From contig JAQDNC010000009.1 of NCBI GenBank assembly GCA_027660625.1, forward strand, positions 1 to 54,122: 54,122 nucleotides of DNA, written 5' to 3'. This document shows, piece after piece, positions 1-54,122 of this stretch. The stretch is from Coriobacteriaceae bacterium AM100-PB1-1D-6A. GTDB taxonomy: Bacteria; Actinomycetota; Coriobacteriia; Coriobacteriales; Coriobacteriaceae. The translations under genes and the position numbers were made by a program. How positions within the stretch are numbered: position 1 is the stretch's first letter; each line of letters opens with the position of its first letter. The notes under the pieces were generated by a model. The model did no database searches. It had not been told where the DNA came from and saw only the letters and a program-made list of their open reading frames with translations.

Positions 1-47
1 GGGCGCGGGCCGTGTTCCGCTATGCGGTTGTCAATTTGCGAAAGAAA

Positions 48-707
48 TTATGCGTCACCACATACCACGGGCACTTCGCCAACACGCTCACGGACCTCAT
101 CGGCAAGCTCGCCCGAAGCGCCACGACCGGCAGCCGAACCGCCGATGACCATCGCATCCGGTAGGCAATTAAAGAGAAGTGAATCGGCAATGTCCGCAGT
201 CGTGCGGTCGTTGAGATAAACCTCCCCCTCGCTCGTGATGAAGTGAAAAAGCTTGAGGTCGTCCAGGCGCAGCGCCGCCTTGCGACGCATGGTGTGAGCG
301 AAATCTCGGTTAATCAGCCCGAGATCACCGGCCCAGGCACCGCAAAAATTGCAACGCGTGAACTGCGCGTCGACGGCAGCGCACAGCTCGATTGTGGCAT
401 CACCATCGTAAATAGCTTCAGCTCCCCAAGGAGTCGACAAATCATGGGATAGAGCCCCGATTACATAGCCCATCGATGCAAGGGTTGAGGGAGAAACATG
501 CTGCTCATAGGGCATCGAGAGCTCATTGGTAATCAAAATGCCATCGACACCGCCCTGCTGCAACGCCTCGAGATCGCGCTTGGCGGCTTCCACGACCTGC
601 GACACGCTTCCGCCCGGGTAATACAGTGGATCGCCCGGCAGAGGACGCAGGTGCAGCATTCCAATAACCGGCTTTTCGGTCTTGAACATCGAGGTTAGAA
701 ACGACAT
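48..707 (-). CDS. BtpA/SgcQ-family TIM-barrel protein, probably truncated
   Basis: The product is 219 residues and begins with a stretch typical of the BtpA/SgcQ family (TEKPVIGMLHLRPLPGDP, then GGVDGILITNE). SgcQ-like members occur in sugar operons; BtpA itself stabilises photosystem I in cyanobacteria. The biochemical role here is unknown. An AAGGAG ribosome site lies 6 bases before the ATG. Family members run to about 260-270 residues, but this frame stops at TAA (48-50). The same frame continues beyond the stop as FLSQIDNRIAEHG, which resembles the usual C-terminal segment ending in a conserved glycine, so a nonsense mutation (or sequence error) is likely. It is the last visible gene of the sugar-amine operon, following the YjbQ gene. 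Family call is firm; the truncation is an inference because the window ends here. Confidence 0.75.
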   Translation of the reverse strand: MSFLTSMFKTEKPVIGMLHLRPLPGDPLYYPGGSVSQVVEAAKRDLEALQQGGVDGILITNELSMPYEQHVSPSTLASMGYVIGALSHDLSTPWGAEAIYDGDATIELCAAVDAQFTRCNFCGAWAGDLGLINRDFAHTMRRKAALRLDDLKLFHFITSEGEVYLNDRTTADIADSLLFNCLPDAMVIGGSAAGRGASGELADEVRERVGEVPVVCGDA

Positions 708-740
708 AACGTGCTCCTTCTTAGGGTCATTGCAGGGACG

Positions 741-1169
741 TTACTCCCCCAGCACCTCGACGTACACTTTTCGCTTCTGCGGACCGTCAAACTCCGCAAG
801 ATAGATGTTCTGGGCACCTCCGCACACGATGTGGCCATCTTGGACGGGAAAGAAGCAACTGTTTCCACAAATCATGCTCTTGATATGCCCACAGGAGTTG
901 TTACCGGTGGCTCCATAGCTCGGCAGGAAGTGTGCATGCGCATAGGGGGCATCGAGTGGGGCGATGCGATCAAGCGTCTCCATAAGATCCGTCTCCACGC
1001 AGGGCAGTCCCTCGTTTACCACGATTCCACAGGTCGTATGCGACAAAATAATCGCTGCCAAGCCATTGGTCACCGAGCTGCGTTCGATGGCAGCGTGCAC
1101 ATCTTCGGTAATATCGATGAACTGGTCCGGAGCAGTCGATAGATAGCTCAATGTCTCGAGCGTCACCAT
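741..1169 (-). CDS. YjbQ (UPF0047) family protein
   Basis: This 142-residue protein has the YjbQ/UPF0047 pattern throughout: SHTTCGIVVNE near residue 43, a histidine-rich middle (AHAHFLPSYG), a SCGHIKSMICGNS segment and a C-terminal AEFDGPQKRKVYVEV. The conserved His, Glu and Asp residues of the family are present. Members have been linked to weak thiamine-phosphate synthase activity, but the true role is unsettled. The start lies two bases after the TAA of the upstream amidohydrolase gene, with a purine-rich AAGGGG about 10 bases upstream, so the two are co-transcribed and probably translationally coupled. Position between an amidohydrolase and a BtpA protein suggests an accessory role in carbohydrate breakdown, which is inference only. 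Confidence 0.85.
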   Translation of the reverse strand: MVTLETLSYLSTAPDQFIDITEDVHAAIERSSVTNGLAAIILSHTTCGIVVNEGLPCVETDLMETLDRIAPLDAPYAHAHFLPSYGATGNNSCGHIKSMICGNSCFFPVQDGHIVCGGAQNIYLAEFDGPQKRKVYVEVLGE

Positions 1170-1171
1170 GT

Positions 1172-2032
1172 TTACTCATCCCCTTCAAGAAAACGCAGGG
1201 CATTACCCCAGTAGAGCCTTTCTCGCGCATCATCGCGCATGAGCACGGTATCGAGCGCCCGCTTGAGTTTGAATGCACGGAAACGCGGCGTATTGCTGGC
1301 GAACATCACTTGATGCGATAGCGCGCGCTCATACCACAGCGGCCCCATATCGACCGTGAAAAGGCGCTGCATCATCTCCTCGGGCGAATCGATGTAAGTG
1401 ATAGAGGTGTCCGTGTAGCAGTTGGGATACTTGAGCAGCATCGCCACGGTCTCGCGCACCCAGGGCCAGCCAAAGTGGGTCAAACTAAAGCGCACATTTG
1501 GATGCGTTGCGATTGTGTGCTCAAATGCAAGCGGGTTACTGCGCGAGAGCTCTGCGCCCGGCTCCCAAGACATACCGGCATGGAAAACCACCGGCTTGTT
1601 ATAGCGCTCGCACAGCTCGTAAAGCGGCTCGGCCACAGCATCATCGGGGGCAAAACCCTGCTTTGCCGGATGCAGGCAAAGCCCCTTTGCCCCCAACTCG
1701 GTAAAGGCGCGCTCCAATTCGTCTGCGGCACCGCTCACCTGCGGATCTACGCTCGCAAATCCCCACAGACGATCGGGGTGCGCGGCAACCAGCATGGCAA
1801 TCTGGTCATTGGTGCCAAAGTGTCCTCCGCATGCCGTGGTTACATCGAGCGGCATGAGCACGCTCTTCCGCACGTCGCAGACGTCCATCTCGACTTGAAG
1901 CTCATCCCAATCCATGGGGCCCATATGCCCCATACCAAATTCTCGTGACCAAAAACCGAATCCATCAGGCTCATCACCCGGCGTACAGATCTCGCCATAG
2001 AGCATAGGATGGACCAACATGTCGATAACCAT
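1172..2032 (-). CDS. Amidohydrolase family 2 (TIM-barrel metal hydrolase)
   Basis: The product is 286 residues if translation starts at the ATG at 2032, chosen because GGAAAGGAG sits 6 bases upstream; a longer frame begins at 2053 without such a site. The protein starts MVIDMLVHP and has FVHA-like and THFGWPW segments (VVFHAGMSWEP, LTHFGWPWV), together with FASVDPQ, all typical of amidohydrolase-2 proteins related to ACMSD and 4-oxalomesaconate hydratase. These enzymes hydrolyse or decarboxylate small carboxylic substrates in the cytoplasm using a divalent metal. The substrate cannot be read from sequence. It follows the second PfkB kinase gene closely and precedes YjbQ, so it belongs to the same minus-strand operon. 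Confidence 0.8.
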   Translation of the reverse strand: MVIDMLVHPMLYGEICTPGDEPDGFGFWSREFGMGHMGPMDWDELQVEMDVCDVRKSVLMPLDVTTACGGHFGTNDQIAMLVAAHPDRLWGFASVDPQVSGAADELERAFTELGAKGLCLHPAKQGFAPDDAVAEPLYELCERYNKPVVFHAGMSWEPGAELSRSNPLAFEHTIATHPNVRFSLTHFGWPWVRETVAMLLKYPNCYTDTSITYIDSPEEMMQRLFTVDMGPLWYERALSHQVMFASNTPRFRAFKLKRALDTVLMRDDARERLYWGNALRFLEGDE

Positions 2033-2059
2033 TTCGTACTCCTTTCCAGGCATTTGGCC

Positions 2060-2860
2060 CTAGTACGGCTCAAACGAACCAATCACTCGGGACGACAGTT
2101 CAGCGCCCGCCTTCATACACGCCGGAATATCAAGGCCATCGATCACGCCCTTGGTAAACCCGGCAATATACGAGTCGCCGGCACCCACGGTGTTAACGAC
2201 CTTCTCCGCCGGCACGATCCCGCACTCATAGAAGCGCTCACCGTCATAGGCAATGCTTCCCTTCTCACCAAGCGTGGCAACTGCCACCCGCGGTCCCAGC
2301 TCCTGTACGTGACGTACCCAATCACGCAGCTCCGGAGTGTCCTCTTCAAACGACATGAACGCATAGTCAACGTAGGGAAAATGGTTCTCGCAGGCATATT
2401 CGGGATCCTGGCTGAACACCGAGAAGTCCATAACCACCGTCTTGCCCGCATCATGCCATTCGGGCAGGAGGTCCAAACAATTGCCAAACAGGTCGGTGTG
2501 AATGATGTCATGTTCTAGGATAAACGCCCGGTCATCTTCATTCGGTCGATATGCCTCCATTACGCCATCGATTGCCTCGAGATGTACGCGATCGACGCCG
2601 TCTTTCAACGCCATGAGCATCACCGAGGTGTCGCCATCCTCCACCCGCAGATGTGAGATATCGAACCCCTCAGCGGCCAGCGCCTCCCTCATCTTGTCTC
2701 CGTACTCGTCCTTGCCGACAACCGACACGGCGGATACCGAAACGCCCATTCGTGCAAGATGGATACCCCAGTCAATGCCATTACCAGTCGGATAGAACAC
2801 GCCGATGTTTTGATAGACGTCCGCACAGCAAAAACCAGCTGCGCACGCTTTAATACCCAT
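2060..2860 (-). CDS. PfkB-family sugar kinase (FrlD-like, second copy)
   Basis: The 266-residue protein has PfkB/ribokinase features: an N-terminal CAAGFCCADVYQNIG strand, a PTGNGIDWGIHLARMG segment in the place of the family's GGNAxN motif, and the C-terminal anion-hole motif NTVGAGDSYIAGF with the catalytic Asp. Start at ATG 2860 is preferred over an upstream TTG because GGAGAAG lies 3-4 bases before it. The closest functional pattern is fructoselysine 6-kinase (FrlD), which phosphorylates fructosamines at the 6-OH for later cleavage. A second, clearly diverged kinase is encoded just upstream in the operon, so the two probably act on different sugar-amines or epimers. Substrate is inferred from neighbours only. 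Confidence 0.85.
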   Translation of the reverse strand: MGIKACAAGFCCADVYQNIGVFYPTGNGIDWGIHLARMGVSVSAVSVVGKDEYGDKMREALAAEGFDISHLRVEDGDTSVMLMALKDGVDRVHLEAIDGVMEAYRPNEDDRAFILEHDIIHTDLFGNCLDLLPEWHDAGKTVVMDFSVFSQDPEYACENHFPYVDYAFMSFEEDTPELRDWVRHVQELGPRVAVATLGEKGSIAYDGERFYECGIVPAEKVVNTVGAGDSYIAGFTKGVIDGLDIPACMKAGAELSSRVIGSFEPY

Positions 2861-2877
2861 GGTCTTCTCCAATGTTC

Positions 2878-2911
2878 AAAAGGGGACCCACCACATGGCG
2901 AGCCCCCTTTT
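2878..2911 (-). terminator. Intra-operon hairpin, terminator-like
   Basis: An inverted repeat pairs AAAAGGGG (2878-2885) with CCCCTTTT (2904-2911) around an 18-base loop. On the minus strand it lies between the two PfkB kinase genes and ends in TTTT, so it could be a weak terminator or an mRNA-stabilising hairpin that lowers expression of the distal genes. Confidence 0.55.
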
Positions 2912-2981
2912 CGCGTTTCGCTTATTGTTTTGCATCGGCTGTCCAAAGCCTCATAGCCAGACCGCCGTACGCTTTCTTAAG

Positions 2982-3845
2982 CTATTCGACGATTGGTGCT
3001 CCGTGGCCCCAAGAACCTTCCATGCCGCACACGGTCGAGGCAAACCCGGCAGCAAAGTCGAGCGCGCGCTCGATGGCCTCGGCGCCATCCTCTCCACGCT
3101 TGGCGGAATCGAGATAGCACATCAAAAACGAAGTGAGGAACGAGTCGCCCGCTCCCATGGTGTCCTTCATGTCCGTTACCGGTTTAGCCAGCTGGCGGTA
3201 ATAACGCTCGCCGTCGTAAGCAATGCAGCCCTCGGCACCCGCCGTAGCCGACACAAAACGCGGACCCAGGCCCTTCACCCATGCCAGACGCTCGCGAATC
3301 TCGTCCTCACTCGCGGCATCCGCCGCACTAAAGAAGGCAAAATCGACGTAGGGTGCAATCTGCTCGTAGTACTCGTCGGTGGAGTCGTCCGAAAAGTCAA
3401 AAGAGACCGTGACGCCCGCGGCCTTCAACTTGGGCAGCTCGCGCTCGGTAAAGCAATAGTTGCCCGAATGAACCACATCGAACTGCTTCATGTACGAAAG
3501 GTCAAAGCGATCGAGGACATAGCGCGCATCGCCACGGATACCGCCCTCGTTGGAGCCGAGGAAGACACGGTCACCGTCAACGACGGTCACGCGAGCCGCT
3601 CCGTTCTCGCCAATCATCTGCTCGCACTTGTCAAGCTCGATACCCTCATCCTCGAGGCTTGCAATGACATGCTCGGCAGCGGCGTCATTGCCAAAAATGC
3701 CCATGTATGCGGAGCGTGCGGCACCGCATTTCTTGGCATAAACGGCGAAGTTCACCGCATTGCCGCCGGGATACATGGTGTGGATATGCTCGTAGCGATC
3801 GACGACGTTGTCGCCAAATCCGAGCGCGTTAACGTTAAATGCCAT
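2982..3845 (-). CDS. PfkB-family kinase, fructoselysine 6-kinase-like
   Basis: This 287-residue kinase has the signature GGNAVNFAVYAKKCG (around residue 28), FSDDSTDEYY and the ATP/catalytic loop DTMGAGDSFLTSF near residue 225. The order and spacing match FrlD-type kinases, which phosphorylate fructoselysine taken up from glycated food proteins to the 6-phosphate. It lies directly after the FrlB-like SIS deglycase gene (15 bases apart) and the FrlC-like epimerase gene, as in known frl operons, which strengthens the functional guess. A second PfkB kinase follows 3' of a hairpin. The family is secure; the exact substrate (fructoselysine, psicoselysine or another Amadori compound) is an inference. 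Confidence 0.85.
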   Translation of the reverse strand: MAFNVNALGFGDNVVDRYEHIHTMYPGGNAVNFAVYAKKCGAARSAYMGIFGNDAAAEHVIASLEDEGIELDKCEQMIGENGAARVTVVDGDRVFLGSNEGGIRGDARYVLDRFDLSYMKQFDVVHSGNYCFTERELPKLKAAGVTVSFDFSDDSTDEYYEQIAPYVDFAFFSAADAASEDEIRERLAWVKGLGPRFVSATAGAEGCIAYDGERYYRQLAKPVTDMKDTMGAGDSFLTSFLMCYLDSAKRGEDGAEAIERALDFAAGFASTVCGMEGSWGHGAPIVE

Positions 3846-3859
3846 GGCCTTTGCCCCTT

Positions 3860-4828
3860 CTAGTACTCGACAACACCCATATAGCGGCGGAAATCGGGAT
3901 CGTGATCAAACACCTTGCCGCGTGCAGCACGCAGCTCGCAGTTCATAGCGTAGAACAGCACCGGGTCCAGATAGGCACGGACGCTCGCCGGCACGGCTTC
4001 CATACCGTACTCCTTGGCATCGAGCACCATCAGCGTATCGGTATGCGTCTTAAGGAACGCCAGGGCGCGCTCGTCCATAGCACGGCACTCGCTGGAGCCC
4101 ATCTGCAGGAAGTAAAAAACGCCATCCTGAGTAGCCTCAAAGGGGCCATGGAAGTACTCGGCAGAGTGGATGTAGCTGCAGTGCTGCCACTGCATCTCCA
4201 TAAGAGAGCAGATAGCGAAACCATAGGTCTGGCTAAAGTTGGGACCGCTGCCCAGAATATAGAAGAACTCGTGCTCCTGGCAAAGCTTGGCAAAGCGATC
4301 GCCCAGCTCGGCATTTACCTTCTCGCGAGCCGGGGGAAGAATCTTATCCATCTCGGCGATACCGGCATACATGTCGGCAAGATCGGCGTAGCCCTCCTGC
4401 TGATCGAGCAGCTCTGCCGCAAGCGACAGCGAAATGCCAGCGGGGACCTCGGCCTGCGGCACACCCTCGCCCCATGGGTAGACCCACGTGGTCCACTTGC
4501 CGGAGTCGATCTTGGATCCAGCGTTGTCGGTCTGGGCGATCACCGTAGCGCCGGCGGCAAGGGCAATCTCGCAGCCCTCGACGACCTCCGGGGTATTGCC
4601 ACTGTGGCTGCAAGCAATGACCAGGGACTTCTCGCCCAGACGACGCGGACGCATAATGTCGAATTCACGCGCGGTATAGATATACGAAGTGAAGGTGGTT
4701 GCCTCGCGCTGCAGAAGCTCGTGAGCCGGGATCAAATCGATCATGGAGCCACCGCAAGCAATCCAGTAGACGCTGTCGAACTTGCCCTTCTCGGCAATTG
4801 CCTCTTTAATCAGATCGTGTGCGTTCAT
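3860..4828 (-). CDS. SIS-domain fructosamine deglycase, FrlB-like
   Basis: The protein is 322 residues from ATG 4828, chosen over a longer frame because AAAGGA lies about 8 bases upstream. It carries two SIS domains: IACGGSMIDLIPAHELL and VIACSHSGNTPEVVEG in the first, and FYILGSGPNFSQTYGFAICSL plus the EYFHGPFE segment in the second. The EYFHGP motif is typical of FrlB and related isomerase-type deglycases that split fructoselysine 6-phosphate into glucose 6-phosphate and lysine. It is cytoplasmic and does not have the glutaminase domain of GlmS. Its neighbours are an FrlC-like epimerase upstream and an FrlD-like kinase downstream, which together support an Amadori-product pathway. Confidence 0.85.
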   Translation of the reverse strand: MNAHDLIKEAIAEKGKFDSVYWIACGGSMIDLIPAHELLQREATTFTSYIYTAREFDIMRPRRLGEKSLVIACSHSGNTPEVVEGCEIALAAGATVIAQTDNAGSKIDSGKWTTWVYPWGEGVPQAEVPAGISLSLAAELLDQQEGYADLADMYAGIAEMDKILPPAREKVNAELGDRFAKLCQEHEFFYILGSGPNFSQTYGFAICSLMEMQWQHCSYIHSAEYFHGPFEATQDGVFYFLQMGSSECRAMDERALAFLKTHTDTLMVLDAKEYGMEAVPASVRAYLDPVLFYAMNCELRAARGKVFDHDPDFRRYMGVVEY

Positions 4829-4890
4829 ATCCAGTTCCTTTCTTGTTTGGGCCGCAATCAATGACGTTGGTTGCGTGGCCGATAGTTGTT

Positions 4891-5742
4891 TTAGTCAATC
4901 AGATATTTCTCGAATGCGGCCATGTTCTTGGCATCAGCCGCCGCCGGGTCATCGTAGTAACGGCCGTCCGTAATTTCCTGGCCCAGCATGCCGTCGAAAC
5001 CATGGACGTTGAGTGTGGCAACGAAGGCGTCCATATCGTGCTTGCCATCGCCCCACACCAGATGGCCATACGGGTCACCGTCGATAAAGTGCATCTCGTG
5101 AATTGCCCCATCACCAAAGGTGGCAAACCAGTCCTCGAGCGTCTCGCCAGCAACGCCCATCGCGGTTGTATCAACCATGGGCTGTAAGTACGGGCTCGCG
5201 ACCTCGTCAATCATGCGCTTCGCATCGGAAACCGTCGTCACAAGGTTGCTCTCCTCGGGACGCAGGCTTTCCATCGTAAGCACCAGACCGTGCTCGCCGG
5301 CATACTCCGCCAGAATGGACAAGTGCTCGCGGCTGCGCTTCCAGGCTTCCTCGCGGTCCTCGTCCCAGTCGCCCCAGCCCGAGTTGATGGACATACGGTC
5401 GCACCCAAGTACCTCGGCAAGCTCAATGCCGTGCTTAAAGTACGCCAGGCTGCGCTGTTCATGCAGCGGTTTGCGTGCGCAATACTGCCAAGGATAGACA
5501 ACATTCTCGGGGCACAGAGTACGATACCTAAGCCCACGGTCTGCAGCCTTTTTTGCCAGGACCTCAGCCTCAAAGTAGCCCGTGTGGTCGAGTGTCACAT
5601 GCGGCTCCGCACACCACAGCTCAATGGACTCAAAGCCCAAACGCTGCTGCACATCAAGGAAGTAATCGAGCGACCACATGATGTAGTGGATATTCATGCC
5701 CGCAATCTGCTCGCGGCGCAGCGTCGGTTTGGATTCAGGCAT
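4891..5742 (-). CDS. Sugar-phosphate isomerase/epimerase, FrlC-like
   Basis: This 283-residue TIM-barrel protein belongs to the xylose-isomerase-like (AP_endonuc_2) family. Metal-binding residues are visible in the family pattern: LTMESLRP, MVDTTAMG, EMHFIDGD and MLGQEITDGRYYDDP. The pattern MNIHYIMWSLDYFLDVQQRLGFESIELW at the start is close to FrlC, the fructoselysine/psicoselysine 3-epimerase that lets psicoselysine enter the fructoselysine route. It sits between an amidohydrolase gene (one base apart) and the FrlB-like gene. Start ATG 5742 follows an AGGAGG-type site. The FrlC-like assignment rests on family and context; a tagatose/allulose-type epimerase is the main alternative. Confidence 0.82.
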   Translation of the reverse strand: MPESKPTLRREQIAGMNIHYIMWSLDYFLDVQQRLGFESIELWCAEPHVTLDHTGYFEAEVLAKKAADRGLRYRTLCPENVVYPWQYCARKPLHEQRSLAYFKHGIELAEVLGCDRMSINSGWGDWDEDREEAWKRSREHLSILAEYAGEHGLVLTMESLRPEESNLVTTVSDAKRMIDEVASPYLQPMVDTTAMGVAGETLEDWFATFGDGAIHEMHFIDGDPYGHLVWGDGKHDMDAFVATLNVHGFDGMLGQEITDGRYYDDPAAADAKNMAAFEKYLID

Positions 5743-5743
5743 C

Positions 5744-7327
5744 TTATGCCTCCTTATTTCGATCGAACACGATTCGTCCGTCCGACATCGTCATATCAAC
5801 CGCAAGATCGCGTGCGTCGCGATAATCGAGGTCAAACACATCCCGATCGAGCACGCAGATATCGGCAAGCTTGCCAACCTCAAGCGTACCCAACTCGTCT
5901 TCGCGCATCAGGTCGTACGCGCCCCCGGCAGTCCAAGCGCGCAAGAGCTCGACAAGCGTCAGCGCGTTGACCTCATTCACGGGCAGTCCGTCGGCGAAGA
6001 ATCCGCCGCACGCGCTGTAGATTGACTCGCCCAGGCTCGGAATCAGCAGCGGCAAATCCGTTCCACAGCACACTGTGCATCCGGAATCTTCCATGCCGCG
6101 GCGATTCCAGCTGTGCAAAAGTCGCGTCTCGCCAATTTGTCGACGCATCATCGACAGGCAATCCTCGCGCCGGTCCAGCATCAGAATCTGCGGATAGACC
6201 TCGCAAATTCCACCTAACTTGCCAAACTCGACAAGATCGGTCGGGTCAGAGTTCTCGAGATCGGTAATCGCATGGCGGCGAAGCATCCGTCCATGCTCGT
6301 CTCGAGGCAGCGAGGCATAGAGCGCCACGGTGCGACGAACGGCGCCATCGCCCTGGCAATGCAAGGAGTATCGGAAGCCCTCAGCATCAATTGCACGCAG
6401 CTCGCTTTCAATCAGATCCCACTCGGGCTCCTCGACAACCGTCTTGCCGACAGCGCCCGCATCGGCCGTGTCCTCATAGGGGTCAATCATCTCGGCAAGC
6501 CCCGCCCATACGCCGCGATCGGTCATACGGTTGAAGCCGGAAAAGCGAACGAACGGTCCCCGGAAGCGCTCTCGTGCCTCGCGGGCATATGCCAGATTTG
6601 CACCGGCACCCACCGGCTGCGACATCATAGAGACGCGAACCGTCAGCTCACCAGATTCCTCACGGCGAGCCATTTCGTCGGCAAAGCCGTAGTAGTCATC
6701 GAATGCCATCTCCTTGATGGCGGTAACGCCGCGCTCGTTAAGCATGCTCATGTAGTCCGAATACCCCGCACGCACCTCGGGCAGCGCGAGGAAATCGCTC
6801 ATCATGCGCCAGATCTTCTCGGCATAGCACGCCTGGGGCGTAAAGCCGTATCGCGCACTGGCGGCAGCATTGAGAACGCAGGTCTCCGCGCCCGGTGTAA
6901 AGCAGACGACAGGGATATCGCCAAAACACTCGTCAAACGCAGCTGCTGTATTTGCGTTCTCGGCATCCGATGCCAACGTTTCGGGCAGGTTGTGGCCAAA
7001 AGCCGCCGCGCAATCCGGATGATCATCTTTCCATGCACGTAAGAGCGACACAGCCTCTTTGGCATCAGCGATGCCGGACAGATCAGACCCCAACATCCGC
7101 AGCGCCCAACCTGTATAGAAGGTATGCACATCGATCAGGCCAGGCATGACAGTGCGGTCGCCCAGGTCAACCACCTCGTCCGCCTGGGTCAAATACGAAG
7201 CTAGCTCACACTTGGCGCCAACAGCCTCAATTCGATTGCCACGGACCGCTACGAAACCTTCAAACGGCAGGTCCCCCGTACCGGTAAAGACGCTCTTAGA
7301 CGTCAGGACCGTCAAACGATCAGACAT
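5744..7327 (-). CDS. Amidohydrolase, YtcJ/metallo-dependent type
   Basis: The product is 527 residues starting at ATG 7327; AGGTGG lies 5 bases upstream and overlaps the stop of the transporter gene. It has the amidohydrolase-3 layout: an N-terminal beta segment, GLIDVHTFYTGW in place of the usual HxH motif, YSLHCQGDGAVRRTV, HAITDLE, and CGTDLPLL with the late Asp. The first metal motif reads HTF rather than HxH, so metal binding may be altered. YtcJ-like enzymes hydrolyse amides or N-acyl compounds. Position directly after the transporter gene suggests that it removes a protecting or linking group from the imported substrate before the deglycase pathway. The substrate is unknown. Confidence 0.8.
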   Translation of the reverse strand: MSDRLTVLTSKSVFTGTGDLPFEGFVAVRGNRIEAVGAKCELASYLTQADEVVDLGDRTVMPGLIDVHTFYTGWALRMLGSDLSGIADAKEAVSLLRAWKDDHPDCAAAFGHNLPETLASDAENANTAAAFDECFGDIPVVCFTPGAETCVLNAAASARYGFTPQACYAEKIWRMMSDFLALPEVRAGYSDYMSMLNERGVTAIKEMAFDDYYGFADEMARREESGELTVRVSMMSQPVGAGANLAYAREARERFRGPFVRFSGFNRMTDRGVWAGLAEMIDPYEDTADAGAVGKTVVEEPEWDLIESELRAIDAEGFRYSLHCQGDGAVRRTVALYASLPRDEHGRMLRRHAITDLENSDPTDLVEFGKLGGICEVYPQILMLDRREDCLSMMRRQIGETRLLHSWNRRGMEDSGCTVCCGTDLPLLIPSLGESIYSACGGFFADGLPVNEVNALTLVELLRAWTAGGAYDLMREDELGTLEVGKLADICVLDRDVFDLDYRDARDLAVDMTMSDGRIVFDRNKEA

Positions 7328-7336
7328 CACAACCAC

Positions 7337-8800
7337 CTACACCGGAAGCATGCCAGAGATTGCCGTTACGATCAGGCCAAAGACGACCATGAAAATGAAG
7401 AACTTCCAAATGGTCTTCCACCATTGGCCAAACGAAATCCTAGCCACGGCAAGACCGGCGACCGTCATGCCCGCCACGGGGCTGATGGTGTTGATGGTCT
7501 GGTTGGCAAACTGGAGCGCGGTGACGGCCGCCTCGGGATTGAGGCCCATGAGCTCGGTCAGGGGGCCCATAACGGGCATGGTGAGCGCCGCCAGGCCAGA
7601 ACTCGAGGGAACCAGCAAAGAGAGCAGGCCAAGAACGATATACATAAACGTGGTGTAGACGGCGGCGGGTGCACCGGCAAGCGCAGTAGCGAGCGCCTGG
7701 AGGATGGTGTCGATGATCATGCCGCCCTCGGCGATGACCAGAATACCGCGAGCGATACCGATAACGATGGCAGCGTACGCAAAGTCGGCAAGACCCTTAA
7801 CGAACTCCTCTGCGATCGTCTGCTGGTCAAGACCGCCCAGGATACCGGCAAGCAAGCCCATGCCAAGGAACACGGCGGAAATCTCATTCATGTACCAGCC
7901 CTGGGTAACAAGACCCCAGACGATAATGCCCATACCGCAAGCAAAATCGATAAGCACGAGCTTCTGACGGATAGTGAACTCTTCCTCGATGGAGGCATCG
8001 GTCACGGAAAACTCAATACGCTTGAGCTTATCGTCCTCGTACACAATGGACGACTCGGGATTTTTCTTGACGCGCATGGCGTAGCGCATGGCCCATGCGA
8101 TACCGACGGCAGTGAAGATGACCCAAGAAACGGCACGCAGCCACAGTTGAGGATTGCCCTCGATACCAATGATGCCTTGGGCGATCAAAACATTAAACGG
8201 GTCGATGGTCGAAGCACAATATCCCAAGTTAGGACCAAGGAAGCAGATGATGAATGCCGTCATCGAGTCATAACCGATACCCATCATGATGGGAATGAAG
8301 ATGGCATAGAACGGCAGGGCTTCCTCAGACATACCAAACGTAGTGCCGCAAATGGACAGCAACGTCATCGTGATGGGAATGATGAGGATGTCCTTGTTCT
8401 TAAGCTTTTTAATCACACGGCTCATGCCGGCATTCAAAGCGTTGGTCTTGGTGATGATTGCGAACGATCCGCCAATCAATAAGACGAACGCAACGACGTC
8501 GGCAGCCTCTTGGATACCCTTGGTGGGCGCTTGCAGGACCGCGAAGATATCCTGGCCCAGATTGATGGTCTCGCCGGTCTCGGAATCGGTGTAGTTCTTA
8601 TCGACCTGTTCATAGGTTCCAGCAACGGCGACTTCACGCTCGCCCGCCGCTGTCGAAATCGTCTTGCGCTGATACTGACCAGAGGGAACGATCCAAGTCA
8701 GGACCGCAAAGACAACGATCAGCAAGAACATGATCGTATAGACATGCGGTAATTTGAACTTAAAACGTCTGTTTGTCTTCTTCGCCTTCGTATCTGACAT
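7337..8800 (-). CDS. YfcC-family membrane transporter
   Basis: The 487-residue protein starts at ATG 8800, where GGAGG precedes by 5 bases; the in-frame upstream stretch is not likely to be coding. It has about a dozen hydrophobic segments and the YfcC/DcuC (PF03606) hallmarks, including the N-terminal PHVYTIMFLLIVVFAVLTWIVPSG-type helix, EEALPFYAIFIP, and the late VPSSSGLAALTMPVMGPL and NQTINTISPVAG loops. Relatives move amino acids, peptides or C4-dicarboxylates. As the first gene of the operon it is the probable importer of the sugar-amine substrate. This replaces the FrlA permease seen in other frl operons. Transport direction and substrate are inferred. Confidence 0.85.
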   Translation of the reverse strand: MSDTKAKKTNRRFKFKLPHVYTIMFLLIVVFAVLTWIVPSGQYQRKTISTAAGEREVAVAGTYEQVDKNYTDSETGETINLGQDIFAVLQAPTKGIQEAADVVAFVLLIGGSFAIITKTNALNAGMSRVIKKLKNKDILIIPITMTLLSICGTTFGMSEEALPFYAIFIPIMMGIGYDSMTAFIICFLGPNLGYCASTIDPFNVLIAQGIIGIEGNPQLWLRAVSWVIFTAVGIAWAMRYAMRVKKNPESSIVYEDDKLKRIEFSVTDASIEEEFTIRQKLVLIDFACGMGIIVWGLVTQGWYMNEISAVFLGMGLLAGILGGLDQQTIAEEFVKGLADFAYAAIVIGIARGILVIAEGGMIIDTILQALATALAGAPAAVYTTFMYIVLGLLSLLVPSSSGLAALTMPVMGPLTELMGLNPEAAVTALQFANQTINTISPVAGMTVAGLAVARISFGQWWKTIWKFFIFMVVFGLIVTAISGMLPV

Positions 8801-8842
8801 AGATACCTCCAAAGAACTCGAGACTGCATCGCATCTCGCTTC

Positions 8843-8881
8843 AACGTTTGCGCAAGGCAAACGTTCTATGACGTTCCATAG
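8843..8881 (-). promoter_or_regulatory. Two inverted repeats upstream of the sugar-amine operon
   Basis: AACGTTTGC (8843-8851) pairs perfectly with GCAAACGTT (8857-8865), and directly beside it CTATG/CATAG arms lie at 8866-8881. Both are 43-81 bases upstream of the transporter start. They may be operators for the adjacent GntR regulator or a leader hairpin. A possible promoter (TTGATG, 17 bases, TAATCT on the minus strand) lies just upstream near 8880-8910, but it is a weak match. Confidence 0.5.
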
Positions 8882-8970
8882 ATTACCAGCAGCTTTTCTT
8901 GTCATCAAGATAATTTCAAACTGATTGCCGCGATGCGGTTGAACGGTTGCGTTCGCGCCGTGAACGGTAT

Positions 8971-9006
8971 GGAAACGCCCGGTGAGATGATCCACCGGGC
9001 GTTTCC
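8971..9006 (-). terminator. Terminator hairpin after gntR
   Basis: A perfect 14-bp stem joins GGAAACGCCCGGTG (8971-8984) with its complement at 8993-9006, with an 8-base loop. It lies 12 bases past the stop of the GntR gene and separates it from the operon promoter region. There is no clean T-run. Confidence 0.7.
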
Positions 9007-9018
9007 ATTCGCAATGTC

Positions 9019-9762
9019 CTAGATGTCAAAAACGTAGCGAGACCCAACGATCCGCTGACGACCGATGATAAACGGCCGCCGCTGCTCATCGAAAAAGAAG
9101 GCTTCCATATAAAACAAGGGTTCGCCAACGGGAACTGCCAACAGCCGAGCGACCTCGGGCGACGCGCACGCGATCTCGAGTGTGCACGGGTCGGTAAACG
9201 CGGGCGTACGGCCCGTCCGGTTACGCACGAACTCAAAAATAGATTGGTTAGATAGAGGTGCCGTTGATAGATAAGCGTTGTCCTCATAAACGTATATGTT
9301 GTTCTCGAGCATGACGGGGACTCCATCGGCAGTACGCACACGCTCAACGCATATCAAGTCAGTTCCGACGGGAACACCAAAGAACTGCGCTTCGGTGGAA
9401 TCCGCCGGCAGTATCTTTCTCGAAATGACGCACGCCCCCGGCTCCATTCCGTTAACGCGGCATGCGTCAGAAAAACTCTGGACGTCATCCTTCTGGCGAA
9501 TCTTGCGCTTAAGCTTGGGGGCATTGACAAACGTGCCTTTCCCCTGTCGCTTCGTTAGATAGCCCTGCTGGACGAGCTCCTCAATAGCGCGTCGCACGGT
9601 AACGCGGCCAACTTTATAGTTCTCAGCCAATTCGAATTCGTTGGGTATCCGCGCGCCCGCCTTGTAGGCACCGGAATTAATTTCGTTTTTAATGATATCG
9701 ATAACCTGTTGGTACAGCGGTATCGCTGCTTTACCGTCAGTTAGCCCTTCAGTCGGTGGCAT
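9019..9762 (-). CDS. GntR-family transcription regulator with UTRA domain (HutC type)
   Basis: The protein is 247 residues. Residues 12-80 form the winged helix-turn-helix (IPLYQQVIDIIKNEI, then RIPNEFELAENYKVGRVTVRRA, QGYLTKRQGKGTFV), and residues 95-245 match the UTRA ligand-binding domain (VERVRTADGVPVMLENNIY, EPLFYMEAFFF). HutC-type regulators sense sugars, amino acids or their phosphates and usually repress a neighbouring operon. It is divided from the sugar-amine operon by a terminator and by two inverted repeats that may be its binding sites, and it reads in the same direction. FrlR in other bacteria is of this type. The effector, perhaps a fructosamine 6-phosphate, is inferred from context. 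Confidence 0.9.
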   Translation of the reverse strand: MPPTEGLTDGKAAIPLYQQVIDIIKNEINSGAYKAGARIPNEFELAENYKVGRVTVRRAIEELVQQGYLTKRQGKGTFVNAPKLKRKIRQKDDVQSFSDACRVNGMEPGACVISRKILPADSTEAQFFGVPVGTDLICVERVRTADGVPVMLENNIYVYEDNAYLSTAPLSNQSIFEFVRNRTGRTPAFTDPCTLEIACASPEVARLLAVPVGEPLFYMEAFFFDEQRRPFIIGRQRIVGSRYVFDI

Positions 9763-9792
9763 ATACCCTCTCCCAGCACAATTAAGTCTAAA

Positions 9793-9829
9793 GCGGGCCC
9801 AAGGGCATTCAGCAAGCCCTTAAGCCCGC
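9793..9829 (-). terminator. Terminator hairpin after HAD hydrolase gene
   Basis: GCGGGC-CC-AAGGGC (9793-9806) pairs with GCCCTT-AA-GCCCGC (9816-9829), with one 2-base internal mismatch. On the minus strand it is followed by TTTAGACTTAATT. It lies between the HAD gene and gntR. A smaller stem (TCGGGT/ACCCGA, 9866-9890) lies just before it. Confidence 0.6.
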
Positions 9830-9912
9830 ATTAGCATTAAGTATGCTTGCTGCCGCACTAAAATGTCGGGTATTTACTCATCTGACCCGAAAAACGCGCA
9901 ACTACCGCGCTC

Positions 9913-10572
9913 CTAAGAAAGCGTGAGCAGCTCTGGCAGCTGGTCGATAATCTTGTCCGCGGCATCCTGGCTAAAGCCAAAGCGTTCCTCGCGCTTGGCA
10001 ATGACTGTCAGACCGGCTCGCTTGCCGGCAGTGATGCCAGGCACCGAGTCCTCAACGCAGCAGCAGCGATTCGCGGGCAGCCCCAGCAGATCCAGCGCAT
10101 GCAGGTAGATGTCGGGCTCGGGCTTGCTCTCCTTAAACTGCTCGCCGCTCACCACATACTCAAAGGCATCCGACAGCCCGCATGCGTTGAGCACTTCCTC
10201 GATGCTAACCATGGGAGACGAGCTGGCAAGCGCCACGCGAACGCCACGGCGCGGCAGCTCTCGAATCGTATCCACGGCGCCTGGGTTAATCAAAGCCTGA
10301 TAGTCGCGCGGACGTTTATGCGCCCACTCGTCCCAACGGGCCAACGCTTCCTCGCCAGTGAAATGCCCCTTACCGGCGCGCTCAAACCAATCGACCAGCA
10401 TATGCAGGAAGAACTGATGGGAGGTACCGACCTGTCCATTCAACTCCTCTTGAGTCAGATTAAGCCCCAGCTCCTTGGCAAACGCGGCAGTCTCGCCCAA
10501 GTAGTAATACTCGGTATCGACAATGACGCCGTCCATGTCAAAGATAACGGCGTCGAACGGAAATGCGGACAC
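9913..10572 (-). CDS. HAD-superfamily hydrolase, beta-phosphoglucomutase-like
   Basis: The product is 219 residues when started at GTG 10572, preceded by AGGGAGGG at 4-5 bases; the longer frame lacks a good site. It has all HAD motifs: FDMDGVIVDTE (motif I, near residue 8), VALASSSP (motif II), the conserved Lys in FKESKPEPDIYLHAL (motif III) and CCVEDSVPGITAGKRAG (motif IV). The helical cap after motif I places it with subfamily IA enzymes such as beta-phosphoglucomutase and sugar-phosphate phosphatases. These act on cytosolic phosphosugars. A terminator separates it from the Cof-type phosphatase gene upstream, so it probably has its own promoter. The precise substrate is unknown. Confidence 0.85.
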   Translation of the reverse strand: MSAFPFDAVIFDMDGVIVDTEYYYLGETAAFAKELGLNLTQEELNGQVGTSHQFFLHMLVDWFERAGKGHFTGEEALARWDEWAHKRPRDYQALINPGAVDTIRELPRRGVRVALASSSPMVSIEEVLNACGLSDAFEYVVSGEQFKESKPEPDIYLHALDLLGLPANRCCCVEDSVPGITAGKRAGLTVIAKREERFGFSQDAADKIIDQLPELLTLS

Positions 10573-10585
10573 GGCACCCTCCCTA

Positions 10586-10613
10586 ACAAAAGGACGCCCA
10601 CGAGCAGGCGCCC
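10586..10613 (-). terminator. Rho-independent terminator after Cof-type phosphatase gene
   Basis: On the minus strand GGGCGCC (10613-10607) and GGCGTCC (10598-10592) form a 7-bp stem with one G-U pair, followed by TTTTGTT. It overlaps the region just upstream of the next gene's ribosome site. Confidence 0.75.
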
Positions 10614-10636
10614 GAATCATGCATTAATCGGCGATT

Positions 10637-11479
10637 CTAGCCCAGCAGCTTATCCAGCGCCACCGCAATACCATCTTCGTTGTTATTAGCGGTCACCATC
10701 TGGGCCACAGCCTTAACCTCATCGACGGCGTTGCCCATGGCTACACCCGTGCCGGCCCACTCAATCATGGACTTGTCGTTCTGGCCGTCGCCAAACGATA
10801 CGACATCGCTGGCATCGATGCCGAGCTTGGGCAGGGCACCCTCGAGCGCACGGGCCTTGTCGATACCGGGCGCCGTGTACTCAAAGTACCAGTCGGCCGT
10901 AAACATGCCCGAAAGCGTCTGCTTAAAGGGCGCATACATCTCCTCGTAATGCGCCTGCAGGTAGGCCGGATCGCCCGCCGTCAGCAGCTTGTCCACGGGA
11001 TAAGCGTCCACAACCTCATGCAAGCTCTCGACCTCGCGAATCTTAAGATCGCACGCATCGCGCTCATACTTGACGATATTCTTCTGCGAGTCGTCAGGCA
11101 GCGTGATCATGCAATGGTACGAATCCTCGACGTGCAGATTACGACCGAGCGAAATCATAGGGATCACGTCAAAATTACGCAGGTGATCAATCAGGCGATG
11201 CAGCTCGTCAGCCGGCATGGCCTGGTCAAAAAGGACCTCATCGGTCTGAGCGTCGACCACATGCGCGCCATTAAAGGCAACTAGAAGACCGTCATGGTTT
11301 TGAAGGTCGAGCTCCTGCGCCAAGGCGTGCAGCCCCCATGCGGGACGACCCGAAGCCAAGATGAGCTTAATTCCCGACTCCTGCGCCGCGAGCAGCTTCT
11401 CGCGCGTACGCGGGCTGATGACCTTTTGGTCGTTGGTGAGCGTACCGTCGATATCCATTGCGATGGCTTTGATTGCCAT
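10637..11479 (-). CDS. Cof-type HAD-IIB phosphatase
   Basis: The 280-residue protein begins MAIKAIAMDIDGTLTND at ATG 11479, with AGGGAGG 5 bases upstream. It carries the DxDGT motif I, ILASGRP (motif II), and VSFGDGQNDKSMIEWAGTGVAMGNA (motifs III-IV), the standard Cof/YidA arrangement with a C2 cap in the middle. Members dephosphorylate sugar phosphates, flavin precursors or other small metabolites in the cytoplasm. A second Cof-type gene is present at 38282-39079 in this window. The gene is followed by a clear terminator and is monocistronic. Family is certain; substrate is not predictable. Confidence 0.9.
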   Translation of the reverse strand: MAIKAIAMDIDGTLTNDQKVISPRTREKLLAAQESGIKLILASGRPAWGLHALAQELDLQNHDGLLVAFNGAHVVDAQTDEVLFDQAMPADELHRLIDHLRNFDVIPMISLGRNLHVEDSYHCMITLPDDSQKNIVKYERDACDLKIREVESLHEVVDAYPVDKLLTAGDPAYLQAHYEEMYAPFKQTLSGMFTADWYFEYTAPGIDKARALEGALPKLGIDASDVVSFGDGQNDKSMIEWAGTGVAMGNAVDEVKAVAQMVTANNNEDGIAVALDKLLG

Positions 11480-12083
11480 ATATGCCTCCCTGTCATTGAG
11501 TAACCTTGTCTGAGCCATCATACAGAACACCCACGGCGGCTCTGTCTGCAACGGGTAAAAAGTCATATTGTCCCGAACATGAACGGGACGCCATCTCGGG
11601 GCTCAATCGTTCCAGCCAAACGCTGAGCCACCACATACATAGCTGGCGACACCAAGCGCGACCGTTCCACGAACCTCGTTTCACCCCGTAGAAAAAAATT
11701 TCAAAATTAGTCTTGTCAAATCAGCAAAACGAACGTACTTTAAAGATGACCGCTCCGGTGGTCATCGTTTGATCGAGCATATTCAGTTTCAGTTTTCAGC
11801 GTGTAAGAGAAAGAAGATCGGCAAAGTACAACCCCAAACGCAATGACAACTTAATGAGGTAACTGCCACATGTGAGGCGCCCAGGGCATTGCTGTCTCGA
11901 TTTTGAGCACGATGCCTTCCGCCTTGCATGGGCCGTTCCATCCCGCCCCTGCAGCAACTGCCTCACGGGCTCATTGAAAACCGCATAGCACCCCAACGTC
12001 AGCACATCACCCACGGCAAGCACATCACTCACGACAACCAACACATCAACAAACAGCACGAACATCAACCGATTGGAGAAGCT
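11480..12083. other. 604-bp intergenic region upstream of the ClpP/VirD4 module
   Basis: No convincing gene is seen. A possible plus-strand promoter is TTGTCA (11713-11718), 17 bases, TACTTT (11736-11741). A hairpin GATGACC/GGTCATC (11745-11766) follows directly. The last 80 bases before the unknown gene (about 11995-12075) are rich in A and C, poor in G and contain repeated AGCACATCAC-like units; such unstructured RNA could be a Rho-loading or translation-enhancing leader. Confidence 0.45.
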
Positions 12084-12974
12084 ATGACAAACCACCACGC
12101 TGAAGACGGCGACAAGAAAAGCATTCTGGATGCCCGCATTGAGCGAGCATATGCAAACGAATATGACGCCGCCTTTGCCGCCGCGACCATCAAGAACTAC
12201 GCGTCGCTACCGCTCGCGACGATCTTGGCCGACCACCCTCAACTGCTGAAGCGCTGCACAAAGATCATGGGCGACCCCGACATTCGCAAGCTGACAGACC
12301 CCTATGCCCCAAAACGCGACAGCGATTCGTACGTTCTTACCGTAGGCTGCCTAGCCCATATGCTTACGGCGCTCGACACGAAACTCAAGCTCGAATGGGA
12401 ACCCGACGAGCGTCATGAACTCGAAAGCAAGCGGAACACCCTGCGCACCGCACTGTTCCTTCCGTTGGACGGCCTCAAGCGCTGCAACGTCGAGCTCAAT
12501 ACACAGGCGCGGCAAAAGCCCGGGACCACGGGGCAGAAAACTCCAAGACCCCATGCGGCCATCGTCGACCGCAACCGATATAACCGCATGACCGCGCACT
12601 TTTCCGCCGAGGGAGCAGCCATAAGGACGCTGATCGACCTGCTGTGCCTCCTGAGCATCAACGAGCTATTTGAGGGCTATCTCGCCCTTGTTCCCGCGAC
12701 GGCACCCAAGTCGGTAGCAAAGATCATCGAGACCTGCAGACGCCAGTTTGAGCGCCATCGCAATGGCAGCGAGATGAACGCCAGTATCGCGCAGTACTAC
12801 GCTGCTCATTACAAAAATGACGGATGTGCCCCCGTCGAGCATCAGCTGCGGCTCGCCTACACCACGCCCGCCGCAACGCTCCATCGCTTTGGAGCCCTTG
12901 GCACTTGCGAGCCGCACGAACAGGCGGCCTGCCCCACAACCGAGCTCGATCTGAGGCTCAGACGAACCCTGTAG
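12084..12974 (+). CDS. Unknown protein of the ClpP/VirD4 module
   Basis: I do not recognise this 296-residue protein. It starts at ATG 12084 with TTGGAGAAG placed 3 bases or so upstream. The sequence looks soluble and mostly helical, without signal peptide or membrane segment. It begins with a charged region (EDGDKKSILDARIERAYANEYDAAFAAAT), contains TVGCLAHMLTALDTKLKLEWEPDE in the middle, and a hydrophobic helical stretch AIRTLIDLLCLLSINELFEGYLALV near residue 185. A basic linker around residues 142-160 separates two halves. It is the first gene of a plus-strand trio with a ClpP-like protease and a VirD4-like ATPase, separated from the protease by about 100 bases. It may be an adaptor, a DNA-processing accessory or a remnant of a conjugative element. 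Confidence 0.7.
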   Translation: MTNHHAEDGDKKSILDARIERAYANEYDAAFAAATIKNYASLPLATILADHPQLLKRCTKIMGDPDIRKLTDPYAPKRDSDSYVLTVGCLAHMLTALDTKLKLEWEPDERHELESKRNTLRTALFLPLDGLKRCNVELNTQARQKPGTTGQKTPRPHAAIVDRNRYNRMTAHFSAEGAAIRTLIDLLCLLSINELFEGYLALVPATAPKSVAKIIETCRRQFERHRNGSEMNASIAQYYAAHYKNDGCAPVEHQLRLAYTTPAATLHRFGALGTCEPHEQAACPTTELDLRLRRTL

Positions 12975-13037
12975 CCCGCCAGCCCCTCCGCGGGCAACAA
13001 TCCTATTCCACAACACAACCAACAGAAAGGAGTCCTC

Positions 13038-13085
13038 ATGGACACCAATCATTCCCCCCATCATCAGCCCCCTCACCATGCGTGA
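13038..13085 (+). other. Short overlapping frame with the strong ribosome site before clpP-like gene
   Basis: AAAGGAG is followed at 13038 by an ATG that reads 15 codons and stops at TGA (13083-13085), overlapping the ATG of the ClpP-like gene at 13078. The stretch holds a C6 run (13054-13059) and a C5 run (13068-13072). Removing one C would join this start to the protease frame, adding 13 residues (MDTNHSPIISPLT). It is either a coupling leader or the frameshifted true start. Confidence 0.5.
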
Positions 13086-13656
13086 ATCCGCCCGAGGTAT
13101 CACGCTCACCAGCATTTACGATGAGATGCTCGCCCGTCGCGAGCTCTCCGTCATGGGAAACATCGAAACCCCGATGGCCCACGACCTATGCCAGCAGATC
13201 CGCCTGCTCGATGCCACCGACCCCAGCCGCCCCATCACCATATTTGTCGCCAGCGCCGGCGGAAGCGTGCGATCGGGTCTTGCGATCTATGACGCCATGC
13301 GCCTCGCATCGTGCCCCATCCGCACCGTCTGCCTGGAATTCGCCGCGTCCATGGGCGCCGTGATCTTTATGGGCGGCGACGAACGCCGTATGGCGCCCCA
13401 TGCAGAGCTCATGATTCACGACCCGCTGATCCCCCAGGGGGCAGGCGGCTCGGCACTTGCGCTGCAGGAAACCAGCCGGCGTCTCATGCAGACCCGCAAG
13501 ACCCTCACGCAAATCCTCTCGGACCGCAGCGGCCTCACGCCCAAGCGCATCCAGTCCCTCACCGCAAAAGACACCTACCTTTCGGCCGAGCGCGCCGTCG
13601 AGCTCGGCTTTGCCCACGAAATCCTCTCGACCACCAAGGAGGTCGCCCATGTCTAA
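13078..13656 (+). CDS. ClpP-like serine protease (S14), accessory type
   Basis: The 192-residue protein keeps the whole ClpP catalytic set: GGSV oxyanion loop (61-64), nucleophile Ser91 in AASMGA, His114 in MIHDP, and Asp165 in AKDTYLSAERAVELGF. It is therefore probably an active, self-assembling peptidase rather than a remnant. It is not the housekeeping ClpP: the N terminus differs, and no clpX or trigger-factor gene is near. The strong ribosome site belongs to an ATG 40 bases upstream in another frame, so the true start may be frameshifted. The 3' end overlaps the start of a VirD4-like ATPase gene by 8 bases, which implies coupled translation. Related stand-alone ClpP proteins occur in phages (head maturation) and conjugative elements. 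Confidence 0.85.
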   Translation: MRESARGITLTSIYDEMLARRELSVMGNIETPMAHDLCQQIRLLDATDPSRPITIFVASAGGSVRSGLAIYDAMRLASCPIRTVCLEFAASMGAVIFMGGDERRMAPHAELMIHDPLIPQGAGGSALALQETSRRLMQTRKTLTQILSDRSGLTPKRIQSLTAKDTYLSAERAVELGFAHEILSTTKEVAHV

Positions 13657-14953
13657 CCTCGCCAGCCGCCTCGCCGCATCTGAGTCCGCATCGTCCACCA
13701 TCCTCGCCAAGGATCGAACGCTTTCCTGCAACACCCGCCAAACGGGACTCAACAACAACGCACTTGTGATCGGCCCCTCGGGAGCCGGCAAGACCCGAAA
13801 CGTCCTCAAGCCCAACCTGCTGCAAATGAACGCAAGCTACATCGTGCTCGACACCAAAGGCACGCTCTGTCGCGAAGTGGGACCCGTGCTGGCAGCCCAC
13901 GGTTACCGCGTGCAATGTCTCAACTTCGCCGACCTCAACACCGTCCCGGCCCTTGCGCCCGGCATCGAGCGCTGCGGCTACAACCCCCTGAGGCACATTC
14001 GCCGCAAGGCGGACGGCAGACCCAACCAGCAGGACATCCTCTCGGTGGCAAAGGCCATCTGCCCCATCGAGGACAACAACCAGCCTTTTTGGGATCATGC
14101 GGCGGCAAACCTGCTGTCGTGTCTTATCGCCTACGTCACCGAACAGCTACCCGCCGACGAGCAGACGATCAGCTCGGTCATCAAGCTGATCGAGCACCTG
14201 CAGGACGGTGCCACGGGTCGATTGTTTGACGACCTGATCACGACCGATCCCCAAAGCTATGCCCTCTCGCTATGGCGGCGCTACGCCATTACGCAAAATG
14301 CCGAGCGCATGCACGCGAGCATCGTCGGCATCCTTGCCGAAAAGGTCATGTGTCTGGGATTCGACGGTGCGGCACAGCTCTATCGTGAGTGCCATCAGGT
14401 GGACTTCGCTTCCATGGGGCACACCCCCTGCGCCCTGTTTGTAACCGTGAGCGATATTGACCGCAATCTCGATCCGCTGACCGGCCTCTTTATTTCGCAG
14501 GCGTTTATGGGCCTCATTCGTGAGGCCGATAGGCAGCCCGATGGCAGCCTGCCCGTGCCCGTGCGCTTTATGCTCGATGACTTCGCAAATCTGCAGATCC
14601 CCCAGATCGACAACGTGCTCTCGATTATCCGAAGCCGCAACATCTGGGCAACGCTGCTGCTGCAGTCGACCAACCAGCTCGATGCGCTCTATGGCGAGGC
14701 ACGCGCACGCTCCATCATGGGCAACTGCGACACGCATCTGGTGCTGGCGTTCCAGGATCCCGAGAGTGCCCGGGTGTTTTCCGACCGCGCCGACGCGCTG
14801 CCCAGCACGCTCATGGCGACGCCGATCGATCGCTCGTGGCTCTTTGTACGCGGTCGCACTCCCGAACAGGTCGAGCGCTTTAGGCTCGAAGACCATCCGC
14901 TCTACGGGGAGCTGCCCGAGGCGCAGCGAGGCCATGCGGAGGCCGAGATCTAG
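13649..14953 (+). CDS. VirD4/TraG-like coupling ATPase without membrane anchor
   Basis: The protein is 434 residues from ATG 13649, which has AAGGAGG upstream and overlaps the protease stop (ATGTCTAA). It shows Walker A GPSGAGKT (42-49), a DTKGTLCREVG segment (68-78), Walker B VRFMLDDFANL (305-315) and LLLQSTNQLDALYG (337-349), the pattern of the VirD4/TraG/TrwB family. Those are hexameric pumps that feed DNA-protein substrates to type IV secretion channels. Here the usual N-terminal membrane helices are absent, and the Walker B Glu is Asp. No relaxase, VirB4 or channel gene is near. Function in conjugation is therefore doubtful; it may serve a soluble process together with the ClpP-like protease. 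Confidence 0.85.
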   Translation: MSNLASRLAASESASSTILAKDRTLSCNTRQTGLNNNALVIGPSGAGKTRNVLKPNLLQMNASYIVLDTKGTLCREVGPVLAAHGYRVQCLNFADLNTVPALAPGIERCGYNPLRHIRRKADGRPNQQDILSVAKAICPIEDNNQPFWDHAAANLLSCLIAYVTEQLPADEQTISSVIKLIEHLQDGATGRLFDDLITTDPQSYALSLWRRYAITQNAERMHASIVGILAEKVMCLGFDGAAQLYRECHQVDFASMGHTPCALFVTVSDIDRNLDPLTGLFISQAFMGLIREADRQPDGSLPVPVRFMLDDFANLQIPQIDNVLSIIRSRNIWATLLLQSTNQLDALYGEARARSIMGNCDTHLVLAFQDPESARVFSDRADALPSTLMATPIDRSWLFVRGRTPEQVERFRLEDHPLYGELPEAQRGHAEAEI

Positions 14954-15025
14954 GCGCAGGGTTCTCGCAGCGCGCGGCGTCCCGGCGATGTTCCACAAAG
15001 GCCGTGCGCCCCGGGGCCACGGCAA

Positions 15026-15061
15026 AGCAAAGGGGCCCGCATCCGATGGGATACGGGCCCC
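15026..15061 (-). terminator. Terminator of pgi
   Basis: A 13-bp stem with one C-A mismatch (15032-15044 with 15049-15061, GATG loop) lies 33 bases past the pgi stop. On the minus strand it is followed by TTTGCTTTG. It may also end plus-strand transcription from the VirD4-like gene. Confidence 0.8.
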
Positions 15062-15094
15062 TGGCTATAAGGCGCGATGCGTTAACAGCAGCGA

Positions 15095-16789
15095 CTACTT
15101 GCGGTGAGCGCGGTAGAACTCGATGAGCGCCTGGGTCGAAGCGTCCTGCTCGGCCTTGGCGGCGTCGTCGTGGAAGGCCGGGGTGATCTGCTTGGCAAGC
15201 TGCTTGCCCAGCTCGACGCCCCACTGGTCGTAGGAGTCGATGCCCCAGACCGTGCCCTCGACAAACGTGATGTGCTCGTACAGGGCGATGAGCTCGCCGA
15301 GCGCAAACGGGGTCAGCGTGTCGCCGAAGATCGAGGTCGTCGGGCGGTTGCCCTCAAAGCAACGGGCCGGGACGATCTGCTCGGGCGTGCCCTCGGCACG
15401 AACCTCGTCGGCCGTCTTGCCAAAGGCGAGCGCCTTGGTCTGGGCCAGGAAGTTGCCCAGGAACAGCTCATGCACGTCCTGGCCGCTATCGGTCGCAGGG
15501 TTGGCGGTATTGGCGAAGGCGATGAAATCGGCCGGAACCACCACGGTGCCCTGGTGCAGCAGCTGGTAGAAGGCATGCTGGCCGTTGGTGCCGGGCTCGC
15601 CCCAGAAGATCTCACCGGTGTCGGAGGTCACGGCGCTGCCGTCCCAGCGGACATGCTTGCCGTTGGACTCCATGGTGAGCTGCTGCAGGTAGGCCGGGAA
15701 GCGGTGCAGATACTGGCAGTACGGAAGCACGGCGTGGCTCTTGGAACCGAAGAAGTTGACGTACCAGACGTTGAGCAGACCCATCAGCGCGACGGCATTG
15801 TTCTCGAGCGGCGTGTTGCAGAAGTACTCGTCGATGGCGTGGAAGCCCTCGAGGAACTGCTGGAAGCGCTCGGGGCCGAGCACGACGATCAGCGACAGGC
15901 CCACGGCGGAGTCGACAGAATAGCGGCCGCCGACCCAGTTCCAGAAACCGAAGGCGTTTGCGGGGTCGATACCGAAGGCCTCAACCTTCTCGAGTGCGGT
16001 GGAAACGGCGACAAAGTGCTTTGCCACGGCCTCGGCGTTCTGCTCATCGGAACCGTCAATGGCACCCTGAGCTTTGAGCTGCTCGAGCATCCAGGTCTTG
16101 ACCTCGCGAGCGTTGGTGAGGGTCTCGAGCGTGGTGAAAGTCTTGGAAACGATGATCACGAGCGTGGTCTCGGGATCGAGGCCCTTGAGCTTCTCTGCCT
16201 GATCGTTGGGGTCAATGTTGGAGATGTAACGGCAGTCGATACCGGCGTCGGCGTAGGGGCGCAGAGCCTCGTAAGCCATGACCGGGCCCAGGTCGGAGCC
16301 GCCGATGCCGATGGACACCAGATGCTCGATCTTCTTGCCGGTAACGCCCTTCCACTCACCGGAGCGCACGCGCTCGGCGAAGGCATACATGCGGTCGAGG
16401 ACCTCGTGCACGTCGGCGACGACGTCCTGGCCGTCGACGATGAGCTGGCCCTTCTCGCTTGCCGGGCGGCGCAGCGCGGTGTGCAGGACGGCGCGGTCCT
16501 CGGTGGTGTTGATGTGCTCGCCGGAAAACATGGCGGCGCGGCGCTCCTCGAGCTTCACCTCGCGGGCAAGATCGCACAGCAGCTTGACGGTCTCATCGGT
16601 CACCAGGTTCTTGGACAGATCGAAGTGCAGGTCACCAGCGTCAAAGCTCAGCTTGTTCACGCGCTCGGCATCGGCGGCGAACCAGGCCTTGAGGTCGATG
16701 CCCTCGGCCTCGAGCTTCTCCTGATGAGCCTCGAGCGCCTTCCAAGCGGCAGTCGACGTAGCATCGATAGGTGCGGCAACAGTTGCCAT
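15095..16789 (-). CDS. pgi: Glucose-6-phosphate isomerase
   Basis: The 564-residue enzyme interconverts glucose 6-phosphate and fructose 6-phosphate in glycolysis. Both PGI signatures are present: [15 protein letters not shown] and [29 protein letters not shown] and the MESNGKHV substrate-loop segment (here [12 protein letters not shown]) are also visible. Length is close to the E. coli-type enzyme (about 550). Start ATG 16789 follows GAGGAGG by 5 bases; a longer frame to 16816 has no site. The gene stands alone with a strong terminator. The glucose 6-phosphate made by the FrlB-like deglycase at the left of this window would enter glycolysis through this enzyme. Confidence 0.97.
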
Positions 16790-16929
16790 AAAGTCCTCCT
16801 CAGCATACGGGCGCACGCCTCCATGCGCCCGGACATTCAGATGCCACTATTCTAGCGCAGGTCAAGACTACAATCAGCGAGCGTTGCCAATCCGCCCTCA
16901 AACGGCGACCGACCAAAAAGGGACAGGTT

Positions 16930-16972
16930 TTGACGATGTCCGGACGAGCGGGTATTATCGAACAAGTATTCG
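16930..16972 (+). promoter_or_regulatory. SOS promoter with LexA box
   Basis: TTGACG (16930-16935) and TATTAT (16953-16958) are separated by exactly 17 bases. Directly downstream is CGAACAAGTATTCG (16959-16972), one base from the Gram-positive/actinobacterial LexA operator form CGAAC-N4-GTTCG. A repressor bound there would cover the start of transcription of the polY gene. Confidence 0.8.
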
Positions 16973-17001
16973 ATAAGAACATGTGTTTGATGGGAGGACG
17001 C

Positions 17002-18507
17002 GTGGGACACGAGCGTCACACCTATATCTGCATCGACCTCAAGACGTTCTACGCCAGCGTCGAGTGCGTCGACCGCGGTCTCGACCCGCTCACCACCAAC
17101 CTGGTCGTTGCCGACGAATCGCGCGGGCGCACGACCATCTGCCTTGCCATCACACAGGCCATGAAAGACCTCGGAATCCATAACCGCTGTCGCCTGTTCG
17201 AGATTCCCGACGGTATCGACTACATCAAGGCCGTACCGCGCATGCAGCACTACATGGAGGTGTCGGCGCAAATCTACGGTATCTATCTGGAATTCGTCAG
17301 CCCACAGGACGTGCACGTCTACTCCATCGACGAATGCTTTATCGACGTGACGCCCTATCTGGACCTCTATCACACCGACGCTGAAGGCTTCGCCTGCATG
17401 TTGCGCGACGAGGTCCTGGCGCGCACCGGCATCACGGCAACGGTTGGCATCGGCCCCAACCTATTCCAGGCCAAGGTGGCACTCGACATTACCGCCAAGC
17501 ACGTACCCAGCCGCATCGGCATACTCGATGACGAGACCTTTCGCAAGGAGATCTGGCCCCATCGCCCCATCACCGACATCTGGGGCATTGGGCCCGGCGT
17601 GGCAGCACGACTCGAAAAATACGGCGTCTACGATCTGATGGGCGTCGCGGCGCTCGACGAAAACCTGCTCTACGACGAGCTCGGCGTCAATGCCGAGTAT
17701 CTTATCGACCACGCCTTTGGGCGCGAGCCGACAACTATCGCCGATATTCAGGCCTATCGCCCGCAGGCAACCTCAACTACCACAGGACAGGTGCTCTCGA
17801 AAGGCTATGCCTATGAACAGGCCTACACCGTCTTGCGCGAGATGGTCGACAACGCTGTGCTGGACTTAGTCGATAAGCACGTGGTGTGCAACAGTATCTC
17901 GCTCTTTGTAGGCTACGCGAGCGAGCGCGCCGACATACGCCGCCTCGACGCCAGCGGCACAGCACAATATGTAGACGGATGCGGGCATTTGCGTTCGAGC
18001 ACGTCGAGCATCGAACCCGCCGCAACCGACGGCCCCGAGCTCACGCCCCGCGCGCCCAAGCCCGTCCAACGCGACGACGAACGCCGACGTTTGGTGCGAG
18101 AGGCACAGGCGATTGACGGCATCTTTGTGGGCGAACACGGCGGCAAGCCGCGTGGTGGCTATGCCGCGCTCTTTGCGCACTCCAACGCCTCGCGCAAGCT
18201 GCCCGAGCGCACCAATTCGTTTAAGAAGATCATGGGCTATTTCGATGAGCTCTGGGCGCAGACTGTCGATCCCAAACGACCGGTCAAGCGCATCAACCTG
18301 GGATTTGGCAACCTCATGCCCGAGGAATTTACCACTATCGACCTGTTCAGCGATGTTAAGGCCGATGAGCGCGAGCGCGACCTGGCGCGCGCTGTCCTGG
18401 CCGTGAAGGGCAAGTACGGCAAGAACGCGCTCGTCAAGGGATTAAGCTTCACCGCCGGCGCCACCGCACGCGAACGCAACGATCAGGTAGGAGGACATCG
18501 TGCCTAA
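17002..18507 (+). CDS. Y-family DNA polymerase (UmuC/UvrX-like)
   Basis: The 501-residue protein is a translesion polymerase. It starts at GTG 17002, 4 bases after GGGAGG. Catalytic-core motifs are clear: ICIDLKTFYASVE (residues 9-21, first Asp at 12) and VYSIDECFIDVTP (Asp110-Glu111), followed by TATVGIGPNLFQAKVA and a helix-hairpin-helix WGIGPGVAARLEKYG. The C-terminal little-finger region is present. UvrX/YqjW-type enzymes of Gram-positive bacteria and plasmids pair with a YolD protein, and a YolD gene overlaps this one by 8 bases. A LexA box over the promoter indicates induction by DNA damage. Between residues about 330 and 370 there is a low-complexity, proline- and arginine-rich insert. 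Confidence 0.92.
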   Translation: MGHERHTYICIDLKTFYASVECVDRGLDPLTTNLVVADESRGRTTICLAITQAMKDLGIHNRCRLFEIPDGIDYIKAVPRMQHYMEVSAQIYGIYLEFVSPQDVHVYSIDECFIDVTPYLDLYHTDAEGFACMLRDEVLARTGITATVGIGPNLFQAKVALDITAKHVPSRIGILDDETFRKEIWPHRPITDIWGIGPGVAARLEKYGVYDLMGVAALDENLLYDELGVNAEYLIDHAFGREPTTIADIQAYRPQATSTTTGQVLSKGYAYEQAYTVLREMVDNAVLDLVDKHVVCNSISLFVGYASERADIRRLDASGTAQYVDGCGHLRSSTSSIEPAATDGPELTPRAPKPVQRDDERRRLVREAQAIDGIFVGEHGGKPRGGYAALFAHSNASRKLPERTNSFKKIMGYFDELWAQTVDPKRPVKRINLGFGNLMPEEFTTIDLFSDVKADERERDLARAVLAVKGKYGKNALVKGLSFTAGATARERNDQVGGHRA

Positions 18508-18925
18508 GTCCCAACAACAGCCGATGCGGCCACCGACGCCTTTTGAACGTCTAGCGGACCCCGAGGGAAGACGTCGCTCCTCCGACCCCAAGCTCACCGC
18601 CAACGGCGCCGTCCGCGCCGGCCGTGCCGCGCAGTTTATGCCCTTTGCCGCCCTCACGGGATACTACGAGCTCGTGCGCAAACAAGAAATCACTGTTGAG
18701 CCCAAATGCGAACTCACGGAAGAAAAAGCCCTCGAGCTTTCGAAAAAGCTCGAGGGCCTCAAACGCGGCGACTTGGTGCGCGTCACCTATTACGATATGT
18801 ACGGTTATCGTAGCCGCACGGGCATCCTCGACGAAGTGTTACCCGCATTCAAGCTGCTCAAACTCAGGGATATCGCCATCAACTTCGACGACATCCAAGG
18901 CATCGAGCTGCGTGGTCGAGCCTAG
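18500..18925 (+). CDS. YolD-like protein
   Basis: This 141-residue protein matches YolD-like proteins: NGAVRAGRAAQFMPFAALTGYYELVRKQE near residue 35 and a C-terminal GDLVRVTYYDMYGYRSRTGILDEV core of the SH3-like YolD fold. YolD proteins accompany Y-family polymerases in Firmicutes and Actinobacteria and probably assist them. GTG 18500 follows GGAGG and overlaps the polymerase stop, so the two are coupled and share SOS control. The coding sequence contains a perfect 13-bp hairpin that serves as a minus-strand terminator, and the stop codon shares a CTAG with the stop of the convergent surface-protein gene. Confidence 0.88.
   Translation: MPKSQQQPMRPPTPFERLADPEGRRRSSDPKLTANGAVRAGRAAQFMPFAALTGYYELVRKQEITVEPKCELTEEKALELSKKLEGLKRGDLVRVTYYDMYGYRSRTGILDEVLPAFKLLKLRDIAINFDDIQGIELRGRA
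18723..18757 (-). terminator. Minus-strand terminator embedded in yolD
   Basis: GCCCTCGAGCTTT (18728-18740) pairs perfectly with AAAGCTCGAGGGC (18745-18757) around CGAA. On the minus strand it is followed by TTTTTCTTCC, a classic rho-independent terminator. The only minus-strand gene upstream is the surface-protein gene ending at 18922. Confidence 0.8.
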
Positions 18926-21459
18926 CGACGAGAACGCTTGCGCAAGACGAGAGCAATGCCAAGCACTGCGGCAGCTGCAACCAGCAATCCCAAGACCAGC
19001 GTGAGGGTCGAGTCGCCAGCGTGAGGCAGCGAGCCGTCCTTCGGAGTCTTCTTAGTGGTCGTCGAAACGGTCGTCGTGGTGCTGCTCGACTGGCCGTTGC
19101 CGCCCGTCTGGCTGCCACCAGGCTGATCGCCGCCACCCGGCTGCGAAGGATTGGTGGGTTCCGTCGGATCCGGAGTACCGGGATCAATCGGATTCTCAGA
19201 ATTCTCCTTGCGCTGGATCCAAACCTGGCAGCCATTGAACGGGTTGGCGGTACCGAGGCACAGACCCTGGTTGGTCACCGCAAAGGTGCGCAGACCATGG
19301 TTATACGGATCGTTAAAGCCATTGGTCGTCAGCGTCGTAAAGTTCACGCCGTCCTCGGTCACATACATATCAAAGCCACGCTCGGCATTGCGAAGGTAAG
19401 ACATGCACGTAAGGACACTCTGCAGCTTCTTGAGGTTCTCCTTACTCAGCAGCTTATCGAGCGCATCCTGAATATCGCCCGGCAGCTCGGTGCCATAGGC
19501 ATCCTCGTACTGCTGCTTCAGGCTCTCATAGCTATCGAGCATGTCCTGATACTGGTCGGCAAAGGACTTGAAGTACGCGATCTCGCCATCGATCTTCTGG
19601 ACGTAAGCGGCGTCGTCCTCAACGTCCTGGGACATCGTCGCGGCCTGATCGCAAAGGTCGCCCGCGGCATCCTCCAGCGCATCGCTCAGGTCGCCAAAGC
19701 CCTTAGCGACCTCGGTCTTCTCGTCATCGGCCTCGACGGCCTCAGCCTTCTCGTCATCGACCTCGACGGCCTCGTTTGAATCATCGTCCGCAAGCGTGTT
19801 CACGGGAACGATGGGGTCGTCAGGCGATTTCTTGTCGAGCAGGTGATCGAGCAGGTCCCTAAGGCGCTGAACCTGAGAGTTCCACTCCTCGGGCGTCATA
19901 TCGATAATGTCGCCATTGGAGAACTGGCCGATCGGCTCGAGCAGGCTCGCGGTATCAAAGGTACCGATATACAGCTTGCCGTCGAACTTCTGCATGCGCC
20001 AAATGTACTGGTTCTCGTTTCGGCCAAAGCCCGAAGCCAGGCCGGAAAGAGGGCCGTTGCCATTCTTCTCGGAGAACATCTCGGTGGGATCGCCAACGAC
20101 GAGCTCCATGTTCTCGTTCTTGTCCATGCGATAGATGTTGACCGACTGCTCAAGATTGGCATTCACAAACGAGCAGTCAACGCCGCCCATGCCGCTCTTG
20201 CCGCCCTCTTCGGTGTTGGACTTGTTGAACAGGATGCGCTCGAGAGCAATCTCCTCGTCGTTGTATTCACCGATATAGAGGTAGTCGTTGTAGACGATGA
20301 GGTTGGCAGCACCAGAACGGGTGCGGGCAGGATCGATGCCGAAGCAGTACTTTGCACCGTCCGCCTTATCGCCAACAATGGGAGTCCACTCATAGCTGCC
20401 GTCGGCGTTCTTGTCGCCACGGACCATGGCGAACGACTGCATGGAATTATCATCGGGAGCGTTCTCAGGCGTACCGGTGCAGATGGTGGCATAGAGATGA
20501 CCATTGTACGAGACCATATCCCAAATGGCACCGCCGTAGATGCTGTCCTTATAGCGAATCGCCGGATAGTTAAACAGCGTGCCCGAGTTGGCAATCTCGG
20601 TGAAGCTGTCCTGGCCCTTCGAGGGGTCAGACGACGTCAGGATTGTCGACACAAAATTACCGTTCGCGTCTTTACCCACATTACTGATGACGAGCTGGCC
20701 ATCATGGACGCACATGCCGCGGATACCGGTAGAAATGCCCTGCTTGTAGGCATCGCGGTAATCGTCCGCGCTCGAAAGGCCCTGATAGACAACTTTCCAA
20801 TCATCCGTCTTAGGATCGATCTCATATACAGCAGGCAGGCCGCTTTTGCCGCCATTGGTCCTGACGCTGCCGCAGAAATAGAGCTTACCCTTATAGCTCA
20901 CGGCATTGCGGAACAAAGGACCGACGCCGTTGAGCGATTCAGAGAGTAGCAGCTTGGTCTCACCGGTCTTGGTATTGATCTTAACCAAGATGCCGCCGCT
21001 GTCCTTGTCGGCCGTGCCGTCCTCCTTCTGCTGTCCATAGAAGAACGTGCCGTTAAACATGGCCTCCAGCGTCAGGCGCATGGTCTCGGCATCAAAGGAA
21101 TCGCCCAGCGTGCCGTTCATGAGCGTCAGTGTGTTGCCCATCGCCGCATAGCAGGTGCCCACATAAAGCCAGTCACCATAGCTCGCAGCCGCCCAAGTGT
21201 AGCTCTGGCCGCGATCGCCTTCGTTGTTGGCCGTGTTACCATCGGCGCCCGGAACGGCAACGGCACCGTTACCCTGGTAGTCGACGATACCATCCGGCTG
21301 CGACGTTCCTACCGTAGGATGCGAGAGCTTCTCAAAGGAATATCCATTTCCCGCATTGTAGGTAACGGCACCCGAAGCGTCTTCGGCATGCGCCGGCAGC
21401 GGCGATACCAAGATAGCGGCAAGCGCTGCCACCAAGCCAAGTGCTCCCACTCGTCTCAT
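18922..21459 (-). CDS. Cell-wall-anchored surface protein with beta-propeller-like repeats
   Basis: The 845-residue protein has a signal peptide (MRRVGALGLVAALAAILVSPLPAHAED) and a C-terminal sorting signal: SLPHAGDS at about residue 811, a hydrophobic helix and RKRSRR. LPHAG differs from LPxTG at the fourth residue. A Thr/Ser-rich spacer (STTTTVSTTTKK) and a Pro/Gly-rich linker precede it. The body has recurring blade-like strands (YGDWLYVGTCY, YKGKLYFCGS, YNGHLYATICTG, YNDYLYIGEYNDE, FDGKLYIGTFD), which suggest a beta-propeller. An acidic repeat (EAVEVDDEKAEAVEADDEK) and a coiled coil occupy about residues 560-700. Its role is unknown; adhesion or glycan binding is a guess. GGGGAGG lies 10 bases upstream of the start. 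Its terminator lies inside yolD. Confidence 0.85.
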   Translation of the reverse strand: MRRVGALGLVAALAAILVSPLPAHAEDASGAVTYNAGNGYSFEKLSHPTVGTSQPDGIVDYQGNGAVAVPGADGNTANNEGDRGQSYTWAAASYGDWLYVGTCYAAMGNTLTLMNGTLGDSFDAETMRLTLEAMFNGTFFYGQQKEDGTADKDSGGILVKINTKTGETKLLLSESLNGVGPLFRNAVSYKGKLYFCGSVRTNGGKSGLPAVYEIDPKTDDWKVVYQGLSSADDYRDAYKQGISTGIRGMCVHDGQLVISNVGKDANGNFVSTILTSSDPSKGQDSFTEIANSGTLFNYPAIRYKDSIYGGAIWDMVSYNGHLYATICTGTPENAPDDNSMQSFAMVRGDKNADGSYEWTPIVGDKADGAKYCFGIDPARTRSGAANLIVYNDYLYIGEYNDEEIALERILFNKSNTEEGGKSGMGGVDCSFVNANLEQSVNIYRMDKNENMELVVGDPTEMFSEKNGNGPLSGLASGFGRNENQYIWRMQKFDGKLYIGTFDTASLLEPIGQFSNGDIIDMTPEEWNSQVQRLRDLLDHLLDKKSPDDPIVPVNTLADDDSNEAVEVDDEKAEAVEADDEKTEVAKGFGDLSDALEDAAGDLCDQAATMSQDVEDDAAYVQKIDGEIAYFKSFADQYQDMLDSYESLKQQYEDAYGTELPGDIQDALDKLLSKENLKKLQSVLTCMSYLRNAERGFDMYVTEDGVNFTTLTTNGFNDPYNHGLRTFAVTNQGLCLGTANPFNGCQVWIQRKENSENPIDPGTPDPTEPTNPSQPGGGDQPGGSQTGGNGQSSSTTTTVSTTTKKTPKDGSLPHAGDSTLTLVLGLLVAAAAVLGIALVLRKRSRR

Positions 21460-21732
21460 AAGGCTATAACCTCCCCTGTCCTAAAGCCCAGCTTTAGCAT
21501 TCTTCATTTCTGTCCACGGTTAATTGCAATCTGAGCACAGCAATAATCAGCGTATAAATATACACCTGTAATTTTTTGGACGGGTTAATAGATGCTCGAT
21601 TGGTAGCGAATTCCGCGCAAACCGTCACCAAACTCCACTTTTACCGCATCTAAAGGTTATTTTTTACGCAAATTTTTGGATGTCGATAGTCGCAATGAGC
21701 AGGAGGCCGGTATCCACCGGAGAGGGCAACGC

Positions 21733-22116
21733 CTACATTTTCATAACGTAATAGCCCGCGCCCCTCACCGCCGTCTCGAGTGTGTCGCGATCAACCGGGA
21801 GCTTCGAGCGTACGCGTGCTGTGTGGTCCGCATACGTCACCGTAGCCCACACGCCGTCCAGTGCATTGAGGGCATTGGCTACGTTCTGAGCGCAGCCGTC
21901 ACAGCTCATGCCGCCGATGAGCAGCTCATCGCTATAGGGATAGTGGGACTCGTCGGTGTCTGCCACCACAACCTTCTTGGCTTTCTTGCCGCTCGCGCCA
22001 TCACTGCAACAGCTCTTTCCATGCGTCGACGCCGCAATGCGACGCAGCCCAAAAAACATGCCGACGGCAATGACGGCCAGCACGATGAGATTCGCAGGGT
22101 TGAGCAAGTCACTCAT
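21733..22116 (-). CDS. Membrane-anchored heavy-metal-associated (HMA) protein
   Basis: The 127-residue protein starts at ATG 22116 after AAAGGGG. Residues 8-28 are one membrane helix. A lysine- and cysteine-containing linker (GKSCCSDGASGKKAKK) follows. Residues 65-127 form an HMA domain with the metal-binding motif GMSCDGC (Met70, Cys72, Cys75) and the closing GAGYYVMKM. HMA domains carry Cu(I) or Zn(II) to transporters or sensors. Membrane tethering is unusual for a CopZ-like chaperone. It stands alone, and a CCCCATGGGG palindrome just upstream resembles CsoR-family operators, so metal-responsive expression is likely. Confidence 0.85.
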   Translation of the reverse strand: MSDLLNPANLIVLAVIAVGMFFGLRRIAASTHGKSCCSDGASGKKAKKVVVADTDESHYPYSDELLIGGMSCDGCAQNVANALNALDGVWATVTYADHTARVRSKLPVDRDTLETAVRGAGYYVMKM

Positions 22117-22146
22117 GCGTTCCCCTTTCAAGTAGCCCTATCTAGA

Positions 22147-22162
22147 TACCCCCATGGGGTGT
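22147..22162 (-). promoter_or_regulatory. CsoR-like palindromic operator
   Basis: TACCCCCATGGGGTGT contains the perfect 10-bp palindrome CCCCATGGGG (22150-22159). CsoR/RcnR-family repressors bind GC-rich TACCC-N-GGGTA sites. It lies 31-46 bases upstream of the HMA-protein start on the minus strand. Confidence 0.55.
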
Positions 22163-22224
22163 TCCCATCTTAACCCAAAATCATGTCCGTTCGGTCAATT
22201 AGTTTCCCTCTTCAAACTTTTTAG

Positions 22225-22267
22225 TTGACCAAGGCTTACTTTCGTGTATAAGTTTTCCTAGGCTAAC
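22225..22267 (+). promoter_or_regulatory. Promoter of DUF3793-flavodoxin with possible iron box
   Basis: TTGACC (22225-22230), 16 bases, TATAAG (22247-22252). Immediately after the -10 is TAGGCTAAC (22259-22267), nine consecutive bases of the DtxR/IdeR iron box (TTAGGTTAGGCTAACCTAA); the other half is not kept. The position over the transcription start suits a repressor. Confidence 0.6.
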
Positions 22268-22290
22268 AGTTTAGATCCGTAAGGAGCGTC

Positions 22291-22995
22291 GTGACTCGAA
22301 CCATAGACATCCCAACGTTTCAGGCGGCAGTCGTGCGCAACTGCTCCCCCACGCTCGCGGGCATCAAACCGGCATCGCTCTTTACCTATCCAGGAGTCTA
22401 TGCCGATCAAGACGGCTCAAGCGTAACTGCGGCGATCGAGGATCGCCGAGCACGCCTGCTCAACGTTATCGCCCGGTGCAACCGCGAGCTTAATCCGTTC
22501 GGTATCCATCTGAGCGTTTTGGTCTGGCGCCCCTGCGGGGCGCTCGTATACGCATATCGGCCCAATAGCCTCGCCACTTACCTTGCTGACCCGCGCGCCA
22601 AAACGGCACTCGCCAAGAAGGGCTACGACACCGGCAACCTCTCGGCATGTCTTGTGCACCTGGCATCACGCATCACGCTCGCGAGCAATAACGCCGCGGA
22701 ATGCGCCTGCGGCCAGACTCGATGCGCACTGGATCAGCAAGTCTGCTGCAACAACGACTGCGCCTGCGAATTTCCACACGAGATTGGCTACTTCCTGGGG
22801 TACCCCTGCGACGACGTATACGAGTTCATCGCTCAGCGTGGCGAGAACTACAAGATCTTTGGAGCCTGGAAGGTCTATACGAATGTCGAGCAGGCGCTTG
22901 CGACGTTTGATGCGTACCGTGCCTGCACCCAACACCTCACCTTTATCTATCAGCAGGGCTGCAGCTTGGCGCAACTTGCCCAGGCGACCCGATAG
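22291..22995 (+). CDS. DUF3793-family protein with cysteine-rich insert
   Basis: The 234-residue protein has the DUF3793 core: FPHEIGYFLGYPCDDVYEFI (161-180) and GENYKIFGAWKVYTNVEQALATFDAY (184-209). GTG 22291 follows AAGGAG by 4 bases. Function of the family is unknown, but members are often next to flavodoxin genes, as here. Odd feature: residues 138-159 contain seven cysteines (138, 140, 145, 152, 153, 157, 159) directly before the FPHEIG motif, enough for an iron-sulfur or zinc site. The gene is probably co-transcribed with the flavodoxin 46 bases downstream. The promoter carries a possible iron-regulator box. Confidence 0.85.
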   Translation: MTRTIDIPTFQAAVVRNCSPTLAGIKPASLFTYPGVYADQDGSSVTAAIEDRRARLLNVIARCNRELNPFGIHLSVLVWRPCGALVYAYRPNSLATYLADPRAKTALAKKGYDTGNLSACLVHLASRITLASNNAAECACGQTRCALDQQVCCNNDCACEFPHEIGYFLGYPCDDVYEFIAQRGENYKIFGAWKVYTNVEQALATFDAYRACTQHLTFIYQQGCSLAQLAQATR

Positions 22996-23041
22996 AACGT
23001 ACAAACCGCGACCGCACGCCGCACAACCGAAAGGACTCAAC

Positions 23042-23461
23042 ATGAGCAAGATCGCCGTCGTCTACTGGAGCGGCACGGGCAACACCGAGGCCATGGCAAA
23101 CCTCGTTGCCGAGGGCACCACGTCCGCGGGCGCCGAGGCCGAAGTCATCCCCTGCGCCGACTTCTCTGCCGACAGGGCCGCCGACTATGATGCCTTCGCC
23201 TTCGGTTGCCCCGCCATGGGCTCCGAGGAGCTTGAATACGATGAGTTCCAACCGATGTGGGACGAAGTCAAGGAGACCCTCGGCGACAAGAAGGTCGTCC
23301 TCTTTGGCTCTTATTCGTGGGCCGAAGGCGAATGGATGGACAATTGGAAGGCGGACGCCGACGAGGCAGGCGTCAACGTGGTCGACTCCGTCATCTGTTA
23401 CGACGCCCCCGACGATGAGGGCGAGGCGGCCTGCCGCGCCCTTGGAGCCGAGCTCGCCTAG
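23042..23461 (+). CDS. Flavodoxin
   Basis: This 139-residue protein has the FMN-phosphate loop VVYWSGTGNTEAMA (residues 7-20), the 50s-loop FGCPAMGSEELEYDEFQP and the FGSYSWAEGEWMDNW loop of short-chain clostridial-type flavodoxins. It carries low-potential electrons in the cytoplasm and commonly substitutes for ferredoxin under iron limitation. ATG 23042 follows AAAGGA. It is second in a two-gene unit with a DUF3793 gene and is followed by a strong bidirectional terminator. The acidic C terminus (DAPDDEGEAAC) is normal for the family. Confidence 0.93.
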   Translation: MSKIAVVYWSGTGNTEAMANLVAEGTTSAGAEAEVIPCADFSADRAADYDAFAFGCPAMGSEELEYDEFQPMWDEVKETLGDKKVVLFGSYSWAEGEWMDNWKADADEAGVNVVDSVICYDAPDDEGEAACRALGAELA

Positions 23462-23517
23462 CTGCAATGAGCTCCGCCCGTAACGCGCTCTGCACCAAAA
23501 CACATTCGCGTCCCAAC

Positions 23518-23554
23518 AAAAACGGGAGCCGGATCACATCCGGCTCCCGTTTTC
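23518..23554. terminator. Bidirectional terminator
   Basis: AACGGGAGCCGGA (23521-23533) pairs perfectly with its complement at 23539-23551, flanked by A-run and T-run, between convergent flavodoxin and ABC ATPase genes. Confidence 0.92.
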
Positions 23555-23578
23555 TGCTGTGTCAGTCATATAAAGCGG

Positions 23579-24331
<753 letters not shown>

Positions 24332-24343
24332 AATAGAACCTCC

Positions 24344-25705
24344 TTACAGACCAGCGATATGGTCGGCGGGCGTCGCGACAACCTGTCCGGCGCTCTTGGT
24401 GGGACGCTTCTTTTTGGTTTCGGCCGTACCCAGCAGCCTCGCCTCAAGACCGCTCACCAAGCGCGCAAGCGGCAGGGTAATGACCAGATAGAACAGGGCG
24501 GCAACCACATACGGCGTAATGGAGCCCGTCGTTGCCACGATGGTGCGGGCGTTCATGACGATCTCGACCACGCCCACGGCGGCGAGCAGCGACGTATCCT
24601 TGTAGAGCAGGATAAACTCGCTGGTCAGCGTAGGCAGGACATTGCGGAACGTCTGCGGAATCATAACGTAGAGCAGCGTCTGGAAGGCATTCATACCCAG
24701 CGAACGAGCGGCCTCGTTCTGGCCCTTGGGGATCGATTGAATACCGGCACGGAAAATCTCGCACAGATACGCAGACGAGTTCATGGCCATGACGATAACG
24801 CCCAAGACATAGTCGTCCACCTTGACGCCGGCAAGCGGCAGGCCAAAGAATGCAATATAGATCTGCAGGAACGCCGGCGTACCGCGGATGACATTCACGT
24901 AGATGCCGGCAAGGCAACGCAGGATGCGCGATTTGGATATGCGCATAAGCGACAGGGCAAAGCCAAAGGGGATCGCCAGCGGAAACGCCACGAGCACGAT
25001 CGAGAGCGACATAAGGAAGCCCTTGAAGACGATCGGCAGGCTCTGGACCAAAATGACCGGGTTCAGGAACAGGCGAAGGAACATGTTGGAATTCCATGCC
25101 TCGACCCACGGCTGTTCCTTAAGGTCGGCCAGGAAGTTATCGAACGCCGTCACGCCCTTAATCTCGACGGAAGGAATCTTGGAAATCTTCTTGGTCGAAC
25201 CGTCGGCGAGCGTATAGGTTCCGCTAAAGGCCTCATCGGCGCCCTCGACGGGGAACGTCACGCCGTAAACCTCGACACGGAAAAAGCCGCCGGCAGGCGC
25301 CGTCTCGCCAAAGTCAATCTTGAGCGTCTGGCCGTCAGCCTTGCACGTGGGCTTCATGGGCGTACGATCCATGAGGTCCTCGCCCGAGAGCATCGTCAAT
25401 CGCGTGTCATCGGTACCAAACGTTGTGCCGTCGACAAACGTCAGAGAAAGACCGCTCAGCTCCTCGTCGGCATCGGCCTGAACTTCCCAGGTAATGCGCG
25501 TCTCGGTGCCGCCGACCACAGCGCTGCCCGAACCGGTGTTGGGTCGGGCGGTAATCTTTGCGGTCTCAAGCGCCTGGGCGGTCGTGGGCGCATATGCCCC
25601 CACGCACACCAGCGCGAGCGCCACGGCCATGGCGCAGGCTAGCTTTTGGAGCAAGGCGGGCAGTGGAAAACGCTGCTCCGCAGCCCCTTTGTTCAGTCGA
25701 GACAA
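24344..25705 (-). CDS. Amino-acid ABC permease with extra N-terminal domain
   Basis: The 453-residue protein is best started at TTG 25705 (AGGAG 5 bases upstream), giving a signal-like N terminus ending ALALVCVGAYAPTTAQA. Residues about 45-185 form an extracytoplasmic beta-rich domain (TRITWEVQADADEELSGLSLTFVDG), and the rest is a GlnP/HisM-type permease with the EAA loop EAARSLGMNAFQTLLYVMIPQTFRNVLP. Ordinary PAAT permeases are about 220-250 residues. The added domain is not a classic solute-binding domain, and a separate binding-protein gene precedes it. It might dock the lipoprotein or sense the substrate. A terminator-like hairpin lies between the two genes. Confidence 0.88.
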   Translation of the reverse strand: MSRLNKGAAEQRFPLPALLQKLACAMAVALALVCVGAYAPTTAQALETAKITARPNTGSGSAVVGGTETRITWEVQADADEELSGLSLTFVDGTTFGTDDTRLTMLSGEDLMDRTPMKPTCKADGQTLKIDFGETAPAGGFFRVEVYGVTFPVEGADEAFSGTYTLADGSTKKISKIPSVEIKGVTAFDNFLADLKEQPWVEAWNSNMFLRLFLNPVILVQSLPIVFKGFLMSLSIVLVAFPLAIPFGFALSLMRISKSRILRCLAGIYVNVIRGTPAFLQIYIAFFGLPLAGVKVDDYVLGVIVMAMNSSAYLCEIFRAGIQSIPKGQNEAARSLGMNAFQTLLYVMIPQTFRNVLPTLTSEFILLYKDTSLLAAVGVVEIVMNARTIVATTGSITPYVVAALFYLVITLPLARLVSGLEARLLGTAETKKKRPTKSAGQVVATPADHIAGL

Positions 25706-25770
25706 GGTGGCTCCTATCGTAGAAGTTGCCGGCAAAACGAGACGGAAACACTCTCCGTCAAGAGAAGCGC

Positions 25771-25801
25771 AAAGGCCCTCTCCGCCAAAACGGAAAGGGC
25801 C
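25771..25801 (-). terminator. Attenuating hairpin between binding protein and permease
   Basis: GGCCCTCTCCG (25774-25784) pairs with CGGAAAGGGCC (25791-25801), with one wobble, followed on the minus strand by TTTGCG. It probably lets the binding protein be made in excess over the membrane part. Confidence 0.7.
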
Positions 25802-25823
25802 CGCGCGCAATCAAGTAGCTATT

Positions 25824-26684
25824 TTACTTGATGTTGTACTTAGCCATGAGGGCGTCGACGGTACCGTCGTCAGTCAGGTCCTTGATGGCCTGGTTGATGT
25901 CGTCCTTGAGCTTGGTGTTGCCCTGGTTGATGGCGATGGCGTACTCCTCGCCGGTGCTGACCTGCTTGATGGTCTGGCAGGTGTTGAACTGCTCGGCGGT
26001 CAGCTGGCTGGCAACGGAGCGGTTGGTGACTACGGCGTCGCCCTTATCGGACTGCAGGGCGCTGAAGCACTCGGTGGCGTCCTTGTAGGGGACAATCTTG
26101 GCCTTGGGGAAGTTCTCCTGGGCAAAGGCCTCGGCGGTCGAGCCAGACTGGACGATGATGGTAGCGTCGGCGTTGTTGAGCTTCTCGCTGAAGTTGTCGG
26201 CCGTGATATCGGTGTTATCGACCTTGGTCACGATAGCCTGATCGTCCATGTAGTAGGAATCGGAGAAAGTGACTTCCTTCTCACGCTCGGGCGTGTCGGT
26301 GATAGCCGCGATGGCGACGTCGTACTTGGCGCCCGAAGCAACGCCGGGGACGAGCGTGTCAAAATCATTGTTGACATACTCGACATCCAGACCCAGCTTA
26401 TCGCCGATAGCCTTAATGAGTTCAAGGTCAAAGCCCTGGTAGTCGCCATTGTCATCCTTGTACTCAAACGGAGCGTACTCGGCAGAGGTGCCGACGGTCA
26501 GCGTACCGTCCTTGACGAGCGCGTACTCCTTGGAACCGTCGACCTTCTCGACCTTAGCGTCGTCAGAGCTGCTGGAACTGGCATCAGAACCAGAGGTGGC
26601 GTTGGACGAGCCGCAGCCCGTCAGAGCAAGGGCGAGCGCCATAGCACCCGTGGCGGCAAATGCGCCAAGCTTCTTCAGCTTCAT
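25824..26684 (-). CDS. Amino-acid-binding lipoprotein of ABC importer
   Basis: The 286-residue protein starts at ATG 26684 (GGAAGGAG 7 bases upstream). A lipoprotein signal ends in LALTGC (Cys24), followed by a Ser/Asp-rich linker. Then comes an SBP_bac_3 domain: LTVGTSAEYAPFEYKDDNGDYQGFDLELIKAIGDKLG, VEYVNNDFDTLVPGVASGAKYDVAIAAIT and YAIAINQGNTKLKDDINQAIKDL. It captures a polar amino acid outside the membrane for the downstream permease and ATPase. A promoter (TTGCGG-17-CATAAT) lies at 26742-26770. The family is certain, while the ligand cannot be read by eye. Confidence 0.95.
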   Translation of the reverse strand: MKLKKLGAFAATGAMALALALTGCGSSNATSGSDASSSSSDDAKVEKVDGSKEYALVKDGTLTVGTSAEYAPFEYKDDNGDYQGFDLELIKAIGDKLGLDVEYVNNDFDTLVPGVASGAKYDVAIAAITDTPEREKEVTFSDSYYMDDQAIVTKVDNTDITADNFSEKLNNADATIIVQSGSTAEAFAQENFPKAKIVPYKDATECFSALQSDKGDAVVTNRSVASQLTAEQFNTCQTIKQVSTGEEYAIAINQGNTKLKDDINQAIKDLTDDGTVDALMAKYNIK

Positions 26685-26702
26685 AATCAGTCTCCTTCCA
26701 AT

Positions 26703-26770
26703 GACCCCACGTGATTCAGGGGTCTGCAAAAACTGAGGGTTATTATGCACCCGCTTGGAAGAATCCGCAA
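26703..26770 (-). promoter_or_regulatory. Promoter and leader inverted repeat of amino-acid importer
   Basis: On the minus strand TTGCGG (26770-26765), 17 bases, CATAAT (26747-26742). Between promoter and start, GACCCC (26703-26708) and GGGGTC (26719-26724) form an inverted repeat that could be an operator or a leader hairpin. Confidence 0.6.
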
Positions 26771-26831
26771 TTAGAAAACTGATTGAAACAAACCCATAAC
26801 GTGAATGGAGCACTCCACTTTATGACAGTCA

Positions 26832-27698
26832 TCACTGCTGCAATGACCTTAACAATTTGATTTCAGCCGCATAACCTGCAAGTTCGTTCGGTGTCTCCAA
26901 AATGAATGGCAATGCGCGCAAGCGGCCATTCGATACAATATTCTGCATAACCTGCATACCGCCGCCAAACTCTTCGCTACCCAGGTAGCCCTTACCGATG
27001 CATTCGTGGCGGTCCTTATGGGCGCCGCAGGGGTTCTTGGAGTCATTGATATGCACGGCGCGCAGGCGCTCGATACCCACCACACGATCGAACTCGTCGA
27101 GCACGCCTTCAAGATCGTGGACGATGTCGTAGCCGGCGTCATTCACATGGCAGGTGTCCAAGCAAACGCCCAACTTGGCCGACAGCTCGGGGCACTTGTC
27201 GGCAACGCCCTGGATGATGAGTGCCAGTTCCTCAAAGCTGCGGCCCACCTCGGTGCCCTTGCCGGCCATGGTCTCGAGCAGCACCGTCGTCTGTTGGCCC
27301 TCAAACATCACCTGGCACAGGGTGTCGACGATCATCTGAATGCCGGCGTCGGAGCCCTGCCCCACATGCGCACCGGGATGGAAGTTGTAGTAGTTGCCGG
27401 GCAGCGCTTCCATGCGCCGCAGGTCCTCTGCCATGGCCTCCAAGGCAAACTCGCGCGCCCGCTCTTTGGCCGAGCAAGGGTTATAGGTATACGGGGCATG
27501 AGCCACAAGCGGGCCAAAATCGTTCTGTTCCATAAGCTCGCGCAGGGCGGCCACGTCATCCATGTCAAGGTCTTTCGCCTTGCCGCCGCGCGGGTTGCGT
27601 GTAAAGAATGCAAAGGTATTGGCGCCAATTGACAACGCCGTCTCCCCCATCGCCCGATAGCCCTTCGTCGTGGATAGATGACACCCGATCGTCAGCAT
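26832..27698 (-). CDS. nfo: Deoxyribonuclease IV (AP endonuclease)
   Basis: The 288-residue enzyme cuts DNA 5' to abasic sites in base-excision repair. It shows the EndoIV series of metal ligands: [61 protein letters not shown] and the C-terminal LETPNE. Length is typical (about 280). The start is preceded by GAGGGGGAG. An 81-bp palindromic repeat ends 15 bases upstream of the start. Likely monocistronic, with no clear terminator seen after it. Confidence 0.95.
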
Positions 27699-27712
27699 CC
27701 CCAGCTCCCCCT

Positions 27713-27793
27713 CTTCAGTTGCGGTGAAATAGTTCCTGTCGATGCCTTATTCTGCCGCAAACAGGAACTATTCCACCGCAAGTTATAAAAGGG
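27713..27793. repeat. 81-bp palindromic repeat, copy 1
   Basis: A 20-bp arm (27719-27738) pairs with 27762-27781 with one mismatch, around a 23-base loop. The same 81 bases occur at 28900-28980 with one substitution (position 27761 A, G in copy 2). It sits just upstream of nfo. Confidence 0.9.
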
Positions 27794-27870
27794 GCATCAG
27801 AGATGCGGGGCACCAAGCACTACGGCTACGGGCGCCGGCGTCATGATCCCTCACGCGTCAGCGCCAGGTC

Positions 27871-28890
27871 CTAGAGGGCTAGACGGATTGCATCGATAAT
27901 GCGCGCGCAGCGCTGTGTGGCGGCAAGGGGCATGACGGGACTCTCGAGTTTCCCCGCCCGGATGAGCTGGGTCGCATGCTGGATTTCGCCGTAGAAATCA
28001 TCGACCTCAAACGGGGCATTTACTTCGAGCATTCGTCCGTCGGAGTACCTCACATGGGCGAGCTCGGGGCGATGGAGGCGCTCGATTTCCAACGAGCCCC
28101 GCTCGCAGGCAATCATTAAGCGGCTTTCATATGCTGCTTTGCCGTCACACGCCATATGAATGGGTATACCGCCGACACTCATATGGATCTCATCGGCCCA
28201 ATCCACGCGGCCGCCCGATACGTCACGCCAGCGAACTTCACGAGACGAAACATCGCACGCGCCCGCAAGCAGATCCTCAAACCACCCGACTGCATAGCAG
28301 CCCATGTCATATAGACAGCCACCCTGCAACGGATCGAGTAGATAACTCGAAGGGGACTCACCATAATCGAGTTTTTGCACGCTTTCGATCGAAACGATAC
28401 GGCCGAGCTCGCCCGACGCAAGCAAGCCCTTCACGCGAGTACGCATCGGACAAAACCGATTTTTCATCGCCTCCATAAACGGCACACCGCACTCACGGGA
28501 AACGGAGGCGATCGCATGGGCCTCTTCTTCATTCAAAACGGCCGGCTTTTCGCACAGTACGGCCTTTCCCGCGCGCAGTGCCCGACAGACCCAATGCGCA
28601 TGCATGCCATGCGGAAGAGCCAAGTAGATTGCGTCGACATCGGGGTCGGCAATCAGCGCATCATAAGCCGCATCGCCGTTATCGTCGACCGAGGCATGGC
28701 CATGCGCAACATCAATCGAAAACGCTCGGCAAAATTCCTCGACATGTGCAGGAGTGCGGCCGGCCGCAGCCACCAGCCGTGCCCCGTCGACCTTCTTGAG
28801 CGACGATGCAAATCGATGCGAAATGTGTCCAGCGCCCAAAACGCCCCAACGAACCTCACGCAAATCATCACATGAATCCCGATGGCCCAC
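27871..28890 (-). CDS. Gfo/Idh/MocA-family oxidoreductase
   Basis: The 339-residue protein has an N-terminal Rossmann fold (VRWGVLGAGHISHRFASSL), the cofactor/substrate motif VLCEKPAVLN near residue 110, and GGCLYDMGCYAVGWFEDL in the C-terminal domain. Such enzymes oxidise or reduce sugars, inositols or related alcohols with NAD(P). The start at GTG 28890, 4 bases after GGGGGC, is a judgement; the open frame runs upstream into the 81-bp repeat, which is unlikely to be coding. Copies of that repeat lie on both sides of the gene. Substrate unknown. Confidence 0.85.
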   Translation of the reverse strand: MGHRDSCDDLREVRWGVLGAGHISHRFASSLKKVDGARLVAAAGRTPAHVEEFCRAFSIDVAHGHASVDDNGDAAYDALIADPDVDAIYLALPHGMHAHWVCRALRAGKAVLCEKPAVLNEEEAHAIASVSRECGVPFMEAMKNRFCPMRTRVKGLLASGELGRIVSIESVQKLDYGESPSSYLLDPLQGGCLYDMGCYAVGWFEDLLAGACDVSSREVRWRDVSGGRVDWADEIHMSVGGIPIHMACDGKAAYESRLMIACERGSLEIERLHRPELAHVRYSDGRMLEVNAPFEVDDFYGEIQHATQLIRAGKLESPVMPLAATQRCARIIDAIRLAL

Positions 28891-28899
28891 GACAGCCCC

Positions 28900-28980
28900 C
28901 TTCAGTTGCGGTGAAATAGTTCCTGTCGATGCCTTATTCTGCCGCAAGCAGGAACTATTCCACCGCAAGTTATAAAAGGG
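28900..28980. repeat. 81-bp palindromic repeat, copy 2
   Basis: 80 of 81 bases match copy 1 at 27713-27793. Arms lie at 28906-28925 and 28949-28968. The copy abuts the TGA of the aldo-keto reductase gene at 28981 and ends 10 bases before the oxidoreductase start. Confidence 0.9.
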
Positions 28981-30171
28981 TCACGAGGAGCGCGTTTTGC
29001 CGAAGGCCTTAAGCACCGCCGTCACGGGGCCAGGCTGAAAACGGCGGCGTACGTCGTCCAAGCGCCCGGGGATATCGATGTGCTGCGGGCAATGCCGCGC
29101 GCATTTGCCGCACTTGACGCAATTGCTCACCAGCTTGGGCTCGTTCGTCCGCACCGCGCTCGCCGTAAAGTATTGAGACAGCCCCGTAAACCAGCTGTGC
29201 GCATAGCTTGCGTTGTAGGCAGCAAAACACCCAGGGATATTGATGCCTTTAGGACACGGCATGCAATAGCCGCATCCCGTGCAGGGCACGCGATTCGATT
29301 TTTCAAACTCCCTCAGCACGCGTGCGATGGCATCGAGCTGAGCAGCCGTCATCGAATCCGGCAGGGCCCGATCGGCCAACGCCGCGTTCTCATCCACTTG
29401 CGCGGTATCGGTCATACCCGAAAGCAGCATCGTCACCTGAGGATGGTTCCACACCCACGAAAGCCCCCAGGCGGCCGGAGTGCGCAAATGCGGGTCACGG
29501 GCGCCATCGAGCACAGCGCGTGCCCGCGGCGGAAGTTTGCCCGCTAGACGACCGCCCAGCAGTGGCTCCATCACAAACACCGCAAGACCGCGCTCCGCAG
29601 CCGCCATGAGTCCTGCCGTTCCCGCTTGGTAACGCTCGCCGGCATAGTTGTACTGGATCTGGCAAAAATCCCAGTCATATGCGTCAAGCACCGTCAGGAA
29701 ATCCGCCGCGCTGCCGTGATACGAAAAACCAATCTGGCGAATGCGCCCCGCCGCCTTTTGACGCGCGATCCAGTCCTCGATGCCCAACGCCACCACACGT
29801 TCCCACTGGGCGGGCGAGGTAATGTTGTGCATAAGGTAATAGTCGATACGGTCGGTCCGTAGCCGACGCAGCTGTTCGTCAAAGAAACGGTCGAAATCCT
29901 CTGCGCAAGTACACGAAGCGTGCGGCAACTTAGTCGCCAGCAACACCCGGTCGCGCAGTCCCAAGCGCTCAAGCGAGGCGCCCACGCACACCTCGTTGCC
30001 GGGATAGAGATACGCGGTATCCAGATAATTAATCCCCTGCTCCACCGCACGGGAAATGATGGCATCGGCCGTCTTCGCATCGGGATGTCCCGGCGCACCG
30101 GGAAACCTCATGCAGCCCAGACCCAGAGCAGATATTCGGTTACCACTTTTGGGGTCAACGCGGTATTGCAC
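28981..30171 (-). CDS. Aldo/keto reductase with C-terminal 4Fe-4S ferredoxin-like domain
   Basis: The 396-residue protein starts at GTG 30171, 4 bases after GGGAGGG. Residues 1-270 form an aldo-keto reductase barrel (LGLGCMRFPG, NYLDTAYLYPGNE, IDYYLMHNI, IGFSYHGS). The C-terminal part has CTGCGYCMPCPKGINIP and CVKCGKCARHCPQHIDIP, two ferredoxin-type cysteine clusters. The YdhF/YtbE-like 'predicted oxidoreductase of aldo/keto reductase family' with iron-sulfur tail is common in anaerobes. It probably links carbonyl reduction to a ferredoxin-type electron donor, which is inferred. A palindromic repeat starts directly after its stop. Confidence 0.9.
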   Translation of the reverse strand: MQYRVDPKSGNRISALGLGCMRFPGAPGHPDAKTADAIISRAVEQGINYLDTAYLYPGNEVCVGASLERLGLRDRVLLATKLPHASCTCAEDFDRFFDEQLRRLRTDRIDYYLMHNITSPAQWERVVALGIEDWIARQKAAGRIRQIGFSYHGSAADFLTVLDAYDWDFCQIQYNYAGERYQAGTAGLMAAAERGLAVFVMEPLLGGRLAGKLPPRARAVLDGARDPHLRTPAAWGLSWVWNHPQVTMLLSGMTDTAQVDENAALADRALPDSMTAAQLDAIARVLREFEKSNRVPCTGCGYCMPCPKGINIPGCFAAYNASYAHSWFTGLSQYFTASAVRTNEPKLVSNCVKCGKCARHCPQHIDIPGRLDDVRRRFQPGPVTAVLKAFGKTRSS

Positions 30172-30333
30172 GGACCCTCCCTTCGCCATCAGCGCTCGGC
30201 AAGGCGAAACACAATGGTCACGCGGCCGAAACATCGTGGAATCGCAATCGAGAACGTATCGTAACGCAGCAGAAATCGAGCTGTCACGGCACCGCTTTAA
30301 CATCAGCAAAAAGCCCGATGAAGGGAGGCGAGC

Positions 30334-30528
30334 GTGACCACACGTGAGGATGCCCACCCCTATCCCGGCGAGCAATACATCCTCTCGGTCGACCGCTATC
30401 AGATCGAGGTCATGGACCATCTGGACGAGCTTCCCGCCACAGGCGCCGTCATCTTCTGCACCTTCCCCAAGATGCGCGATGGCGTTGGATATCCCGCACG
30501 CGTTTTCGCGGCCTGTTCCACGGCATAA
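30334..30528 (+). CDS. Small protein like the C-terminal part of cyclase-family hydrolases
   Basis: This 64-residue frame has a good ribosome site (AAGGGAGG, 5 bases before GTG 30334) and a strong terminator downstream, so it looks expressed. The second half (VMDHLDELPATGAVIFCTFP, then GVGYPARVFA) resembles the last segment of kynurenine-formamidase/cyclase-family metal hydrolases, whose full length is about 200-250 residues. The catalytic HxGTHxD part is missing. It may be a shortened descendant that gained its own start, or an independent small protein. Confidence 0.5.
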   Translation: MTTREDAHPYPGEQYILSVDRYQIEVMDHLDELPATGAVIFCTFPKMRDGVGYPARVFAACSTA

Positions 30529-30606
30529 GCGCACAGTGCAATAGTTTCTTTTTCATAACAGCAGCCCCGCGCATCCACCGATCACCCTGGCAGCATACAA
30601 TCCATC

Positions 30607-30633
30607 AGGCGCCCCTTACGCGGGCGCCTTTTA
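30607..30633 (+). terminator. Terminator after small cyclase-like gene
   Basis: AGGCGCCC (30607-30614) pairs with GGGCGCCT (30622-30629), followed by TTTAT. It lies just before the next gene's ribosome site. Confidence 0.85.
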
Positions 30634-30651
30634 TATGAGGAGATGATTCAC

Positions 30652-31566
30652 ATGCAGATCAACAAGGTCACCTTTATCGGCAAGGGCGGCGTCGGGCTAC
30701 TCTACGGCAGCATGATCGCCCAGGCACTCGGCGACGATGCCGTCGAATACGTCATGGACGACGCCCGTTTCGAGCGTCACGCAGGCGACGCCCTTACGGT
30801 CAACGGCGAGCCCTGCGCACTCAAGTCCGTGCGCGCCAGCGAGGCAACGCCCGCCGATCTGGTCATTCTCACGGTCAAGACGACTGGACTCGACCAGGCG
30901 CTCAAGACTATGGAACACATCGTGGGCCCCAATACGCTCATCGCCTCGCTGTGCAACGGCATTACGAGCGAGCAAAAGATTGCCGAGCGCTTTGGCTGGG
31001 AGCACACCGTCCTGGGCATCTGCCAAGGCATGGACGCCGTGTTCCTCAACGGAGAGCTCACCTTTACCAATGCGGGCGAGATTCGCTTTGGCGCGGCAGC
31101 GGGCACCGAGCCCGCAACCGTTACCACCATCGACGAGCTCTATACGCGCTGCGGCGTCGCCCATACCGTCGAGAGCGACATTGCGCACCGTATGTGGGCC
31201 AAACTCATGCTCAACGACGGCATCAACCAGACCTGCATGGCCTACGGCGGGACCTACGGAAGCGCCACGGAGCCGGGCTCCGAGCAGCGTCGCTGCTTTG
31301 TTTCCGCCATGCGCGAAACGCTTGCGGTCGCTAACGCCGAGAGCATTGAGCTGACCGAGGCAGACCTGACGCAAATGGTGCACCTCATCGAGGGAATCGA
31401 CCCCGCCGGTATGCCCTCGATGGCTCAAGACCGCATCGCAAGGCGCAAAACCGAGGTTGATGAGTTCGCGGGCACCATCTGCCGCCTCGCAGCCAAACAC
31501 GATATCCAGGTGCCGCAAAACGATTGGCTCTATCGACGCATTCGCGATATCGAGAAAAGCTGGTAG
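30652..31566 (+). CDS. Ketopantoate reductase-family protein (PanE/ApbA)
   Basis: The 304-residue protein starts at ATG 30652, 9 bases after GAGGAG. It has the N-terminal Rossmann segment VTFIGKGGVGLLYGSMIAQ, VILTVKTTGLDQAL, SLCNGITSEQKIAE, and the catalytic-region pattern MWAKLMLNDGINQTCMA with the conserved Lys and Asn, ending with a C-terminal helical domain. These enzymes reduce 2-dehydropantoate to pantoate for coenzyme A, or other 2-keto acids. The GKGGVG glycine motif departs from the usual GxGxxG form (GAGAIG). No pan genes are nearby, so a different substrate is possible. Confidence 0.85.
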   Translation: MQINKVTFIGKGGVGLLYGSMIAQALGDDAVEYVMDDARFERHAGDALTVNGEPCALKSVRASEATPADLVILTVKTTGLDQALKTMEHIVGPNTLIASLCNGITSEQKIAERFGWEHTVLGICQGMDAVFLNGELTFTNAGEIRFGAAAGTEPATVTTIDELYTRCGVAHTVESDIAHRMWAKLMLNDGINQTCMAYGGTYGSATEPGSEQRRCFVSAMRETLAVANAESIELTEADLTQMVHLIEGIDPAGMPSMAQDRIARRKTEVDEFAGTICRLAAKHDIQVPQNDWLYRRIRDIEKSW

Positions 31567-31599
31567 CGCCAACGCACCGCATTCAACAGCCTTAACAGC

Positions 31600-31643
31600 A
31601 AAGCCGCCGCAAGGAAACCGTTCCCCCTGCGGCGGCTTTCATC
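31600..31643. terminator. Terminator between convergent genes
   Basis: AAAGCCGCCGCA (31600-31611) pairs perfectly with TGCGGCGGCTTT (31628-31639) around a 16-base loop, at the 3' ends of the reductase and the small membrane-protein genes. Confidence 0.88.
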
Positions 31644-31676
31644 TTCGTCTATGACCGGCGGCCAATCTCTCAACAG

Positions 31677-31883
31677 TTAGCGTTGCGACTCCGGCACCTC
31701 GTCCTCGTCATCGCGGCAAAGCAGCACGCCGGCGCTTCCCAGCAGCGCCGCTGCGATCAGCGCGCCAACCACGGTTCGAGTAGCCCCGCATGCCCCCTGC
31801 ATGCCCGCAACGAGCGCGGCCGTAGGACCAAGGCAGCCAAGCACCAATGCGACGGCGGCAACGGCGATATCTCGAGCGTTCAC
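31677..31883 (-). CDS. Small two-helix membrane protein
   Basis: The 68-residue product has two hydrophobic segments (residues 7-27 and 36-56) and an acidic tail CRDDEDEVPESQR. GTG 31883 lies about 9 bases after GGAGGA. It is not recognised and no function can be assigned. It converges on the ketopantoate-reductase-like gene with a terminator between. Confidence 0.6.
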   Translation of the reverse strand: MNARDIAVAAVALVLGCLGPTAALVAGMQGACGATRTVVGALIAAALLGSAGVLLCRDDEDEVPESQR

Positions 31884-32070
31884 AAGACCACTTCCTCCAA
31901 GAGAAAGACCTTAATTCTCAAGAACCAGTGTGCCCCGCGCCCATATGCGCGGCGTACTGCCACGGTAAGCGCTCTGTTAGCTCAAGCATGCACAAAAAAC
32001 GGACGCCCTTACGTTGCCCAAAGGCTCGGTAAAGACGCCCGCCCGTCATGTCCTATTGGCTTATGGCAGA

Positions 32071-32847
32071 TTACCAACCGGTATAGTAGTCGGTGGTTCC
32101 GGCTGCGCAGCCGGAGTCATAGACCTTGCACTCGCCCTTGGAACCGGTAAACGTGGAGCCCTGAGCCTTATCGCCCGCGGCAACGACGTAGTAACCATCG
32201 GAATCGCGCCAAAAGCCCTCGGAATCCTGAGTCCACTCGCCCGTGCGGTGATGGTAGAGCACGTTGCTGCTGTAATAGGTCTCACGACGACCGTTATAGT
32301 TATTGACGCCGCTCGAGCGCGTCAGGCCCGAGCCGTTCGCGTAATACGCAGCAGACGCGTAAGACGAGCCGGAGCCGGCGTTGTAATACAAAGCCTGAAC
32401 GGCCTCAGCGGCCTCGGCTTCGGCGGCCGCAACCTCGAGCGCCTCACGCTTGGCATCCTCAAGCGTCGTGCGCAGCTCATCGAGCTCGGTCGACTTCGCG
32501 TCGACCTCCTCCATCGTCAAAAGACTGCCCGCACCATCGATACAACCTTGCAGTACAGCGCGCTCGTCATCGGTGGCATAGTCACCGTACATGTTCATGA
32601 TGATCTGGGCGCGAACCTCTAGGGAATCGCGCTTGGCCCCCATAGAGGCGTTCCACTCCTGCATGGAGCCAAAGCCGTCGCCGCGATAGTCGACGGGCTG
32701 CATCAGCGTCGCCTCGGACGGCGTGGATCCGACCGTATCGGATAGTGTTGCCGCGTGGACATCAGTTGCGCCGGCGCCCGTCAAAAGTGCCACGGTCAGA
32801 GCGGCGGAAAGGGCGGCGGCTTTCGGTTTTCGTGAATCAATCCTCAT
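32071..32847 (-). CDS. Secreted protein with coiled coil and 3D-like C-terminal domain
   Basis: The 258-residue protein starts at ATG 32847 with GGAGG 10 bases upstream. A signal peptide (MRIDSRKPKAAALSAALTVALLTGAGATDVHA) is followed by a helical, alanine/glutamate-rich coiled coil (about residues 95-145) and a C-terminal region with RRETYYSSNVLYHH, GFWRDSDGYYVVAAGD and KVYDSGCAAGTTDYYTGW. The last part resembles the 3D/MltA-like beta-barrel of Gram-positive cell-wall proteins, which has conserved Asp residues. A role in peptidoglycan remodelling is plausible but unproved. Similar coiled-coil plus 3D-like secreted proteins occur in actinobacteria and clostridia. Confidence 0.75.
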   Translation of the reverse strand: MRIDSRKPKAAALSAALTVALLTGAGATDVHAATLSDTVGSTPSEATLMQPVDYRGDGFGSMQEWNASMGAKRDSLEVRAQIIMNMYGDYATDDERAVLQGCIDGAGSLLTMEEVDAKSTELDELRTTLEDAKREALEVAAAEAEAAEAVQALYYNAGSGSSYASAAYYANGSGLTRSSGVNNYNGRRETYYSSNVLYHHRTGEWTQDSEGFWRDSDGYYVVAAGDKAQGSTFTGSKGECKVYDSGCAAGTTDYYTGW

Positions 32848-33058
32848 GTAGCTGGAAACCTCCGTAGTGCGTTTTTGCTGCGTTTGAGCTGTGTGTGATT
32901 CGATCGCGCTGCATAGTACCCCGAGCAAATCGCGACCTGCGGTTTTACTCAAAAGGTGCACGTCAATTGCGTAAAACTCACATCCTCTCAACAGGAGTTT
33001 TCCACAACTCGAATGCATAAAGCGTGCCAAAAACCCTGTTTTTGCACCCTCTCTATGC
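32848..33058. other. Spacer between secreted-protein gene and metY
   Basis: No gene seen. GTTTTAC (32942-32948) and GTAAAAC (32971-32977) form a spaced inverted repeat, and a small hairpin (GTGC-C-AAAAAC with GTTTTTGCAC) lies at 33024-33047. They could belong to the secreted protein's promoter region. Confidence 0.35.
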
Positions 33059-33099
33059 AAAAAAGGCGCCGGTGCGACCATTGTTCGCACAGGCGCCTT
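33057..33099 (-). terminator. Terminator of metY
   Basis: AAGGCGCC-G-GTGCGA pairs with TCGCAC-A-GGCGCCTT (33063-33099); on the minus strand TTTTTT follows. It lies 60 bases past the metY stop. Confidence 0.88.
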
Positions 33100-33158
33100 G
33101 AGCAGGCATTTAATGCAGTTATACCATCGAGTCGCAAGGGGTCCTTGCACAAGTCGCC

Positions 33159-34469
33159 TTACTCGTCCAGCGCGGCGAAGGCCTGCTTCAGATCCCAAAT
33201 GATGTCCTCGGCGTTCTCGGTACCGATGGAAAGACGGATCGTGGAGGGCGTGATGTTCTGCTCGGCGAGCTCCTCGGCAGAGAGCTGGGAGTGCGTGGTG
33301 GTAGCCGGGTGCACGACGAGCGACTTGACGTCGGCCACGTTGGCGAGCAGCGAGAACACCTGCAGATGATCGATGAACTTCCAAGCTGCCTCCTGGCCAC
33401 CCTTAACCTCAAAGGTAAAGATCGAGGCACCGCCGTTGGGGAAGTACTTCTGGTACAGCTCATGGTCGGGATGCTCGGGCAGGCTCGGGTGGTTCACCTT
33501 GGCGACGTGGCTGTCACCGGTCAGGAACTCAACGACCTTCTTGGTGTTCTCGACATGACGGTCAACGCGCAGCGACAGAGTCTCGGTGCCCTGGAGCAGG
33601 ACCCAGGCGTTGAACGGGCTGATGCAGGCGCCCTCGTCACGCAGCAGGATAGCGCGGACATAGGTTGCAAAGGCGGCGGGACCGGCAGCCTCGGCAAAAG
33701 AAACACCGTGGTAGGAGGGGTTGGGCTCAGCGATCTGGGCGTACTTGCCACTCGCCTTCCAATCGAAGTTACCGCCGTCGACGATCACACCGCCCAGCGA
33801 GGTGCCGTGGCCGCCGATAAACTTGGTTGCGGAGTGGACGACGATGTTGGCACCATGCTCCAGCGGACGGAACAGATACGGGGTGCCGAAGGTGTTGTCG
33901 ACGACAACCGGCAGGCCATGCTTCTTGGCGATCTCGGAGATGGCGTCGATGTTGGGGATGTCGGAGTTGGGGTTACCGAGCGTCTCGAGATAGATGACCG
34001 TGGTGTTGTCCTTGATGGCGCCCTCGACCTCGTCCAGGTTATGGGCATCGACGAAGGTGGTCTCGACACCAAACTGGGAGAGCGTGTGCTCCAGCAGGTT
34101 GTAGGAACCGCCGTAGATGGTCTTCTGGGCGACCACGTGGTCACCAGCCTGGGCAAGTGCCTGCAGGGTATAGGTGATGGCAGCGGCACCGGAGGCGACG
34201 GCAAGACCGGCCACGCCACCCTCGAGCGCGGCGATACGGTCCTCGAAGACGCCCTGGGTGGAGTTGGTCAGACGGCCGTAGATGTTACCGGCGTCGGCAA
34301 GACCAAAGCGGTCGGCGGCGTGCTGGGAGTTGCGAAACACATAGCTCGTGGTTTGATAGATAGGCACAGCACGGGAGTCGGATGCAGGATCGGCGCTCTC
34401 CTGGCCAACGTGCAGCTGCAGGGTATCGAAACCAAAGGTGTGCTCGGGGTTGTTGATAAACTGGCTCAT
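33159..34469 (-). CDS. metY: O-acetylhomoserine sulfhydrylase / cysteine synthase (MetY type)
   Basis: The 436-residue PLP enzyme shows the Cys/Met-metabolism family features: VPIYQTTSYVF, GNIYGRLTNSTQ, SGAAAITYTLQALA, VDNTFGTPYLFRPLEHG and the PLP-lysine segment HSATKFIGGHGTSLGG. Length and the long insert (ASGKYAQIAEPNPSYHG) are those of O-acetylhomoserine aminocarboxypropyltransferases, which make homocysteine from O-acetylhomoserine and sulfide. A GAGGAG-type site lies upstream of the ATG. The 5' region holds a promoter with an internal palindrome and a 17-codon leader peptide containing two Cys codons. A LysR-type gene is divergent, and it probably regulates this gene. Confidence 0.93.
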   Translation of the reverse strand: MSQFINNPEHTFGFDTLQLHVGQESADPASDSRAVPIYQTTSYVFRNSQHAADRFGLADAGNIYGRLTNSTQGVFEDRIAALEGGVAGLAVASGAAAITYTLQALAQAGDHVVAQKTIYGGSYNLLEHTLSQFGVETTFVDAHNLDEVEGAIKDNTTVIYLETLGNPNSDIPNIDAISEIAKKHGLPVVVDNTFGTPYLFRPLEHGANIVVHSATKFIGGHGTSLGGVIVDGGNFDWKASGKYAQIAEPNPSYHGVSFAEAAGPAAFATYVRAILLRDEGACISPFNAWVLLQGTETLSLRVDRHVENTKKVVEFLTGDSHVAKVNHPSLPEHPDHELYQKYFPNGGASIFTFEVKGGQEAAWKFIDHLQVFSLLANVADVKSLVVHPATTTHSQLSAEELAEQNITPSTIRLSIGTENAEDIIWDLKQAFAALDE

Positions 34470-34523
34470 GATGATCTCCTCGATCGAACAAAAGTAATAA
34501 GAGTAAGAGAAGTAAGTCGCTGT

Positions 34524-34555
34524 CTCCTGATCACGCCGACGGGCGCAAACAGGAG
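34524..34555 (-). promoter_or_regulatory. Stem-loop overlapping the metY leader-peptide stop
   Basis: CTCCTG (34524-34529) pairs with CAGGAG (34550-34555), and an inner 7-bp helix with a tetraloop fills the centre. The left half overlaps the end of the leader-peptide frame, so translation of the leader would open it. Confidence 0.5.
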
Positions 34556-34584
34556 CCCGGCATTCGTCTTGGTAAGCAATTCAT
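34531..34584 (-). CDS. Leader peptide of metY
   Basis: An ideal ribosome site AAAGGAGG (34599-34592) lies 7 bases before an ATG that opens a 17-codon frame, MNCLPRRMPGSCLRPSA, ending at TGA (34533-34531). It lies between the metY promoter and metY, 61 bases from the metY start. It has two Cys codons (TGC, TGT) and an internal Met codon. The site quality and position suggest a regulatory upstream ORF that senses cysteine or methionine supply, as reported for Cys-rich uORFs in actinobacteria. Translation itself is not proved. Confidence 0.55.
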   Translation of the reverse strand: MNCLPRRMPGSCLRPSA

Positions 34585-34652
34585 ATGCGGGCCTCCTTTC
34601 GCATCCCGGTTCCGTGGTCGGCTTAATTACCTACCGCCTTTGTGTGTTTTGA

Positions 34653-34681
34653 ATAGTACGAGCATTGTTTTGCTCGGTCAA
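34653..34681 (-). promoter_or_regulatory. metY promoter with palindromic operator in the spacer
   Basis: On the minus strand TTGACC (34681-34676), 17 bases, TACTAT (34658-34653). The spacer is a palindrome, CGAGCA-N6-TGCTCG (34676-34659). A bound regulator would lie between -35 and -10; candidates are the divergent LysR protein or another sulfur regulator. Confidence 0.75.
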
Positions 34682-34742
34682 TCACTTAAAAGCGCTAACT
34701 TGTTATCGGTTTTTTAGATAGCAATCGAGAGGATGGACGTCA

Positions 34743-35681
34743 ATGACCCTCCAGCAACTTCGTTTTTTGATCGCCGTGGCAGAGTCCGGATCGATCAACG
34801 CCGCAGCCCAGCGCCTTTATACGGCACAGTCCAACATCTCAAACGCTGTCAAAAGCCTGGAACAGGAGCTCCATCTGGAGATCTTTACGCGCTCCAGCCG
34901 CGGCGTCACGCTCACCAACGACGGCACCGAGCTATTGGGCTATGCGCGCCAGGTCGTAGAGCAGGCCGACATGCTCGAGGCACGCTACGAGGACGGCGGC
35001 ACACCCCAGGCGCGCCTTGCCGTCTCGGCCCAGCACTACGCTTTTTCGGTCGAGGCCTTTGTCAACGTCGTCGAGCGCTGCCGCGACAGTAAGTTTGAGT
35101 TCATCATGCGCGAGACCACCACCTCGCAGATCATCGATGACGTCCGCGCATTTCGCAGCGATATCGGCATTCTGTATCTGGATGACTTTAACGCCCGCGT
35201 CCTGCAGAGGGCCTTCGCCGATGCCCGCGCAAGCTTCCATCCCCTCTTCGACGCGACGGTCCACGTCTTCGTTAGCGAGCGCCACCCGCTCGCACGCCGC
35301 CCGCAGCTGTCCCTTGCCGACCTTACACCCTATACGCGCTACAGCTTTGAGCAGGGAACCTCAAACTCCTTCTATTACGCCGAGGAACCTTTTAGCTATA
35401 TCCCTTGCGACCGCAACATACGAATCTCGGACCGCGGAACACTTACTAACTTACTTATCACGTCGAACGGTTACACCCTGTCGACCGGTGTCCTTTCCAA
35501 TGAAATGCAGTGGGGTATGGCATCGATCCCGTTAGCAGACGCCCCAACGATGCACGTAGGATATATCATGCACGACGAGCGCAAGCCCTCTCCTCTCTTG
35601 CGGCAATACCTCGACGAGCTCAACCGCATCATCCATGCCGACCAGCTGTCGGAAGACGGGGTAGAAATCGTAGATTGCTAG
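34743..35681 (+). CDS. LysR-family transcription regulator
   Basis: The 312-residue protein has the LysR winged helix at the N terminus (MTLQQLRFLIAVAESGSINAAAQRLYTAQSNISNAVKSLEQEL, residues 1-43) and a substrate-binding fold with STQ-like features in the rest. GAGAGGATG precedes the ATG. It is transcribed away from metY across a 273-base region that carries the metY promoter and its palindrome, the classic LysR arrangement. CysB/CmbR-like regulators of sulfur amino acids in Gram-positive bacteria share this context. Its effector is unknown (O-acetylserine or a related metabolite would be expected). Confidence 0.9.
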   Translation: MTLQQLRFLIAVAESGSINAAAQRLYTAQSNISNAVKSLEQELHLEIFTRSSRGVTLTNDGTELLGYARQVVEQADMLEARYEDGGTPQARLAVSAQHYAFSVEAFVNVVERCRDSKFEFIMRETTTSQIIDDVRAFRSDIGILYLDDFNARVLQRAFADARASFHPLFDATVHVFVSERHPLARRPQLSLADLTPYTRYSFEQGTSNSFYYAEEPFSYIPCDRNIRISDRGTLTNLLITSNGYTLSTGVLSNEMQWGMASIPLADAPTMHVGYIMHDERKPSPLLRQYLDELNRIIHADQLSEDGVEIVDC

Positions 35682-35744
35682 CCCGCGGCGGGCATGGCGC
35701 TACAATGGTCACTCACACGAAACGTACCCAACGAAAGGAAGCCC

Positions 35745-36230
35745 GTGAAGGTCATCATCTATACCGACGGCTCTGCCCGATCAAATCCGGGACGCGGCGG
35801 CTACGGCGCCGTACTCAAATACACCAACCCCGCCGGCAAGACCTTCACCTCCGAGCTTTCGCGCGGCTACGCCAAGACCACCAACAACCGCATGGAGCTC
35901 ATGGCGGTCATCGTGGCGCTCGAGGCACTCAACCGCCCCTGCGAGGTCGAGGTCCATTCCGATTCGCAATACGTCGTCAACGCCTTTAACAAGCACTGGA
36001 TCGACGGCTGGAAAAAGCGCGGATGGAAAACCGCCAACAAGCAGCCCGTCAAAAACCGCGACCTATGGGAGCGCCTGCTTGCCGCAAAGAGTAAGCATAA
36101 GGTGGAATTCATCTGGGTTAAGGGGCATGCCGGCCACGAGCTCAATGAGCGCTGCGACGAACTCGCCACCACCGCGGCCGACGGAGCCAATCTCGATATC
36201 GACACCGGCTTTAGCGAAAGCGACCTGTAG
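35745..36230 (+). CDS. rnhA: Ribonuclease HI
   Basis: The 161-residue enzyme removes the RNA strand of RNA-DNA hybrids. All four catalytic acids are in place: Asp in [12 protein letters not shown], Glu in [14 protein letters not shown], Asp in [10 protein letters not shown] and Asp in [10 protein letters not shown], plus the conserved His in [14 protein letters not shown] 35745 follows AAAGGAAG. The basic protrusion ([16 protein letters not shown]) is as in the E. coli enzyme. The C terminus carries a short acidic tail. It lies downstream of the LysR gene and may be read from its own promoter. Confidence 0.95.
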
Positions 36231-36305
36231 CGGCGTTTTCGCACGCTATTTCCTGCCCCCTCGCGCTACACTCATCCTGTAAACCGAACGGCACGAGGGG
36301 GACAC

Positions 36306-37412
36306 ATGCTGCGTATAGCGACCATCGGCACATCCATGATTACCGACGACTTTATCCAGGTCGTCAACGCCAACGACCAGACTACATTCGTAGGCACGCT
36401 CTCGCGCGATGCAGATCGCGGCGCCGCCTTTACCGCCGAACACAGCGGCGAACGCAACTTCACCGCGCTTGACGAGCTTGCGTCCGCCGACGACGTCGAC
36501 GCCGTCTATATCGGCAGCCCCAATGCGCTCCACTACGAGCAGGCGCTCGCCTGCATCGCCGGCGGCAAGCACGTTATCGTCGAGAAGCCCTTCTGCGCCA
36601 CCGAGGCGCAGGCACTCGAGGTCTTTCGCGCTGCCGAGGCAGCAGGCGTCGTGGCTCTCGAGGCCATGCGCCCGCTCCATGACCCCGCTTTCCACGTCGT
36701 TGAGGACGCTCTGGGCGAAATTGCGCCCATTCGCCGCGCCTCGCTGCGCTTTGGCAAGTATTCCTCACGCTACAACGAAATCCTCGCTGGACGCGCCACC
36801 AATATCTTCGACTGCCACATGGCCTCGGGTTCCCTCATGGACATCGGCGTCTATACCGTCGAGCCCATGGTCGAGATCTTCGGCATGCCCTCCGGTCTCA
36901 CCAGCATGGCCACGCTGCTCGACCCCTCAACGCAAGAGCTCACCCATGGCCCCATCGACGGTTGCGGTTCCATTCTCGCCAGCTATGGCGGTGGCCGTAT
37001 CTCCGTCGAGCTCGCGCACTCCAAAATTACGAATGACCTGCTGCCCTCGCAGATCGAAGGCGAGCGTGGCACTATCCAGATCGACCATCTGTCCACGCCC
37101 CGCAACGTCCGCATCGACTATCGCGGCGACGTCGTACGCGGCTCGGCGACCGAGGCGCCGCGCGAACAGGACGACAACGGCCGCGCGCTCGACCTTCCCA
37201 AGTCAAGCAACACCATGGAATACGAACTCGCAGACTTTATCACCGCCATCGGAGGCATCGATAACGTTAAGGAAGAGATCTGGGAGACCCCGGCGGGACG
37301 CCATGATCTCGGCCACTACCGCGATGTCACGCTCGTCTCGCTGCGCATCATGGATGCCGTGCGTCAGCAGGCCGGCATTACCTTCCCCGCCGATTCAGTC
37401 AAGCAGGCATAG
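36306..37412 (+). CDS. Gfo/Idh/MocA-family oxidoreductase
   Basis: The 368-residue protein has an N-terminal nucleotide-binding segment (RIATIGTSMITDDFIQ), AVYIGSPNALHYEQALACI, the EKPF motif in HVIVEKPFCATEAQA, and GSLMDIGVYTVEPMVEIFG. It is an NAD(P)-dependent sugar or polyol oxidoreductase of the MviM type. AGGGGG lies before the ATG. The acylphosphatase gene begins two bases after the stop, so the two are co-transcribed. It differs from the second oxidoreductase of this family at 27871-28890. Substrate is unknown. Confidence 0.87.
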   Translation: MLRIATIGTSMITDDFIQVVNANDQTTFVGTLSRDADRGAAFTAEHSGERNFTALDELASADDVDAVYIGSPNALHYEQALACIAGGKHVIVEKPFCATEAQALEVFRAAEAAGVVALEAMRPLHDPAFHVVEDALGEIAPIRRASLRFGKYSSRYNEILAGRATNIFDCHMASGSLMDIGVYTVEPMVEIFGMPSGLTSMATLLDPSTQELTHGPIDGCGSILASYGGGRISVELAHSKITNDLLPSQIEGERGTIQIDHLSTPRNVRIDYRGDVVRGSATEAPREQDDNGRALDLPKSSNTMEYELADFITAIGGIDNVKEEIWETPAGRHDLGHYRDVTLVSLRIMDAVRQQAGITFPADSVKQA

Positions 37413-37414
37413 CG

Positions 37415-37825
37415 ATGGGCCTCTTCGATACGTTCTTCTCCAGCGTCACCGGCGGCAGTCGAGAGCCTCAAAAACCATCAAACGTCGAGTTCGAGCTGCG
37501 CCGCAGGCTTACCGTACTCGCAAGCGACGAGGCCACTCAAGACACTCCCCTGCGCTATTTCCTGCGCTGGGCGGGGCAAGTCCAAGGCGTTGGTTTTCGC
37601 TTTACCAACACCAACCTCGCGCAGGCACGCGCACTCACCGGCTGGGTGCGTAACATGGAAGACGGCTCAGTCGAGATGGAGATACAGGGAGCTCCGGCAA
37701 ACATCCTATCTCATCTCGAGGCGCTTCATGCCTCCTACGAGCGCATGGGAACGCGTTTTCGCCTCGTAGACGCCCAGGTCCGAGCCCCACTTACCAATGA
37801 AGACGGCTTCAGTCCTCATTATTAG
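37415..37825 (+). CDS. Acylphosphatase with N-terminal extension
   Basis: The 136-residue protein has a C-terminal acylphosphatase domain (about residues 45-130): GQVQGVGFRFTNTNLA with the phosphate-binding Arg, and TGWVRNMEDGSVEMEIQG with the catalytic Asn. The enzyme hydrolyses carboxyl-phosphate anhydrides such as acetyl phosphate. Acylphosphatases are usually about 90-100 residues; here some 45 residues of unknown function precede the domain, though an internal start is possible. The ribosome site is poor and translation is probably coupled to the oxidoreductase upstream. The stop codon overlaps the likely promoter of the fur-family gene. Confidence 0.88.
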   Translation: MGLFDTFFSSVTGGSREPQKPSNVEFELRRRLTVLASDEATQDTPLRYFLRWAGQVQGVGFRFTNTNLAQARALTGWVRNMEDGSVEMEIQGAPANILSHLEALHASYERMGTRFRLVDAQVRAPLTNEDGFSPHY

Positions 37826-37850
37826 TATTGTGTGCTAAATACGGTATCAT
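37822..37850 (+). promoter_or_regulatory. Possible promoter of fur-family gene
   Basis: TTAGTA (37822-37827), 17 bases, TATCAT (37845-37850). TTAG and CTAA arms (37822-37825, 37835-37838) form a small inverted repeat in the promoter that might be an autoregulatory site. The -35 is a weak match. Confidence 0.4.
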
Positions 37851-37886
37851 TTACCTACGACCGTTGATAGAAAAGAGGCGAGGCGC

Positions 37887-38267
37887 ATGGCGGTGCAAAG
37901 AAGAAACACCAAGCAGCGGAAGCTGGTTCTTGACGCCGTGCGCCAAAGCTATAACCACCCCACCGCCGATGAGATCTACAACGCCGTGCGCGCGCAGGAT
38001 GACAAAATCAGCCGCGGTACGGTCTACCGCAATCTCAATCTCTTAGCCGACGCCGGCGAGATCCTCTCCATCAAGACGCCGGGCGGCAGCCGCTTCGATC
38101 GCACGATCGAGCCGCATGCGCATATCATCTGCACCTCGTGCAGCCGCGTCATCGACGTACCGCTCCCCTTCGATGCCCAGCTCGACGCCAAGGCGTCCGA
38201 GCAAATCGGCTGGAACGTCACCTCGCACTACACCATCTTCGAGGGCCTCTGCCCCAACTGTAGGTAG
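37887..38267 (+). CDS. Fur-family metalloregulator (PerR/Zur-like)
   Basis: This 126-residue protein has the Fur winged helix (TKQRKLVLDAVRQSYNHPTADEIYNAVR, ISRGTVYRNLNLLADAGEI) and the metal-binding dimerisation half (FDRTIEPHAHIICTSCSRVIDV, and CPNC at the end). Two Cys pairs (CTSC and CPNC) would form the structural zinc site. The arrangement HAHIICTSC is typical of PerR. It probably senses peroxide or metal. GAGGCGAGG precedes the ATG. It stands alone, and targets are not known from this window. Confidence 0.92.
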   Translation: MAVQRRNTKQRKLVLDAVRQSYNHPTADEIYNAVRAQDDKISRGTVYRNLNLLADAGEILSIKTPGGSRFDRTIEPHAHIICTSCSRVIDVPLPFDAQLDAKASEQIGWNVTSHYTIFEGLCPNCR

Positions 38268-38281
38268 ATTTTGGGACATGC

Positions 38282-39079
38282 CTACTCAGCAAGTAGACGA
38301 CGCAGCTCTTCTTCGACCGTGCGCACGTAGCGGACACGGTCATTGACACCGCGCATGCTGGGATTGCAGCTCTCCATCAGATAGGGATGGCCCACCACGT
38401 TGAGCATGTCGCGATCGTTTTCGTTATCGCCAAACGCCATCATTTCGTTAGGTGAGATCCCCAGTGCGCGACCATAATCGGCAAGCGCGGACCCCTTGCC
38501 CGAATCAAAGCCGATAAAGTCGGTCCATTCGGTTCCCGACGTCATCACATCGACCCGGTCGCTAAAGCGACGCGCAAAATACTCCAACGCCGCCGGCTGC
38601 TCTGTCTCGGGCGTTTGAAACGCAATCTTAATGACATCCTCGTCAATGTCCTCGGGACGGTCGACCACCGCCACATCGCAGTGGACCTCGTAACGCAAAT
38701 GGTCGATGAACGCATCGTTACCGCTTATGGTGTAGAGGTGCCCCTCGCAGGAAAGGGTTACGTCGGCATGGGGGTAGGCGACCACGGCATTCGTGATATC
38801 CATAGCAAGGCTACGTTCCATGGAACGTTTGACAACGGCACGCCCCTCGCTCATCACCAGGGCTCCGTTTTCGCATACATAGGCGAGCTCATCGGCCACC
38901 GGGGCAAACAGGTAGCGCAAGCTCGCATATTGACGGCCGCTCGCCGGCATAAACACAATACCGCGACGATGCAGCTCATTAATGAGCTCAAAGGCCGCGG
39001 GACGCGGCTCGCGCTCCCACGGATGCAGCAACGTGCCATCCAAATCGCAGGCGATCAGCTTGATTCCCTCAAGACCCAT
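38282..39079 (-). CDS. Cof-type HAD-IIB phosphatase
   Basis: The 265-residue protein starts at ATG 39079 with GGGGGA upstream. Motif I LIACDLDGTLLHP, motif II VFMPASGRQYASL, and motifs III-IV MAFGDNENDRDMLNVVGHPYLMESC show a complete HAD-IIB phosphatase with a C2 cap. It dephosphorylates small cytosolic metabolites. It converges on the fur-family gene and is in the same direction as the upstream UreE-like gene, separated by a hairpin. Substrate unknown. Confidence 0.9.
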   Translation of the reverse strand: MGLEGIKLIACDLDGTLLHPWEREPRPAAFELINELHRRGIVFMPASGRQYASLRYLFAPVADELAYVCENGALVMSEGRAVVKRSMERSLAMDITNAVVAYPHADVTLSCEGHLYTISGNDAFIDHLRYEVHCDVAVVDRPEDIDEDVIKIAFQTPETEQPAALEYFARRFSDRVDVMTSGTEWTDFIGFDSGKGSALADYGRALGISPNEMMAFGDNENDRDMLNVVGHPYLMESCNPSMRGVNDRVRYVRTVEEELRRLLAE

Positions 39080-39109
39080 ATGCTTCCCCCAAAGCCTCTC
39101 ATCAACAGC

Positions 39110-39148
39110 AAGACGGACTTTGAATGGCAATCCCTCAAAGCCCGTCTT
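39110..39148 (-). terminator. Hairpin after UreE-like gene
   Basis: AAGACGG-A-CTTTGA (39110-39123) pairs with TCAAAG-C-CCGTCTT (39135-39148) with one mismatch. On the minus strand it follows the UreE-like gene stop. Confidence 0.6.
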
Positions 39149-39162
39149 GCGCATACGCGCGC

Positions 39163-39741
39163 TTAGCCGCGCGTCTTTTTTACGATCGTAAAGTCTGAAG
39201 CCATACTCACAACAACATCCGCCGCGCTCGATGCAAAGCGTCGACTGGCATCGGGCTCGCGTGCGACCACCGAGAGCCGAACGCCCCCAATGCCCCGGAG
39301 CATACGACCCAAAACCGGTTGCACCGGCGTATACATGCGCACGGTATGCTCGTCCGAGTCACCCCGGAAGAGCGGCGCATGCATGTTGCCGATCTCCCAG
39401 CACGCATGTGCGAGCACAATCGGATCCATGCGGTCGACTTCGACCAAATAGACCTCGGCGCTGCGCAGGCGTACGACAACCGCTACGGGCACCGTGCCCG
39501 TGCGGTCGACAGCGAGCACGTCACCGTCGGCAAGACGCTCGCCATCAGTGGCATCCAGCCGGGCATTCACCGTGCGCCCCAGCTCCGTCACGCCCACAAA
39601 CAGGCGCGCATCAGCCTGGTCCCAATCGAGTAGCAGCTCGTCAACCTCAAAGACGCCACCCAGCTCCCGACGAAGCAGGAGTTCATAGGACGGGTCGTTG
39701 AGATTTCCCAAGCGCTCCGTAGCTACCAGGTCCACGGACAT
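39163..39741 (-). CDS. UreE-like protein
   Basis: The 192-residue protein resembles urease accessory protein UreE: a beta-rich N-terminal half, then VVRLRSAEVYLVEVDRMDPIVLAHACWEIGNMHAPLF, which parallels the UreE C-terminal metal-binding domain (AYHLGNRH-like: here CWEIGNMH), and a PVLGRMLRGIGGVRLSVV helix. UreE delivers nickel to urease. No urease genes are present in the window, and the poly-His tail is missing. It is read just after the SlyD-like FKBP gene. SlyD also handles nickel, which may explain the pairing. ATG 39741 overlaps the end region of the FKBP gene. Confidence 0.65.
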   Translation of the reverse strand: MSVDLVATERLGNLNDPSYELLLRRELGGVFEVDELLLDWDQADARLFVGVTELGRTVNARLDATDGERLADGDVLAVDRTGTVPVAVVVRLRSAEVYLVEVDRMDPIVLAHACWEIGNMHAPLFRGDSDEHTVRMYTPVQPVLGRMLRGIGGVRLSVVAREPDASRRFASSAADVVVSMASDFTIVKKTRG

Positions 39742-39744
39742 CAA

Positions 39745-40173
39745 CTAGTCCTCGACCTCAACGAGCTCGATATCAAAGTTGAGATCCTTGCCGGCAAGCT
39801 CGTGGTTGGCATCGAGCGTCACGGCCTCGGACGTCACATCGATGACGACAGCGGGGACAGGCATGCCGCTCGGCGTGGACAGGAAGAGCTTCATGCCCTT
39901 CTCGATCTGCTCGATGTTGGGAACCTGCTCGGCCGGGAAGGTCAGGACCATCTCGGGGTTGTGCTCGCCGTAGGCATCGGCAGCAGGAATGTGCACGGAC
40001 TTCTTCTCGCCCACCTGCATATCGATAACGGCGGCGTCGAAGCCCTTGATCATCTGACCGGCACCGCAGGTGAACTCCAGCGGCTCACCGCGATCGTAGG
40101 AGCTATCGAACTGCGTGCCGTCATCGAGCGTGCCACGATAATGGGTCTTGACCTTCTTGCCCTGGTTGGACAT
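39745..40173 (-). CDS. FKBP-type peptidyl-prolyl isomerase, SlyD-like
   Basis: The 142-residue protein has an FKBP domain (VKTHYRGTLDDGTQFDSSYDRGEPLEFTCGAGQMIKGFDAAV) with an inserted-flap (IF) domain in the middle (VHIPAADAYGEHNPEMVLTFPAEQVP), as in SlyD. It speeds proline isomerisation and has chaperone activity in the cytoplasm. The histidine-rich C-terminal tail of E. coli SlyD is absent. GGAGG lies before ATG 40173. The downstream gene encodes a UreE-like protein. A probable -10 (TATAGT on the minus strand) lies at 40232-40237. Confidence 0.92.
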   Translation of the reverse strand: MSNQGKKVKTHYRGTLDDGTQFDSSYDRGEPLEFTCGAGQMIKGFDAAVIDMQVGEKKSVHIPAADAYGEHNPEMVLTFPAEQVPNIEQIEKGMKLFLSTPSGMPVPAVVIDVTSEAVTLDANHELAGKDLNFDIELVEVED

Positions 40174-40293
40174 GGTAACCTCCGTGATAAGGGCGGCGCA
40201 CAACGCGGGCCGCCGTGAACATATGGCGCTAACTATACCCTAGTCATACAATTCATTGACAGTTTGCAAAGAAACGCTGCAACCGGAGGAACC

Positions 40294-41307
40294 ATGGCAT
40301 ATCCCGTATTTGACCTACACTGCGACACCGCCGACCGTATCGGCTGGGCCACACTCGATCTTGACCTGCGCTTTACCGCCGGCACCGACGGTTATTTCCC
40401 CGGCGACGAAACGCATCCGCAGGATTTCGACCTTATCGAGGGCAACGCCTGCGCCATCTCGCTCGCAAAGATCGGCAACACGCCGTGGGCGCAGTGCTTC
40501 GCTACGTTTGTCCCCGACGAGATTCCCACCGCCCACGCCGCGCGCTTCCAGGCGCAGATCATGGCGCATATGAGCGGCCAGGCAATGCTCAACCACGACC
40601 GCATGGTCAACGTGCGCAGCGCCGCTGATATTCGCCCTGCGCTCAAAGACGGCAAGGTCGCCTGCATCCACACCATCGAAAACGCCACGTTCTTTGCCGA
40701 GGACCCCGCGCTGATCGAGGTGCTCAAGAGCTTGGGCGTGCTTATGTCGTCACTCAGCTGGAACGCGCAGGGACCGCTCGCGAGCGGCCACGACACCCAC
40801 GCCGGCCTCACCGCCGCCGGCATCGAGGCACTTACGCAGATGGAGCACGCCGGCATGATACTCGACGTCTCCCACCTCAACGATGAGTGCTTTGACGAGG
40901 TTGTCGCCCACGCCACGCGCCCCTTCGTCGCCAGCCACTCCAACTCCCGTGCGGTTTGCGGCGTCAAGCGCAACCTCACCGACGACCAGTTCCGCACCAT
41001 TCGCGACATGGGCGGCATCGTCGGCCTCAACTACTGCAGCGAGTTCCTATCCAACGATGCGACCGACAAGACCACCGCAGACGTCACCTTCGACCAGCTA
41101 GCGGCACATATCGAGCACTGGCTCGACCTGGGCGGCGAGGACGTCATCGCACTCGGCGGCGACTGGGACGGCGCCAAGGTGCCCGCTTTCCTCTCCGATG
41201 CCAGCAAGATGCCCGAATTCCAGAACATGCTCTCCAAGCACTTTGGCAAGACCGTGATGCAGAAGCTCTGCAGCGATAACGCCCTTGCCTTCTTCGAGCG
41301 TTATTAA
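40294..41307 (+). CDS. Membrane dipeptidase (peptidase M19)
   Basis: The 337-residue metallopeptidase has the M19 zinc ligands: FDLHCDTADR (His and Asp), HTIENATFF (bridging Glu), ILDVSHLNDE, and VASHSNSRAVCGVKRNLTD, with the late GDWDGAK. These enzymes cut dipeptides, including D-amino-acid-containing ones. GGAGG precedes ATG 40294 by 4 bases. It has no signal peptide, so it acts in the cytoplasm. A 11-bp hairpin separates it from the YgjP-type gene. Confidence 0.92.
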   Translation: MAYPVFDLHCDTADRIGWATLDLDLRFTAGTDGYFPGDETHPQDFDLIEGNACAISLAKIGNTPWAQCFATFVPDEIPTAHAARFQAQIMAHMSGQAMLNHDRMVNVRSAADIRPALKDGKVACIHTIENATFFAEDPALIEVLKSLGVLMSSLSWNAQGPLASGHDTHAGLTAAGIEALTQMEHAGMILDVSHLNDECFDEVVAHATRPFVASHSNSRAVCGVKRNLTDDQFRTIRDMGGIVGLNYCSEFLSNDATDKTTADVTFDQLAAHIEHWLDLGGEDVIALGGDWDGAKVPAFLSDASKMPEFQNMLSKHFGKTVMQKLCSDNALAFFERY

Positions 41308-41323
41308 TTTCACATTCCTTGAG

Positions 41324-41359
41324 CGGGCCGGCATACCGAACGGTCGAAATGCCGGCCCG
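41324..41359 (+). terminator. Hairpin after dipeptidase gene
   Basis: CGGGCCGGCAT (41324-41334) and ATGCCGGCCCG (41349-41359) form a perfect 11-bp stem, but no T-run follows, so it may be an RNA-stabilising element rather than a full terminator. Confidence 0.55.
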
Positions 41360-41381
41360 TCCCCAATCCAAAGGATAACTT

Positions 41382-42158
41382 TTGACGCAGCAATTTACGA
41401 TTTTCCTACCCCGACCGGATGGGATGCCCATCCCCGTCGTCGTTACCAAAAAGCGCGTCAAGAACTTCAACCTACGCGTCACATCGAGCGGTGAGGTCCA
41501 CGCCAGCGCACCGCTCGGCGCCAGCCGCGAGCGTATCGAAGCGTTTGTGAAGCGCAACAGCGCCTGGATTATCAGCCGACTTGCCCAGCGCGAGCAACGT
41601 CAGACGACGGCACAGGAGCCGCTCAGCCCCTCGTCCATCATTGCGCTTTGGGGCAAGCCCATCACGGTACAGGACGCACTCGATCACAACTTTGTATCAC
41701 CCGCACCGCGACCCAAACAGGCCACCTTCGCAAGTTTTATGGGTGCCGACAAGTCGAACGAACGCCCACAGGCCAAGCGGCTCGCAATCCTCGACGGTCT
41801 AACGTCCGACGAGCTCCAAGCCCACATCGACCAGCTCTATACGTCCGAGGTCACATCGGCGCTGCGCGATATTTTGCACGCGTACGAAATCGCAATGGGC
41901 GTCTCCGTTTCCCGCGTTTCCGTACGCAGCATGAAAACGCGTTGGGGCTCGTGCACGCCCAAATCCGGCGCCATTCGCATCGCACGAGAACTTGCCGGCT
42001 ACCCCGTCGAATGCCTCGACATGGTTGTCGCCCACGAGCTCGTCCACTTGCTCGAGCCAAGCCACAATCAGCGGTTTCACGCCCTGCTCGACACGTACTG
42101 CCCCAACAATAGAGTTTTGTCGCAGCGGCTCAAGCAACCACCCATAGAGACGTATTAG
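41382..42158 (+). CDS. YgjP/DUF45 metal-dependent protease-like protein
   Basis: The 258-residue protein has the YgjP pattern: KKRVKNFNLRVTSSGEVHASAPLGASRERIEAFV near the start, MKTRWGSCTPKSGAIRI, and the gluzincin motif VVAHELVHLLEPSHNQRFHALL with HELVH and a downstream His. These resemble SprT-type proteases. Function is not settled for the family (DUF45). Start TTG 41382 after AAAGGAT is a judgement. A poorly conserved middle region (residues 75-150) is low in conserved residues. Confidence 0.85.
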   Translation: MTQQFTIFLPRPDGMPIPVVVTKKRVKNFNLRVTSSGEVHASAPLGASRERIEAFVKRNSAWIISRLAQREQRQTTAQEPLSPSSIIALWGKPITVQDALDHNFVSPAPRPKQATFASFMGADKSNERPQAKRLAILDGLTSDELQAHIDQLYTSEVTSALRDILHAYEIAMGVSVSRVSVRSMKTRWGSCTPKSGAIRIARELAGYPVECLDMVVAHELVHLLEPSHNQRFHALLDTYCPNNRVLSQRLKQPPIETY

Positions 42159-42164
42159 AACCGG

Positions 42165-42650
42165 TTAACGCACGCGCTCGATCTCAACACCGCAGCTTGC
42201 CAGGGGAAGACCGACGGGCGCCCAAGGCTTATCGAGCTTAACACGCACGCCAAGCAGCAGGGGGTAACGACGTAGCAGCATCTGGGCCACACCCTCGGCT
42301 GCAGCCTCGATAAGCTTAAAGGTATGCTCACGCAGATAGCCATCGACATCGTGGCACACCGAGCCGTAGTCAATCGAGGCGTCCAGGTTATCGTGCTCCC
42401 CCGCTGCACGCAGGTCGGCATAGAGCACCAGGGACACGATGAACTTCTGGCCCAGCGCGTTCTCTTCGGGATACACGCCGTGGTTGGCAAAGACCTCGAG
42501 ACCGTCGATAGTAATGCGATCGGCATGGCGCAGATCGTCATAGCTCACGTGGGGCACCGCCGTTGCAGTGGATATTTCGCCCCTTCCACGGCGGGCGAGT
42601 TCGGCGCCTTCAGTCTTAGTTGCATTCTCGGGCAGTTTCTTGTTACTCAT
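42165..42650 (-). CDS. folB: Dihydroneopterin aldolase
   Basis: The 161-residue protein makes 6-hydroxymethyl-dihydropterin in folate synthesis. The FolB core (about residues 43-160) shows ADRITIDGLEVFANHGVYPEENALGQKF, DYGSVCHDV and FKLIEAAAEGVAQMLL with the catalytic Glu and Lys (VKLDKPWAPVG). An N-terminal extension of about 40 residues is unusual. It follows the HD-domain gene and the folE gene on the minus strand, so the cluster is folE-HD-folB. Confidence 0.9.
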   Translation of the reverse strand: MSNKKLPENATKTEGAELARRGRGEISTATAVPHVSYDDLRHADRITIDGLEVFANHGVYPEENALGQKFIVSLVLYADLRAAGEHDNLDASIDYGSVCHDVDGYLREHTFKLIEAAAEGVAQMLLRRYPLLLGVRVKLDKPWAPVGLPLASCGVEIERVR

Positions 42651-42693
42651 CGCGATCGTCTCCTTCGTTTAGAACCCCGACCGCGCAAACTAA

Positions 42694-43275
42694 CTACACG
42701 CGAATCGACAGGTTCTTTTTATCATCGCTCCAGTTGCAAGCATTGCGCGCGGGGCATGCAAAGCAGGCGCGCGACGCTTTGTCGGCTGCATAAAGCAGAC
42801 GCTCGAGCGGCTGGCTGTTCACGCGCAGCTTTCGATGGCCCAGAATGGCCGTCTTAATAGCTGCGGCATCGGCCGGCTCAAACGCCACGTCATCGGGCAT
42901 GCCGCCGAGAATCGCATCAGCGACGCGCTCGCTTGCAACATCATGGGATATACCCGATTCATACTGTTCATCTTTGCCGATATCGTGAAGAAGTGCCGTA
43001 GCGTAGATGACCTCGCGGTCAAATTCGAGCTGTTCCTCGAGATTCTTAATCCACATAATGCGCGCGACATCAAGCAGATGGTCAATACCGTGGCGGCAAA
43101 AGATGCGCCCCGATTCCAACTGTGCAATATTGCCCAGATGCCGCCGGAACAGCCCGTTGGCACAAATGTAATCAATGCGAGGCATGGCGCCAAAGGGAGT
43201 CAGGCCCGAAGCCATAAAGCCGCGACGCGGCGTCCCCTCATCGGTCTTCGATGTAAAGTCGTTGACGGCCCCCAT
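42694..43275 (-). CDS. HD-domain phosphohydrolase
   Basis: The 193-residue protein has the HD metal motif: RHGIDHLLDVARIM, ATALLHDIGKDEQYESGISHDVASERVAD and LYAADKASRACFACPARNACNW. HD proteins hydrolyse nucleotides or phosphoesters. ATG 43275 lies two bases after the folE stop, so its translation is coupled to folE. A role in pterin or nucleotide metabolism is suggested by the position between folE and folB. The C-terminal CxxCxxxxC pattern is odd and could hold a metal. Confidence 0.85.
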   Translation of the reverse strand: MGAVNDFTSKTDEGTPRRGFMASGLTPFGAMPRIDYICANGLFRRHLGNIAQLESGRIFCRHGIDHLLDVARIMWIKNLEEQLEFDREVIYATALLHDIGKDEQYESGISHDVASERVADAILGGMPDDVAFEPADAAAIKTAILGHRKLRVNSQPLERLLYAADKASRACFACPARNACNWSDDKKNLSIRV

Positions 43276-43276
43276 G

Positions 43277-43834
43277 CTAACGGCCCAACATCCTAAAGAA
43301 CCGCTCCTCGAGCGCGGGATCGGTCTCAAAGACGCCGCGGCGAGCGAGCGTCACGGTCTTGGTGCCGGGCTTTTGCACGCCGCGCATGGTCATGCACATA
43401 TGCTCGGCTTCCATCAGCACAATCGCCCCTTGGGGAGCTAGATATTCCATGAGGGCATCGGCAACCTGTGCACACAACTGCTCCTGCAGCTGCAGACGAC
43501 GGGCATAGACCTCAACCGTGCGAGCAAGCTTAGACAGACCCGCCACGCGACCGTTAGGGATATAACCGATCGCAGCCTTGCCATAAAACGGCAGCAGATG
43601 GTGCTCGCACAGCGAGTAAAACGTAATGTCGCGCTCGATAACCAAATCGTTCGAAGCGACGGCAAAAGTTTTGGACAGGTGTTCCTCGGCACTCTGGTCC
43701 ATACCGCCGGCAATCTCGCCATACATACGGGCGACGCGTGCCGGCGTCTCCAGCAGGCCCTCACGAGTTGGGTCCTCGCCTATACCTTCAAGCAGCAGCT
43801 TAATGGCAGTCTCGACTTTTTCCTGATCGACCAT
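43277..43834 (-). CDS. folE: GTP cyclohydrolase I
   Basis: The 185-residue enzyme starts folate synthesis by converting GTP to dihydroneopterin triphosphate. Motifs: [49 protein letters not shown] (zinc ligands Cys and His), and [14 protein letters not shown] with the third Cys. Length is standard for the bacterial enzyme. GTGAGG precedes the ATG. First gene of a folE-HD-folB cluster. Confidence 0.96.
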
Positions 43835-43901
43835 CTGGGCCTCACTTTTTTCGATTTCGCGTTCGCGCTATGGTACCACGCCGGCACGCAGCCTCTGCCA
43901 G

Positions 43902-44483
43902 CTACATAGTATGGGTCGAATAGACCGGATCGTCTCGCCAAAGCTCCACAGCATCGCAAAGCGCAACGCCCTCACGCGCAGCACGAGCGCGCGTGGCGTT
44001 CATGTCGATCACGCGCTGATTACTCGAGCCCCTAAAACGCAACGAGATATCGTACAGGTCTTGAACGAACGGACCATCCACCAACATGTCGAGGCAGGCA
44101 AGGATACGGTCCGTCACCTCGGTATGATGACGGCCGCCCGGCACAAGCTCCTCGAGCACGTCGCCGGTAAAGCACCAAATGGTCTTCCCCGACTCCACAG
44201 GATAGGCCGCACGCACGCGTTCGACAAAGTCAACGAGCCCCACCTGGTTCTCGGGTTCCATAGGCTCCCCGCCCAGAATCGTCAGGCCATCGATAAAGGG
44301 ATGGTCGAGACTCTCGATAATCTTGTCCTCGACGGCGCGATCGAACGGCTCACCCGCAGCAAAGTCCCACGCAACAGAGTTAAAGCAGTTCTTGCACCCA
44401 CGACGGCACCCACTCACAAACAGAGAAGTACGGACGCCTTCCCCATCAGCAATATCGAAATACTTAATGTTCGCGTAGTTCAT
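43902..44483 (-). CDS. nrdG: Anaerobic ribonucleotide reductase activating protein
   Basis: The 193-residue radical SAM protein generates the glycyl radical on NrdD. It has the CxxxCxxC cluster motif CRRGCKNCFNS (residues about 30-40), GEGVRTSLFVSG before it, and the GGEP motif in LTILGGEPMEPENQ. ATG 44483 follows GGGAG. It lies downstream of nrdD across a 427-base spacer full of palindromes, so transcripts may be processed or attenuated between them. Confidence 0.95.
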   Translation of the reverse strand: MNYANIKYFDIADGEGVRTSLFVSGCRRGCKNCFNSVAWDFAAGEPFDRAVEDKIIESLDHPFIDGLTILGGEPMEPENQVGLVDFVERVRAAYPVESGKTIWCFTGDVLEELVPGGRHHTEVTDRILACLDMLVDGPFVQDLYDISLRFRGSSNQRVIDMNATRARAAREGVALCDAVELWRDDPVYSTHTM

Positions 44484-44498
44484 AGGTAACTCTCCCGG

Positions 44499-44582
44499 GA
44501 GGCCGGGACATATCATCCCGTCCTCAAACATTCTCGGCCTTCGGCCTGCGAAACTGCGGGCGGGACGATATGTCCCGGCCTC
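44499..44582. repeat. Large stem-loop with flanking 8-base direct repeats
   Basis: Arms of about 24 bases (44499-44523 and 44559-44582) pair with two imperfections around a 35-base loop that has its own small hairpin (GGCC-TTC-GGCC). The 8 bases GGTAACTC flank it at about 44485-44492 and 44592-44599. This looks like an inserted mini-element upstream of nrdG, though it could also be an attenuator. Confidence 0.6.
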
Positions 44583-44728
44583 ATGCAAAGGGTAACTCAA
44601 TGAACGAAGCGAACATTGAGTATAGGGTTCGCGGTCCAATAAATACTCAGCTGCAGCTCAACCGCCATTGCAAGCAGATCGTCATTGCAGCTCAACTCAT
44701 TTCCGCTAAGAACTTCGAGAAGCGAGCA

Positions 44729-44931
44729 GACCGCATGCTGCATCTCAGCTACGTCAACTTGGCTGAGCCGAGAGGGCCGCTTGGGCTTTTGCTCGATATG
44801 AGTTCCGCACGCAAAGAAGGCCACTTAATGTGGCCTTCGTCTTGCGCAGGACTGTCCGAAATAGCGAGCAAATGCCCAAGCGGCCCTCTCGGCTCAGCCC
44901 CGGAGCGGTATTAGAGATGCAGCACGCGGTC
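44729..44931. repeat. 203-bp imperfect palindrome including an inverted copy of the nrdD 3' end
   Basis: GGCTGAGCCGAGAGGGCCGC and six more bases (44761-44786) match the complement of 44874-44899, the core pairs AAGGCCAC with GTGGCCTT (44817-44837), and the outer 18 bases (44729-44746) repeat the last codons of nrdD (44914-44931) with one difference. The plus strand of the left side can encode ADRMLHL, like the DRVLHL end of NrdD. Confidence 0.8.
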
Positions 44932-47133
44932 GCGGATCTCCTCGGTTCGACCCTGGTTCCAGAACTGGGTGCCGATGTAGCCGCACGTACGACGGGCGAC
45001 GTTCATCTTCTCTTGGTCACGATTGCCGCAATTGGGGCACTCCCACACTAGCTTACCGTCATCCTCGACAATCTTGATCTCACCGTCGTAGCCGCACACC
45101 TGGCAGTAGTCGCTCTTGGTGTTGAGCTCGGCGTACATGATGTTGTCGTAGATGTACTGCATCACGCGAATGACAGCCTTAAGGTTGTCCTGCATGTTGG
45201 GAACCTCGACGTAGGAGATGGCGCCGCCCGGCGAAAGCTGCTGGAACATGCCCTCAAACTTAAGCTTATCGAAGGCATCGATCTCCTCGGACACGTGAAC
45301 ATGGTAGCTATTGGTGATATAGCCCTTGTCCGTCACGCCCGGAATAATGCCAAAACGGCGCTGCAGGCACTTGGCGAACTTGTACGTCGTCGACTCCAGC
45401 GGCGTACCGTACAGCGAGAAATCGATATCGCTCGCGGCCTTCCACTCCGCGCACTTGTCGTTCATACGCTGCATAACTGCCATGGCAAAGGGCGTACCCT
45501 CCTTCTCGGTGTGGCTGTGGCCCGTCATGTACTTGACGCACTCATACAGACCGGCGTAACCCAGGCTGATGGTGGAATAGCCGCCCACGAGCAGCTTATC
45601 GATCGTCTCGCCCTTCTTAAGGCGTGCCAGGGCGCCGTACTGCCAAAGAATCGGCGCGGCATCCGAAAGCGTGCCCATCAGGCGCTCATGGCGGCACAGC
45701 AGAGCGCGGTGACACAGCTCAAGGCGCTCGTCGAAGATCTTCCAGAACTTGTCCATGTCCTGGTGCGAGCTCAGTGCGACATCGGGCAGGTTAATGGTCA
45801 CAACACCCTGGTTAAAGCGACCGTAATACTTGGGCTTGCTCGGGTCATAGTTCAGCGCGTTTGCAACGTTATTAAAGCCGTTGCCCGAGCGGTCGGGCGT
45901 CAGGAAGCTGCGACAACCCATGCAGGTGTAGCAATCGCCATTGCCCGCGGTCTCACCCTTCGAAAGCTTAAGCTCGCGCATCTTCTTCTCGGAGATGTAG
46001 TCGGGCACCATGCGCTTGGCGGTGCACTTGGCGGCCAGCTGAGTCAGATAGAAGTACGGGGAATCCTCGTAAACGTTATCGTCCTCGAGCACATAGATAA
46101 GCTTGGGGAACGCCGGGGTGATCCACACGCCCGCCTCGTTCTTAACGCCCTCATAGCGCTGGCGAAGCGTCTCCTCCACGATCATGGCAAGATCGTGCTT
46201 CTCCTGGACCGAGCGGGCCTCGTTGAGGTACATGAAGACCGTCACGAATGGTGCCTGGCCGTTGGTGGTCATAAGGGTCACGACCTGATACTGAATCGTC
46301 TGGACACCGCGACGGATCTCATCACGCAGACGGTCCTCTACGACCTCACGCACCTTCTCTGCGGGAGCGGAAACACCGAGCTCCTCAAGCTCGCGGGCAA
46401 CCTCGCCGCGAATCTTCTGGCGGCTCACCTCGACGAACGGGGCAAGATGGGTCAGCGAAATCGACTGGCCGCCGTACTGGGAGGAAGCAACCTGGGCGAT
46501 GATCTGCGTCGCAATGTTGCAGGCAGTCGAGAAGCTATGCGGCTTCTCAATCAGCGTGCCCGAGATAACAGTACCGTTCTGGAGCATGTCCTCCAGGTTC
46601 ACCAGGTCGCAGTTATGCATGTGCTGGGCAAAGTAATCCGAATCATGGAAGTGAATCAGGCCCTCGTTGTGCGCATCCACGATCTCCTGGGGCAGCAGCA
46701 CGCGCTGGGTCAGATCCTTGGAGATCTCGCCGGCCATGTAGTCACGCTGAACGGAGTTGACGGTCGGATTCTTGTTGGAGTTCTCCTGCTTGACCTCTTC
46801 GTTATTGCACTCAATCAGCGACAGAATCTTGTCATCGGTCGTGTTCTTTTGGCGCTTCAGGCTCTGAACATAGCGGTAGATGATGTAGTGGCGAGCGACC
46901 TCGTAGCAGTCGAGACGCATAATCTCGTCCTCGACCAGATCCTGGATCTCCTCGACCGATACGGTGTGGCCGGCCTTCTCACATGCCTCGGCGACGTTTT
47001 GTGCCGCATAGATCACCTGGCGGTCGGTAAGGCGAGAGCCTTCCTCGACCTCCAAGTTTGCGGCGCGGATCGCATTGACGATCTTATCGATGTCAAAGGT
47101 AACCTCGGTGCCGCTGCGCTTGATGATCTTCAT
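44911..47133 (-). CDS. nrdD: Anaerobic (class III) ribonucleoside-triphosphate reductase
   Basis: The 740-residue enzyme makes deoxyribonucleotides without oxygen. An N-terminal ATP-cone (residues 1-95, MKIIKRSGTEVTFDIDKIVNAIRAAN) is followed by the catalytic domain (HFHDSDYFAQHMHNCDLVNLEDML, QGVVTINLPDVAL), a zinc ribbon (YCQVCGYDG, CPNCG) and the glycyl-radical region RRTCGYIG. ATG 47133 follows AAGAGG. The promoter carries paired NrdR boxes. An inverted copy of the 3' end lies just downstream. Confidence 0.97.
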   Translation of the reverse strand: MKIIKRSGTEVTFDIDKIVNAIRAANLEVEEGSRLTDRQVIYAAQNVAEACEKAGHTVSVEEIQDLVEDEIMRLDCYEVARHYIIYRYVQSLKRQKNTTDDKILSLIECNNEEVKQENSNKNPTVNSVQRDYMAGEISKDLTQRVLLPQEIVDAHNEGLIHFHDSDYFAQHMHNCDLVNLEDMLQNGTVISGTLIEKPHSFSTACNIATQIIAQVASSQYGGQSISLTHLAPFVEVSRQKIRGEVARELEELGVSAPAEKVREVVEDRLRDEIRRGVQTIQYQVVTLMTTNGQAPFVTVFMYLNEARSVQEKHDLAMIVEETLRQRYEGVKNEAGVWITPAFPKLIYVLEDDNVYEDSPYFYLTQLAAKCTAKRMVPDYISEKKMRELKLSKGETAGNGDCYTCMGCRSFLTPDRSGNGFNNVANALNYDPSKPKYYGRFNQGVVTINLPDVALSSHQDMDKFWKIFDERLELCHRALLCRHERLMGTLSDAAPILWQYGALARLKKGETIDKLLVGGYSTISLGYAGLYECVKYMTGHSHTEKEGTPFAMAVMQRMNDKCAEWKAASDIDFSLYGTPLESTTYKFAKCLQRRFGIIPGVTDKGYITNSYHVHVSEEIDAFDKLKFEGMFQQLSPGGAISYVEVPNMQDNLKAVIRVMQYIYDNIMYAELNTKSDYCQVCGYDGEIKIVEDDGKLVWECPNCGNRDQEKMNVARRTCGYIGTQFWNQGRTEEIRDRVLHL

Positions 47134-47359
47134 CCTCTTGCCTCTTTCGCATCGTAGCCTCATTGCGCTTCAGAGCCAAACGATGCCCGGCAGGGCTTAC
47201 CCTGTCTTGCGGCGCCGTCGCGCAATCTGTGTTTTCGATAACCATAGGCCCTCATGCGGACAATCCTCGCAGCCAATCAAGGGGCTCAAAGATCCATCCA
47301 AATAATGGGGCGAATAAGGTTCTCGTTCTCTGTCCGCCATCTATCATACGACAAAGAGG

Positions 47360-47407
47360 CATCTATATCCTGTATTCTTTTTTTAGGTCAAACACAACAT
47401 ATAGTGT
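47360..47407 (-). promoter_or_regulatory. nrdD promoter with paired NrdR boxes
   Basis: On the minus strand ACACTATATGTTGTGT (47407-47392) is a near-perfect NrdR box; a weaker one, ATACAGGATATAGATG (47375-47360), lies 32 bases away centre to centre, three helical turns. TTGACC (47391-47386), 18 bases, TATAGA (47367-47362) form the promoter overlapped by the second box. Confidence 0.85.
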
Positions 47408-47718
47408 TTCAGCAGGTCAAAGCAATTGGTCAATTTGCAGACGCATTATAAATGAAGGCCTCTTGGCAGACTGCTAAAACGTTATCAACCCAACTACCTG
47501 CACAGCAGTTTTGAAACCCCCTCAACCGTGCCGCCGCCAAATAGCACCAAAACCAAGCTGCTCGCGCCAAAAGAATCCAAAAGATTGTCCTTGACCAACA
47601 TGTTGCGGTCATGATGGGCCAGGACACATGCAATCTGCCGGCACCCCTACGGGATACAAAGACCATCGCGTACGGACCTTGGATCAATATTTGATGACTT
47701 ATTTGGCGGCGCGCTTGG
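47408..47718. other. Intergenic region upstream of nrdD
   Basis: No gene could be supported. It is more A/T-rich than its surroundings near 47420-47470, contains two further TTGACC-like words on the minus strand, and otherwise shows no clear structure. Confidence 0.4.
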
Positions 47719-47760
47719 TGACAAAAAACAAAACAGCCCAGAGGACATAGCCTCTGAGCT
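47719..47760 (-). terminator. Terminator of tRNA Gly-Val unit
   Basis: A 10-bp stem (47735-47744 with 47751-47760) with one G-U pair is followed on the minus strand by TGTTTTGTTTTTTG, 10 bases past the tRNA-Val gene. Confidence 0.85.
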
Positions 47761-47769
47761 GCGAACATT

Positions 47770-47844
47770 TGGTGGGCGTTAGAAGATTTGAACTTCTGAC
47801 CTCTTCCGTGTCAGGGAAGCGCTCTCCCCCTGAGCTAAACGCCC
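47770..47844 (-). tRNA. tRNA-Val (GAC)
   Basis: The minus-strand cloverleaf starts GGGCGTT and ends AACGCCCACCA with CCA encoded. The anticodon arm CTTCC-CTGACAC-GGAAG gives anticodon GAC. The D arm (AGCTCAGGGGGAGAGC) and T arm (CAGAAGTTCAAATCTTCTA, slightly weak) are complete. It lies 3 bases downstream of tRNA-Gly. Confidence 0.95.
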
Positions 47845-47847
47845 AAC

Positions 47848-47923
47848 TGGAGCGGACAACGGGGCTCGAACCCGCGACCCCAACCTTGGCAAGGTTGTGC
47901 TCTACCAACTGAGCCATGTCCGC
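47848..47923 (-). tRNA. tRNA-Gly (GCC), copy 1
   Basis: 76 bases with CCA encoded; acceptor GCGGACA/TGTCCGC, anticodon arm CAACC-TTGCCAA-GGTTG, anticodon GCC, T arm GCGGGTTCGAGCCCCGT. Identical to the copies at 50136 and 50362. Confidence 0.97.
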
Positions 47924-47935
47924 TTACGAGGATTA

Positions 47936-47982
47936 ATCTTACGTGATGCCCGCATCCTATGCAAGAACTTTTTTTGAAAAGT
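47936..47982 (-). promoter_or_regulatory. Promoter of tRNA Gly-Val unit
   Basis: On the minus strand TTGCAT (47964-47959), 17 bases, TAAGAT (47941-47936), preceded by an A/T palindrome ACTTTTCAAAAAAAGT (47982-47967). The pattern is shared with the other two tRNA promoters in the window. Confidence 0.8.
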
Positions 47983-48064
47983 TTTGCGACGCCCTCGCGA
48001 ACCTCGCGAAGACATCAGCCACCACGGAAGGCGCAGGCAAACGCAAACTCGCCGCAAGAGGCCC

Positions 48065-49798
48065 TTACATCTCACCGAGCATGATCCAGGCAGAGCTGTC
48101 CTGCGCGAGTCTGCCGTCTGCAAGCGCTGATGAGGTGAGCAGGACCCTGCCCGCCGGCAGCTCCACGGGTGCTGCACCGAAGTTCGTCACGCACGCCCAG
48201 CCGTTATCGCGGCGATAGGCGATGACGCCGCCCTCAGCGCCCTCGGCACCATCCGCAAGACCGGTGCGCCCGTCAAGATCGAGCCACGCAAGATCGTTGG
48301 CGCACCCGCGCAGCTTGCGCCGCAGCCAGAGGGCGTCACGATAGAGCGCAAGCATCGATGTCGGGTCCGTTTCTTCCCTATCGGCAGCATAATCGGAAAA
48401 CCATGCAGGCTGCGGCAGATGGGGCGCCGCATCAGCGTCCGCCGGCGAAAACCCAAACGATCCGCCCTGCGCGGGATCGTCCGCCGCTACCCACGGCAGG
48501 GGCACACGACAGCCGTCGCGCCCCTTCTCGCGCTTCGGTCCGCGCGTATTGGTTGCACTGGGATCTTCGAGTGCAGTCCACGGGATATCAGCCACCTCAA
48601 AAAGACCGAGCTCCTCACCCTGATACACGTATGCCGAGCCCGGAAGCGCCAGTTCAAGCAAAAGAGCCGCCCGCGCGCGGCGCTCGCCGAGTTCACGGTC
48701 CTCGTCATAAGACGACCCGTCGCGTAAGAGCCAGTCGAGCGCAATCTGGTGGTAGCGCGTCGCCTTGATTTGCGGCAGGGCATAGCGCGTCGCCACGCGC
48801 GGCACGTCGTGGTTGGAGAGTACCCAGGTCGAGGCGGAATCGGATTCGATAGCTGCCTTCAAGCCCTCCTCGATTGCAGCGTGCATGTCATCATAGGTCC
48901 AAGTGGCCTTGGCAAACTCAAAGTTGAATGTCTGGCCAAGCTCGCTGGGACGCGCATAGAGATACTGGCGCTCAGGCAGCACCCACGCCTCGGCAACGGC
49001 GCTGCGCGGCGGATTATAGCGGTCGAACACGCGGCGCCACTCGCGATAGATCTCGTGGACCTCGTTGCGGTCCCACAGCGGATGGGCGCCGTCGTCAACC
49101 ATGTCATCGCCCTCGGCGAGATGCCACCGGTCGAGGTCATCGCGGTCGAGATCCTTGGCGAGACCGTGCGCCACATCGATGCGAAAGCCATCGACGCCTC
49201 GATCGCTCCAAAACGCCAGGACGTCGCAAAAGAACGCGTGAACCTCGGGGCATGACCAGTCAAAGTCCGGCTGCTCGGGCGTAAACATGTGCAGATACCA
49301 TTGACCGTCCGCAACACGCGTCCAGGCGGGGCCGCCAAAGTTGGCATTCCAATTGGTGGGAGGCAGCTCGCCATGCTCGCCGCGACCATCGCGAAAGATA
49401 TAACGGGCGCGCTCGGGCGATCCGGGGCCGGCGGCAAGAGCGGCTTTGAACCAGGGGTGCTGGTTGGATGAATGGTTGGGCACGATATCGACGATGACCT
49501 TGATGCCGCGCGCGTGAGCCGCAGCGATCATGTCATCGAAGTCGTCAAGCGAGCCGAGACGTGGGTCGACATCGCAGTAGTCCGCCACATCATAGCCGCC
49601 ATCGACAAGAGGCGAAGGGTAAAACGGGCTCAGCCAGATGGCCTCGATGCCCAGCCGCTCAAGATAGTCCATCTGCTGGGTAATGCCCGCGATATCGCCC
49701 AGACCCGAACCGGTCGAATCCTTAAACGAACGCGGGTAGATCTGATAGATCGCGGCATCGGACATCCATGAGCGCGAAGAGGACTTTTCTGCAGCCAT
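48065..49798 (-). CDS. GH13 alpha-glucosidase (oligo-1,6-glucosidase-like)
   Basis: The 577-residue enzyme starts at ATG 49798, 8 bases after AAGGGAGG. GH13 regions are complete: AIYQIYPRSFKDSTGSGLGDIAGI, VIVDIVPNHSS, GFRIDVAHGLAKD (nucleophile Asp), SAVAEAWVLPE (acid Glu) and VLSNHDVPRVATRYA (third Asp). The GxGxG and IYPRSF patterns are of oligo-1,6-glucosidase/trehalose-6-phosphate hydrolase-like members. It has no signal peptide and acts in the cytoplasm on imported alpha-glucosides. Gene is isolated between tRNA clusters. Specificity cannot be fixed by eye. Confidence 0.9.
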   Translation of the reverse strand: MAAEKSSSRSWMSDAAIYQIYPRSFKDSTGSGLGDIAGITQQMDYLERLGIEAIWLSPFYPSPLVDGGYDVADYCDVDPRLGSLDDFDDMIAAAHARGIKVIVDIVPNHSSNQHPWFKAALAAGPGSPERARYIFRDGRGEHGELPPTNWNANFGGPAWTRVADGQWYLHMFTPEQPDFDWSCPEVHAFFCDVLAFWSDRGVDGFRIDVAHGLAKDLDRDDLDRWHLAEGDDMVDDGAHPLWDRNEVHEIYREWRRVFDRYNPPRSAVAEAWVLPERQYLYARPSELGQTFNFEFAKATWTYDDMHAAIEEGLKAAIESDSASTWVLSNHDVPRVATRYALPQIKATRYHQIALDWLLRDGSSYDEDRELGERRARAALLLELALPGSAYVYQGEELGLFEVADIPWTALEDPSATNTRGPKREKGRDGCRVPLPWVAADDPAQGGSFGFSPADADAAPHLPQPAWFSDYAADREETDPTSMLALYRDALWLRRKLRGCANDLAWLDLDGRTGLADGAEGAEGGVIAYRRDNGWACVTNFGAAPVELPAGRVLLTSSALADGRLAQDSSAWIMLGEM

Positions 49799-50099
49799 GG
49801 GGTGAGCCTCCCTTGCAACGAGGTTTTGCGAGATGCCCACGATGATACGCCCAAAGCTGTCATTCGAGGCAAACAACGCCACAGCCACACCCCAAAACGC
49901 TCGCTCCCTCTCGGGCTCGAGCCTCCTGGGACGAATCGATCGATTAGTGAAAAGAACGGAAGACTCACTCCCCCGGCCACAACAGCGAGCGGGCTCCGGG
50001 TGCCCCAGGTTGCCGCGAAAGAGGAGGGAAGCGTACTTTATGTACGCGACCGACGATTGAGGGGGCAAGATGGGGTGCCCGGGGCTCGCGCAGCGTCAA
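49799..50099. repeat. Spacer with long inverted repeat upstream of glucosidase gene
   Basis: No gene seen. GCGAGC-GGGCTCCGGGTGCCCC (from 49985) is mirrored by GGGGTGCCCGGGGCTCGCG (50072-50090), mostly through G-C and G-U pairs, around an inner hairpin CGTAC-TTTAT-GTACG (50032-50046). The 106-base unit could be a mobile palindrome or a structured RNA. The glucosidase promoter probably lies between 49799 and 49980 but I cannot fix it. Confidence 0.5.
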
Positions 50100-50126
50100 C
50101 AAAAAACGCGGTTCGTTAGAACCGCG
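50100..50126 (-). terminator. Terminator after tRNA-Gly copy 2
   Basis: CGCGGTTC (50107-50114) and GAACCGCG (50119-50126) form a perfect 8-bp stem followed on the minus strand by TTTTTTGTT. Confidence 0.92.
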
Positions 50127-50135
50127 TAAGATAGT

Positions 50136-50211
50136 TGGAGCGGACAACGGGGCTCGAACCCGCGACCCCAACCTTGGCAAGGTTGTGCTCTACCAACTGA
50201 GCCATGTCCGC
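50136..50211 (-). tRNA. tRNA-Gly (GCC), copy 2
   Basis: 76 bases with CCA encoded, identical to copies 1 and 3, anticodon GCC in CAACC-TTGCCAA-GGTTG. Last gene of a Gly-Cys-Gly series. Confidence 0.97.
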
Positions 50212-50218
50212 ATATGTA

Positions 50219-50243
50219 AAACAAAACGGGCGCCGGAGCGCCC
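50219..50243 (-). terminator. Terminator-like hairpin between tRNA-Cys and tRNA-Gly copy 2
   Basis: GGGCGC (50228-50233) and GCGCCC (50238-50243) pair with a tetraloop; GTTTTGTTTT follows on the minus strand. Confidence 0.85.
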
Positions 50244-50253
50244 GGATGTTGCC

Positions 50254-50327
50254 TGGAGGCGAAGCCCGGATTCGAACCGGGGGTAAAGGCTTTGCAGGCC
50301 TCTGCCTTACCACTTGGCCACTTCGCC
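50254..50327 (-). tRNA. tRNA-Cys (GCA)
   Basis: 74 bases with CCA encoded; acceptor GGCGAAG/CTTCGCC, anticodon arm GAGGC-CTGCAAA-GCCTT gives GCA, T arm CCCCGGTTCGAATCCGGG. Confidence 0.96.
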
Positions 50328-50328
50328 G

Positions 50329-50351
50329 AAAAAGGACCGCCTAAACGGTCC
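50329..50351 (-). terminator. Terminator-like hairpin between tRNA-Gly copy 3 and tRNA-Cys
   Basis: GGACCG (50334-50339) and CGGTCC (50346-50351) pair; TTTTTC follows on the minus strand and runs almost into the tRNA-Cys 5' end. Confidence 0.82.
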
Positions 50352-50361
50352 GGAAATGCAA

Positions 50362-50437
50362 TGGAGCGGACAACGGGGCTCGAACCCGCGACCCCAACCT
50401 TGGCAAGGTTGTGCTCTACCAACTGAGCCATGTCCGC
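50362..50437 (-). tRNA. tRNA-Gly (GCC), copy 3
   Basis: 76 bases with CCA encoded, identical to the two other copies, anticodon GCC. First gene of the Gly-Cys-Gly series with its promoter at 50450-50478. Confidence 0.97.
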
Positions 50438-50449
50438 TTGCGGGTTATT

Positions 50450-50497
50450 AATTTACGCGAGTTATCCAAAAGACGCAAGTACTTTTTTCAAAAAAGT
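50450..50497 (-). promoter_or_regulatory. Promoter of Gly-Cys-Gly tRNA unit
   Basis: On the minus strand TTGCGT (50478-50473), 17 bases, TAAATT (50455-50450), preceded by the palindrome ACTTTTTTGAAAAAAGT (50497-50481). Confidence 0.8.
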
Positions 50498-50542
50498 TGC
50501 CGGCCGCGTGTTCTTGGTGGCTAAACGCGCTAAAGCGATTGG

Positions 50543-51289
50543 CTAGGCACGCGATTCCAGTGCTCCGCTAAATAGCTTCACCATCTGCACGCGCGTGCCG
50601 GTGCCGTCTGTGCGACGAGCAACCTCCACGTTATCGACAAGCATACGCATAAGCTTGATACCACGGCCGCGTTCCTCAGATGCGACCGGTTCGCTCGCTC
50701 CATCGATAGAATAGCCGGCACCCCGATCAAGCACCTCAACCACGACGCGATCGCCATAGGCCTGAACCGTCAGGACGCACCCGATACCGCCCGCATGGTC
50801 ATAGGCATTACCCAGCGCCTCCCCCGACGCCAACGCGACATCGTAGCGCTCGTCGCGGCGCAACGGAAGCGATTCAAGGAGTTCGGCGATGCGATGTCGA
50901 TAGTATGGAAGATTCTCGATACCCTGTCGGACCTCGACGCTCTTGCTCCATCGTGGCAACTCTCCCACCGGAATAGCGGGAATCGACTCACGCGCCGGAC
51001 CCGCAACATGAAGGATGTCGACAAGTCGGGCAATCTCCAAAAAGCGAATGACCTCATCGGAGGCGTTAACGAGCGAAAGCAGGCCCTCTCGCCTCATGAG
51101 CTCTCTGGCACGTGTAAGCAAAAACGCCAAACCCGTCGAGTCGATAAAGCCCACGGCCTGGCAATTGATGACAACGCGACGCACGCCCCGGTCGATCAGA
51201 TTATCCAACCGTCGGCGCAGCACGGACACCGAGGCGATGTCGACATCACCCGGTGGCGTCAAAACCGCTATGTCATTCCACTCATTCAT
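50543..51289 (-). CDS. Fused STAS anti-anti-sigma and HATPase (RsbW-like) protein
   Basis: The 248-residue protein starts at ATG 51289, with GGGGAA 10 bases upstream. Residues 1-100 are a STAS domain (GDVDIASVSVLRRRLDNLI and VINCQAVGFIDSTGLAFLLTRAREL with the phospho-accepting Ser in DSTG). Residues 125-245 are a GHKL-type ATPase of the RsbW/SpoIIAB class (DVALASGEALGNAYDHAGG for the N-box, VEVLDRGAGY and RGRGIKLMRMLVD). RsbV and RsbW are normally separate partners, so this fusion is unusual. It probably controls a sigma factor or a signalling protein. The gene follows the phosphatase gene on the same strand, a natural partner pair. Confidence 0.88.
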   Translation of the reverse strand: MNEWNDIAVLTPPGDVDIASVSVLRRRLDNLIDRGVRRVVINCQAVGFIDSTGLAFLLTRARELMRREGLLSLVNASDEVIRFLEIARLVDILHVAGPARESIPAIPVGELPRWSKSVEVRQGIENLPYYRHRIAELLESLPLRRDERYDVALASGEALGNAYDHAGGIGCVLTVQAYGDRVVVEVLDRGAGYSIDGASEPVASEERGRGIKLMRMLVDNVEVARRTDGTGTRVQMVKLFSGALESRA

Positions 51290-51370
51290 ACGACCATGGT
51301 TCCCCAAAAGAGCTCGCTCGATGCATACATATCTGCAGCTGCGCAGATTTTGCCCGTCAAGTATCGCGGT

Positions 51371-53716
51371 CTACGATCGACCCCGTAAAAACTCAAGGGA
51401 AACCAGCGCAATGTCATCGTCCAGCGCCGACTCGGTAAAGCGGTCAAGCTCTCCCAAGACCTTACCGCAGATTCCCGATACACCCTCACCCGAGACAGAG
51501 AGCAAAAGGTCACGAAGGCGCTGCTCGCCAAAGAAAGCACCCGAGCGATCACGTGCTTCGATTGCTCCGTCGGTATACATGAATAGCATGTCACCAGGAG
51601 CGAACGTAAACACGCCTGTCTCGTACACCATGCTCTCAAAGGCACCGATCACGCCCGATTGGCACCCAAGGAGCTCCACTTCTCCCCCTCGGGTTTCTCC
51701 GCCGCCAAGCGGCGTCGACGACGGTCTAATGACCATAGTGGGAGGATGTCCCGCAGAGCAGTAGGTAGCGCGACCCGCTTTAAGATCAATCTTGGCGATA
51801 AACGCCGTCACGAACGTCTCGACCCTCGAAAAGCCCATGAGCATGCTATTGAGCGAGCGGGCCATACGGGCGGGCCCAGCACCCTCCCAGGCATAGGCCG
51901 TCAGCGCCGTCTTGACGAGCGCTGACATCGACGCCGCCTCGATTCCTTTGCCGGATACATCGCCCAAAATCATAACGGCGCAATCGTCGGGAAGACGGAC
52001 AAGAGTATAGAAGTCGCCGCCAACCAACGCCGAATTCGTTGCCGAAAGGTATACCGAATCGGTCGCGATACCCGGAACGTCACCAAGCGAATTTCTCATG
52101 CCAATCTGGAGGGTCTGAGCGATATGGCGCTCCTCGCGCTTTTGAGATTCGCCCTCGTAGATCAGTTCAAAGTCATGCGCCAAGTGCACCAAGTAGTCAT
52201 ATTCAAGGTCATCAATCGGCTCTTGACTACCGTCACGAAGCAGAAGCGCGCGCGTCGTCGGGCCTTTCGCAACAGAAGCAGGAACGATCGCGTCGTTGCT
52301 GTGTTTGCCATCACCCTCAGAGCGCGGGCGCCCCGCCTCGATGCCGGTGTCGACGTAGAGACCCTGGCAAGGCAGACCATGCGCCCTAAGCCAGCCTCCC
52401 ATAGGCATCGATTCGTCAACGCGAGTTATACGGACGTGTTTAAGATCCTCGGCACTCGTGCCGCCCAAAACAGACGCCTCAAAGCCATCAGAGCCAACCC
52501 CCAAACGTGCCGCTGGCGCCGTCGTGGAAAAGAAAAGTTTCTCGGGATCGTCCGGCAAAGCAACGCGACTGCCGCCTTCAAAATCTATGACATAGGAGCC
52601 CAGACTGGCGTCATACTCAACAGGGCAAAAATGACAGTTGAGCATATTGCAAATCTCGGACGATATAGCCTGGGTAGCCGCGGCGGAATCGTCTAGAAAG
52701 GTAAACAACTCATCACGTAAGACATTGAGCGAGCGGCCAAGCTCGGCCGTGCGACGAGAGCGAAGGCTCGATGCCATGCCGACCAGCTGGATAGACAGGT
52801 AATCGCAAATGACCTCGAGTACATTAACGTCATAGGCGAGCGGTGCCTGAGGGCGCTTCCAACCAACTTCCAGCACGCCAAGGATCTGCGTACCGTAAAA
52901 AACGGGAAGACAGATCTCGCTGCGGTACGGAGGCATATCCTGCACGCGCAACAGGTGCTTAGAACGATTGTCCAGGTCCATGAACATACCGGAGGCAGCC
53001 CTATCACCCTCAAGGTCCTGTTGAATCGACAAGCGACAGGCACGCGACTCGCGAAGAACATACGTCGGAATGCCAGCGCCATACGGCAAAAACTCGGGCA
53101 GGTAGCTGTCGTGCAGCTCCTTGGAGACACCGCGAAGCTTAAAACCGCCGCTCTCAGAAAAATAGATAGCGGCACCCGAAGCATCGAGCGTTCCTACAAG
53201 CTGGTTCAAAACGATATCTAACAAACTGGGCAGCTCATCGGAGCCCACCGTGCTCATAATGACCGACAATGTACCCGAGAGACGCTTATTCGCCACTCTA
53301 AGCTCCGAAAGCGCACGCTTGAGCTGACGGTCGTGCGAATACTGTTCTTCGATGCTATGGAGTGCCACCAGAACGCGCGGCGCACGGCGGCCAAAGATTC
53401 GAGGCGGCGTAACCGAGCCGGCACAAACCAGGACGGGAATAAACGATCCGTCACTTAACTTGAGCATCAACTCGCTCTTTGTTCCATTGGTCTCAAAAGG
53501 AAGCCGATGCTCTGTCGCGCGTTCAAAAGCCGACGAGTACAAGAGGTCTTTAACGTCCCCGTTGATCACATCGGAACGCTCCTCGCACATCAAGTCGAGC
53601 AAGCGATTATTTACATGCAAAATGGTTCCGTCGAGCTCGCAGATAATGACAGCATCGCTCGTGATCTCGACCAATTGGGCAACGTCCGCCCACTCATTGC
53701 GCTCAAGCGTTTCCAT
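51371..53716 (-). CDS. PAS/GAF-containing PP2C-type phosphatase (RsbU/SpoIIE-like)
   Basis: The 781-residue protein starts at ATG 53716 (GTGAGG upstream). Residues 15-110 form a PAS domain (ITSDAVIICELDGTILHVNNRLLDLM), residues about 150-320 a GAF domain (LPSLLDIVLNQLVGTLDASGAAIYFSE, VFYGTQILGVLEVGW), a further region with little recognisable similarity follows, and residues about 540-781 are a SpoIIE-type phosphatase (YLSATNSALVGGDFYTLVRLPDD, MILGDVSGKGIEAASMSAL, YCSAGHPPTMVI, FMYTDGAIEARD) with the metal-binding Asp residues. It dephosphorylates an anti-anti-sigma protein in response to a signal; the STAS-HATPase fusion encoded next is the likely target. Confidence 0.93.
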   Translation of the reverse strand: METLERNEWADVAQLVEITSDAVIICELDGTILHVNNRLLDLMCEERSDVINGDVKDLLYSSAFERATEHRLPFETNGTKSELMLKLSDGSFIPVLVCAGSVTPPRIFGRRAPRVLVALHSIEEQYSHDRQLKRALSELRVANKRLSGTLSVIMSTVGSDELPSLLDIVLNQLVGTLDASGAAIYFSESGGFKLRGVSKELHDSYLPEFLPYGAGIPTYVLRESRACRLSIQQDLEGDRAASGMFMDLDNRSKHLLRVQDMPPYRSEICLPVFYGTQILGVLEVGWKRPQAPLAYDVNVLEVICDYLSIQLVGMASSLRSRRTAELGRSLNVLRDELFTFLDDSAAATQAISSEICNMLNCHFCPVEYDASLGSYVIDFEGGSRVALPDDPEKLFFSTTAPAARLGVGSDGFEASVLGGTSAEDLKHVRITRVDESMPMGGWLRAHGLPCQGLYVDTGIEAGRPRSEGDGKHSNDAIVPASVAKGPTTRALLLRDGSQEPIDDLEYDYLVHLAHDFELIYEGESQKREERHIAQTLQIGMRNSLGDVPGIATDSVYLSATNSALVGGDFYTLVRLPDDCAVMILGDVSGKGIEAASMSALVKTALTAYAWEGAGPARMARSLNSMLMGFSRVETFVTAFIAKIDLKAGRATYCSAGHPPTMVIRPSSTPLGGGETRGGEVELLGCQSGVIGAFESMVYETGVFTFAPGDMLFMYTDGAIEARDRSGAFFGEQRLRDLLLSVSGEGVSGICGKVLGELDRFTESALDDDIALVSLEFLRGRS

Positions 53717-53741
53717 CGTGAACCTCACCGTCTATCGGTAA

Positions 53742-53766
53742 CAAAAAAGCCTCCGAAGAGGCTTCT
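53742..53766 (-). terminator. Terminator of tRNA-Leu
   Basis: AGCCTC (53749-53754) and GAGGCT (53759-53764) pair around CGAA; TTTTTTG follows on the minus strand, just upstream of the phosphatase gene. Confidence 0.9.
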
Positions 53767-53776
53767 CAAATGCGAT

Positions 53777-53865
53777 GGTGTCGGAGGCGGGACTTGAACC
53801 CGCATGACCAAAAAGCGGTCACTAGCACCTCAAGCTAGCGCGTCTGCCAATTCCGCCACTCCGAC
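53777..53865 (-). tRNA. tRNA-Leu (GAG)
   Basis: 89 bases with CCA encoded and a long variable arm (TGACCGCTTTTTGGTCA) as in class II tRNAs. Acceptor GTCGGAG/CTCCGAC, anticodon arm CTAGC-TTGAGGT-GCTAG gives GAG. Confidence 0.96.
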
Positions 53866-53922
53866 ATGCTATGTTGTTGATTCGCGGTTCGCTTTGTTGA
53901 ACCCGCGCGTTCAACGAGGAAG

Positions 53923-53971
53923 ATAATAACCTATGTTTCGAGAACTGCGCAAGCACTTTTTTGAAAAAAGT
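53923..53971 (-). promoter_or_regulatory. Promoter of tRNA-Leu
   Basis: On the minus strand TTGCGC (53952-53947), 18 bases, TATTAT (53928-53923), preceded by the palindrome ACTTTTTTCAAAAAAGT (53971-53955). Confidence 0.8.
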
Positions 53972-54021
53972 TTACGAATTTGTAAATGCGCAGGTAGACT
54001 GACCTGTTCGGGCAGGAATGA

Positions 54022-54122
54022 GGTTGCTTTCCAACGCGTCCTCGGGCATGCGGCATTATTTTGATCCGCGCTTCGCGCTACAAAATAATGCCGCCCCCTG
54101 CGGAATGCGTTGGAAAGCAACC
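54022..54122. repeat. Large inverted repeat at the window edge
   Basis: GGTTGCTTTCCAACGC (54022-54037) is mirrored at 54107-54122; inside it GCGGCATTATTTTG (54050-54063) is mirrored at 54081-54094, and GCGC-TTC-GCGC forms the tip. Between the two arm pairs the sequences differ. It reaches the end of the window, so its full size is unknown. Confidence 0.85.

Follow-up and report, generated by a model that had tools for sequence, protein, structure and literature searches.

Ring ATPases of the FtsK/HerA superfamily are paired with effector enzymes in the HerA-SIR2 and HerA-DUF4297 defense systems. As described in the available part of its report, the CmdTAC antiphage system uses host ClpP for antitoxin removal (PMC11618068). 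Coupling proteins of several systems are non-functional in transfer once their membrane anchor has been deleted, with TcpA as a partial exception, according to the accessible portion of PMC7431656. We analyzed a 54,122-nucleotide stretch of DNA from Coriobacteriaceae bacterium AM100-PB1-1D-6A (contig JAQDNC010000009.1, positions 1 to 54,122; hereafter the window), in which a gene for a VirD4-like ATPase overlaps one for a ClpP-like protease. No description of a VirD4-ClpP pair was found among the titles and abstracts searched, a coverage that leaves most subscription papers outside; within that literature the combination is new, each enzyme family being already known.

The pair belongs to a three-gene set on the plus strand amid minus-strand genes of ordinary look (HAD-type hydrolases, glucose-6-phosphate isomerase [PGI]), and the open reading frames were found where a preliminary description of this DNA had placed them. 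The first gene (12084-12974; 296 amino acids) encodes a protein that we call X. It is followed by the ClpP-like protease gene (13078-13656), identified from its open reading frame and Pfam CLP_protease (E 5.4e-45), and by the gene for a VirD4-like ATPase of 434 amino acids without a membrane anchor (13649-14953), identified from its open reading frame, Pfam, NCBIfam, hydropathy, and a tree. The last two genes share 8 bases (13649-13656), as described before. Comparison with close relatives delimits an accessory segment of ∼3.4 kb (11596..15025): four of them (L113-L116) lack it and have 54 to 63 bp in its place, and at L112 a deoC-like open reading frame (named by eye) replaces the cassette segment. 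Just beyond the cassette, at 15031..15062 on the minus strand, lies a terminator-like hairpin of the neighboring PGI gene. Inverted repeat arms (11575-11592 and 14976-14993; 83%), one of nine inverted pairs listed, are situated by the cassette ends. In the window gene list, read by eye, we recognized no conjugation gene and no Clp ATPase beside the cassette ClpP, which agrees with the earlier statement that relaxase, channel, and Clp ATPase genes are missing nearby; by the same reading, the window cassette contains no nuclease.

Relatives of the cassette are spread over the Coriobacteriia at varying loci. This VirD4 type (E ≤ 1e-70) and the module ClpP (E ≤ 1e-33) were each detected in 45 of 396 genomes, and the two occurred together in 43 genomes (Fisher p 1.2e-52). 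Sixteen of these 43 are near-copies belonging to a single C. aerofaciens type; when they are counted as one, p is 8.8e-37. Of the 37 loci with this type of VirD4 (one of which, L018, duplicates one copy of L077), 32 had a ClpP open reading frame, versus 0 of 3 outgroup loci, and no ClpP match was obtained in 17 loci with distant VirD4s (L026-L042), several of which end at contig ends. Because two genomes (G288 and G368) carry the module ClpP without VirD4, and Bifidobacterium and Lawsonibacter loci carry VirD4 without ClpP, the pairing is not obligatory. Many loci lie among ordinary genes, and some sites are recurrent, near prfC, cysS-rlmB-yacP-tuf, and PGI. No conjugation genes were recognized by eye among the listed neighbors of sister loci. 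In answer to a question of the preliminary description, the trio was found to recur as a stand-alone set at variable loci, with a near-constant ClpP. The same description had asked whether close relatives always sit inside conjugative elements, and no such pattern was found: the listed matches in plasmid and phage searches (best 20 of 613; best 20 of 39) were distant VirD4s of ≤33% identity. Viral contigs gave zero matches to patterns taken from the window VirD4. A sample of 296 genomes drawn evenly across the phylum gave 1 match, the nearest genome itself. One VirD4 protein cluster represents 19,061 member sequences. Synonymous divergence is lower in the cassette (0.024 to 0.042) than in the neighboring PGI gene (0.176). 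With dN/dS values of 0.13 for ClpP, 0.13 for VirD4, and 0.23 for X, the cassette is under purifying selection. The trio is a conserved accessory chromosomal cassette.

The ATPase matched Pfam T4SS-DNA_transf (E 2.1e-32) and narrowly passed the NCBIfam CD1115 model NF045973 (255.7 bits, cut-off 250). It keeps the Walker A motif noted earlier, GPSGAGKT (13772..13795, plus strand), including Lys48. Its Walker B motif has Asp310-Asp311 (14576..14581, plus strand); Asp-Asp was found in 38 of 38 clade proteins, whereas 12 outgroup proteins have Asp-Glu (11 found by pattern and one by eye). Wherever the motif could be located among the homologues, it was likewise Asp-Asp (104 of 104); 16 more gave no match, and many of the sequences are near-copies. 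The reported lack of a membrane anchor held up: nothing ahead of Walker A is hydrophobic enough, the maximal 19-residue hydropathy there being 0.42 for the window protein versus 1.52 to 2.81 for 11 of 12 outgroup proteins, and an anchor is absent from all 38 clade VirD4s examined. Since one outgroup VirD4 with Asp-Glu (L041) is also anchorless (hydropathy 0.51), anchor loss by itself does not set the clade apart. The cassette VirD4s form one clade (SH-aLRT 97), and the tree mixes families and genera. In PADLOC-DB 2.0.0, the ATPase matched only mad8 (3.7e-8) and PtuA (0.034), and X and ClpP had no match. Searching separately for the MADS system gave no result. An LGF tripeptide of the window ATPase was considered as a Clp docking loop and dropped, as it varies within the clade.

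The protease retains the complete catalytic triad ascribed to it, Ser91 (13348..13350), His114 (13417..13419), and Asp165 (13570..13572), all on the plus strand. Among the module ClpPs, Ser and His are kept in 32 of 32 and Asp in 30 of 32. The pocket on which Clp ATPases dock, defined as in the available part of PMC6853987, is altered. The aromatic residue at position 82 is gone in 32 of 32 module ClpPs, and an acidic residue occupies position 112 in 23 of 32. In the window protein these places are taken by Leu76 (13303..13305, plus strand; position 82) and Arg104 (13387..13389, plus strand; position 112, Phe in the housekeeping pocket), versus aromatic or hydrophobic residues in nine housekeeping ClpPs; position 62 is still aromatic. 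Since the pocket for Clp ATPases is rebuilt, the module ClpP likely has another partner. The window ClpP falls below the cut-off of the NCBIfam equivalog TIGR00493 (121.3 vs 308.6), and the module ClpP is a separate paralogue with 29 to 34% identity to the other ClpPs found in 18 genomes searched. ClpP and VirD4 distances are correlated (r 0.73), and the two genes overlap or abut at many loci. Two database entries that join ClpP to VirD4 (P0001, P0003) were judged to be frame-shifted copies and not to represent natural fusions. In all 15 copies L001-L015 and in all 16 copies L043-L058, two sets that share some genomes, ClpP can begin at an upstream ATG that is preceded by a ribosome-binding site and corresponds to position 13038. 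In the window, the C run (13054-13059) has one base more than in the relatives' copies, so that the 13038 start is out of frame and the ClpP open reading frame begins at 13078; either strain variation or a sequencing error may account for the extra base.

X has an open frame of 11928-12974, within which ATG 12084, preceded by GGAG, is the likelier start. The in-frame leader before it (11928..12083, plus strand) recurs in two proteins of the other X allele class (P0213 and P0238). The preliminary description had raised the possibility that this protein is a known relaxase accessory; none was found, X giving zero Pfam matches at E values up to 1. It is predicted with low confidence to be helical, and the quality of its structure model (mean pLDDT 50.7) was insufficient for assigning a fold. 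In nine locus pairs X shows 21 to 33% identity, versus 63 to 87% for ClpP and 57 to 72% for VirD4. It is homologous end to end across loci (hhalign 97.8%, E 8.5e-13), and the profile search reached just 9 proteins. X is thus homologous across genera and evolves faster than ClpP and VirD4. Motifs of the pattern xLxxR[LI] stand at its N terminus (ILDARI, 12123..12140, plus strand), where they recur in X of other genera, and at its C terminus (ELDLRL, 12942..12959, plus strand). The Bifidobacterium X alone did not match the window X significantly (4% probability); a mixed profile containing it does match. X193, a small helical protein of other loci, was excluded as an X homologue by profile comparison and shares a short motif alone.

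Sister loci carry additional genes. A PD-(D/E)XK-like protein lies within 3 kb of the module in 7 of 45 genomes, an SF1 helicase is near it in 5 of 20 loci scanned, and in L024 a single open frame joins VirD4 and DHH domains. By fold or by model, the added proteins come closest to the SPARDA nuclease subunit, Hjc, Mokosh (a Mokosh-like helicase is among the additions), and TOTE. Defense-type genes are modestly enriched in the flanks (11 of 85 neighbors vs 3 of 95 proteins in the control set, p 0.023), an enrichment that is not significant once the five helicases are removed (6 of 80 vs 3 of 95, p 0.30).

Taken together, these data point tentatively, with a chance we put at just short of even, to an undescribed cytosolic VirD4-ClpP machine, encoded by a cassette that would be spreading laterally in the Coriobacteriia and likely acts in conflict or defense. 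The rebuilt ClpP pocket and the sister loci bearing nucleases or helicases favor, short of proof, a defense role and physical work of the ATPase with ClpP or with DNA. A CD1115-related, anchorless ATPase, in which Asp substitutes for the catalytic Glu, would act together with a ClpP paralogue of its own, one whose pocket for Clp ATPases is rebuilt. We infer that the ATPase assembles into a ring, which would contact ClpP physically and gate or feed it, that X may be a recognition or adaptor part that senses or delivers the target, and that the outcome may be defense; a nuclease or helicase might join the machine in some sister loci. A narrower and more doubtful version is a new class of ATP-driven protease-immune machine, in which an FtsK/HerA-superfamily ring akin to the DNA pumps of conjugation would have replaced the AAA+ unfoldase on ClpP and the hypervariable subunit would direct it against invading phages or plasmids, the target perhaps being protein bound to their DNA.

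Much of the same evidence could fit a housekeeping or stress protease, with the VirD4-like ring as a new ClpP unfoldase for cellular proteins, X as an adaptor, and no part in defense. The near-constant ClpP partner, the rebuilt pocket, the recurrence of some chromosomal sites among ordinary neighbors, and the weakness of the defense enrichment all suit such a protease, which we nevertheless consider unlikely: its presence is patchy, with clean empty sites, its tree mixes families and genera, its synonymous divergence is below that of PGI, X changes very fast, and nucleases or helicases are partners at some loci. Those partners, together with the VirD4-DHH frame, the loci without ClpP in Bifidobacterium and Lawsonibacter, the DNA pumps among VirD4 relatives, and the precedent of CmdTAC in the available part of PMC11618068, would instead suit a DNA-handling defense machine, in which the ring would serve nucleases by moving or sensing DNA, with an undocked ClpP that only removes an inhibitor or processes X. 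The frequent overlap or abutment of the ClpP and VirD4 genes, their correlated distances, and the lack of a nuclease seen by eye in the window cassette make this quite improbable.

The plain alternative of the preliminary description, a remnant of a conjugative element in which a truncated coupling protein lies beside a ClpP gene by chance, fared worst and has very little chance of being right. The ATPase does clear the CD1115 conjugation model, narrowly, and Coriobacteriia outgroup relatives (L090-L092) share long downstream genes (F15 and F16), called conjugation channel genes by eye. Against this, the VirD4s form one anchorless Asp-Asp clade under purifying selection, the ClpP partner is near constant with conserved catalytic residues, the window gene list read by eye contains no conjugation gene, and in several systems coupling proteins stripped of their anchor have been reported as non-functional in transfer, TcpA being partly excepted. 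If, as in the VirD4-ClpP machine that we favor, the ATPase docks on ClpP, a VirD4/FtsK/HerA-type ring and not an AAA+ Clp ATPase would power the protease, an arrangement that to our knowledge is known from no described system, and conjugation-type machinery would have been turned to another task. If the cassette defends, gut Collinsella would commonly carry an immune system that is as yet undescribed. In such genomes, the protein name "type IV secretory system conjugative DNA transfer family protein" need not point to a part in conjugation.

Compared with known systems, the cassette ATPase resembles CD1115-type VirD4 coupling proteins in its homologous nucleotide-binding domain, its Walker A motif, and its passing of the NF045973 cut-off. 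It differs from them in being anchorless, in having Asp-Asp instead of Asp-Glu in Walker B, in lacking a segment of ∼30 residues near the domain end, and in having no relaxase or channel genes recognized by eye nearby or among listed sister-locus neighbors. The cassette ClpP shares its fold family and catalytic triad with the housekeeping ClpP that works with ClpX or ClpC, but it is a separate paralogue below TIGR00493 with a rebuilt pocket and, by eye, no adjacent Clp ATPase. Unlike HerA-SIR2 and HerA-DUF4297, the cassette combines a VirD4-like ATPase with a protease as the partner enzyme and adds a third, variable protein. Likeness to the SPARDA nuclease subunit, Hjc, Mokosh, and TOTE is confined to sister-locus neighbors, with none recognized in the window cassette. 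Should the cassette defend, it would share the involvement of ClpP with CmdTAC, but through a dedicated gene in place of the host's.

Three plus-strand genes in the window, encoding X (12084-12974), a ClpP-like protease (13078-13656) and a VirD4-like ATPase (13649-14953), lie between minus-strand genes that we read as a HAD-type hydrolase and a glucose-6-phosphate isomerase. This arrangement, with its 8-base overlap of the ClpP and VirD4 genes, was noted in the preliminary description and was borne out by ORF reading, and every residue named there was found in the window proteins. By its sequence, the window is a Collinsella aerofaciens-like chromosome, since the closest loci, with ATPases 98 to 100% identical, belong to that species complex. 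A C run within 13038-13080 has one more base than its counterparts in the relatives examined, so that an upstream ClpP start is no longer in frame with the protease coding sequence; the extra C is either a strain variant or a sequencing error. By eye, an 8-base overlap also joins a putative Y-family DNA polymerase gene (16930-18507) to the YolD-like gene that follows it (18500-18925).

Among 396 Coriobacteriia genomes, VirD4 matches were found in 52 at E 1e-40 and in 45 at E 1e-70. Module-type ClpP (E 1e-33) was detected in 45, of which 43 also had this VirD4 type, the anchor-less clade of the window's ATPase (E 1e-70). Genomes G300 and G387 had this VirD4 without module ClpP at E 1e-33, the G300 match spanning only the protein's later part and G387 having a 38-residue ClpP fragment upstream of VirD4; G288 and G368 had module ClpP alone, and in G252 a weaker VirD4 match was adjoined by a diverged ClpP. 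A second ClpP, 29 to 34% identical to the window's, was present in each of 18 genomes searched, and was the only ClpP in the two of them that were module-less. Among 37 loci with this type of VirD4, 32 had a ClpP ORF (L018 in this count repeats one copy of L077); the other five were two Bifidobacterium loci, one Lawsonibacter locus and those of G300 and G387. Gene order was reversed, VirD4 then ClpP, at L017, L088, L094 and L099, and other genes stood between the two at L075, L101 and L102. Phylum-wide, an evenly drawn sample of 296 genomes contained one that matched.

Several features of individual loci were also recorded. G162 (locus L077) and G154 (L074/L078) each have two ClpP-VirD4 modules at separate tree positions. 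prfC (release factor 3, by eye) lies within about 6 kb of the module at L073, L074, L080, L084 and L105, and further copies lie near cysS-rlmB-yacP and tuf. Neighbor genes at L017, L083, L085, L086, L020, L021 and L101 start with an RLRxDY-type motif, had no clear Pfam match where scanned, and may encode an additional component in one branch. In a Lawsonibacter MAG (L024:10004-12958), VirD4, DHH and DHHA1 domains share one open frame of 984 aa, either a nuclease fusion or an assembly artifact.

The 32 module ClpPs keep the catalytic Ser and His (32/32 each) and mostly the Asp (30/32). We compared their docking pockets with those of nine housekeeping ClpPs found in the same bacteria; row L159 was placed in neither group, and the duplicate L077_55 was not counted among the module proteins. 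Position 82 (presumably E. coli ClpP numbering, as for position 112) is Phe or Tyr in 9/9 housekeeping proteins versus 0/32 module proteins, which have Ala (22), Ser (5), Thr (3), Gly (1) or Leu (1). Position 112 is hydrophobic in all nine and acidic in 23 of the 32. Two positions speak against a complete loss of the pocket: 62 is aromatic in 30/32 and 114 is Leu in 23/32. Since the active site is kept but the standard docking pocket is changed, module ClpP would be expected to have a different partner than usual, for which the neighboring VirD4-like ATPase is the obvious candidate. ClpP and VirD4 distances correlated across 31 loci (r 0.73, 0/2000 permutations as high), to which shared ancestry contributes.

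In a quick-method tree of 47 proteins with two long branches, 35 proteins of this VirD4 type were separated from 12 distant outgroup proteins with a support of 97. Maximum hydropathy before Walker A was ≤1.04 in this type, except for L073 (1.37, from a long read-through frame), and 1.52 to 2.81 in 11 of the 12 outgroup proteins. The twelfth, a distant VirD4 from a Roseburia MAG (L041:5687-7594), is also anchor-less yet has Walker B Asp-Glu. All 38 proteins of this type, including a few near-copies, keep Walker A and have Asp-Asp at Walker B, where Asp-Glu stands in 12/12 outgroup proteins (identified by pattern in 11 and by eye in one); this Glu is the catalytic base in related ATPases. Proteins of this type also miss a ∼30-residue segment and have a short insertion.

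We looked for empty sites in 20 Collinsella genomes that gave no VirD4 match at E 1e-40. Both cassette flanks aligned well in five, the other 15 being too diverged for the site to be defined. In place of window 11596-15025, four of the five (L113 to L116) have 54 to 63 bp and one (L112) has about 930 bp. The latter, a C. aerofaciens relative, carries a deoC-like gene there (499-1431, by eye), which marks the location as a site of variable content. Against 16 chosen relatives, in non-independent pairs that all include the window, synonymous divergence was 0.024 to 0.042 for the cassette genes versus 0.176 for the adjacent isomerase gene, and dN/dS was 0.13 for ClpP, 0.13 for VirD4, 0.23 for X and 0.02 for the isomerase. 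These values indicate that the cassette is under selection and has probably spread by recombination inside the C. aerofaciens complex.

X matched one NCBIfam model, at chance level (E 0.65), and nothing in Pfam at E up to 1; within the genus, 17 of 43 genomes contained it. Profile comparisons matched it to X proteins of other genera over 275 to 289 columns (97.8%, E 8.5e-13; 96.8%, E 2.5e-10); X193, a small helical protein at other loci, gave no detectable homology by this method. Across nine locus pairs, mostly between genera, identity was 21 to 33% for X, 63 to 87% for ClpP and 57 to 72% for VirD4, and two Bifidobacterium loci were 71% identical in X and 89% in VirD4. Database proteins P0121-P0240 fall into two sharply distinct X allele classes. 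The second, 41 to 45% identical, is common in the protein database; none of the 43 genus genomes yielded it. Two of its members have the 5′ leader of the window's X, hinting at allele replacement. A short xLxxR[LI] pattern near one or both ends of X proteins could, as a guess, be a docking motif.

The three-gene set might be read as the remains of a conjugative element. VirD4 matches in plasmid and phage collections (613 and 39 records) are distant (≤33% identity among the 20 listed in each collection); no conjugation genes were recognized beside recurring modules, and the gene list and repeat listing of the window revealed no integrase or clear terminal repeats. We consider decay very unlikely and the set a cassette, not scrap. 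Its most economical reading would be a new two-enzyme machine, possibly an immune one in which ATPase and barrel may touch, plus a variable third part, and our literature search found no description of a VirD4-ClpP set. Among known systems, deletion of the anchor is reported to leave the coupling proteins of several plasmids non-functional in transfer, with TcpA a partial exception (PMC7431656).
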